Positions 1 to 33,870 of a stretch of 33,870 bases of DNA are shown piece by piece. This DNA is from a virus: positions 1-33,870 of the IMG/VR virus record IMGVR_UViG_3300022833_000029; one strand, given 5' to 3'. Position 1 is the stretch's first letter. Each line of letters begins with the position of its first letter. The notes below the pieces were generated by a model. It was given only the letters and a program-made list of their open reading frames with translations, had not been told where the DNA came from and searched no databases. Made by a program: the position numbers and the translations under genes.

Positions 1-136
1 CCGAAAGATCATCTACGCAATCTTTTACCGACTGCCTCACAAATTCGATAAATTTAGCCTCGTTAGTAAACGCGTCAACGCCTTTAGACCCATGTTCTTC
101 GTGTCCGTCGCAGAATATAAATATAAAATCAGCCAT
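1..136 (-). CDS. Hypothetical protein, 3' end cut by the window edge
   Basis: The reading frame starts with ATG at 136 after a clear ribosome binding site (AAGGGAGAGAAC) and runs off the left edge without a stop, so 45 residues are visible. They begin MADFIFIFCDGHEEHGSKG and continue with an acidic, helical-looking stretch (KFIEFVRQSVKDCVDDL). I recognise no family. It is the last visible gene of the leftward late block and lies 27 bp beyond the stop of the MerR-like gene. Confidence 0.6.
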   Translation of the reverse strand, partial: MADFIFIFCDGHEEHGSKGVDAFTNEAKFIEFVRQSVKDCVDDLS

Positions 137-163
137 TGTTCTCTCCCTTGTTAGACCTAAACC

Positions 164-457
164 TTAGCCTGCAATTCCATCAACGTCAACGGATGCCAAG
201 ACACCAGCGGCGCGCAGTGCGGCGCATATTGCAGTGTAGCAATCTGCATCAAGAATATTCGCCGCCCCTTGAATGGTAAAGCCGCAATCGTCTACCAAAA
301 ACACAAGACGGTAAAGCCTTTGAAAATCATCCTCGGAAAGCCTCTTACGTTCGTTTCCAACGCTAGGGGTGATAAACCCCATGTTGCGCAAGTGGTTATA
401 TCGTGCAACTGAAAACCCCATGCCGATGCACGCTTCCTTGGGGCTTGTGCCGCTCAT
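164..457 (-). CDS. Small MerR-like winged-helix DNA-binding protein
   Basis: A 97-residue protein. Residues 15-67 read like a MerR/excisionase-type winged helix: SVARYNHLRNMGFI (recognition helix and wing entry), then the basic ERKRLSEDDFQRLYRL segment, then a third helix FTIQGAANIL. It has no ligand-binding or long dimerisation domain, so it would bind DNA only. Its ATG overlaps the stop of the upstream gene by four bases (ATGA) and it lacks its own strong ribosome binding site, which suggests coupled translation. A DNA-binding protein at the end of a head-gene operon is unusual; it could be a late regulator or a DNA-end binding virion component. The fold call is from sequence pattern only. 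Confidence 0.62.
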   Translation of the reverse strand: MSGTSPKEACIGMGFSVARYNHLRNMGFITPSVGNERKRLSEDDFQRLYRLVFLVDDCGFTIQGAANILDADCYTAICAALRAAGVLASVDVDGIAG

Positions 458-744
458 AAAGTGTGGCCGCGTTCGCTAAAGTCAGCTTCTTTTTCTGTGC
501 GGTCCTCTTTGCCGAAGTGTGGGCGTTCCACTTTTTCATTTACAATTTGCATTGTAAAGTTTTCGGGGAATTGATGTTGATTAGTACGGCTGATAGCCAC
601 CTCAAGATCGTTTAGCATTTTGTGACTTACTTCACCCAGTGCTAGTTTGTAACCGGTCGCACTGGTGACGTGCAAAGTGCCATCTTGCACGAGAATACTA
701 ATTTTGCTTGTCGGTATAAATGTGTTGCTAATTCTATCGGTCAT
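454..744 (-). CDS. Hypothetical small protein of the head operon
   Basis: A 96-residue protein starting at ATG 744 after GGAGTGAACCACC. The N-terminal half looks beta-rich with a possible hairpin (SKISILVQDGTLHVTSATG) and the C-terminal third is charged (KVERPHFGKEDRTEKEADF). I recognise no catalytic motif or membrane segment. It sits between the minor head gene (24 bp gap) and the MerR-like gene (4-base overlap), so it is co-transcribed with virion genes, but its role is unknown. Confidence 0.6.
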   Translation of the reverse strand: MTDRISNTFIPTSKISILVQDGTLHVTSATGYKLALGEVSHKMLNDLEVAISRTNQHQFPENFTMQIVNEKVERPHFGKEDRTEKEADFSERGHTL

Positions 745-768
745 GGTGGTTCACTCCATTGGTTAGAG

Positions 769-1851
769 TTAAATCTTATCACTAAGCTCCTGAAGTGTCA
801 ACGGCCTGCCGTTTGCGTCCATAAGATCCCGAAACGATATTTTCCCGTCGCGCCATAGCTTCGCACGGCCTACGCCAAGGTTTTCGTCTTGCTCTGCAAC
901 AGTGCGCTTAGACAGCCAACCTTCAAACGACGTGTCTTGCGCAATCCGCCCGTCAAGGCTCGACCGTGTTGTGTCCGTCATTTCGTCAATGTCAAAACCC
1001 AACTCGCGGAAAGACTTTAGCACCGGCGCAGATGTTGATCGACAGCCCCAATGCAAATTCCCCGGGCCGCCGCCCCAAGGCAACGTGTGGTCGATCGGTT
1101 CATGCGTGCCAACGGTATATGTCAGACCGTCGCGCGCACCGCATTCGGTTGTGGTGCGCAGATCAATTGTGCTTACCCACTGTTCGGCCTTTACGATGTC
1201 GTCATTTTCAGCATAGACCGCTTGCCGCGATGCCTGTGAAACCGCCTGCGTTGCAGATCGCACAAGGCTGTCGGCATGGCTGCGCGTGATGTCCATAAAG
1301 CCTTTGACCACCTCGCCATTCTGCTTTCCGCCCCGAATTCGCCGAATTAACTGCGCGTTTGTCTCGCCCTGCGCGATGCCAAGCCGCATGTTGTCCGTGA
1401 ACCGCTTGAGCGTGTCGCCAGCTTGCCGTGATAAAGTTTCGGCCACTGGTGCGCCCTGAACCAACAGATCGCCCGTAATGGCCACCAATTGCCCGCGTGT
1501 CAGTTCGGACGTGATAATCTGCACGCCCGCGCTGTTGTTGATTGTTGCGACAGCAAACCGCGCTTCCATGTCCGCAATCTCGCGCAGTTCATTCGCCAGC
1601 CGCTTGCCTTCGCTGCGATATGATGCCGTGATTGTGGCCTTGACCTGATCTAACAGCTTTTCCAGCCGGGCCGCGCGGCGCGATATGCTGCCAATGCCAG
1701 TCGGATCAACCCGCGCAAGCTGTGCAACAATATCGCCCTGAAGTTCCGTGAGGAATTTATTGACATCACGCGCTTGCCCTGCCGCTAGCCTTTGCAAGTC
1801 CAGCGCACGGGTTTGCATTGCGTCTAGGATCTTATCGTTTGCGGATGCCAT
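769..1851 (-). CDS. Phage minor head protein, SPP1 gp7 / Mu F-like
   Basis: 360 residues. The C-terminal third carries the hallmark of the SPP1 gp7/Mu gpF family: a conserved Trp-Ile-Asp stretch (EQWVSTIDLRTTTECGARDG), then a proline-glycine loop and the HWGCRS motif near residues 278-283. The N-terminal two thirds are predicted helical and charged. Family members are minor capsid proteins attached near the portal, and in SPP1 gp7 affects DNA ejection. The start ATG overlaps the upstream stop by one base (TAATG). Three genes separate it from the portal, slightly farther than the common adjacent arrangement. Confidence 0.85.
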   Translation of the reverse strand: MASANDKILDAMQTRALDLQRLAAGQARDVNKFLTELQGDIVAQLARVDPTGIGSISRRAARLEKLLDQVKATITASYRSEGKRLANELREIADMEARFAVATINNSAGVQIITSELTRGQLVAITGDLLVQGAPVAETLSRQAGDTLKRFTDNMRLGIAQGETNAQLIRRIRGGKQNGEVVKGFMDITRSHADSLVRSATQAVSQASRQAVYAENDDIVKAEQWVSTIDLRTTTECGARDGLTYTVGTHEPIDHTLPWGGGPGNLHWGCRSTSAPVLKSFRELGFDIDEMTDTTRSSLDGRIAQDTSFEGWLSKRTVAEQDENLGVGRAKLWRDGKISFRDLMDANGRPLTLQELSDKI

Positions 1852-2681
1852 TAGGTAAACCCAATAAAGCCAGTGACTGCAGCCGCAACCGCGTCAGGCG
1901 TTGCGTCGGTGTCCGCCGCGCCCATCGTCATTGAGAACGCGATGCCATCGCTAAATATAAGGCCGCCTTGAGGTGGCCTAAACCCACTTTCAGCGTTGGG
2001 CGGAATTGTTACTGTGACGAATGGGACATCAGTTCCGACCGTTGGCGATGTTGATTGATTGTAAAGATGCACAAAACGCACCGTTGTTGTGCCATTAACT
2101 AGGGAAAACGTCCTTAAACGGCCAGCGCTTGCCTTTATGACCGCCTCGTTTGTGGTCGCGCTTGTAATGACTTTGTGGATTGTTTCAATGGGGCCGTCTG
2201 CGATTGTTACGGGTCCGATGGAACTAATTAGGCCGGACGAGTTTTCATCTCGATGCCCGTAAGCCACGCCGTTTACAGTGCCGGACGTGTATGACGTAAG
2301 CCTAACACGCAGATATTTGTAGATTGTAGGTATTTTAATCAGGCGATTGGTGGTGGTTGACGATTCACCTGTTGCGTTGCCGCCACTTGGGTCTGAAGCA
2401 AGAATAGGGTAAAATGTCCCGTTATCGTTTGAACCTTGAAACGATACCGTTCCGACCCATGTTCCTGTCAACTGAATACTTGCAAACTTGTATTGCGCAA
2501 CGTCTATTGATGAAATTAGGTCGTCATCTTCCGTGTTGACTGGAGAAATAGTCAATTCGATAGGCAATGACTGGATGCCCTCAATACCTGCGCTACTGTA
2601 GTTTGTCACGCGGATTGATTTGCTTGCTGGTTCAACCGTTGCAAGATCCGTGCCCGCGCCTGATTTAATTTCTACTGCCAT
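1851..2681 (-). CDS. Beta-rich putative virion protein
   Basis: 276 residues, rich in Ser, Thr, Val and Gly with almost no Cys and no catalytic motif. Residues 60-140 (Q-L-T-G-T-W-V-G-T-V-S-F-Q-G-S-N-D-N-G-T pattern) resemble the jelly-roll/carbohydrate-binding-like modules seen in phage decoration or fibre proteins, with alternating beta strands throughout. The start follows AGGAATGTAAA. It lies between the collagen-like protein and the minor head protein, so a capsid- or neck-associated role is likely. No family name can be given with confidence. Confidence 0.6.
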   Translation of the reverse strand: MAVEIKSGAGTDLATVEPASKSIRVTNYSSAGIEGIQSLPIELTISPVNTEDDDLISSIDVAQYKFASIQLTGTWVGTVSFQGSNDNGTFYPILASDPSGGNATGESSTTTNRLIKIPTIYKYLRVRLTSYTSGTVNGVAYGHRDENSSGLISSIGPVTIADGPIETIHKVITSATTNEAVIKASAGRLRTFSLVNGTTTVRFVHLYNQSTSPTVGTDVPFVTVTIPPNAESGFRPPQGGLIFSDGIAFSMTMGAADTDATPDAVAAAVTGFIGFT

Positions 2682-2701
2682 TTTACATTCCTATCATAAT
2701 T

Positions 2702-3568
2702 CTAAACAACTGACCAATTTATAAGGTATTTGCCGTGAGCCGTCGCGTTGACCATTGTGCCATAAATAGTGAACCCAACGCCTGCAACTATTTGATATGC
2801 CGCAACACGTATTGGATCAATTAGCAGGTCATTGATGGGGTGGTCTGGCGTTGCCTCGATCCGCATATCAACCTGAATAATGGAATTTGCTGCGATTGAT
2901 GTGACGCCCGTAATTGTCGCTTGCGCAACATTTGATGCGTCGCCAAAGTCTATTGATGCAACGCCGCTTGGCCTTGCCGCGACAGCGCTTGGCCCGCCTG
3001 CAACCATTCCGTGAAACTGTGATCCGTCTTTACCCTTGACCTTGCCCGCGTCGATCTTGCGCCCGTCTGTTAGTGTGACGATAAGATGCCCGCGCTTGTC
3101 TACGCTTGTGTTGTCAACGCCCACGCCGTCCTTGCCGTCCGTTGCTGTGGCGTCTTTGCCCGGCACGGGGGGCGGTATCATGGCCCTGATTTTGGCGTAA
3201 TCGACAACAGCATCTTGGCCCGGAATAGGATCAGGTATCATGGCCTCTATGCGAGCGTAGTCGACAACGGCATCGTCACCGTCCTTTCCCGGGATAGGAT
3301 TGGGTATCATCAACCGGATCTTGTCATAGTCCACAACGGCGTCATCGCCCTTGACCGGATCGGGTATCATGGCCTCAATCTTAGCGTAATCAACCACGCC
3401 GTCTTTGCCCGGGATAGGTGCAGGCAACATCAGCCGGATTTTCTCGTAATCCACAACCGCATCGTCGCCGTCAACGCCATTGATCGGCTTGCGCGCCTCG
3501 ACAGCCTTTAGCCGGTCACGCAACAGCGCAAAGCCCTTGCCGACAAACTCGCCTAGATCATCATTCAT
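2702..3568 (-). CDS. Collagen-like repeat virion protein (head or neck fibre candidate)
   Basis: 288 residues in three parts. Residues 5-30 are a helical, charged segment (FVGKGFALLRDRLKAVEARK) of the kind that trimerises phage fibres. Residues 38-139 hold five repeats of 20-23 residues built on VVDYxKIxxMIPxPxPGKDG, followed by a GKDG-rich linker to about residue 182. Residues 183-288 form a compact beta-rich C-terminal domain ending YLINWSVV. Such modular proteins are usually virion fibres or tail needles. It follows the portal and a tiny basic peptide and precedes another beta-rich virion protein. The collagen-like GxxG content is modest, so 'repeat fibre' is the safer description. Confidence 0.65.
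   Translation of the reverse strand: MNDDLGEFVGKGFALLRDRLKAVEARKPINGVDGDDAVVDYEKIRLMLPAPIPGKDGVVDYAKIEAMIPDPVKGDDAVVDYDKIRLMIPNPIPGKDGDDAVVDYARIEAMIPDPIPGQDAVVDYAKIRAMIPPPVPGKDATATDGKDGVGVDNTSVDKRGHLIVTLTDGRKIDAGKVKGKDGSQFHGMVAGGPSAVAARPSGVASIDFGDASNVAQATITGVTSIAANSIIQVDMRIEATPDHPINDLLIDPIRVAAYQIVAGVGFTIYGTMVNATAHGKYLINWSVV
3152..3457 (-). repeat. Five imperfect tandem repeats inside the fibre gene
   Basis: Five in-frame units encode VVDY(E/A/D)KI(R/E)(L/A)M(I/L)P followed by a P-G-K-D-type turn. Units alternate between KIRLM-type and (K/R)IEAM-type cores before the last, mixed unit (KIRAM), which suggests expansion by pairs rather than single units. Unit length varies from 20 to 23 residues because of GDD insertions. 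Confidence 0.8.
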
Positions 3569-3576
3569 TTGCGGCC

Positions 3577-3630
3577 CTACTTCTTTGGCTTTGGCTTGCG
3601 TTTAGTTGTTGGCTTTTTCCCGTAATTCAT
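3577..3630 (-). CDS. 17-residue lysine-rich peptide after the portal gene
   Basis: ATG at 3630 follows GGGGGTTGAAGA, a good ribosome binding site that overlaps the end of the portal gene, and the frame reads MNYGKKPTTKRKPKPKK before TAG. It fills the 65-bp gap between the portal and fibre genes almost exactly, with seven bases between the portal stop codon's start and this ATG. It carries nine Lys/Arg and no acidic residue, so it could bind nucleic acid or an acidic virion surface. Tiny basic ORFs in this position are plausible but easily missed. No function is assigned. Confidence 0.5.
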   Translation of the reverse strand: MNYGKKPTTKRKPKPKK

Positions 3631-3633
3631 TCT

Positions 3634-5067
3634 TCAACCCCCATTCAATGCGGCAAGCGCGTTATCAACAGCACTTGGCCCTGTAAGATCCAGCGCATCG
3701 CCCGTCAGGTCCGGCGCTTCCTCGCTGATTGCGTCCATGTCGGTTTCTGTATCCAGATCAGGGCGTAGAAACCCGCGCCGCTTGCGTTCTTCATAATACG
3801 CTTCTTTTGACAATAAGCCAAGCGACACGTCGGATTGCATAACCTGCACTTCCTGCGCTGTCAGTGGCGTGATGCCAAATTCCTTGTTGACCTGCACCGT
3901 GATATTCTCCTCGGGCAGCCCAGCGTAGAACGACATCCAGAACAACGCCTGCTCAAGCGCGTCCTTAAGGTTGTCCGCCATCATGGCCAGCGTGGATGTT
4001 TCTTTAATGGCATCCAGCGCCGCCCCTGTTGCTGTCTCATTGCTTTGAACCAATAGCTGCAAGCCAAGCGCCTGCATTTGAAACTCAAGGTCTTTAAGAT
4101 CAGTACGGCCCGCGCCAATGGCCTGCCCCGAGTGTTCAACCCAAGACAGCTTGGCATCGGCATCGCGCGACGTGACAGCTTGGCTTGCACTGATAACAAG
4201 CGGTTCATCGTCACCGCGACCAGACGCAAACAGGATCGGCACGCGCGCAAAGTGCAAAATGTTGCGCTGGTCTGATTGCGATTGCCAGTGCGCAATGTTG
4301 ACATCGGCCAAATCCTCAAGCACCGGTTCGCCGGTGAAAAAGCCTGTGCGCTGTGCGTAGAACGGAATAACTGTGATTTCTTCCGCGTTGGTCAAGTATT
4401 CGTCGTGCAGAACAAGCTTGTCTTTTGCGTTTTTGCGATATACCCGCACGAAAACAACGCCGTCGCGCCGCGTAATAACCCGCACTTGGTCAACCGTTAC
4501 CTGCGAAAATTCGTCTTGCGGGTCGTCAACGCTTATGCTTTCCGAAATACGCAGCATCGACAACGCCAGCACGTTGTTAAACATTTCTGTTTTGAAGCCT
4601 AAGATATTTTCAACGCTCAAGTGGACCATGTAAGGCCGCAAGCCCAATGCGCTGGCCTGTGCGCGCGTTGTGTCACCATCGCGGCGCGGGGCATCGACCA
4701 TGATATACGAAACACCCGGCACAAACGCATCCTTGAACACGTCAGACGCGAAGGCGCTTAGATCCTGCCCTTGCATGTTGATGTCCGTGGCAAACTCTTT
4801 TAAGCGCTCTGGCCCTTCGCTGATCTCGACAGGCTTGGAAAATACGCGGCCCGTCATGTCTTTGACTGTCTTGCGCATCCCGTTGAACAACCAAGACGAT
4901 GCAAGCCGCGCTTGATAATCTTCGTCGGCTTCGGCCTTGAACTTTGGCAGGTAGGTCTTGCCTTCCTTGCGCATAGCATCGGACCCGCCCATCAAGGCAC
5001 GCCCCTTTGCCGATGCCTCAATCATTTTGGCCATAACAGCCGTTCTTGTGTTTACGCTGTCAGACAT
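3634..5067 (-). CDS. Portal protein, DUF4055 type
   Basis: 477 residues, the usual portal length. The N-terminal region has the DUF4055-like pattern: Y-Q-A-R-L-A-S-S-W-L-F-N then RKTVKDMTGRVFSKPVEI around residues 46-80, followed by a mixed alpha/beta wing and a helical C-terminal stem (SNETATGAALDAIKETSTLAMMADNLKDAL). The family forms the dodecameric ring through which DNA is packaged and to which the neck attaches. It lies 235 bp downstream of the terminase end in the expected terS-terL-portal order. The start at 5067 is supported by AGGAACGAGATAAA and sits immediately after the stop of the 74-residue gene. Confidence 0.85.
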   Translation of the reverse strand: MSDSVNTRTAVMAKMIEASAKGRALMGGSDAMRKEGKTYLPKFKAEADEDYQARLASSWLFNGMRKTVKDMTGRVFSKPVEISEGPERLKEFATDINMQGQDLSAFASDVFKDAFVPGVSYIMVDAPRRDGDTTRAQASALGLRPYMVHLSVENILGFKTEMFNNVLALSMLRISESISVDDPQDEFSQVTVDQVRVITRRDGVVFVRVYRKNAKDKLVLHDEYLTNAEEITVIPFYAQRTGFFTGEPVLEDLADVNIAHWQSQSDQRNILHFARVPILFASGRGDDEPLVISASQAVTSRDADAKLSWVEHSGQAIGAGRTDLKDLEFQMQALGLQLLVQSNETATGAALDAIKETSTLAMMADNLKDALEQALFWMSFYAGLPEENITVQVNKEFGITPLTAQEVQVMQSDVSLGLLSKEAYYEERKRRGFLRPDLDTETDMDAISEEAPDLTGDALDLTGPSAVDNALAALNGG

Positions 5068-5068
5068 T

Positions 5069-5293
5069 TTATCTCGTTCCTGTGATTAAGTCGTGTTTAA
5101 TTACTTCAAGTATGCCGACTGCATTGGCAAGCGTGACGCGGCCCGCGTAGAAGTAGATCAGGCTTTCAATTTCTTCGTGTAGGTCGTGCGCGTCGTTTCT
5201 GATTTGCGCTTCTGATTGCAATGACGCTGCAAGGAAATCCCAATCGCGGCCAAGTGCTGCCCGTTCTTGCTCTTGCTTTTCAGTCCTTGGCAT
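5069..5293 (-). CDS. Hypothetical 74-residue protein between terminase and portal
   Basis: ATG at 5293 has AAGGATAAACCC upstream. The protein is acidic and almost entirely helical by pattern (EKQEQERAALGRDWDFLAAS, then DAHDLHEEIESLIYFYAG). No zinc, nucleotide or membrane motif is visible. Its position suggests a packaging or assembly accessory, but the sequence alone does not show a function. Confidence 0.65.
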   Translation of the reverse strand: MPRTEKQEQERAALGRDWDFLAASLQSEAQIRNDAHDLHEEIESLIYFYAGRVTLANAVGILEVIKHDLITGTR

Positions 5294-5304
5294 TGGGTTT
5301 ATCC

Positions 5305-6558
5305 TTAGAATGGCAGTGCTGTTGATGTCATGGTTGGCTTTACAACAGGCATTTCATACGCCAGCGGATAGCCAAAGGCGTCGTTCTGGTGGTCGAGGCC
5401 GGTTGTCTTGTCAGGCTCGCCATTCTTGTCATATGGCTGCTGCTCAAGGCAACGCGCTGTCTCTGGGCATGTGTCAGGATTGACGAACAAGCGGCCCGAC
5501 TGAAAGCCCATGTTGACGGCCAGCACGCGGTCTTTGACGCGCGGGTTGCTTTGCCTTGCGCGGATCGTATAGCCCGCATTTCGCAACAGCCCGATGTCGG
5601 ATAATGAAGCGCCCTTGCTGCTGGCGTTCTTTCCGCTTGCATCCGGGTAGATTGTAATCGTGTGACCCTCGTATCGTGTCTTGAGCGTGTCAATCATTGA
5701 CGGGGTATCTACGCCGCCCTTGATTTCGTCAACGCAGTGCCAAACGTTTTCGCGCAGAACAAAAGCGCACGCGGCCATGTTGCCTACGTTGAAGTCCATC
5801 CCAAGGCGTATCGGCTCGCGGTCCCTGATAGTTTCGCTGCTGCGCTGTGTCTCGCGGTTATAGGACGTGTAAATGCTGCCCGATGTCAGGTTTGTGAACA
5901 TGCCCTCGATATATGCGTCAATCAGTTCAGCGGGGTACGTGGCGCGCAGGTTGTCAACGTAATCGTCGGGCAGCTTTGGGTTGCTGTAAGTCGGCGCTTG
6001 AAAGTATTCATAGCCCGGCGTTGGCTCTTTTGCCCAGCGTTCATAAACAAACCGAAAACCTTCGGGCGTTGTGTAAGCTGATACGCGGTTGAAAGGCCGC
6101 TTGATGCCTTCGGGCTTTTGCCGATTACGCGCGACGATCTGGTTCCATACCTTGCGGGCGTTGACTGCCTTTAGCGTGTCCAATTCGTCAACGTGCGCGC
6201 GGTAAGTTTCGTATCCGATAATGCGTTCGGGGTTGTCCATTGTGCGCAGGACAAAATCACCGAAGCGCGGCCAAGATGTGTAGACGATGTTTTCCGACTT
6301 GTTCCATTTGTGTGGCACGCCGATCTTTGTCAGTCGCGCGCAAAGCCTTGGGGCTGTAATAAGCCGCACAAGGTCGTAGGTTGGCGCATACATGCCGATC
6401 AGTGCTGTTGAACTGTGCGCGGCGTCACTGATTGCTGACCAGATCATCACTTCGGTTTTACCCGCCCCGAAACCCGCAACAAAAGCGGGGTGCTTTGCCG
6501 TTGACATTAAAAACCTCTCTTGCGGTTCAGTCAGCGTCAGGCGAATCGGGTTGCGCAC
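5305..6558 (-). CDS. terL: Terminase large subunit (packaging ATPase and nuclease)
   Basis: With the GTG start at 6558 the protein has 417 residues. Walker A is GFGAGKT (29-35), Walker B is HVDELD (acidic pair about 124-125), and the C-terminal nuclease shows RLGMDFNVG, IYPDASG and DHQNDAFGYPLAY acidic motifs. It pumps DNA into the prohead at the portal and cuts the concatemer. Start choice: GTG 6558 has an excellent GGGAGATTGAAC site and keeps the TEPQERFL helix that normally precedes Walker A. ATG 6507 also has a good GAGAGG site, while the long ATG at 6648 would overlap terS by over 120 bp. It overlaps the end of terS by about 30 bp. Confidence 0.92.
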   Translation of the reverse strand: MRNPIRLTLTEPQERFLMSTAKHPAFVAGFGAGKTEVMIWSAISDAAHSSTALIGMYAPTYDLVRLITAPRLCARLTKIGVPHKWNKSENIVYTSWPRFGDFVLRTMDNPERIIGYETYRAHVDELDTLKAVNARKVWNQIVARNRQKPEGIKRPFNRVSAYTTPEGFRFVYERWAKEPTPGYEYFQAPTYSNPKLPDDYVDNLRATYPAELIDAYIEGMFTNLTSGSIYTSYNRETQRSSETIRDREPIRLGMDFNVGNMAACAFVLRENVWHCVDEIKGGVDTPSMIDTLKTRYEGHTITIYPDASGKNASSKGASLSDIGLLRNAGYTIRARQSNPRVKDRVLAVNMGFQSGRLFVNPDTCPETARCLEQQPYDKNGEPDKTTGLDHQNDAFGYPLAYEMPVVKPTMTSTALPF

Positions 6559-6829
6559 GTTCAATCTCCCATCCGTCAAATAGTTCTGGAACCTTATCAA
6601 TCGGCACATCAACGGTTGCTTGGATTGGCTTTCCATATGCGCGGTCAAGTAATGAATTTGCGGCTGTGACGCGCGCGGGCTCGCTTTGTCCAGATGTTGC
6701 TATCTCGACCAGTACGGCCAAGGCTAGTTCGACGTGTTCCTTTGCCATTGCTGCAAGGTCACGTTTTGCGAGTGATGTTGCGCCGGGCTTTCGGCCTGAA
6801 TTTGCCCGCTTGCCTCCGTGTGTCGTCAT
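6527..6829 (-). CDS. terS: Terminase small subunit-like DNA-binding protein
   Basis: 100 residues. The N-terminus (GGKRANSGRKPGATSLAKR) and helix segment with a conserved A-R-V-T-A-A-N-S-L-L-D-R-A-Y-G-K-P ending are typical of the short phage proteins found directly upstream of terL and annotated as terminase small subunits. The basic N-terminus would bind DNA and the central helices oligomerise. The start at 6829 overlaps the stop of a possible 9-codon leader (ATGA). Its own upstream sequence (AAGTTTTTCAAG) is a poor ribosome binding site, so translation may be coupled to that leader. Confidence 0.75.
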   Translation of the reverse strand: MTTHGGKRANSGRKPGATSLAKRDLAAMAKEHVELALAVLVEIATSGQSEPARVTAANSLLDRAYGKPIQATVDVPIDKVPELFDGWEIERAQPDSPDAD

Positions 6830-6855
6830 CTTGAAAAACTTGCTTGTTTAGTCAT
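6826..6855 (-). CDS. Possible 9-codon leader ORF coupled to terS
   Basis: ATG at 6855 reads MTKQASFSR and stops with TGA inside the terS start (ATGA). The GGGAA loop of the upstream hairpin lies five bases before this ATG, in Shine-Dalgarno position. terS itself lacks a good site, so a ribosome loaded on the leader could reinitiate at terS. At this size it may be chance. Confidence 0.28.
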   Translation of the reverse strand: MTKQASFSR

Positions 6856-6856
6856 T

Positions 6857-6896
6857 AGGCTTCCCGCCTTTGTTAAATCGTTAAGGCATCCCGCCT
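6857..6896 (-). promoter_or_regulatory. Tandem GGGAU/GGGAA hairpin element, copy A, upstream of terS
   Basis: On the minus strand two short hairpins stand in a row. The first is AGGC-GGGAT-GCCT (6896-6884) and the second AGGC-GGGAA-GCCT (6869-6857), separated by a 14-nt linker containing ATTTAACAA. The same arrangement occurs upstream of the scaffold gene at 33796-33830. In that copy the second stem is CAGC/GCTG, so two pairs change on both sides while the loop is unchanged. This supports an RNA structure. It follows directly after a terminator, so it lies in the leader of the terS transcript if a promoter sits between them. A DNA-level repeat (activator or terminase site) is the alternative. 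Confidence 0.6.
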
Positions 6897-6904
6897 ATAG
6901 AAAC

Positions 6905-6934
6905 AAAAAAGCGCCCAGTAATAAAACCAGACGC
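6905..6934 (-). terminator. Rho-independent terminator ending the 9293-6974 gene block
   Basis: The minus strand reads GCGTCTGG, an 8-nt loop, CTGGGCGC, then six T. The 8-bp stem includes three G-U pairs. It lies 40 bp after the stop of the 170-residue gene and before the hairpin element, so it separates the small-gene block from terminase. Confidence 0.65.
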
Positions 6935-6973
6935 AATTAGTCACCCCAATAAATAGCACGTTTTAGCGGTTAG

Positions 6974-7486
6974 TCAACCCGCCAAACGATCCAGCCCATC
7001 GCGCAGGGCTAAGATGCTGTTCGGTCTGTCGTCTGTCATTTTGAAACATTCGTCCTGCAACATTGCTGTGCGAACGCGCCCGATCTTGTCGCGCATTGCG
7101 TAATAGCGTTTGTATACGTCAGGATCCCCATCGCCACTGTCAAACCCGCCCGACGATACGGCAAGGCAGGACTTGCTTTCTGCGATACCGATTTCGGCTT
7201 TATAGGCTGCATAGACCTGCGAAAAGTCGCGGGCTGCCTGCTCTTGCTGTGGTGTGATGATGCCTTGAACCAGCAACCGCCCGATCATATCGCACGACCT
7301 GTCAACGTATGGTCCAGTCGTGTCTTTGCTTGGTGTCGCCCAGTTGCCGCGCGCCAGACGCTCGCTTGTTGGCGTTGCGGTATGGTTGTGACCCAATGAT
7401 GCGACAATGCCCTGTGAAGGCTTGTTTGCGGCCTGTGGCGTTGACTGCGCCCGCTTGTTGCGTAATTGCTGCGCTTTGGTTGTCAA
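6974..7486 (-). CDS. Hypothetical protein upstream of terminase
   Basis: 170 residues. The only reasonable start is TTG at 7486, with AAGG seven bases upstream and an in-frame stop just before it. The first 65 residues are low complexity and basic (NKRAQSTPQAANKPSQG), followed by a helical domain (SCDMIGRLLVQGIITPQQEQ, then DFSQVYAAYKAEIG) with three Cys. The shape, a disordered basic tail plus helices with LLxxGxITxxQxxAA, resembles small DNA-binding proteins found before terminase in alphaproteobacterial phages. I do not recognise a named family. It stands alone between an inverted repeat and a terminator. Confidence 0.6.
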   Translation of the reverse strand: MTTKAQQLRNKRAQSTPQAANKPSQGIVASLGHNHTATPTSERLARGNWATPSKDTTGPYVDRSCDMIGRLLVQGIITPQQEQAARDFSQVYAAYKAEIGIAESKSCLAVSSGGFDSGDGDPDVYKRYYAMRDKIGRVRTAMLQDECFKMTDDRPNSILALRDGLDRLAG

Positions 7487-7520
7487 GTACTGGCCTTACC
7501 TGATTTGGGGAGGTTTTGTC

Positions 7521-7555
7521 GTGGCCCGCCCAAACTGGGAGGAAAAGCGGGCCAC
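7521..7555. other. Strong inverted repeat in the leader of the 170-residue gene
   Basis: The arms GTGGCCCGC (7521-7529) and GCGGGCCAC (7547-7555) are perfect 9-bp complements around a 17-bp loop. No T-run follows on the minus strand, so it is not a classic terminator. It sits 35 bp before the TTG start of the next gene, and could be an operator, a leader hairpin or a weak terminator. Confidence 0.55.
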
Positions 7556-7618
7556 TAGCAACAAAGAAAGGAACAATGACGATCCATGCACCTAATTTGC
7601 ATCATTCCTGCGATAGTG

Positions 7619-8137
7619 TCAAGGCTTATCAATCTCCACCATCTTAACTGACGCGCAATCAATCACACCGTCAATGGTGTTATAGGTAAACTTGTGTGTG
7701 TCTTGTTCGTATTCCATGAAGTACCAAAAGAGGTCATGCCTGCCAAAGAGTTCATGCGTCACAACAACAGGTCCCGCAGGTTTTACGCGGTATTTTCCAC
7801 CACGTTCCCAAGATGGAAACTGAATATTAACCCATTCATCGATGCTAAAGAATTGGATAGTCTCACCATTGTGAAACGACAATAGCAAAGCACCTTGCGC
7901 CTCTGGTGTCATGTCACCCCAGATCAGGTATTCGTCATCTGTGTCGACTGGTGATCCAGCCCGTGATACCAGTTCCCATGTCCCACTGTAGCCGTTGTAA
8001 CCGCTGTTGGTTCTAGGTGCGCCTATTTCGTCTGGGATTAGCTTATATGTTTTGTCGATCATATAATTCATGCAACTATTAACACAGCGCACCGTGTCAC
8101 CCACGTTGTAACCTAGTTGTGCGAATGTCTTATTCAT
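7619..8137 (-). CDS. Hypothetical phage protein with repeated small WG-type motifs
   Basis: 172 residues. The N-terminal part (YNVGDTVRCVNSCMNYMIDK) looks like a small SH3-like barrel of a type often found in phage accessory proteins. Residues 75-100 show MTPEAQGALLLSFHNGETIQFF, a pattern common in phage hypothetical proteins of the 'MTPEEKGALLLAHHEG' type. The C-terminal half is aromatic and beta-rich. No catalytic motif is seen. It overlaps the HTH gene by 8 bp, so the two are probably translated together. Confidence 0.62.
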   Translation of the reverse strand: MNKTFAQLGYNVGDTVRCVNSCMNYMIDKTYKLIPDEIGAPRTNSGYNGYSGTWELVSRAGSPVDTDDEYLIWGDMTPEAQGALLLSFHNGETIQFFSIDEWVNIQFPSWERGGKYRVKPAGPVVVTHELFGRHDLFWYFMEYEQDTHKFTYNTIDGVIDCASVKMVEIDKP

Positions 8138-8702
8138 TGTTTTTGCCCTTTGCTTGCTTGCGTGCGTTTTGCTTTAACATGGCATATGACCTCGCACCAA
8201 ATACGCACGTTGGATTTGCGGCGGACCAGATGGACACCGACGAAGGCGACACCCCGGCTGCGATTGCCGTTTCTTTCTTTGTCATGCCCTTGGCCGCGCA
8301 CTCGCGGTAAAACACGCCAATGTTTGGATCGATCTGCGGCATTCTTTCGTCCGGTTCAATGCCGAGAGTAATGCAATCTGTGCGGATCGTGCTTTTAGAT
8401 GCGCCGAGAACCTTTACAATTTCTGTTGTTGTTGCACCTGCTGCGACCAGCTTGGCAACTGCCCGGCGTCGTGCCTCCATTTCGCGCACGACATCGGCTG
8501 CGGTTCTCGCTTTTGGTTTTGCGTCGACCGCGACAGGCATTGTGGGCGCGCTTAGACGCACAACAGGAACCGCTTGCGCCCTAGCGTATGCCTTGCGCGC
8601 CTCAAGGCTTGCTACGGTCGCCTCATGGCTTGTGTAATCAATTGGGGGCAGCGTGCTAAATGGAAAGATGTTTTGCACGGTGCGGGTTAAGAATGTTTGC
8701 AT
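8130..8702 (-). CDS. DNA-binding protein with two helix-turn-helix segments
   Basis: 190 residues. Residues 81-113 (AVAKLVAAGATTTEIVKVLG then ASKSTIRTDC) and 139-162 (MTKKETAIAAGVSPSSVSIW) both fit helix-turn-helix units of the sigma/resolvase-like type. The N-terminal 70 residues are linker-like. A two-HTH protein could regulate middle or late genes or bind DNA during replication. It begins with a TAATG one-base overlap and ends inside the following gene. No catalytic domain is present, so it is not a recombinase. Confidence 0.68.
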   Translation of the reverse strand: MQTFLTRTVQNIFPFSTLPPIDYTSHEATVASLEARKAYARAQAVPVVRLSAPTMPVAVDAKPKARTAADVVREMEARRRAVAKLVAAGATTTEIVKVLGASKSTIRTDCITLGIEPDERMPQIDPNIGVFYRECAAKGMTKKETAIAAGVSPSSVSIWSAANPTCVFGARSYAMLKQNARKQAKGKNNE

Positions 8703-8851
8703 TATTTCGGTTCCTTTGCTTCGGTTGCTTTTTGTGCGGCTTCGGTCATTTTGTCAAACGCCGCCTTGTAATCCGCCAAGATCCAGCCCCGCACCGCGAC
8801 GTTTCCAGCCTTGAGGTTTGCCCGTTCTTTGGCCTTGGCTGTCTGCTTCAT
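8702..8851 (-). CDS. Hypothetical 49-residue basic protein
   Basis: ATG at 8851 opens a frame MKQTAKAKERANLKAGNVAV, continuing RGWILADYKAAFDKMTEAAQ and ending KATEAKEPK. It overlaps the upstream 61-residue gene by four bases (ATGA) and its TAA overlaps the next ATG by one base, so it fits the operon on both sides. It is rich in Lys and Ala and probably helical. The tight two-sided coupling is the main evidence that it is real. Confidence 0.65.
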   Translation of the reverse strand: MKQTAKAKERANLKAGNVAVRGWILADYKAAFDKMTEAAQKATEAKEPK

Positions 8852-9033
8852 TTGCGTGCCTCAATCATTGCGTCCGCTACAAGGTAGGCAACTTTGGCAA
8901 CATCTACTTGACCTATTGCATCGCCAAGGCCCGCTAAAACTTGCCCTGCAAAGTAATCCCGAAGCGTCATCCCGCCGCGTCCGCCTTGCGGCACTGGGAA
9001 AGCTGGCCCGCCGTGGTCTTTTGTTAATGTCAT
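8848..9033 (-). CDS. Small conserved phage protein (GGPAFP...GMTLRDYFA type)
   Basis: 61 residues. The pattern GGPAFPVPQ followed by GMTLRDYFAGQVLAGL and a terminal YLVADAMIEAR is a widespread small phage protein of unknown function, normally 60-90 residues long. The start follows AAGGGAACTAAAAA. It lies second in the small-gene block. Confidence 0.75.
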   Translation of the reverse strand: MTLTKDHGGPAFPVPQGGRGGMTLRDYFAGQVLAGLGDAIGQVDVAKVAYLVADAMIEARK

Positions 9034-9068
9034 TTTTTAGTTCCCTTGTTTGCGTTTCTATAATTACC

Positions 9069-9293
9069 CTACGCCGTACGCCAGATCCGTACGCCGCTGC
9101 CTTCTTTGCGTGCTGCGAACTTAATGTTTTTTTTGTGGCCCCATACTTTGGCGGCCATTGCTGGCTTTGATTGAGAAACTTTTGGCTCGTTATCAAAAAA
9201 TACGCTGTCACCGATTTCCATATCTCGCCATTGATATTTGTTGCGCCCGCCGTTTGGGCCAGATGGTGCAGGTATATTTTTTTCGATTTTCAT
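9069..9293 (-). CDS. Small phage protein, DUF7303-like
   Basis: 74 residues from ATG 9293, preferred over ATG 9320 because AAGGAA lies eight bases upstream. MKIEKNIPAP, then KYQWRDMEIGDSVFF and a C-terminal GVRIWRTA match a common small phage protein with the pattern 'KYPW..M..GDSFF'. Function is unknown. It is the first gene after the inverted-repeat region, so its promoter must lie in or next to that repeat. Confidence 0.68.
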   Translation of the reverse strand: MKIEKNIPAPSGPNGGRNKYQWRDMEIGDSVFFDNEPKVSQSKPAMAAKVWGHKKNIKFAARKEGSGVRIWRTA

Positions 9294-9364
9294 TTTGTTT
9301 ATTTCCTTTTTGCTTATCATAACTAATTTCTAATATATTAAACTAGCCATAGCAACCCCAAAAA

Positions 9365-9632
9365 GCAATGTTAAGAAAGATTTGCAAATTCTAACTTTGA
9401 AAATAACTTTAAGCTCTTGAAAACTATAGGTAATATTTGATGTTAAGAAGATAGAAGATAAGAGAGAGAGAGAGAGAGAGAGGGGGGGTAGTGTATAGGT
9501 CATTTTTTATGACTATTTATGGGTTATTAGGGTTCTTAACTCTTATCTTAGCAAGATCGTGTTTTTCCTATACATATCAAAGGCTTAAAGTTATTTTCAA
9601 AGTTAGAATGGCAAAATCTTTCTTAACATTGC
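9365..9632. repeat. 66-bp inverted repeat in a gene-free region; candidate replication origin
   Basis: The gene-free stretch 9294-9711 holds this repeat. The left arm (9365-9430) and right arm (9567-9632) are 66 bp each and match at 57 positions as inverted copies, with a perfect 27-bp core (9388-9414 / 9583-9609). The 136-bp spacer contains an (AG)11 plus G-run tract. GTTAAGAA occurs four times, twice on each strand and symmetric about the centre (9370, 9442; complement at 9533 and 9621). The region is AT-rich and borders the helicase gene. Paired iterons, easily melted DNA and position suggest an origin. A cruciform-forming control region for the leftward genes is the alternative. Confidence 0.6.
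9461..9488. repeat. (AG)11 dinucleotide tract followed by G6
   Basis: A pure purine run on the plus strand: eleven AG units (9461-9482) then six more G (9483-9488). Such mirror-symmetric purine/pyrimidine tracts can form triplex (H-DNA) and vary in length by slippage. It lies in the left part of the spacer of the large inverted repeat. Confidence 0.9.
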
Positions 9633-9640
9633 AGCCCATA

Positions 9641-9671
9641 AAGAAAAAAAGCGAGGCAATAGCCCCGCTTT
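9641..9671 (-). terminator. Rho-independent terminator of the helicase operon
   Basis: On the minus strand AAAGCGGGGC, loop TATT and GCCTCGCTTT form a 10-bp stem with one mismatch, followed by a T-rich tail (TTTTTTTCTT). It lies 41 bp after the helicase stop and insulates the inverted-repeat region from that operon. Confidence 0.75.
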
Positions 9672-9711
9672 CTCGCATTTTGCAAGATAATGACTTATGG
9701 CCGACGCGGAC

Positions 9712-11253
9712 CTAAATCATGCGCCACACAAACACCTTTTCCTTTTTGTAAGTCCGACCGGTCGCCACTTTCTTGACCATGCCCCGCGCTTGCAGGTCCA
9801 GCATCATGGTTTCGATTGTCAGCTTGTCCACCTTTGACCGGCTCGACAAGACGTTTGTTGACGCCCCCGTGTCCGCATCAATGTAGCCCATCAGCCGCGC
9901 CGCCAATGCCTCTTGCGGCTTGTCTTTTTGGTTGTCGTTTGCAAAGACCAGCGCGACCTTGAAGTCCATTTCATCTTTGACATATGCCAGCGCCCAGCGC
10001 ACATGTTCAATCGTCCTGCGCCCGTCTGGGATTGCTAGAATAAAACTGACCTTGGCGATCAATTCGTAACCGCGCCGGATCATTGCAACAGACGCCTCGC
10101 CCGTTTTTTCGCCCATGTGATCCGCATAGTCGATCAGCCATTCGTTGATGTTGACCAGCGCGGCGGCTGCGTCGTCATCCGTCTTGACCAAAAACCGCTT
10201 GCCCGCGTGTTCAACCCGTTCGCCCTCGTTGCCGTAAAGAACGCCCAAACGGCCTGCCATCATCATTGGCATTTCTTTACGCTTGAACCCCTTGCGCGCG
10301 CGCGGGTTGATGTCGCGCTCGTTTACAATAATTGCACGCCCGACAAAACCTTGTGTGGCGGTTTCGCCGTCCATAATGCCGTCAAACGTGCTGGGCGTTG
10401 TGAACCCGATCAGCGACAAAAACGGACGCTCAAGCCCGCTGTCAATCATGCTTAACATGCGTTCGGCCTCCCTGATCCTGTCCGTGTCGTCATTGTCTTG
10501 CGCCTTTGATAACTGGCCCACATATATCTTGCGCAATTCGCGCTTTGTGTCACCGCTTAAAAGAAAGCGACTGTTTGCTTTCGAGTAAGCGTTCATAATA
10601 ATCGCAAACACGCCTTCCAAATAAGACGCCCCGCCGCGCTTTTGTGCGTTGCGAACCTTGCCGAGAAAGATACCGATCTCGTCAATGTTGTAAAACGCGG
10701 CTTGGTGTTCGATCAGATTGCGCGTGATTTCTTGCTCCGACTTTATGCCGCCCTGCAATGCGCCTTGAATACCAGCGGCGATGTGCAGTTCTGTAAATGC
10801 CTGCATAACCGCTTCTTTGCCGGTAGATGATGCCGCGACACAAAAGGCCAGCATGTTTGCTGTGACCGCGTTTAATTCATCCTCATGCGACATGCCGCCG
10901 ATGTTAGCGATTGCGCATAGACCGGACGCAACGGCCAAGCGCCTGCGCGGATAGCGGCACTGACTGTCAATCCAGTCAACCACTTGCCCGACAAAGCCCG
11001 GCGGGGTTAGCAGATCCACCGCCGACACGTCCAGCGGCATGTTTAGCCCGTCGTCAACCTCTACGTGTTCGGGCGGGCTGCGAAATTCGTCTTGCACCAG
11101 CCCGAAATCTTGATCCGTTTTCAGCGTAATTGCGTCATATTCTGCGATTGCCGCAATACGCTTTTCTGCGTCGCTGTCATATTTCCTTTCGTCAAACTCT
11201 TTTTCGCCTTTTGGCGCATAGTCCGCCATGTTCCATATGTTGCCGTCAGTCAT
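9712..11253 (-). CDS. Replicative helicase/primase-type ATPase, DUF3987-like
   Basis: 513 residues from ATG 11253, which overlaps the upstream stop by four bases (ATGA); a longer frame to 11316 would overlap that gene by 67 bp. The order LLTPPGFVGQVVDWIDSQC, then RLAVASGLCAIANI and AASSTGKEAVMQAF (P-loop, about residues 141-154) is the DUF3987 pattern. FYNIDEIGIFL follows as a Walker B-like strand and a C-terminal winged helix is probable (LTIETMMLDLQARGMVKK). Members are phage and plasmid replication ATPases. Lack of a Toprim or AEP primase motif means the primase must be elsewhere or host-supplied. Confidence 0.75.
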   Translation of the reverse strand: MTDGNIWNMADYAPKGEKEFDERKYDSDAEKRIAAIAEYDAITLKTDQDFGLVQDEFRSPPEHVEVDDGLNMPLDVSAVDLLTPPGFVGQVVDWIDSQCRYPRRRLAVASGLCAIANIGGMSHEDELNAVTANMLAFCVAASSTGKEAVMQAFTELHIAAGIQGALQGGIKSEQEITRNLIEHQAAFYNIDEIGIFLGKVRNAQKRGGASYLEGVFAIIMNAYSKANSRFLLSGDTKRELRKIYVGQLSKAQDNDDTDRIREAERMLSMIDSGLERPFLSLIGFTTPSTFDGIMDGETATQGFVGRAIIVNERDINPRARKGFKRKEMPMMMAGRLGVLYGNEGERVEHAGKRFLVKTDDDAAAALVNINEWLIDYADHMGEKTGEASVAMIRRGYELIAKVSFILAIPDGRRTIEHVRWALAYVKDEMDFKVALVFANDNQKDKPQEALAARLMGYIDADTGASTNVLSSRSKVDKLTIETMMLDLQARGMVKKVATGRTYKKEKVFVWRMI

Positions 11254-11600
11254 ACCTGCGCACCTGCCCAATTTATAAAGGCGGCTTTGTCGTCGTCGCT
11301 TAGACGCCGAAAACATTCCGCCATTGTAATTTTTGTTTGCTTTGTTGTCATTTCAGTTTCTTTCAGTTTCAACGCCGACGCAAGAAAGTATGCGGCCAGT
11401 TCGTCCGGGCTTGCAAGATCAGCCCAAAACATTGCGTCGCGCCGGACCTGTTCGGGAAACATAGACACGTCTGGAAAGCTAGCCCCATGATGTTGCAACC
11501 ATTCCGAAACCGTCAAAACGGCTGTTTTTTTGTCAATCGTTGCGCAATCACTTAGGCCAAGCCATAGCAATTCCGCGCGCCTTTCCTTTGTTATTGTCAT
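11250..11600 (-). CDS. Hypothetical 116-residue protein in the helicase operon
   Basis: The protein appears helical with two parts. Residues 1-80 contain LLWLGLSDCATI and VRRDAMFWADLASPDELAAY; the C-terminal 30 residues (ITMAECFRRLSDDDKAAFIN) look like a separate short helical hairpin. I recognise no family. It is linked by ATGA overlaps to both the regulator upstream and the helicase downstream, giving a strict three-gene unit. Confidence 0.6.
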   Translation of the reverse strand: MTITKERRAELLWLGLSDCATIDKKTAVLTVSEWLQHHGASFPDVSMFPEQVRRDAMFWADLASPDELAAYFLASALKLKETEMTTKQTKITMAECFRRLSDDDKAAFINWAGAQV

Positions 11601-11773
11601 CCACGCACCCCCAACAAATAATCGGACAAGGCTGATATAGTGGCGTAGCGCGGGCTGGCCTGCTTGCCGTCGCGTATGTCTGCGATTGTTTTAACTGACA
11701 GGCCCGTGGCCGCCGCGACCTTTACAAGCACACGATCTTGTAGCTTTGCTTTTATTTCATCTAGATATAGCAT
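11597..11773 (-). CDS. 58-residue Cro/CI-like helix-turn-helix regulator
   Basis: ATG at 11773 follows AAAGGTGACAT. The protein reads MLYLDEIKAKLQDRVLVKVA, then ATGLSVKTIADIRDGKQASP and RYATISALSDYLLGVRG. Residues 17-53 fit a compact XRE-type HTH: VAAATGLSVKTIADI as the HTH and ATISALSDYLLG as the packing helix. It is first in the leftward replication operon and faces the rightward recombination operon across 130 bp containing a long palindrome, the classic place for a switch or autorepressor. It is too short for a CI cleavage domain, so it is closer to Cro. Confidence 0.75.
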   Translation of the reverse strand: MLYLDEIKAKLQDRVLVKVAAATGLSVKTIADIRDGKQASPRYATISALSDYLLGVRG

Positions 11774-11800
11774 ATGTCACCTTTGTTTGCTGTATTCCTT

Positions 11801-11846
11801 AAATTAGGTATTGCACATCACCAGCATAAAGTGCAATACCTGATTT
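11801..11846. promoter_or_regulatory. Divergent control region with a 16-bp palindrome
   Basis: Arms AAATTAGGTATTGCAC (11801-11816) and GTGCAATACCTGATTT (11831-11846) match at 15 of 16 positions as inverted copies around a 14-bp centre. Each arm supplies a TTGCAC -35-like box pointing inward, followed after 17 bp by CAATAC on either strand, but neither -10 is convincing. The site is a likely operator for the adjacent Cro/CI-like protein. Just downstream on the plus strand, GCGGG/CCCGC (11847-11869) and GAGCG/CGCTC (11858-11874) are overlapping, mutually exclusive leader pairings. Confidence 0.6.
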
Positions 11847-11905
11847 GCGGGATAAAAGAGCGAACCCGCCGCTCGGGCCAATGCGCCAAACAAAGGAAAA
11901 ACAAA

Positions 11906-12748
11906 GTGAGTATCTTAGATCAGGCAACAGTGCCGACATCGGGACCGCAAGTCATATCAATCTGCGGTGATGCAGGCACAGGCAAAAGCAGCCTTGCAGC
12001 GTCATTTCCCAAGCCCATCTTTATTCGCGCCGAGGATGGTGTAGCGCGTATTCCCGCATCATTTCGCCCAATCGCGTTGCCACTGATTGAAAATTCCGAT
12101 CAGCTTTGGGAACAGATCATCGCATTATTGCGCGAAGAACACGATTACAAAACGGTCGTTTTTGACACCGTGTCTGCGCTCGACCGTATCTTTGTGCAAG
12201 ACGTGCTGAAAAGCGATCCGAAGGCAAAGGCGCTTAATTCCTGCCTTGGTGGTTATGGTGCAGGCTTTAACGCGCTGTCATCAATGCACCAGCGGGTGCG
12301 CAAGGCCGCAGAACATCTGCGCCAAAAACGCGGAATGAATGTTGTGTTCATTGCCCACGCAGAAATCGGCAACGTGTCACCGCCCGACGGTGAAGATTAT
12401 TCGCGCTATTCTTTGCGGATGACGCATCATAAATCGTTGCCACCATATATTGACGACGTAGACGCCGTTGGGTTCTTGCGTCAACAAATGGTTGTTAAAG
12501 GCGACGAAGGTGAGCGCAAGCGCGCAATCAGTATGGACGGGCGCGAACTGGTTTGTCACCTGACAGCTAACAATGTGTCGAAGAACGCATATGGAATTAC
12601 GCAGCCCGTGCCTGTCAAGTTGGGCGTCAACCCGCTTGCCGCGTTTATTCCGACAGGCGACCCGCAGACCGGCTTCGCCGCGCCAGATCCAGACACAGCC
12701 GAAACCACAACCGAAACCGAAACACACAACGAGGAAACAACAAAATGA
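11906..12748 (+). CDS. Sak4-like RecA-fold ATPase (phage recombination, AAA_24)
   Basis: 280 residues from GTG 11906, chosen because AAAGGAAAA lies just upstream and an ATG start at 11774 would run through the operator palindrome. Walker A is GDAGTGKS (21-28) and Walker B ends at Asp 87 in YKTVVFDT. VVFIAHAE follows as the third core strand. The size and the pattern IFIRAEDG after the P-loop match the Sak4/AAA_24 group of single-strand annealing ATPases. The C-terminus is acidic and Thr/Glu rich. It heads an operon with an SSB and a YqaJ exonuclease, consistent with a recombination partner set. Confidence 0.8.
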   Translation: MSILDQATVPTSGPQVISICGDAGTGKSSLAASFPKPIFIRAEDGVARIPASFRPIALPLIENSDQLWEQIIALLREEHDYKTVVFDTVSALDRIFVQDVLKSDPKAKALNSCLGGYGAGFNALSSMHQRVRKAAEHLRQKRGMNVVFIAHAEIGNVSPPDGEDYSRYSLRMTHHKSLPPYIDDVDAVGFLRQQMVVKGDEGERKRAISMDGRELVCHLTANNVSKNAYGITQPVPVKLGVNPLAAFIPTGDPQTGFAAPDPDTAETTTETETHNEETTK

Positions 12749-13362
12749 GTTTTTGGGATTTATCAGACGGTCAAACCGCAGCCGATACATCAAAAGAATA
12801 CGAAATCCCCGGCGGATCAATGGAACCAATCCCGAACAATTCGGACGTGTTGGCAATCATTGACCAAGCAAAATGGGCCAACAAAGACAAAGACGACAAA
12901 AACAGCCCTGCATATATCGAATTGCGTTGGTCTGTTATGGCCCCCGAAGCCGTTAAGGGCCGCAAGGTGTTTCATAAGTTGTGGGTCACAGACTTTGATC
13001 CAAACGCAAAGGATGACACAAAAGCCAAGGCCAAGCGCGACAAAGCGCGGCGGATGCTGGCGGCCATTGATGCAAACGCGGGTGGCAACCTTACGCGCAC
13101 CGGCGAACAGCCTACCGACGAAGCATTGACTCTGCATCTTTCTAACAAGCCGATGGTTGTCAAATTGATGGTCTGGTCAATGACAACCAGCGACGGAACC
13201 GATATGGCGGGGAATTGGGTTAGTGCGGTTTCGCCGTCTGACAAGCCGTTGCAGATTAGTAACGAGCCTTTGCCCAAGACAAGCCAAGCGCCTGCAAGCG
13301 GCGGCGGTGGCGGCACATATGGCGGCGGATCGTCTGTTGCCGACGACGAAATTCCGTTTTAG
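12745..13362 (+). CDS. Single-stranded DNA-binding protein, DUF669-like
   Basis: 205 residues overlapping the ATPase gene by four bases (ATGA). The N-terminal part (SDVLAIIDQAKW, then AYIELRWSVMAPEAVKGRKV) matches the OB-fold of DUF669-like phage proteins. After residue 175 a Gly/Ser-rich linker leads to the acidic tip DDEIPF, the signature C-terminal tail of SSBs that recruits partner proteins. It would coat ssDNA for the adjacent recombinase and exonuclease. Confidence 0.8.
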   Translation: MSFWDLSDGQTAADTSKEYEIPGGSMEPIPNNSDVLAIIDQAKWANKDKDDKNSPAYIELRWSVMAPEAVKGRKVFHKLWVTDFDPNAKDDTKAKAKRDKARRMLAAIDANAGGNLTRTGEQPTDEALTLHLSNKPMVVKLMVWSMTTSDGTDMAGNWVSAVSPSDKPLQISNEPLPKTSQAPASGGGGGTYGGGSSVADDEIPF

Positions 13363-13391
13363 GTTTAACACAACAAAACCAGCGGCGCACA

Positions 13392-13408
13392 ACCAACGCG
13401 CCGTTGGT
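13392..13408 (+). other. Perfect 7-bp hairpin between SSB and the 22-residue ORF
   Basis: ACCAACG, loop CGC, then CGTTGGT. It lies 30 bp after the SSB stop and 23 bp before the ATG of the small ORF. No T-run follows. It could mark an mRNA processing site or reduce expression after the SSB gene. Confidence 0.5.
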
Positions 13409-13431
13409 CAACAGCAACAAAGGGAAATAAA

Positions 13432-13500
13432 ATGACACGCGAAGAAATGGACACGATCTTAAACGCCGCATTTGCAAAAGTATTCGGGGACAAGTGGTGA
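13432..13500 (+). CDS. 22-residue peptide before the exonuclease gene
   Basis: ATG at 13432 follows AAAGGGAAATAAA, one of the better ribosome binding sites in the operon. The frame reads MTREEMDTILNAAFAKVFGD then KW and a TGA that overlaps the exonuclease ATG (TGATG). It is probably an amphipathic helix. It may serve mainly to load ribosomes for the exonuclease, which has no good site of its own. Confidence 0.5.
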   Translation: MTREEMDTILNAAFAKVFGDKW

Positions 13501-14360
13501 TGGAACAAAGAACGCCAGAATGGTTTGCGGCGCGGGCCGGGCGGATCACGGCAAGCGGCGCGGGTGCATTGCTTGGCCTGTCACCGCATACAAGCGAGGC
13601 GGACGGGTTTCGCAGCCTTGTGCGCTCAATGCACGGGATGCCGTCGGAATTTGTCGGCAACGTCGCAACGGAATATGGCACATTTCACGAAGCCGGTGCG
13701 CTTGTGGAGTACGAAATGGAAACGGGGAACGAGGTAACGCAACTAGCCTTTGCGCCATATGCGGACTGGTTAGGCGCGTCGCCTGACGGGTTGATAAATA
13801 GCGGATGGGGCATGTTAGAAATCAAATGCCCATTCGGAAAACGAAAAGAAAATCCGCCCGTTTTCAAATCGTTTATAGATCAGCCACATTATTATGCGCA
13901 GATGCAAATTCAGATGTTTTGCACTGGCAGAAAATGGTGCGATTTTTATCAATGGTCGCCACATGGCACGATGACAGAACGTGTTTGGCACAAGATGGGG
14001 TGGCTTCACAAAAACATACCAATCCTGCGCGAAATATGGGAACGCGCCAAAGCCGCCGATCCTGCCGACTTTGTGGGGCCAAAGCGTCAAGAATACGACA
14101 CGCCGGAAGCCGCCAAGCTGGTCGCAGAATATGACGAATTGTCCGAAGCAATCGACAACGCCAGCGCACGCAAAAAAGACATTGTGGCCCGCATGGTTGA
14201 AATGTCCGGCAAGCGTGACGCGGTCATAGGCGGGCGCAACCTTACCCTTGTAAAGCGCAAGGGGTCTGTGTCGTATGCAAAAGCGATTGGCGTGTTGCTG
14301 CCCGATGCTGATCTTGAGCAATGGCGCGGCAAGGCAAGCGAGGGATGGCAGCTAAAGTGA
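13500..14360 (+). CDS. YqaJ-type recombination exonuclease
   Basis: 286 residues from ATG 13500; two in-frame GTG codons lie just upstream. It opens with RTPEWFAARAGRITAS, typical of YqaJ. Catalytic residues of the lambda-exonuclease fold are visible: Glu 64 in GTFHEAG, Asp 96 in GASPDGLI, and Glu 107/Lys 109 in LEIKCPF, then the YYAQMQIQMFCTG helix. It would resect DNA 5' ends to give ssDNA for the Sak4-like ATPase and SSB encoded just upstream. The C-terminal 80 residues are helical and charged. Confidence 0.9.
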   Translation: MEQRTPEWFAARAGRITASGAGALLGLSPHTSEADGFRSLVRSMHGMPSEFVGNVATEYGTFHEAGALVEYEMETGNEVTQLAFAPYADWLGASPDGLINSGWGMLEIKCPFGKRKENPPVFKSFIDQPHYYAQMQIQMFCTGRKWCDFYQWSPHGTMTERVWHKMGWLHKNIPILREIWERAKAADPADFVGPKRQEYDTPEAAKLVAEYDELSEAIDNASARKKDIVARMVEMSGKRDAVIGGRNLTLVKRKGSVSYAKAIGVLLPDADLEQWRGKASEGWQLK

Positions 14361-14614
14361 CGCCGGAACAGGAGGGCCGCGCAAACGATGCTGCGAACAA
14401 GATCATCGCGGAATTGATTGCGGCACAAACAGCGGATGAATGTGAAGCGGTTGCAGCACGACACGCCGCCGTTTTTGCCCGCTTGCAAGCGGTTCATCCT
14501 GTCCGGGCTTTGCACATTATAAATCTAGCGGGCCTGCGAAAGCGTGATTTTACGCGGGCCGCGCGGGACGCAACACAGCAACAAAGAAAACAGCAAGAGG
14601 ATTTATTTCGATGA
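14345..14614 (+). CDS. Hypothetical helical protein between exonuclease and helicase
   Basis: 89 residues from ATG 14345 (an upstream ATG at 14321 and a GTG at 14357 are alternatives). The sequence is Ala-rich and helical (ANDAANKIIAELIAAQTADE), with a C-terminal basic and Gln-rich tail (DATQQQRKQQEDLFR). It overlaps the exonuclease end by about 16 bp and the helicase start by four. No family is recognised. Confidence 0.58.
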   Translation: MAAKVTPEQEGRANDAANKIIAELIAAQTADECEAVAARHAAVFARLQAVHPVRALHIINLAGLRKRDFTRAARDATQQQRKQQEDLFR

Positions 14615-16416
14615 CCCTGCGGACATACCAACAGGACGCGCACGATGCGGCGTGGCTGCATATGCGAACAAGCGTTGATCCTTGCTTGATCGAGGCGGCA
14701 ACGGGCGCGGGTAAAAGCCATGTCATCGCGGCGCTTGCGCGAACAATTCACGGCGCAACAGGCAAAAAGGTGCTGTGCCTCGCGCCGTCTGCAGAGTTAG
14801 TCACGCAAAACCGCGAAAAATACACAGCCAGCGGTCACAAGGCCAGCATGTTCAGCGCAAGTGCGGGCGCAAAAGACCTGCGACACAACGTGGTTTTCGG
14901 TTCGCCGTTGACCGTAAAAAACCGCATCAGCCGCTTTCAATCAGGATATGCCGCGGTTGTTATTGACGAAGCGCACGGCCTGACGCCGACCATTAAAGGC
15001 ATCATTGACGCAATGCGCGACGGCAACCCGATGTTGCGCGTGATCGGCCTAACAGCAACGCCCTACCGCCTTGGCAGCGGTTACATCTTTCGGCAATGGC
15101 CGGACGGCAAGGTCAACAGCGACGAAACAACCCGCGACCCATACTTTCCGATTCTAGTTGACCGGATCACAGCGCCTGAACTGATTGACCTTGGTTTTCT
15201 AACAAGGCCCGTGCTGGGTTCCGCAGGCACAGAAGGCTATGACACGGCCAGCCTGACAGCCAATGGTCAAGGCAAGTTCGACAGCCAAGCTGTTGATCGC
15301 GCATATCACGGACACGGACGCAAGACGGCTGCAATTGTTGCGGATGTTGTTGCGCAGTCTGCCAACCGCAACGCGGTGATGTTTTTTGCCGCAACGGTCC
15401 AGCACGCAAACGAGGTCATGGCGTCATTGCCGCCGGGCTTGTCTGCGCTTGTGACGGGTGAAACGCCAGCAAGTGAACGCAAGCGGATTTTGTCAGCGTT
15501 CAAATCGCGCACAACAAAGTATCTGGTCAACGTGTCTGTTCTTACGGTCGGCTTTGACGCACCGCACGTTGATGTGATTGCGATCTTGCGCAAGACGGAA
15601 AGCGTCGGGCTGTTGCAACAGATCATCGGTCGCGGGCTACGCTTGGACACAAACAAGCCGGATTGCTTGGTTTTGGATTACACGACAAACATTGAGGATC
15701 ATTGCCCCGACGGTGATTTGTTTGCGCCAGAAATTAAGGCGGGGAAAGAGGCTGGCGAAGGCAAAGCCCCGGCGGTTTGCCCAACGTGCAGCTATGAAAA
15801 TAGGTTTTCGACCAACATCAAATATGTTGACTATGACAAAGACGTTGCGGGCTACTGTCTGGATTTGGACGGTAATCAGGTTATGACAGACTATGGGCCG
15901 CTGTCCGGTCATCATGGCCGCCGGTGCTTAAATCAAGAAAAGACGGGGCCACTTGGCACGTATGAACGCTGCGGGTATCGCTGGACAAGCAAGGAATGTG
16001 TGTTTTGTGAGGCCGCAAATGACATCGCCGCGCGTTATTGCTGCGAGTGCAAAGCCGAAATCGTTGACCCCAACGAAAAATTGCAGATGGATTTTAAGCG
16101 CACCAAGCGCACGCCGACTGAAATGCAAACAGATGAAATTGTGTCGATGGTTTCGCGCGAGGGCATTTCGCAAAAAGGCAACAAGACAGTGCGGGCGGAT
16201 TTTGTCACGCCGTGGCGGTCGTTTTCAATATGGTTCAGCCCTGACAGCCATTACACAAAGCAGCAAGGCCAGTGGGCCGCGTTCCAGAAAGCAACGCAAG
16301 GCGGTGACCCCAAAACGATCACTTACCGCAAAGACACGGCCAGCGGGTTTTATAACGTCTATGGTTACGACAGGCCGCACGATGTCGAGCCGGATCATGT
16401 CGAGGTGATGAAATGA
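14611..16416 (+). CDS. Superfamily 2 DEAH helicase with C-terminal zinc cysteines
   Basis: 601 residues. Visible motifs: Walker A ATGAGKS (30-36), DEAH (119-122), TAT (148-150), VGFDAPHVD in the second RecA domain (313-321) and motif VI QQIIGRGLR (336-344). After residue 388 come cysteine pairs CPTC (390/393), a Cys at 439, CG at 454, CVFC (463/466) and CCEC (477-480), enough for two zinc ribbons. The layout matches phage type III restriction/Rad25-like helicases found next to recombination genes. It could unwind forks or recombination intermediates. It is joined upstream and downstream by 4-base overlaps. Confidence 0.9.
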   Translation: MTLRTYQQDAHDAAWLHMRTSVDPCLIEAATGAGKSHVIAALARTIHGATGKKVLCLAPSAELVTQNREKYTASGHKASMFSASAGAKDLRHNVVFGSPLTVKNRISRFQSGYAAVVIDEAHGLTPTIKGIIDAMRDGNPMLRVIGLTATPYRLGSGYIFRQWPDGKVNSDETTRDPYFPILVDRITAPELIDLGFLTRPVLGSAGTEGYDTASLTANGQGKFDSQAVDRAYHGHGRKTAAIVADVVAQSANRNAVMFFAATVQHANEVMASLPPGLSALVTGETPASERKRILSAFKSRTTKYLVNVSVLTVGFDAPHVDVIAILRKTESVGLLQQIIGRGLRLDTNKPDCLVLDYTTNIEDHCPDGDLFAPEIKAGKEAGEGKAPAVCPTCSYENRFSTNIKYVDYDKDVAGYCLDLDGNQVMTDYGPLSGHHGRRCLNQEKTGPLGTYERCGYRWTSKECVFCEAANDIAARYCCECKAEIVDPNEKLQMDFKRTKRTPTEMQTDEIVSMVSREGISQKGNKTVRADFVTPWRSFSIWFSPDSHYTKQQGQWAAFQKATQGGDPKTITYRKDTASGFYNVYGYDRPHDVEPDHVEVMK

Positions 16417-16832
16417 AACTAAATGACCTGCCGTTTCGTGTATATGGTGACACCGATTTTCGCAGTAAATGCGCAACGGAAAGCGTGGAGCAGGTAACGT
16501 TCTTCAATCGCTTGCGCACGCAATATCCCGATAGTTGGGGGCTGCTTGCTGTTCACCCGCGCAACGAACAGCAATTACTCGGGGGGCAGTTTGGCGGCAT
16601 GTCAAAGCAGAAAGCCGAGGGAATGTCCCCCGGCGCGTCTGACATTATTTTGCCCGGACGTGTGACGTTTGTTTGTGAATTGAAGCGTCGTGACCGCACC
16701 AGAAGCACGTGGCAGCCGGGACAGGTCGCATACTTAACCGCAGCGCATAAGGCGGGCGCGTTTGCCTGTGTGGCGCTGGGCTGCGATGCTGCGTGGCAAG
16801 CGTTCAACGAATGGCTTGCCACGCGGAGTTAG
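16413..16832 (+). CDS. VRR-NUC family nuclease
   Basis: 139 residues. The VRR-NUC motifs are clear: Glu 23 in ATESVEQ, GMSPGASDIIL with Asp 77, CELKRRD with Glu 89 and Lys 91, then W-Q-P-G-Q-V-A-Y-L-T helix. Phage members act as structure-specific or Holliday-junction nucleases. It follows the SF2 helicase by an ATGA overlap and ends the rightward operon, sharing four bases of its stop with the convergent zinc-ribbon gene. Confidence 0.88.
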   Translation: MKLNDLPFRVYGDTDFRSKCATESVEQVTFFNRLRTQYPDSWGLLAVHPRNEQQLLGGQFGGMSKQKAEGMSPGASDIILPGRVTFVCELKRRDRTRSTWQPGQVAYLTAAHKAGAFACVALGCDAAWQAFNEWLATRS

Positions 16833-16999
16833 GCAGCCGCCTTGGGTGCAAAGCTGGCCGCGCCGCACGCTCGACAGTAATGGCCGCCAAAGATTGACGG
16901 TTCCCATTCATGGCCCATTGCGGCGCAGTGCCTTTCAAATCCTGCGATTAACTTTCGGATGCGGTCTTTTTTTTCGTCTGGTGTTTCAAGTCTAGTCAT
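16829..16999 (-). CDS. Small zinc-knuckle-like protein
   Basis: 56 residues from ATG 16999, which has GGAGAAAGCGACA upstream (a GTG at 17014 would start inside that site). Helical N-terminus, then GHEWEPSIFGGHYCRACGAA with a CxxC and nearby His residues, a likely half zinc-ribbon. Its stop overlaps the convergent nuclease stop by four bases, so there is no room for a terminator between the operons. Confidence 0.6.
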   Translation of the reverse strand: MTRLETPDEKKDRIRKLIAGFERHCAAMGHEWEPSIFGGHYCRACGAASFAPKAAA

Positions 17000-17014
17000 T
17001 GTCGCTTTCTCCAC

Positions 17015-17197
17015 TTACAAAATAAAATAGGATGTTGACAATTCGCCAAAGCTGCGAACAATCGACGTATTATAGTAATGCTCGCCGCTAGCTGTTTCAA
17101 AAGTTAGCGCGCTTAATACGTCGCCGTTGCTTTGGATCAGGTCTTGGACCGCGTGGGCCAATTCGTCCGGTGTCATTTTAGGTTTTGTCATTGTCAT
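17015..17197 (-). CDS. Hypothetical 60-residue protein
   Basis: Two nearby starts (17197 or 17191) are served by GGGAGAAA. The protein has a helical first half (MTPDELAHAVQDLIQSNGDV) and a beta-rich end (SGEHYYNTSIVRSFGELSTS). It overlaps the ribbon-helix-helix gene by 20 bp and is followed 15 bp later by the zinc-knuckle gene. No function is visible. Confidence 0.55.
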   Translation of the reverse strand: MTMTKPKMTPDELAHAVQDLIQSNGDVLSALTFETASGEHYYNTSIVRSFGELSTSYFIL

Positions 17198-17351
17198 TTT
17201 CTCCCTTTGAATAATCTTTGATGATTAACATGCGCGTGTATGTTGACGCGCCAACGCCCATAGCTGCAGCGGCGCGTTCCAGTTTTTCGCGGTCGTCGTC
17301 TGTCATCAGAACGTGCAACCGGTTTGTGAGTTTTTGTTTTGTGTTTTTCAT
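17178..17351 (-). CDS. Ribbon-helix-helix (CopG/Arc-like) regulator
   Basis: 57 residues from ATG 17351. KLTNRLHVLMTDDDREKLER supplies the beta strand and helix A, and GVGASTYTRMLI the second helix, a standard Arc/CopG fold. It faces the rightward early gene block across about 118 bp containing a palindrome and promoter boxes, so autoregulation and control of the rightward block are likely. A -35/-10 pair (TTGCGC, 16 bp, TATAAG at 17385-17358) would place transcription start at or next to the ATG, giving a leaderless or nearly leaderless mRNA. Confidence 0.68.
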   Translation of the reverse strand: MKNTKQKLTNRLHVLMTDDDREKLERAAAAMGVGASTYTRMLIIKDYSKGENDNDKT

Positions 17352-17391
17352 ATGCCCCTTATACAGCAACGCCAGTTCTGCGCAACATATA

Positions 17392-17438
17392 TTATGCACA
17401 TAAAAGGTGTTGACAGTGCGGGCTGGTTGCTAGATACA
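17392..17438 (+). promoter_or_regulatory. Rightward sigma-70-type promoter with adjacent palindrome
   Basis: TTGACA (17410-17415, perfect) is followed after 17 bp by GATACA (17433-17438). Just upstream TTATGCACATAA (17392-17403) has 5-bp inverted arms and is a candidate operator for the divergent ribbon-helix-helix protein. The first gene starts 32 bp downstream of the -10 box, after AAGGAAACCAAAACA. Confidence 0.6.
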
Positions 17439-17469
17439 AGGGATAGAAGCAAACAAGGAAACCAAAACA

Positions 17470-17754
17470 ATGACACACCAAGCCTATTTAGAACGCGCAA
17501 AGGCAATGCAGCCAGCGCTGCCAGCCGATGACATCGCGCACATTGAGAAGCACGGCAACAACCCGGAGGTGACCATGAAACAATATGGCCGCGTTGCAAA
17601 CATCTACGCCGCGATTGACCGGGCGCGCCCAAAGCCACCTGCGCCAGCTTATGATCATGAGGCCGAGTTGCGCAAAGATATGGAATTTCGCCGCGATATA
17701 GTGGAGACTGGCAACGGCCTTTACGAGCCGTTAAGCTGGGGGGTGTTGGTATGA
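17470..17754 (+). CDS. Hypothetical 94-residue early protein
   Basis: First gene of the rightward early block, with AAGGAAACCAAAACA before ATG 17470. It is helical and charged with a proline-rich middle (DRARPKPPAPAYDHEAEL). No motif recognised. It overlaps the next gene by four bases. Confidence 0.6.
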   Translation: MTHQAYLERAKAMQPALPADDIAHIEKHGNNPEVTMKQYGRVANIYAAIDRARPKPPAPAYDHEAELRKDMEFRRDIVETGNGLYEPLSWGVLV

Positions 17755-17939
17755 CTGTTAGCATTTCAATCCATCACATCAAAAACGCTGTGGGAAGAAC
17801 CTATGAGAAGCAAGATTTTGACTGTGTTGAGGTGTTTACCGAGGACGGCTTTAACGTCCCAATGTTTTTGCCTCTTGGCACAGGGCAAGCCGTAGCTGAT
17901 GCAATTAACGCCGCAATTAAGCCGAAGGAAGCCGAATGA
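17751..17939 (+). CDS. Hypothetical 62-residue early protein
   Basis: A beta-rich start (MTVSISIHHIKNAV, then DFDCVEVFTEDGFNVPMFLP) followed by a helix (GQAVADAINAAIKPKEAE). The alternating hydrophobic strands suggest a small single-domain fold. Joined by ATGA overlaps on both sides. No function is visible. Confidence 0.6.
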   Translation: MTVSISIHHIKNAVGRTYEKQDFDCVEVFTEDGFNVPMFLPLGTGQAVADAINAAIKPKEAE

Positions 17940-18040
17940 CCTTATATCACGCAACCATAGCCGCCGCTGTGTTCCTCGCGGCATACCTTGCCGTTGTTAT
18001 GCCTTACGTGGCCTATTTATACGCAACGGGGGCCGTGTGA
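17936..18040 (+). CDS. 34-residue single-span membrane peptide
   Basis: ATG at 17936 overlaps the previous stop (ATGA), and the TGA overlaps the next ATG (TGATG). The frame reads MTLYHATIAAAVFLAAYLAV, then VMPYVAYLYATGAV. Residues 7-30 are continuously hydrophobic, so it is a likely inner-membrane peptide. Phage early blocks often carry such host-directed peptides. The role is unknown. Confidence 0.52.
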   Translation: MTLYHATIAAAVFLAAYLAVVMPYVAYLYATGAV

Positions 18041-18360
18041 TGGGTATGCGGGGTAAGATTGCGGATATTATGCGTGGCGGAATTAAGGGCCACGCATCTT
18101 TTGACGAGATAGCCGACGCCATAGTCGCCGCCCTGCCCGACATGATTGCGCCGCTGGTGTGGGAGTACAACGAATTGCGGGCGGAGTTGACATCTGGCGC
18201 ATACTGCATCGCACTGGATGGACCAGACCCTACACTTTTCATTGCTTGGGCAGAAGATGGCTTACCTTTCATGTTCATTTGTGACGCCAAAGCCGCTGCC
18301 GACGCCCTCAACCTCGCCGCTATCATGGCAGCGTTTAACCAACCAAAGGAACCAACATGA
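18040..18360 (+). CDS. Hypothetical 106-residue early protein
   Basis: Start ATG 18040 is set by the TGATG junction; the open frame extends upstream to 17899 but would overlap two genes. Residues 1-40 are helical (GKIADIMRGGIKGHASFDEI) and a beta segment follows (LTSGAYCIALDGPDPTLFIA). Tandem helices at the end (DAKAAADALNLAAIMAAF). No motif recognised. Confidence 0.58.
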   Translation: MGMRGKIADIMRGGIKGHASFDEIADAIVAALPDMIAPLVWEYNELRAELTSGAYCIALDGPDPTLFIAWAEDGLPFMFICDAKAAADALNLAAIMAAFNQPKEPT

Positions 18361-18668
18361 AAAAGATCATCACAACAATCGCACTGTGCGCATTTATGAC
18401 GCCAGCCGTTGCCGAAAACGTGACAGCCAAAGAACTTTGCCCGATGCTTGGCCAACTTGCCGGGGAAATTATGAAGGCGCGCCAAAATGGCATTTCGCTG
18501 TCCCATTCTTATGAACTTGCAGCGGAAAGCGAGATCGCAATGGGAATGGTCGAACTGGCATACGATGAAACACGTATGCACAGCGAAGGCGGCAAAGAGC
18601 GCGCCGTGCAAGACTTTCAAGAGGCTTGGGAGATTGCTTGTTACGAACAGGACGGTGAACTTTTATGA
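18357..18668 (+). CDS. Secreted periplasmic hypothetical protein
   Basis: 103 residues with a textbook signal peptide (MKKIITTIALCAFMTPAVA, cleavage after Ala 19). The mature part is about 84 residues, helical, with two Cys (28 and 94) that could form a disulfide in the periplasm. An exported protein in an early block may act on the envelope, for instance in superinfection exclusion. That role is inference from location only. Confidence 0.7.
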   Translation: MKKIITTIALCAFMTPAVAENVTAKELCPMLGQLAGEIMKARQNGISLSHSYELAAESEIAMGMVELAYDETRMHSEGGKERAVQDFQEAWEIACYEQDGELL

Positions 18669-19174
18669 ACGCCCAAAAGCTGCTTGTCATTGGACACGGA
18701 AGGCACGGCAAAGATAGCGTGTGCGAAATCTTGCGCGACAATTACGGCTACAAATTTATATCGTCGTCGCAGTTTGTCTGTAATGAAGTAATTTGGGACG
18801 GTTGGGGTGTCTGGAACTACGCTGACAAAGAGCTTTGCTATGCAGATAGGGGAAACCACCGCGCGTTGTGGGCGGATATGATTTCAAATTACAACACCCC
18901 TGACAAATCGCGCACTGCGACGGGAATGATTTCGGCAGGTTATGACATCTATTGCGGTATGAGGCGGCGCGACGAACTGGAAGCCACACGCCATTTGTTT
19001 GACAAAGTGGTTTGGGTGGATCGGTCCTTGCACCTTCCCCCTGAACCTGCATCAAGTATGCAATTTACGGCACAAGACGCGACGCATTTCTTAAACAACA
19101 ACGGCACGCTGCAAGAGTTAAGGCGAAACATAAAAACGCTCGTATCACTTGACGCAGAAAAGGATAAAAAATGA
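18665..19174 (+). CDS. P-loop kinase, deoxynucleoside monophosphate kinase-like
   Basis: 169 residues. GHGRHGKDS (10-18) is a kinase-type P-loop with the Lys-Asp variant seen in T4 gp1-like dNMP kinases. MRRRDELEATRHLF (about 100-113) is in the place of the LID/substrate region, and VVWVDRS follows as a core strand. It would phosphorylate dNMPs for phage DNA synthesis. It overlaps both neighbours by four bases. The family is judged from the P-loop and the overall pattern. Confidence 0.7.
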   Translation: MNAQKLLVIGHGRHGKDSVCEILRDNYGYKFISSSQFVCNEVIWDGWGVWNYADKELCYADRGNHRALWADMISNYNTPDKSRTATGMISAGYDIYCGMRRRDELEATRHLFDKVVWVDRSLHLPPEPASSMQFTAQDATHFLNNNGTLQELRRNIKTLVSLDAEKDKK

Positions 19175-19497
19175 AACTGGTAATTTTAGAAAGCCCTTAT
19201 GCGGGCAACGTTGCGGACAATGAAACCTATGCGCGGGCTTGCGTGCGTGACAGCTTGGAACGCGGCGAAGCGCCAATTGCGTCGCACTTGCTTTACACGC
19301 AGCCCGGCGTACTTGACGACACCGACCCAGACGAAAGAGCGCAAGGCATCGCGTCAGGGCTGACATGGTTAAAGAAAGCCGATGCGTCTGTGTTCTATGT
19401 AGATCGAGGCATTAGCGACGGGATGCTGCAAGGCATGTTAAACGCGCAAAAATGGGGCGTGCCGATCAAACTGCGCAAACTTAAAACCAAACCGTAA
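19171..19497 (+). CDS. DUF7768 protein, nucleoside deoxyribosyltransferase-like fold
   Basis: 108 residues. MKLVILESPYAG opens a Rossmann-like strand, then NETYARACVRDSLERGEAPI and the acidic segment DDTDPDERAQGIASGLTWL, then ASVFYVDRGISDGM. This is the usual DUF7768 pattern, distantly like nucleoside 2-deoxyribosyltransferases. Its neighbour is a dNMP-kinase-like gene, so a nucleotide-metabolism pair is plausible. It ends convergent with the metallophosphoesterase, overlapping by 17 bp. Confidence 0.72.
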   Translation: MKLVILESPYAGNVADNETYARACVRDSLERGEAPIASHLLYTQPGVLDDTDPDERAQGIASGLTWLKKADASVFYVDRGISDGMLQGMLNAQKWGVPIKLRKLKTKP

Positions 19498-20719
19498 ATC
19501 GACCGTCTTGGCCGTCGTATGGATGATGCACAAAACATTCGACGGCCTGCCGGTTTATATATCCGTTGCGATGATGCCAACCGTCTGGCGGGGAAGGGCT
19601 GCGCACGTATTCAATCTGCACGTTGTCCCCTTCCATTGACCGCACCGCGTTGTGCATCATTGTCATCCCGATGTGATCTTTTTCCCGCTTGTGAGAGAGA
19701 ACGCCAGCTTGCTTGCGGATTTTGTGGTGCAAGTGATGCACGTAAATATACTTGTGCGGGCAATCTGAAACATGCGCACGGGCCTCGGTCATCATCAGCG
19801 GATATAGATCAGCCTCTTTTGCGCCGTCGCCATGCGTTAAGCCAATTAGGTTATCTTGGAAGCGATAATACTTGCGATGCTTTTCCGACAGATTATATTC
19901 GGTTGCGGTGACATCCGGTGCATTGCGAAACCATGCGCCAACCTCGCGCGCCAAACACCAGCCCATCAGCCAATCGTGATTTGACGGGCAAAAGATCAGG
20001 TCAACAGGCGCTGTGAGCCGTGCAAGCTCAATGCATTTGACATACCCCGCAAACGCATCACGATAAATCTGGTGGATTGTGCCGTGGCTGTCCTGATACG
20101 TGCCGCTTGTTGTCGTAGATCGCGGCCCGTCAACGTGCAAAATGTCATTGCCCAGAACGAACAAGATCCGACCGATGCCCATGCCAGACGCCTTGCGGAT
20201 CAATTCGCGTGTGCCTTCAACCATGCGCTGAACGGCAACGTCGCGCCCGTAGGTGTAGCCCGTTTCGGTTTCAACGCACAGCTTTCCAACGTGAACATCA
20301 GCGAGGTCGATCACAAGCAAGCACTCGCCAGCCGGTGCGGGCCGGATTTTATATGTGGGAAAGTCATCGTTTTTCAGATCGTCAATCGCGCCGCGTATTG
20401 TGTCGAGAAACTTGTTTGTTTCGGCCTCATCAACCGGTGCAGCCCAGCGCGTTGTGCCTGTCTTGTTTCCCGTGGCCGAGTCGTAGTTGTGTATCCATCC
20501 ACCCTTGGCCTCGACACCGTTAAGCCCAGCGCCTTGCATTGCAGATCGCGCGCCGTCTGACAGGTGAAAGCCCCGCGATCTGGCAACGCTTAGACGGTTT
20601 GTGAACGTGTTGGGATGAATTCCAAGTTCTTTCGCCGCAAGGTTTCCTTTGCCGTTATTGCGGGCATAGGCGTCAACGGCCTCGATTGCGAGTTTGTCGC
20701 TTAGTGGGGGTGTTGGCAT
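19481..20719 (-). CDS. Metallophosphoesterase with N-terminal helix-turn-helix
   Basis: 412 residues. Residues 1-55 look like an HTH (GNLAAKELGIHPNTFTNRLS). The catalytic domain shows all metallophosphoesterase motifs in order: DLADVH (Asp 138/141, His 143), GND (190-192), NHD (247-249), HGD (296-298) and HHLHH (328-332). The metal-binding set looks complete, so the enzyme is probably active. It could cleave a DNA end, a cyclic nucleotide or a nucleotide; the HTH suggests DNA. It is the last gene of the leftward late block, placed after the lysis genes. Confidence 0.88.
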   Translation of the reverse strand: MPTPPLSDKLAIEAVDAYARNNGKGNLAAKELGIHPNTFTNRLSVARSRGFHLSDGARSAMQGAGLNGVEAKGGWIHNYDSATGNKTGTTRWAAPVDEAETNKFLDTIRGAIDDLKNDDFPTYKIRPAPAGECLLVIDLADVHVGKLCVETETGYTYGRDVAVQRMVEGTRELIRKASGMGIGRILFVLGNDILHVDGPRSTTTSGTYQDSHGTIHQIYRDAFAGYVKCIELARLTAPVDLIFCPSNHDWLMGWCLAREVGAWFRNAPDVTATEYNLSEKHRKYYRFQDNLIGLTHGDGAKEADLYPLMMTEARAHVSDCPHKYIYVHHLHHKIRKQAGVLSHKREKDHIGMTMMHNAVRSMEGDNVQIEYVRSPSPPDGWHHRNGYINRQAVECFVHHPYDGQDGRFTVWF

Positions 20720-20757
20720 GGTTCAACCTTTTATTTATTGCGTGTGCAGATTAAACT

Positions 20758-20952
20758 CTATTTGCACCACGCTTGCAACTGATCTAACAATACGTTAAGC
20801 GACCGCCTAGATTGTGGCCCACCATCGGCCAGTGCGCCTTGGGCTGCATCAACGCGGCTTTGCGCGGTGGCTTCACAGCCGGCCCTATCGTTTGGCGTGG
20901 TCGCGCAGGCTGTCATCAACATCAGCGCCAGACAGATCGCGGCGGGTCGCAT
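20758..20952 (-). CDS. Outer-membrane spanin lipoprotein (Rz1-like)
   Basis: 64 residues from ATG 20952. MRPAAICLALMLMTAC carries a lipobox (Met-Thr-Ala-Cys, Cys 16), so the mature lipoprotein has about 49 residues. It starts inside the Rz-like frame and shares 68 bp with it, the classic nested spanin layout. A GAGG sits directly before the ATG, which is too close to be a normal ribosome site. Spanins fuse inner and outer membranes at lysis. Confidence 0.72.
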   Translation of the reverse strand: MRPAAICLALMLMTACATTPNDRAGCEATAQSRVDAAQGALADGGPQSRRSLNVLLDQLQAWCK

Positions 20953-21091
20953 CCTCAATGCGTTTTTTTGTTGCAATATATTCATTGAGTTCGTCCACTT
21001 CCGTTTCGTTTCGTTGATTGCTTTTGCCCTTGAGAAACGCAAAGACAACGCCCGCGATAAAAACCGCAATTCCAATAAGTGCTTCGATCAT
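20885..21091 (-). CDS. Inner-membrane spanin (Rz-like)
   Basis: 68 residues. Residues 2-20 form a transmembrane segment (IEALIGIAVFIAGVVFAFLK) and the rest is a charged coiled-coil-like helix facing the periplasm (NETEVDELNEYIATKKRIED). It is shorter than lambda Rz, but the overlap with a lipoprotein gene in another frame is the defining context. It overlaps the probable holin by four bases. Confidence 0.72.
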   Translation of the reverse strand: MIEALIGIAVFIAGVVFAFLKGKSNQRNETEVDELNEYIATKKRIEDATRRDLSGADVDDSLRDHAKR

Positions 21092-21267
21092 GTTGTCCAG
21101 CCTTTCCGCTTTGCAATGGCATAAGCGCCCTCGACAGCCGCGCCCAGCGCCAACGCCACAAACGTCACCATGTCAGGGTCCGCCGCAAGCATGTCGCCTT
21201 GTGCAGCGCCGATCACGCCGCCGATGATGTAACGCAGGACAATCCGCGCAATTGGTGCGTAATTCAT
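21088..21267 (-). CDS. Probable holin
   Basis: 59 residues from ATG 21267, which overlaps the lysozyme stop (ATGA) and has GGAAAGG upstream. Two hydrophobic segments, about 7-25 and 36-53 (VTFVALALGAAVEGAYAI), with a charged tail (KRKGW). Size, two spans and position between lysozyme and spanins fit a class II holin. The 77-residue membrane protein upstream is an alternative or a partner. Confidence 0.58.
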   Translation of the reverse strand: MNYAPIARIVLRYIIGGVIGAAQGDMLAADPDMVTFVALALGAAVEGAYAIAKRKGWTT

Positions 21268-21818
21268 TTGAAACCTTTCCATGCGGCAAAGAACGCCGCG
21301 ACTGCAGCCCGGAACCCGCCAACGGGGGCCGCTGTGGGCTTTGGGGTGGCCTTTGCGGTAACGGGTCGCAAAAACAGTTTACGTTCATCAGCGCGGCGAT
21401 TTTTAAGCCCTTGGGACACAACCTTGCGACCGCCCTTGGTTTCTTTATTCCAAAGCAGGATGGATGCCGCAGACCGTGCCTTGTCGCCATTGTTAAAATG
21501 ACGCAGCGCAGACGATGTTGCAAATCCGGTTGGGCCTATGTTGTAAGCGAGTGACAGGAACGCCGAACGCTCGTTATCATTTATTGGTGCGGTAATTAGC
21601 GGGTCGATCTTGGCCGCGAATTTAACCAGCGCCTTTTCCAAATACCATTCTGCTTCGGGTTGCGTTATTGTCAGGCCCATGCGCGGAACAATGCCAACCC
21701 CAGCCCGCGCCGTTGTGCCATAGCCAATCGTCAACACGCCTGCGCTGCAAAGATACGTTGAAAGGCATAGCCCCTCCCATCGCTTGATAATCTCTGTCGC
21801 TTGCTGTGGAATGTCCAT
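21264..21818 (-). CDS. Endolysin, GH24 (T4-type) lysozyme
   Basis: 184 residues from ATG 21818 after GAGGGAACCG. The catalytic pattern E-8aa-(D/C)-5aa-T is present as Glu 15, Cys 24 and Thr 30 (KRWEGLCLSTYLCSAGVLTI), followed by GYGTT. A Cys replaces the usual Asp, a variant known in phage lysozymes of this family. No signal or SAR anchor is seen, so release would need the holin. The C-terminal 30 residues (after TAKATPKPTAAP) form an amphipathic helix rich in Phe, Ala and Trp, which may target membrane or wall. Confidence 0.88.
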   Translation of the reverse strand: MDIPQQATEIIKRWEGLCLSTYLCSAGVLTIGYGTTARAGVGIVPRMGLTITQPEAEWYLEKALVKFAAKIDPLITAPINDNERSAFLSLAYNIGPTGFATSSALRHFNNGDKARSAASILLWNKETKGGRKVVSQGLKNRRADERKLFLRPVTAKATPKPTAAPVGGFRAAVAAFFAAWKGFK

Positions 21819-21826
21819 CGGTTCCC

Positions 21827-22060
21827 TCAATTCTTAATGCTGCGCAGAATTGCTTTGATGTCCGCGCTAATTTCGTCGAGCCGCGTATCCATGCGGTCGC
21901 GGCTGTCTTTGGCAGATTGCAAATCCTCTTTGCGTTGCGTCCAAAGCCGTTTAATGTCCGCAGCGTTTGCAATGCCTCGCGCTTCAAGCCTCACAAACCA
22001 AACGACAACACCGACGCAGGCCGCGATTACTGCCCAAAATTCACGAATTACGTCCATCAT
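21827..22060 (-). CDS. Membrane-anchored coiled-coil protein of the lysis region
   Basis: 77 residues from ATG 22060 (overlap ATGA with the upstream stop; an adjacent ATG at 22057 is equivalent). A transmembrane segment (WAVIAACVGVVVWFV, about 9-23) is followed by a charged coiled coil (RKEDLQSAKDSRDRMDTRLD). Such proteins occur beside endolysins and may be holin partners or additional lysis factors. Function not proven. Confidence 0.6.
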   Translation of the reverse strand: MMDVIREFWAVIAACVGVVVWFVRLEARGIANAADIKRLWTQRKEDLQSAKDSRDRMDTRLDEISADIKAILRSIKN

Positions 22061-22338
22061 ATGCCTGCTTTCAAGAGTGTTTTCTTTGCAGCCTCGACTT
22101 CCGCAGCCCATGCATTTGCGCAATGATTTGGCGTAAACCAAAACACGCAGTCAATCATGTTGCGGCGCTTGGCCCATTTTGCGTTTGTCTGGCCGTCTAT
22201 ATAAGCGCGGGCGCTTGTCGTCTGGTGCGTTGACCCGCCAAACACAGCCGCGTTGATAACTCGACTGCCCGACGAAATAAGCATTTCCGCAAAGCGGGCA
22301 AGGATATATAACGGGCGTGACAGGCGGGCGTTAATCAT
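22057..22338 (-). CDS. Hypothetical protein between fibre and lysis genes
   Basis: 93 residues. The middle contains STHQTTSARAYIDGQTNAKW and the end FTPNHCANAWAAEVEAAKKT, a pattern often seen in a small phage protein located just before the lysozyme. No membrane span. Coupled by ATGA on both sides. Confidence 0.6.
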   Translation of the reverse strand: MINARLSRPLYILARFAEMLISSGSRVINAAVFGGSTHQTTSARAYIDGQTNAKWAKRRNMIDCVFWFTPNHCANAWAAEVEAAKKTLLKAGI

Positions 22339-22820
22339 GCGTTGACCTGCGCCGCTTGCAAAAATAGCGTGTCCATTTGCTCGTCGGTGTAATTCAACAA
22401 ATGACCAAAAAACGCAATGTTTTGGCTTGTGCGAACCCAGTCCGCCGCGTTGTCGATCACGACTTTTTCAGACCAAGTTGCAGTTTCGCGGTATGTCAGA
22501 ACCTTGCCCCATTCGGTTTCGCCCAGCGTGAGGATGCCTTGCAGGGGTGAGATTGGGGCAATGGTTGCGCGGGCTTCTGCCTCGCTCATAGCTACAATGT
22601 TCCAGCCCGCAGTCCAAAAACCATTAACCAAACGTGGGAAACCCCACGCAACAGCCTTAAAGCCAAAGTCTGTCTTAGGTTTAGACAGATTGTCAACGCG
22701 ATAAACACCGCGCGGGTTTAGGTGTTTGTCAGCGCGGCCCGTGGTGTTAAAGTCACCGCGAAACCTTTCAAAAGAATACGCAGACGCAACGCCGTCAGTT
22801 ACTTTGACTAATTCAATCAT
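22335..22820 (-). CDS. Hypothetical protein next to the tail fibre (chaperone or tip candidate)
   Basis: 161 residues. Mixed alpha/beta; it contains FGFKAVAWGFPRLVNGFWTA and a helical C-terminus (NYTDEQMDTLFLQAAQVNA). It directly follows the propeller fibre with an ATGA overlap, the position where fibre-assembly chaperones usually lie. I do not recognise its family. Confidence 0.58.
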   Translation of the reverse strand: MIELVKVTDGVASAYSFERFRGDFNTTGRADKHLNPRGVYRVDNLSKPKTDFGFKAVAWGFPRLVNGFWTAGWNIVAMSEAEARATIAPISPLQGILTLGETEWGKVLTYRETATWSEKVVIDNAADWVRTSQNIAFFGHLLNYTDEQMDTLFLQAAQVNA

Positions 22821-24205
22821 TGGATGATGTCCTCTGCGATCAAGTTGACGGTTGTGCCACTGTCTTTTGTGACAAAGGTGTAAGTCACACGGTCGCCTAT
22901 GGTTGTGGCGCTTGGTGTACCTACGATTGTGGGCAGGGTTAGGGACAAGGCAGATGCTAAGGTGTATTGAAACACTGTGTCGTTAATGTCTCCAGTAACA
23001 AACATAGAAGTTCCGTCGTTGCTAAAGGCTAACGCCTGTGGGCTTGCCTCTTGCGAAGAAACACTAAAGCTCTTGCTTGAGTAGGAAGCTGTGCTTACGT
23101 CAAACCCAGTTGATAAGGTGTATTGAAATACTGTTTTGTTGGAGCTTCCAACAACAAACATAGACGTTCCGTCAGTGTTAAAGCCTAACGACCTTGGGAC
23201 TGTCTCTTGCGAAGCAACACTAAAACTTTTGCTTGCATAGGACGCAGTACTTACATCAAAGCCGACTGATAGCGTGTATTGAAATACAGTATCGCTAGAT
23301 GTCCCTGTAACAAACATAGAAGTTCCGTCAGTGCTAAAGGCTAACGCCTGTGGGCTTGCCTCTTGCGAAGAAACACTAAAGCTCTTGCTTGCGTAAGATG
23401 CCGTAGATACATCAAAACCAGTGCTTAGGGTGTACTGAAATATGGTGTCGTTAACGAAACCAGCAACAAACATAGAAGTGCCGTCCGTGTTAAATGTTAA
23501 CGCCTGTGGACTGCTATCTTGCGAAGCAACACTAAAACTTTTGCTTGCGTAAGATGCAGTTGAGACATCAAAGCCGACTGATAGCGTGTACTGGTAAACT
23601 GTGTCGCTGCTAGCGCCTACAATAAACATAGACGTCCCGTCAGTGTTAAAGGCAACACCTGTTGGGATTGCCTCTTGCGAAGAAACACTAAAGCTCTTGC
23701 TTGCGTAAGATGCCTCCGTCAGATCAAAAACAGAACTTGCGTCAACAGCAGACACATAAGAGTACTGCCACTTAGCATCTGTAGGAACGCTTGCAAAACT
23801 TACTGTCGTGTCAGCGGTCAGTGCGCTTTGGTCAAAAAAGTTGTATGTTGCAACATCTAGAGAAGGTGTCGCGCCAGATACGTTTACAGGTTTGTGTGAT
23901 GCTAAAAACGCAGAAAGGTCGCCTGCAAGTTCTTGAGGCGTGCGAAATTCGCCGCCGTCCTCTGCCGCATTGGCGCGAATGTAATCGCCAGCCTTACCCG
24001 TCAGCGGAGGCAAGTCGCCAGCAAGTGCCGTGGCAAGCACATTATCAGCAACGTCTTGCGTGTAGGTTATCATAGTTTGCAATTCGGGGCCGTTTGTCAG
24101 CGTCAACCAATCCATGAAGTTGTCGACGTTGGTGTCAAAAGCCGCGTTTGCCTGTTCTTTTGCAGGTAGCGTGTCCGGGTATAGCGTAATTGTTGGGGTT
24201 GTCAT
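22817..24205 (-). CDS. Tail fibre / receptor-binding protein with five-blade propeller repeats
   Basis: 462 residues. Residues 1-159 are a mostly helical attachment region followed by beta strands. Residues 160-419 contain five repeats of exactly 52 residues (FDVSTASYASKSFSV then ALAFSTDGTSMFVTG then DTVFQYTLS) that look like blades of a beta-propeller. Residues 420-462 form a short beta-rich tip. Repeats differ mostly in the middle loop (GASSDT, GFVNDT, GTSSDT, GSSNKT, GDINDT), which would be the exposed face. It is probably the receptor-binding fibre. It overlaps both neighbours by four bases. Confidence 0.75.
   Translation of the reverse strand: MTTPTITLYPDTLPAKEQANAAFDTNVDNFMDWLTLTNGPELQTMITYTQDVADNVLATALAGDLPPLTGKAGDYIRANAAEDGGEFRTPQELAGDLSAFLASHKPVNVSGATPSLDVATYNFFDQSALTADTTVSFASVPTDAKWQYSYVSAVDASSVFDLTEASYASKSFSVSSQEAIPTGVAFNTDGTSMFIVGASSDTVYQYTLSVGFDVSTASYASKSFSVASQDSSPQALTFNTDGTSMFVAGFVNDTIFQYTLSTGFDVSTASYASKSFSVSSQEASPQALAFSTDGTSMFVTGTSSDTVFQYTLSVGFDVSTASYASKSFSVASQETVPRSLGFNTDGTSMFVVGSSNKTVFQYTLSTGFDVSTASYSSKSFSVSSQEASPQALAFSNDGTSMFVTGDINDTVFQYTLASALSLTLPTIVGTPSATTIGDRVTYTFVTKDSGTTVNLIAEDIIQ
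22949..23728 (-). repeat. Five 156-bp tandem repeats in the fibre gene
   Basis: Each unit encodes 52 residues. At the DNA level units 1, 3 and 5 share the plus-strand string GAAGAAACACTAAAGCTCTT, while units 2 and 4 share GAAGCAACACTAAAACTTTT. A near-identical block of about 60 bp recurs at 23021 and 23333, 312 bp apart. Two-blade duplications explain this better than single-blade steps. Confidence 0.92.
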
Positions 24206-25110
24206 AATTCTTCCGCCTCTATTGTGGCTTTAGATGTGCCGACACCTTGCGCCGTTGGGTTTGCCGACGATAAAGTGCCGTAAATTGAAAATTCTGGATA
24301 TTGGCTGTCAGCAACAAAGACCGCACCAATGCCGTCAATGTCATCAACCATGCGCCAAAATGCGTTGGCTTCATAATTTAACAGCGTGATATTGTATGAA
24401 ACAATTGAAGACGTTGTGCGCTGCAAGAGCGATGTCAGCGCCCCGTCTGTCTTTTTGAATGACCGGCTCTTGAGTGTCTTGCCTGTGCCGACGCCAACAA
24501 TGCCAAACTGTGAGACAATGCCTGCCGCAATTGTGGCAACCTTTGCAACGTCGCCCGTGTTGGTGATTGTAATGTCAATTGAGGCGTTCTGCGGAATGTT
24601 TAACGCAAAGTTGATGTGCTTGCGTTCAAACGATTTCGGCACGAACAACCATTTCCAAAATGATCCGCCGTAAAGCGCCTGGTCTTTCATGTCATAGCTT
24701 ACGTTCGCCGCATCGCCTGTGGTAGTGACTGTGGCAACGATTGTGATGTTGGTAGCTTGCACGCCAAAAAACGCCATGCCGCTAATACGTGACAAGGTTT
24801 CTAGCGTGTAAGTAATTGTGTCCGCGTTGCTGGTAACGGTTTCAACAACGCGATACTTATCAATTCCAACCTGTCGATCAAAAGCCGCGTAACGGTTGGC
24901 GGGTCCAGCGTCGAACCAATCTGTTGCCGTCGCGCTTGGTTCCTGCGATGTCGACGCCGCGCTAACCTCGAAAATACGCTCCCCGACACGTTTTTGCGTA
25001 CCGAGGGAATACGTACCAGCTGTCCAAGCAGTTTCAAGCGCTACATTCGACGCAGTTATGTTGGCGTCAGCAATCAAAAGAGGCACAACAATTTGCAGTG
25101 GCGTTGTCAT
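24202..25110 (-). CDS. Tail protein after the tape measure (distal-tail candidate)
   Basis: 302 residues, beta-rich. Residues 60-80 carry the pattern TDWFDAGPANRYAAFDRQVG, a motif common in phage tail and fibre proteins ('GPxNRYxxFD'). A later segment (FWRMVDDIDGIGAVFVADSQ) is also strand-like. It is the only gene between the tape measure and the fibre, so it likely caps the tail tip. No NlpC/P60, DUF2163 or hub motifs are present. Confidence 0.62.
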   Translation of the reverse strand: MTTPLQIVVPLLIADANITASNVALETAWTAGTYSLGTQKRVGERIFEVSAASTSQEPSATATDWFDAGPANRYAAFDRQVGIDKYRVVETVTSNADTITYTLETLSRISGMAFFGVQATNITIVATVTTTGDAANVSYDMKDQALYGGSFWKWLFVPKSFERKHINFALNIPQNASIDITITNTGDVAKVATIAAGIVSQFGIVGVGTGKTLKSRSFKKTDGALTSLLQRTTSSIVSYNITLLNYEANAFWRMVDDIDGIGAVFVADSQYPEFSIYGTLSSANPTAQGVGTSKATIEAEEL

Positions 25111-28100
25111 GTTGCGGCCTCCAATGTTAGGGCGTTGGTGTAGTCAGTGTTTTCTGCTGTTTGCGACGATGAATTTGCTGTAATCTCTGATGTTGATTGT
25201 AGCACATCTATACGCGCATTCAACGACTTTAATTCCGCAAGCATTTCTGCCTGCGATTTTTCTGGGCTGTAAGCGATATTATTTGCAGCCCGTGACAATC
25301 CCCGCCGAAAGTCAACGCCAGTCGCAAAGGCGTTTTCGTTTGTGTTCATCGCATCCGCAAGCCGGTTCGTTGCGTCTGCTACCGCGCTGAATGCCGGCGC
25401 AAGCATAATCAACTGCGCCGCAAGGTCGCTATCGCCACCAAGCATGGCAGTATCAACCAAGTCCCGAAACGCTGATTTTGTTTGCGGCACAAAGTCGATG
25501 CCAAGCGCGGCAAGGCTCTGCGTCAATCGGGCTGTTGCGTTAGCCATTTTTTCGTTGTTTGTAAAAAACTGCTCATAGTAGGCGTTTGTTGAAGTTGTGA
25601 AGTTCTGCATTGATCCAAACAATTGCGCAAACTGTGAAGCTGCACCAGCACCCGCAAGAGATACGTTGTAGGCATTAAACCCAAGGGTTTCAAAAACCGC
25701 GTTGATGTTTTGCAAGCCAGTCGCAAGCCGCATCAACGTGTCGTTTGCGCCTTCACCCTCTAACCTAAACTCGCCTAGACCCGAAATGGTTGACGCAAAG
25801 CTGTCAGCAAAGCCAGAAAGCGCATTGTTGACGGCTGCATTTGCTTGATCCGAGTTCATGCCTTTTGTGCTAATTTTAATGCGCGATGAAAATCGTGAAA
25901 ACGCATCCGCACCGATGTTTAGTGATGCCGCTGCTATCAATACGTTTGCCTGCACGTCGCTAATTGCGTTCTGGATTGCCGCCCCACCAGCGCCCATGTC
26001 GCTAACGCTTGTGCGGACCTTTTTAGATAGACCCCAAAACTGTGACGTTTCAACCTTTTTGAAAGATTGCGTCATCGTATCAAGGCCGTTGGTCGTAATT
26101 TTTATCCCGCTGTCAAGTTCCTTGGTTTTCTTTTTGAAGAATGAGAACACAGCCACGACCGCCAGCAACGGCAAAGCCACCGCGCCGATTGCCGCGCCAA
26201 CTGCAGCCATGCTTGCGCCTGTTGCCGTTGCCGCCGCTGTCTGTGCAGCGATAGTGCCGCCAAGCGCAGAAAGCCCGCCGCTTGCAGCCGCGCTTGCAGC
26301 CATGCCTGCCCCCGCGCCAATGCCGCCCGCAATGCCTGTCACGCCTACGAGGCTACCGCCAGCCGCCATAGCCGCACTTGCACCGGCCATGAGCGTGGTT
26401 GCCGTCGCGCCCCCTCCGCCGCCGCCACCGCTAGCCGCTTGCATCGCCATGTTTGCAGCGTTGCCACCGCCACCGCCACCACCGCCCATGCCAAGGCTAA
26501 TCATAATCTTGTTTTTGACCGCCATTGCAATCATTTGCGACAGCATACGTTTGAACGTGTCAACGATAGACATTGCAAAGCCCTTGAAGTCTTTCAGCCC
26601 GCCGCTCACAAAGTCGCCAAACGCGCTAGCCATGCTGTCGATCCCGCTAACTAGAATTTGCGCCTTCGCTTTGCCTAGATCCTCGGTTGTCATAGCGGCT
26701 TCTTTCATTGCCGCATCAAACGCTTCAGTTTCTGTTTTCAATTCTTTTATTTCAGGCGCGGTCTTGCCCGCAGATTTTCCAGTAGAGGTAATCGATTTAT
26801 CAAGCAGGTCACTTGCTACCGCCGCCGCGTTTACTTCTTCGGCTGTTTCCGCAATTTTTGTTGTAAACTCCTCAAACGCTGTTGATGTTGCGGTTGTCGA
26901 TGCAAACAATTGCCTTGCGGTTGCCGATGCCGCCTGCGCTGTCGCTGTGTATTCTAGAGACATCTTGCGCAAGCCGTCGGAAACCTTGCGCCGCAATGGC
27001 GTTTGCAGGTCAAGCCCCAGCGCACGTTCTAAGCTGTTCAACGGTCCAGTGATAAAGCTATCAACAAAGTCAAAACCGCTGTCAAGAACAGACGCAAAGG
27101 CTTGCAAGAATGTCGCTGAAAACCCAGCCGCGACTGATTGGGACACAGCAAGCAAGGCTGCTAAAAACGTCCCAATGTCAGTCACCGCAGCGCGTGACAA
27201 AACAGCCACCGCCTTGAACGCTTCGCCAAAACTGCCCGTGCCTTTGACGAGTTCCAAAAACTTGCCAATTAACAATCCGGCAACGACAACAACCGCGCCA
27301 ATGCCGGTGGCAAGCAGTGCGCCTTTTAATGTAATTAAACCAATAACAAACGTGGCCGCTGCGACAGTCGCACCTATAATTGCAGGCGTAAGGCCGATTA
27401 CAAGCGCGCCCGTGGCCGCGATTATAATGCCAGAAACGGCGTCGATGTTTTCTCCTACAAAAGAAAACACGCCCGCAAGGCCGGACAAAGCGTTTATCCC
27501 TATTTCTGCCATTCCAAATAATGCCGCGCCAATGCCTTGGATTGCTGCAACAAATCGCGGGTCGGTTATTGACCCAATCAACCTGTCAATTGATGCCCGC
27601 AGCGTTTCTGTTGCGGGGCCAGACAATTCAAAAAGATCGCCAAACGAGTTGCCAAGCGCAGCCAATGCGCCGCCCAGCGTGTCACGCGCTGCCGCTGCCG
27701 ATCCGCCAAATTGCTTTTCCAGTTCGCCAAGGATAATGCCTTGCGCGCCTGCAATGTCATTTGTGGCAACCATTGCTTTAACAACGTCTTTTTGCGCTTC
27801 GGTAAATTGGATGCCTGACCGAGATAGTGCAGTCATACCTAAAACCGGATCGTTCAATGCCTTGCCGACTTGCAGCGCCGCCGCCTTCAGGTCCGTACCC
27901 ATCGCGGTAGCAAGATCCATTGTGGCGACTGTGGCCTTGTCAAAGGTTTCTCCTTGAATTGCGGTAAAGGTCAGCAAGATCCCCTGCATCGCGTTGGTCG
28001 CTTCGTCTCCAAACTTTGTAACGCTTTGCAACGCTGCCGCGTGCGCGTTTAGCTGGCCAATCGTCCGGCCAGCCGCGCTGCCCGTTGACAAGATAGCCGC

Positions 28101-28403
28101 CGCAAGCTGTGCCTGCGCCGCATCGGCTTCTACAGTAGCATCCACAAACTTGTTAAGGCCAGCACCCGCAGCTACAACGGCCACAAGCGCCCCAACCGCA
28201 GCCGTGGCGGCAATAGCAAATTTTCGCATACCAGCGGCAGCAACGCCGCCAGATGTCGCCCCAAGCCGCCCCATACCAGCCGCAGCGCCGTCGGTGGCCC
28301 GTTCAGTCTTGCGCCCGGCGCGTGTTGTGTCGTCCAGTGCGCGTTCACCCTTTTTCAAGCCGCGCGTATCAACGCCAATAACAAGTTCAACGAAGTCAGC
28401 CAT
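25107..28403 (-). CDS. Tail tape measure protein
   Basis: 1,098 residues. The N-terminus (FVELVIGVDTRGLKKGERAL) and the following basic helical region match tape measure proteins. Residues 290-385 hold long hydrophobic segments (IIIAATGALVIGLTPAIIGA) and glycine-rich runs appear near residues 635-660. By the usual 0.15 nm per residue rule the tail would be about 160 nm (inference). It is preceded by the chaperone G/GT pair and uses AAGGATAAATAAAAT as ribosome site. A long antisense frame over 25858-27957 is only a composition artefact. Confidence 0.93.
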   Translation of the reverse strand: MADFVELVIGVDTRGLKKGERALDDTTRAGRKTERATDGAAAGMGRLGATSGGVAAAGMRKFAIAATAAVGALVAVVAAGAGLNKFVDATVEADAAQAQLAAAILSTGSAAGRTIGQLNAHAAALQSVTKFGDEATNAMQGILLTFTAIQGETFDKATVATMDLATAMGTDLKAAALQVGKALNDPVLGMTALSRSGIQFTEAQKDVVKAMVATNDIAGAQGIILGELEKQFGGSAAAARDTLGGALAALGNSFGDLFELSGPATETLRASIDRLIGSITDPRFVAAIQGIGAALFGMAEIGINALSGLAGVFSFVGENIDAVSGIIIAATGALVIGLTPAIIGATVAAATFVIGLITLKGALLATGIGAVVVVAGLLIGKFLELVKGTGSFGEAFKAVAVLSRAAVTDIGTFLAALLAVSQSVAAGFSATFLQAFASVLDSGFDFVDSFITGPLNSLERALGLDLQTPLRRKVSDGLRKMSLEYTATAQAASATARQLFASTTATSTAFEEFTTKIAETAEEVNAAAVASDLLDKSITSTGKSAGKTAPEIKELKTETEAFDAAMKEAAMTTEDLGKAKAQILVSGIDSMASAFGDFVSGGLKDFKGFAMSIVDTFKRMLSQMIAMAVKNKIMISLGMGGGGGGGGNAANMAMQAASGGGGGGGATATTLMAGASAAMAAGGSLVGVTGIAGGIGAGAGMAASAAASGGLSALGGTIAAQTAAATATGASMAAVGAAIGAVALPLLAVVAVFSFFKKKTKELDSGIKITTNGLDTMTQSFKKVETSQFWGLSKKVRTSVSDMGAGGAAIQNAISDVQANVLIAAASLNIGADAFSRFSSRIKISTKGMNSDQANAAVNNALSGFADSFASTISGLGEFRLEGEGANDTLMRLATGLQNINAVFETLGFNAYNVSLAGAGAASQFAQLFGSMQNFTTSTNAYYEQFFTNNEKMANATARLTQSLAALGIDFVPQTKSAFRDLVDTAMLGGDSDLAAQLIMLAPAFSAVADATNRLADAMNTNENAFATGVDFRRGLSRAANNIAYSPEKSQAEMLAELKSLNARIDVLQSTSEITANSSSQTAENTDYTNALTLEAAT

Positions 28404-28427
28404 ATTTTATTTATCCTTGAACGGTTG

Positions 28428-28450
28428 CGACCCGCCACAACAGCGGGCCG
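28428..28450 (-). other. Hairpin between the GT chaperone and the tape measure gene
   Basis: The minus strand reads CGGCCCGC, a 7-nt loop, then GCGGGTCG: an 8-bp stem with one G-U pair that begins right after the GT stop codon. No T-run follows, so it is likely a processing or translational control hairpin. Confidence 0.5.
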
Positions 28451-28840
28451 TCATTTGGTTTTGTTGCGTTGGTCTGGCGGTATGGAAAACGGGCTTGTGC
28501 CTTCATTCATGCCAGTGACAAAAGCGTCTGACATTTTCTTAATTAGGCTGGCTTCCCAAGGCTCAATCGCATCCATCGTCAGGGACGCATAGGCCGCGAT
28601 GTCAACCCAATCCAGCGATTGAAAACCGCCCATCGGTCCAGACTTTATCGGCCCGGCTTCGATCAGGATATTTAGCAAGTATTCCCCCGCGTCCAATTCT
28701 ACAAAAGGCGCGGGGGTGTTGTTTGCGGTGTGACGCATCAAACGGCTTTCTTTCGGCCTGTCTGTTTTGTCGTTCTTTAACTCAATAATTGCGTTCAACC
28801 ATCCAGCTTGGTGTGCGGCAAGTATTAGTTGCCTTTGCCG
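28451..28840 (-). CDS. Tail assembly chaperone T domain, made by -1 frameshift
   Basis: This frame has no credible start of its own: its first in-frame start-type codon is the TTG at 28798, with no good ribosome site. Shifting -1 at the GGGAAAC heptamer joins it in frame to gpG without a stop: after residue 165 of gpG come about 14 new residues (RQRQLILAAHQAGW) and then LNAIIELKNDKTDRPKESRL and the rest, giving a fusion of about 294 residues. This matches lambda gpGT (279 residues). The T part should recruit the tail tube to the tape-measure/G complex. Confidence 0.75.
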   Translation of the reverse strand, partial: RQRQLILAAHQAGWLNAIIELKNDKTDRPKESRLMRHTANNTPAPFVELDAGEYLLNILIEAGPIKSGPMGGFQSLDWVDIAAYASLTMDAIEPWEASLIKKMSDAFVTGMNEGTSPFSIPPDQRNKTK

Positions 28841-29334
28841 TTTCCCAAGCGATTCGCCTGCTTAGATGCAAAGTCGCTGCACTGCTTGGCAAAACAGTTG
28901 TTCGACATTTCAAACACAGGGTCGCCGTCTTTATTCAAAACAGGTTCACCATCCGCATCTTCTTTCACGCCCATATGCACAAAAGTCAGGTTAAGGAACC
29001 ACATCGCATCGTCAGCGGTTGCGGGCTTGCCGTCTTTGTCCACGTTTTCAAAGCCAATAATAAACGGGGCAGCCGCTTCGCAAAGTTGGTTATGCACGTC
29101 CTCCATCACGCGGGCTTCATCGTCGCTGCCCTTGGCCTTTGCAGCCTTGGACATCATAGCGGCCTTTTGTGCTGCCCGCATTTTGGCTTGCATAGATGCC
29201 GACGCAGTACCGCGCAAGATAACACGACAAGGCTTGGCCCCGTCCATCAGCGCCTCGCCTGTCCATTCGTCAACAATCTGCATTGGCGATCCGGTTTCCG
29301 CTTTTGCGCGGCTGTCAAATTTAGAAAAATCCAT
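28825..29334 (-). CDS. Tail assembly chaperone G
   Basis: 169 residues, acidic and helical with a basic middle (AKMRAAQKAAMMSKAAKAKG). No enzymatic motif. The position between tail tube and tape measure, the in-frame slippery site near the end and the T extension identify it as the G-type chaperone that keeps the tape measure soluble and recruits tail-tube subunits. The start is ATG at 29334 with AAGGATTTACCAA upstream. Confidence 0.8.
   Translation of the reverse strand: MDFSKFDSRAKAETGSPMQIVDEWTGEALMDGAKPCRVILRGTASASMQAKMRAAQKAAMMSKAAKAKGSDDEARVMEDVHNQLCEAAAPFIIGFENVDKDGKPATADDAMWFLNLTFVHMGVKEDADGEPVLNKDGDPVFEMSNNCFAKQCSDFASKQANRLGNGKGN
28840..28846 (-). promoter_or_regulatory. Programmed -1 ribosomal frameshift site G GGA AAC
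   Basis: The heptamer is in the zero frame of gpG as codons TTG GGA AAC, a canonical X XXY YYZ slippery site close to lambda's GGGAAAG. It lies four codons before the gpG stop. Both tRNAs can re-pair one base back, and the shifted frame stays open into T. Confidence 0.8.
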
Positions 29335-29364
29335 TTGGTAAATCCTTGGGGTTCTGGTTCAAGT

Positions 29365-29410
29365 GGGGCGACGGGCGAACCAAACCGCGCCGCCCCTACC
29401 GCCGAAGCGG
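29365..29410 (-). other. Two tandem hairpins after the major tail gene
   Basis: First CCGC-TTCG-GCGG (29410-29399), a stable UUCG tetraloop directly after the stop, then GGGGCGGCG...CGTCGCCCC (29396-29365), a 9-bp stem with one G-U pair. Neither has a T-run. They probably protect the 3' end of the abundant tail-tube message or lower expression of gpG. Confidence 0.6.
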
Positions 29411-29412
29411 AT

Positions 29413-29904
29413 TTAGGAAGGTTCAACGTCGTCCACTGTGGCCGCGTTTTGCTTAAAGTTGATGGAAGCACCTTCAAAAGAGCTGTCGTCCTTTGGGTTT
29501 TCTTCATATGTGTGCAAGTATCCATGCGCGTATTGCACAACGTCACCCGCAACAGGTGCAGGACCGTCGCCGCCGTCCGTGCCAGAACCGCGAACAATCT
29601 TGAGCGAATAAACACCAGACTGCGCATTGGCCGCAAGGATAGCAGTAGCAATGCCTGTGTCAGTGCCGTCGCCATGAAAGGTCAGGGTGGTATCTTTGCC
29701 AGTCGCCGCGCCTTTAACGCCAGACGTAAAGCCTGTGCCGAGGTCTGACACATCAATGTTGTTGTGCGTCACGCCAAAGACGGGCAGGGATTGCGTGCCT
29801 TTAAGCTGCACAAAGGTCAGGGCTTCAAAGCCTGCCTTGTTGTTGGTGGCCGGTGAACCTGCTACGCCGTATAGCGTCAGGCCAATGTTGTTGTTGGTAG
29901 TCAT
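29413..29904 (-). CDS. Major tail tube protein
   Basis: 163 residues, rich in Thr, Gly, Val and Asn. The order VSDLGTGFTSGVKGAATGKD, then TLTFHGDGTDTGIATAILAA and QYAHGYLHTYEENPK is the pattern of lambda gpV-like tail tube proteins with alternating strands. It precedes the G/GT chaperone pair and follows the tail-terminator region, the standard siphovirus order. A strong AAGGATACCAAGCAC site and tandem 3' hairpins suggest high expression. Confidence 0.8.
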   Translation of the reverse strand: MTTNNNIGLTLYGVAGSPATNNKAGFEALTFVQLKGTQSLPVFGVTHNNIDVSDLGTGFTSGVKGAATGKDTTLTFHGDGTDTGIATAILAANAQSGVYSLKIVRGSGTDGGDGPAPVAGDVVQYAHGYLHTYEENPKDDSSFEGASINFKQNAATVDDVEPS

Positions 29905-29946
29905 GTGCTTGGTATCCTTTCAAGCGATTAAGCCCAACGCGGGCAT

Positions 29947-30120
29947 TTATTTATTGACGCGAAACCAGCCGATTTTCAGCCATGCGCCAATATCTTTTTC
30001 AAGGGGTGTAGCAAAGCCGCCCGCCTTGTTTGTGAGGTTTGCTTTGATCGGCTTTGCGGCAACGCTTGTGGGGCTTGCCAGTGGCGCATCAATGCGGGTC
30101 GCGGTGTTTTTCTTTTTCAT
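29947..30120 (-). CDS. Hypothetical small basic protein before the tail tube
   Basis: 57 residues from ATG 30120, coupled by ATGA to the tail-terminator stop. Very basic start (MKKKNTATRIDAPLASPTSV), then a short helical end with LEKDIGAWLKIGWFRVNK. No own ribosome site. It may be a minor tail or assembly factor; function unknown. Confidence 0.55.
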   Translation of the reverse strand: MKKKNTATRIDAPLASPTSVAAKPIKANLTNKAGGFATPLEKDIGAWLKIGWFRVNK

Positions 30121-30524
30121 GTCATACTTTCGTAGCTGATATAAATCGGGGTTTCCCACCGCACGCCTTCTTCGCGGCCTTGTCGCACGCTGTGGCCTGT
30201 TATCGTGACCCGCGTGTCGTTTGCAGTGACGCGCAGCCCGCGCTTGAAATAGGCGACGATCTCGCCCGCCTTGCGCTTCGTGACGACTTCGTAAACGTCA
30301 AGAGGCGAAACCAGCGTGATGACCAGAAACCCTTGGCGCATGTAAACTTGATCCGACAGGCCGGCTGCGACGTTATCGTTAGGCAGCAAAAACATGGTGA
30401 CGTGTTCGTCAGCCGGTTGATCGCCACCTTTTTGTGACCACAACGCAGGGTAGCCCAGCGCGGTTGCCATAACGTCCGCTTGCGCGTTCAAGGCTTGCAG
30501 GATGTCGCTTTCCACATTGCTCAT
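30117..30524 (-). CDS. Tail terminator-like protein (DUF4128 type)
   Basis: 135 residues. The helical N-terminus (VESDILQALNAQADVMATAL), the strand FLVITLVSPLDVYEV, the helix KAGEIVAYFKRGL and the final strand WETPIYISYE match DUF4128-like tail terminators, which close the tail tube and contact the neck. Placed between the HK97 gp10-like gene and the small basic gene. Overlaps both neighbours by four bases. Confidence 0.68.
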   Translation of the reverse strand: MSNVESDILQALNAQADVMATALGYPALWSQKGGDQPADEHVTMFLLPNDNVAAGLSDQVYMRQGFLVITLVSPLDVYEVVTKRKAGEIVAYFKRGLRVTANDTRVTITGHSVRQGREEGVRWETPIYISYESMT

Positions 30525-30958
30525 TGTCTGCCAATCTCTATGTTAAGCTGCCGGACAATGCTTTGGAATTTCTGCACAGTCAGCGCGACCATCCCTGCCG
30601 GTGCTTTGCGTGAAAAGCCGCCGATTGTCTTTGGCCCGTCAGGATAACCGCCCTCTTCCAACTTCAAGATATAGGGCAGGTTGTTTGTCAGATAAATAAT
30701 GTCGCCCGCGTCCATCGTCGCAATCTTTGCTTGCACTTTTGCCATAGTTGCCGCGCCGCTAGGGTCTGTTGCGTTCACGGTTCCGACTGCTGGCGATCCG
30801 ATGGACGGTTGCCAGTTTGCCCGCGCACCGCCCTTATCAACGGGGGTTTCGAATATCACATTGCGAAAAACGTCCTTTGCAACGCGCCGGGCTAAGGTGT
30901 CCATCTTGCGTTCAGTCTTTGTTTGCGCGGCTCGCAATTGATCCGCGAAACTACCCAC
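30521..30958 (-). CDS. HK97 gp10-like head-tail joining protein
   Basis: 145 residues from GTG 30958. Although an ATG at 30973 exists, VGSFADQLRAA matches the usual N-terminus of this family (MGSFADQ...). Motifs: RKMDTLARRVAKDVFRNVIF, then TPVDKGGARANWQPSIG, the HK97 gp10 signature (TPVDTGxARxNW), then IIYLTNNLPYILKLEEG. It overlaps the connector upstream by 8 bp. Confidence 0.85.
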   Translation of the reverse strand: MGSFADQLRAAQTKTERKMDTLARRVAKDVFRNVIFETPVDKGGARANWQPSIGSPAVGTVNATDPSGAATMAKVQAKIATMDAGDIIYLTNNLPYILKLEEGGYPDGPKTIGGFSRKAPAGMVALTVQKFQSIVRQLNIEIGRQ

Positions 30959-31343
30959 GGCACACCATGTCATAAAGCGCCGTCTGCCCACCCGATGCCA
31001 CGCGGCCCGTGTCCATAATTGTGCGAGCCTTTGTGATGCCAGCAAAAGAAAATGTGACAAGATCAGAAGACGTAATCTCAATCCCGATAGGCTCAATGAT
31101 TACTTGGAAGTCGCCTGCTTTGATGGCAGTCCCGTCGATCCTGCTGCCGTCAATCAAAAATATCGCCATGCGGGCTGTGACCGCCGTTGGCGTTGTGCCA
31201 GCCGTGCCGCCCGTTGGGTCGCTTGGTCCGCCGCCTGTGGCCTGTGGTGTCGGCTGTTGAATTGTGCCTGTCTGTATCGCGTCCGGTTGCTTTGCGGCAA
31301 TCTTGTTGAAAGCCGCTGTGACCTGTGCTGCAATAGTAGCCAT
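30951..31343 (-). CDS. Head completion / neck protein candidate
   Basis: 130 residues. A helical N-terminus, a Pro/Gly/Thr-rich linker (PTPQATGGGPSDPTGGTAGT) and a beta domain (FQVIIEPIGIEITSSDLVTF). The last segment resembles head-completion or stopper proteins. Position, between the DnaT-like connector and gp10-like gene, supports a neck role. One-base overlap with the upstream gene. Confidence 0.62.
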   Translation of the reverse strand: MATIAAQVTAAFNKIAAKQPDAIQTGTIQQPTPQATGGGPSDPTGGTAGTTPTAVTARMAIFLIDGSRIDGTAIKAGDFQVIIEPIGIEITSSDLVTFSFAGITKARTIMDTGRVASGGQTALYDMVCRG

Positions 31344-31834
31344 TAGCCACGCACCATGTTAGCCATGCCCACGCCGCCACGAATGTAACCGCGCAACAGC
31401 CCTTCAACCGCAACAATGCGGGGCGTTGATGTTGGCAGGTTGTTGCCCGCAATTGTGATCGGCCCGACTTTGATGCTTTCGCTTGTCGTGCTAGTTTCAA
31501 TCGTGGCAAACGGGTCAAGGCCGCCTTGCAGAATAAACGCCATTTCAAATTGCGCGTGTTTGATGTCGAGCGGGATTGTGTCAGGATCGACCGGCCAGCT
31601 ATCCACAAGGTCGTTGACCAAGCGCGGCCAAGACAGGGCTTGAAATTGAAATTGCTTCATTCCGATAAAAGAATACTTGCGGTCAAGATAGTTTGCAGCT
31701 TTGCGCATGTTGATTTCGTTTGCCGCATCGGTAGCAGCAAGCGTGTATCCCATGCCTAGCGCGTAGCCCTCGTAATCCGCAAGCGTGCCGTAGCTGTCAG
31801 CGTTTACGCCGCCAATTGTGGTATCAAGTGCCAT
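31343..31834 (-). CDS. Head-tail adaptor, annotated elsewhere as DnaT-like
   Basis: 163 residues. ADSYGTLADYEGYALGMG, then AANYLDRKYSFIGMK and LSWPRLVNDLVDSWP are the motifs of the adaptor family often labelled 'DnaT-like ssDNA-binding protein' in phage annotation; genome position argues for a head-tail adaptor. First gene after the coat gene. Confidence 0.78.
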   Translation of the reverse strand: MALDTTIGGVNADSYGTLADYEGYALGMGYTLAATDAANEINMRKAANYLDRKYSFIGMKQFQFQALSWPRLVNDLVDSWPVDPDTIPLDIKHAQFEMAFILQGGLDPFATIETSTTSESIKVGPITIAGNNLPTSTPRIVAVEGLLRGYIRGGVGMANMVRG

Positions 31835-31859
31835 GTGCGGTCCCTTCTAAACTTAGTGA

Positions 31860-31883
31860 GGCGGCAAGCCTAAACCTGCCGCC
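31860..31883 (-). other. Hairpin after the coat gene
   Basis: GGCGGCA, 10-nt loop, TGCCGCC on the minus strand: a perfect 7-bp stem 10 bp past the coat stop codon. It is not followed by a T-run, so partial termination or 3'-end stabilisation is more likely than full termination. Confidence 0.55.
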
Positions 31884-31892
31884 CTGCTAAAT

Positions 31893-33059
31893 TTAGCCCA
31901 ACAGTGTTGCGACGAAATTCGGCTTCCAAACCTTCGCGGCGTAGAAAGTCGTAATGTCAAACATCGACTTGCCATAGCCCTTATAGACGCCGATGTCGTA
32001 AACAAGACCGGAGAACGGATCTTGCACGGTCAGGCGGTCAACAGCCGCATCGCCGCCGAGTGGCTGCGCAGGTGGACGCACAACCAACTCACAAGCCGCG
32101 CGGTGAAACGCCACGTTGGCTGTGTGGTTGTTGAGGATTGTGATGTTGTCGTTGTCAGGCAACGCAACCCGCAAGCCCGGTGCGGCGATAGTGATGTTGC
32201 CAGTCGCGCCAGACGCAAGGCCAACTTCAACAACATACTTGTTTGCGGTGTCGGATGCGAAGGTCACAACGTCACCGGCCTTGTAACCTGTGCCGCCTGC
32301 GGTGATGTTTTCCAACGGGATAACAGTTGCGCCAACAGCCACGCCGGATGCGTCGTTTGTGCGTCCGCCTGTTGCAGTGCCTTTGACGTGCGATGCGATG
32401 CCGTTGCTTTCCTTCAACATCAAGCCTTGCAAGTTCAACAATTCGCCGCGACGCAACAGTTCCTCGCCGCCAGCCTCGTTGACACGCTGCAATTGTGCAA
32501 GGTTGCGCAGCTTTGTACCGGCTGCGGTGTTCATCGCAATGGTGGCTTGGCCGTCAAGTGGCATCCCGTTGTCAACCAAGATTTGACGAATTTCAGCGAC
32601 TTCATCAAAGTTGGAACCGAATGGGGTTGTGCCAGCCGTACCGATTGCGCGTGACGCACCAAGAGCAAGCGTAGAAGCCGTGTGGCTTTCGATTGCGTTG
32701 GTAATTTTGCGCATGGCTTGTGCGATTTGGTCGCCATAAACGGTTTCATATCCAGCGCCGTTGTTGAGGTGCTTGATGTCCTCGCCGGTGTATGGGATTT
32801 GAATGTTGGCAACCTTGTCGATGGTCATGGTCTTGTTGTCAACGGTCTGGTCATCGCCTTCGGGGATGGTCATCGCAGGCGCATAGCTGTCGTTCAGCGT
32901 TGGCGTGCGGGTGTAGGCAGCGCGAACCGTGTCACCAAACGCAGCACCTTCGGAACCGGCGTTGATTGTAACGGATGGAATGACGCCAACCAATTCACGG
33001 CCAACAATGTCGGCTGCGCGGTAGATGTCTGCTGCGAGGTCTGTGAGTACGTTTGCCAT
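31893..33059 (-). CDS. Major capsid protein, P22 coat-like
   Basis: 388 residues. The N-terminus (MANVLTDLAADIYRAADIVG, then RELVGVIPSVTINAG) and the core pattern fit P22 gp5-like coat proteins. An inserted beta-rich region near residues 245-300 (ITAGGTGYKAGDVVTFASDT) resembles an extra surface domain and contains a loop not expected in a minimal HK97 fold. It has a good AAAGGAGCCTAACAA site and a 3' hairpin, in line with high expression. It directly follows the scaffold gene. Confidence 0.85.
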   Translation of the reverse strand: MANVLTDLAADIYRAADIVGRELVGVIPSVTINAGSEGAAFGDTVRAAYTRTPTLNDSYAPAMTIPEGDDQTVDNKTMTIDKVANIQIPYTGEDIKHLNNGAGYETVYGDQIAQAMRKITNAIESHTASTLALGASRAIGTAGTTPFGSNFDEVAEIRQILVDNGMPLDGQATIAMNTAAGTKLRNLAQLQRVNEAGGEELLRRGELLNLQGLMLKESNGIASHVKGTATGGRTNDASGVAVGATVIPLENITAGGTGYKAGDVVTFASDTANKYVVEVGLASGATGNITIAAPGLRVALPDNDNITILNNHTANVAFHRAACELVVRPPAQPLGGDAAVDRLTVQDPFSGLVYDIGVYKGYGKSMFDITTFYAAKVWKPNFVATLLG

Positions 33060-33082
33060 TTGTTAGGCTCCTTTTGCGGGGG

Positions 33083-33790
33083 CTAGTCTTTGACTGTGCC
33101 GCCTGATTTTGCATGTGTTGCACGCTCGTATTGTGACATTGCGTCAAAAGCCGCGCGCGTGACTGTCGGTTTGTCAGGCGTCCCGCCCTGTGATCCGGCT
33201 GGCTTCCCGCCGCCGCCCTTGCCTGCATCCCGAACCGCGTATGATTTGGATGTCGCAAGTTCCTTCGCCAGATCGGCTAGGGTCGCATCTTGGTTGGGTC
33301 GTCCTGACTCAACCCAGATAGAGCCATCAGGCTTTACAACCTTTGATGTCCCATCCTCTGAAAACTGCAAGCGAGCCATAGCCGTGCTTGCGATGTCGTC
33401 AATTGCTTCTGCTATGAAGCCCGCCTTGGCCAGCTCCGCCTTCAACTCGGACGATGCGTTACGGCGCATCATCTTTGTGAGGCGTTCATCTTTGGCCTTG
33501 TCGCGAGTGTCATATTCGTTTTTCATCGCGTCCAGCTTGGCCTGCGCATCGTCTGCGCCCTTGCCGTTGCCCTTGGCCTTTTCGGTCAGGTCTGCGAACT
33601 TGGCGTCGATTTCATCCGGGCTGCCATATTTGGAATACGCCGCTGCATTACCGCGCTCTTTCGACAGCGCCGTTTTAAGCCCCGCCACGTCCTCTGGTGC
33701 AGCAAGCGCGCCTAGATCAAGGTGGCCGTCTGCCACGTGTGTCTGCAGCCATGTTGGCAGTGTTGTTGCGTCTGATACTTCGATTTTCAT
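33083..33790 (-). CDS. Scaffolding protein
   Basis: 235 residues, highly charged and mainly helical, with a central coiled-coil region (DAQAKLDAMKNEYDTRDKAK) and a flexible Gly/Pro/Lys-rich segment (GKGGGGKPAGSQGGTPDKP) before a helical, coat-binding-type C-terminus (YERATHAKSGGTVKD). No protease motif. Immediately upstream of the coat gene. Its translation start (ATG 33790) sits 10 bases after the GGGAA loop of a hairpin. The name rests on composition and position. Confidence 0.78.
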   Translation of the reverse strand: MKIEVSDATTLPTWLQTHVADGHLDLGALAAPEDVAGLKTALSKERGNAAAYSKYGSPDEIDAKFADLTEKAKGNGKGADDAQAKLDAMKNEYDTRDKAKDERLTKMMRRNASSELKAELAKAGFIAEAIDDIASTAMARLQFSEDGTSKVVKPDGSIWVESGRPNQDATLADLAKELATSKSYAVRDAGKGGGGKPAGSQGGTPDKPTVTRAAFDAMSQYERATHAKSGGTVKD

Positions 33791-33795
33791 TGGTT

Positions 33796-33830
33796 CAGCT
33801 TCCCGCTGTTAAACGCGCAGGCATCCCGCC
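33796..33830 (-). promoter_or_regulatory. Tandem GGGAU/GGGAA hairpin element, copy B, upstream of the scaffold gene
   Basis: First hairpin GGC-GGGAT-GCC (33830-33820), then a short linker with GTTTAAC, then CAGC-GGGAA-GCTG (33808-33796). Relative to copy A the loops are identical, while two stem pairs of the second hairpin have changed on both strands. Its second loop is in place to act as the scaffold gene's Shine-Dalgarno sequence. A protein or 16S rRNA could compete for that loop. Confidence 0.6.
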
Positions 33831-33835
33831 AACGC

Positions 33836-33857
33836 AAAAAGCCCCGCCGAGGCAGGG
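33836..33857 (-). terminator. Rho-independent terminator ahead of the scaffold operon
   Basis: The minus strand reads CCCTGC, loop CTCG, GCGGGG (6-bp stem with one G-U pair) and then CTTTTTG. It ends a transcript arriving from outside the window and insulates the scaffold operon from it. The same terminator-then-hairpins order is found before terS. Confidence 0.65.
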
Positions 33858-33870
33858 TTGTTTGGTTCGT

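Follow-up and report, generated by a model that had tools for sequence, protein, structure and literature searches.

The phage record analysed here (the window, 33,870 bases in all, with its head genes on the minus strand) carries two copies of a small tandem-hairpin structure, each lying on the minus strand directly 5' of a start codon, and the same structure recurs before the scaffolding protein genes of related phages. That it is a conserved cis-acting RNA element is close to certain. Our preferred interpretation, to which we assign a probability of roughly 0.45, is that the element acts in cis as an RNA operator where translation of the scaffold gene begins, with free scaffold protein as its likeliest ligand, so that the gene would be autoregulated.

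The head genes of the window run along the minus strand in the order terS (6829-6527), terL, portal and Mu F-like head protein (1851-769), followed, apparently across the ends of the record, by scaffold and major capsid protein (33059-31893). The terS gene (6527..6829, minus strand, 100 aa) is the first gene 3' of copy A and matches phrog_2538 (terminase small subunit) weakly, as well as phrog_15261. The scaffold gene (33083..33790, minus strand, 235 aa) matches phrog_206, head scaffolding protein, at 5e-15; it lies 3' of copy B and also holds an intragenic copy. The gene order suggests that the record is perhaps circularly permuted, with the head operon leaving at the left end (1-170) and resuming with scaffold at the right end (33700-33870).

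Copy A consists of hairpin 1 (AGGC-GGGAT-GCCT, 6884..6896, minus strand) and hairpin 2 (AGGC-GGGAA-GCCT, 6857..6869, minus strand), the latter one nucleotide 5' of an AUG. Both are covered by a match at 6853-6898 (43.7 bits) to R1, the covariance model used for genome searches. Copy B is formed by GGC-GGGAT-GCC (33820..33830, minus strand) and CAGC-GGGAA-GCTG (33796..33808, minus strand), with the scaffold AUG at 33790 and an R1 match at 33788-33833 (45.1 bits). Both loci are thus as the earlier note described them, including the paired change of the second stem from AGGC/GCCT to CAGC/GCTG. The tandem pattern matches twice in the window and in none of 100 shuffles of it. A lone GAC-GGGAC-GTC hairpin within a tail-region gene (23630-23646, minus strand) is not tandem and is probably a chance occurrence. 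Rfam 15 gave no matches above the gathering score in the window, and the Loktanella prophage copy gave chance matches only (E ≥ 1.7).

Comparison with relatives defines the unit as two, sometimes three, small tandem hairpins with G-N-G-A-N pentaloops, which are GNRA-like with one extra base. In 47 of 51 distinct scaffold elements the loops are spaced 18-24 nt apart and the last loop base lies 5-10 nt from the AUG. A terminator and a TTTAAC linker had initially been counted as parts of the element, and neither belongs to it. A T-run stands 5' of hairpin 1 in 29 of the 51, and TTTAAC is present in only 4, the other linkers being varied and A/C-rich.

The proximity of copy A to a start codon also held, the AUG lying at 6855, but this AUG does not belong to terS, which starts at 6829. 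It opens a leader ORF of 9 codons (MTKQASFSR-stop, 6826..6855, minus strand) whose stop overlaps the terS start (ATGA). Leader ORFs with diverged peptides lie beside hairpin 2 in other records as well (L028, L042, L117, L067 and L116, with a longer overlap in L029), and the stop-start overlap with terS is kept in most of them. An AUG is therefore retained beside hairpin 2 even where terS begins further downstream, and this suggests that the step under control is translation initiation.

To remove selection on the RNA itself, loci of the roseophage and Rhodobacterales prophage family were gathered by scaffold protein alone. Two loop motifs lie within 75 nt 5' of the scaffold start in 84 of these 87 loci; the exceptions are one locus with a one-base deletion (L187) and two in which a 68-aa gene stands between element and scaffold (e.g. 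L006). Among 56 distinct elements 89.6% of cells pair, compared with 69.4% after shuffling, and the covariation score of 0.55 falls to 0.184 in shuffled controls and does not exceed 0.126 in slid ones. Double changes are found in eight of the ten pairs, while the two closing C-G pairs are invariant. The rule by which these 56 were chosen required short stems, and the scaffold-chosen set, free of that rule, is therefore the fairer test; there all 30 distinct elements form the second and third base pair of each hairpin. A pattern scan of IMG/VR found many phages with the element 5' of terS-like or scaffold genes, in which the loop stays the same but the stems vary freely (GTTC/GAAC, CTGG/CCAG, GGGG/CCCC). 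The element loop was matched 64 times, control loops 0-4 times. The strand of the element is fixed relative to the gene, the sense strand facing it. Chance is excluded as the origin of the element by the shuffles, by the control loop motifs and by the shuffle expectation for named phages given below.

Related genomes do not keep the primary sequence without paired changes, and copies do stand before other late operons; these were the two points on which the earlier note had staked its proposal. The covariation and the scaffold-chosen loci accordingly support an RNA element that shows paired changes, lies at the translation starts of late head genes and recurs in related genomes.

In six Rhodobacterales prophages (Loktanella, Roseibacterium, Maritimibacter, Brevirhabdus, Actibacterium and Leisingera) R1 locates the element at three shared places: 5' of terS, 5' of scaffold and within the scaffold gene. 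Intragenic copies score low with R1, though the Maritimibacter one was nonetheless seen. No convincing element was found elsewhere in these six host genomes. The same places recur in 21 viral records, with the addition of some methyltransferase genes. A search of 397 genomes from one Rhodobacterales family group placed copies in known prophages only, under strict filters and a short candidate list that may let weak copies escape. The terS genes that follow the element are of at least three unrelated types, which indicates that the element tracks operon position and not gene sequence.

The element is not confined to roseophages. Protein searches led to a second, distant scaffold family, in which C-GGGAN-G hairpins lie near -60 and -21, frequently with a third in the interval, and a separate AAGGAG Shine-Dalgarno sequence stands 3' of the hairpins. 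Tandem hairpins with GUGAN, GCGAN or GAGAN loops lie 5' of homologous scaffolds in named phages: the Pseudomonas phages YuA and Ab19, PAE1, Epa5, PaMx28, PaMx74, AAT-1, Mallos (Xanthomonas), Elanor, DLP4, Donnerlittchen, Bordetella MW2, Me-ZS1 (three hairpins) and Rhodobacter RcSimone-Hastad. A tandem pair is present in 12 of 17 distinct named-phage windows (0.014 expected from shuffles), and the stems are paired at 0.97 and 1.0 against 0.57 and 0.73 in shuffled sequence. Stem covariation can be read directly from CCCATG-GAGAT-CATGGG in Ab19 and CCCGTG-GAGAT-CACGGG in Epa5. Carriers infect alpha-, beta- and gammaproteobacterial hosts. The 28-46 kb region of YuA, the whole genome of Me-ZS1 and the 1-20 kb region of Mallos each contain a single tandem GNGAN pair, which lies 5' of scaffold, and for this reason scaffold is the common target. 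The homologous scaffolds of ply2008005c, PMBT14, Leszy and Manatee have no GNGAN element 5' of them, and that of Sonora has a single hairpin only; among coat-protein relatives, no element was found in P106B, X2_24, qsb1 and CGphi29. Enterobacteria phage 9g (E. coli) has two tandem hairpins with ACGG loops about 10-65 nt 5' of its scaffold start at 908, GTGGA-ACGG-TCCAC preceded by a longer one, and is possibly a case of the same architecture with another loop.

A third roseophage copy lies in the 3' part of the scaffold coding region. An exact GGCGGGAAGCC near 33200 had been put down to codon use, but it proved to be one arm of this third tandem copy, which is conserved at the nucleotide level. 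Hairpin 1 is GGC-GGGAA-GCC (33201..33211, minus strand; codons GGC GGG AAG CC.), within an R1 match to the whole intragenic copy at 33175-33214 (16.3 bits). Hairpin 2 is GGGC-GGGAC-GCCT (33176..33188, minus strand; codons GGC GGG ACG CC.). An alignment of 66 distinct scaffold proteins has 87 columns in which the residue is conserved, and in these the commonest codon covers a median of 68% of sequences. Exactly five of the 87 use a single codon in every sequence, and these are the codons of the intragenic element, GGC GGG AAG ... GGC GGG. The codon that follows them is A-N-G (Thr, Lys or Met), its variable base being the free loop base. The five invariant codons rule out codon usage as the source of the internal copy, which reflects a constraint at the RNA level. 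Scaffold residues 189-205, which hold this segment, are disordered in the AlphaFold model. In the second scaffold family a lone AGCGC-GGGAW-GCGCT hairpin occurs within the coding region at a homologous position, about +234 from the scaffold start (L434, L435, L438 and L439), possibly as an independent intragenic site.

Taken together, the position of the element, its adjacency to an AUG, the leader ORFs and the strand bias argue for translation initiation as the controlled step, and we think it probable on this sequence evidence that the element acts there. Two or three similar hairpins about 20 nt apart would suit a multivalent RNA-binding protein, which is predicted to read the tandem loops and to control, most likely repress, initiation at the AUG just 3' of them. 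Binding by a phage head protein, as the earlier note proposed, is plausible and is also our leading guess. The likeliest ligand would be the scaffolding protein when free and not built into procapsids, and feedback by free scaffold could then match scaffold synthesis to capsid assembly. In roseophages the element stands in addition at the head of the packaging operon, where it precedes terS, or a methyltransferase gene or leader ORF that comes before terS, and it is also present towards the 3' end of the scaffold coding sequence. With the operator at both scaffold and packaging genes, these would form one RNA regulon.

By blastp, all 16 element genomes examined share only the genes for terL, portal, head morphogenesis, scaffold, adaptor and tail terminator, and scaffold is the only gene that the element precedes across phage groups. 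In phage P22, as described decades ago, the scaffolding protein (gene 8) autoregulates post-transcriptionally, through feedback by free scaffold. Scaffold as the sole cross-group target, together with this precedent, makes scaffold as its own repressor the best single guess, although its identity as the ligand is put forward tentatively. P22 shares the late head-operon order portal, scaffold, coat, but no GNRAN hairpin precedes its gene 8, and we know of no defined RNA site for its autoregulation. Net charge and alignment of the scaffolds revealed no RNA-binding motif exclusive to those that bear the element, and a PDB fold search with the AF2 model of scaffold found no match. This lack of an RNA-binding signature and the lack of the hairpin in P22 count against scaffold as the ligand, as do two further observations. 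Some homologous scaffolds, those of CGphi29 and qsb1 among them, are without a GNGAN element, and an HK97-like mosaic phage (G028) has one good element (L279, G028:C1:35826-35871, minus strand, 40 bits) at the head of its packaging operon, whereas tblastn found no scaffold homologue in it; its head module is of a different type. A broader version of the idea, held with slightly more reserve, is that scaffolding proteins of this superfamily are sequence-specific RNA-binders which, while unassembled, would shut off their own translation through tandem GNGAN hairpins, and in roseophages that of the packaging operon as well, serving as a sensor of assembly state from Pseudomonas YuA-like phages to marine roseophages.

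The phage without a detectable scaffold would be accounted for if the same translational operator were read by another ligand, either a small phage protein that evolves fast or an RNA-binding protein conserved among the hosts; we regard this as possible but rather unlikely. A dedicated small regulator gene common to the element phages was sought by blastp among the 16 genomes and none was found, nor was any non-structural phage protein common to them, so that the candidates left are a fast-evolving protein and a factor of the host. Ten small proteins of the window showed no credible RNA-binding domain in their Pfam matches. A host regulator would have phage targets only, given that host chromosomes hold no convincing element, and the spread of the element over three proteobacterial classes also speaks against this reading. 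One host candidate, CsrA, was rejected: PF02599 is found in none of the six Rhodobacterales hosts, while named controls were positive. CsrA/RsmA sites do resemble the roseophage element: both have hairpins in tandem, with loops of GGA type and an invariant closing C-G pair, and in both one hairpin lies at the start site. They differ in carrying ANGGAN where the element has a GNGAN pentaloop; its loops are GGGAN, GUGAN, GCGAN and GAGAN, none with the ANGGA(N) core, and GUGAN and GCGAN lack GGA altogether.

The element could instead direct RNA processing or stability, with an endonuclease cutting the exposed loops and parting the scaffold and terS messages from other head-operon RNA. T4 RegB, which cuts GGAG loops, offers a parallel, and roseophage copies on both sides of scaffold, in the 5' leader and the 3' coding part, would free the coat message. 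We consider this improbable, as the 16 genomes share no nuclease gene by blastp and the fixed short distance to the AUG and the leader ORFs favour initiation.

A still less probable alternative is a ribosome-binding device that needs no ligand, in which the hairpin 2 loop is a weak Shine-Dalgarno sequence (GGGA) and hairpin 1 a standby site. The roseophage scaffold AUG has no other Shine-Dalgarno sequence, and its hairpin 2 loop pairs with the anti-Shine-Dalgarno at about -4.3 kcal, compared with a median of -6.2 for the coat gene. In the second scaffold family and the named phages a separate AGGAG follows the hairpins, so the suggestion that the loop is a Shine-Dalgarno sequence does not extend to relatives, and the loops are better seen as a recognition site. 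GUGAN and GCGAN are moreover poor Shine-Dalgarno sequences, and the intragenic copy is conserved at a distance from any start.

A GNRA-like pentaloop on a short stem also recalls lambda-type boxB (nut site), and the terminator-like T-runs 5' of 29 of the 51 elements would suit an antitermination site read by an N-like protein. This is very unlikely. There is no conserved boxA (TTTAAC in 4 of 51), the element follows the terminators instead of preceding them, the AUG distance is fixed, and tandem copies stand at late-gene translation starts. Any of A, U, C and G may fill the fifth loop position, whereas boxB requires a GNRNA pentaloop ending in A.

A DNA-level site (operator, sigma-54 promoter or packaging site), for which the YuA record offers a high-activity -24/-12 promoter annotated on a fragment overlapping the hairpins (NC_010116 38392-38570; L445/L454), is equally hard to credit, because stem bases change as complementary pairs, which recognition of double-stranded DNA does not need, strand is kept relative to the gene, and some copies, such as L174, lie directly behind the upstream coding region with no space for a promoter. 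Alignment by reading showed no fixed -24/-12 pair or conserved GG-N10-GC among the freely varying stems, and a sigma-54 promoter was rejected. The reporter activity of the YuA promoter fragment might partly stem from translational effects.

The interpretation as a scaffold-gene operator places the element beside the MS2/PP7-type coat operator and the T4 translational operators, which are likewise small hairpins at phage start codons, such as structural or replication proteins of phages recognise. Like these, it is a conserved, covarying hairpin structure in an initiation region, for which protein binding is predicted. It differs from them in belonging to dsDNA phages, in its tandem pentaloops and in being associated with several genes, in one of which a copy lies within the coding sequence. 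Searches of open-access papers found no description of the element. Translational operators as a kind are already known; what is new, to our knowledge, is this family, together with its range and the copy inside the scaffold gene.

The intragenic copy is a striking example of a coding sequence frozen at the codon level by an RNA element. Scaffold is needed in the correct ratio to coat and portal, and how dsDNA phages set this ratio is an old question. It becomes directly testable with a candidate site that is defined and covaries, in phages that are easy to grow (YuA, Ab19 and PAE1 on Pseudomonas aeruginosa PAO1). The element represents an RNA family without an Rfam entry that is present in many tailed phages, where it probably sets the amounts of scaffold and packaging protein.
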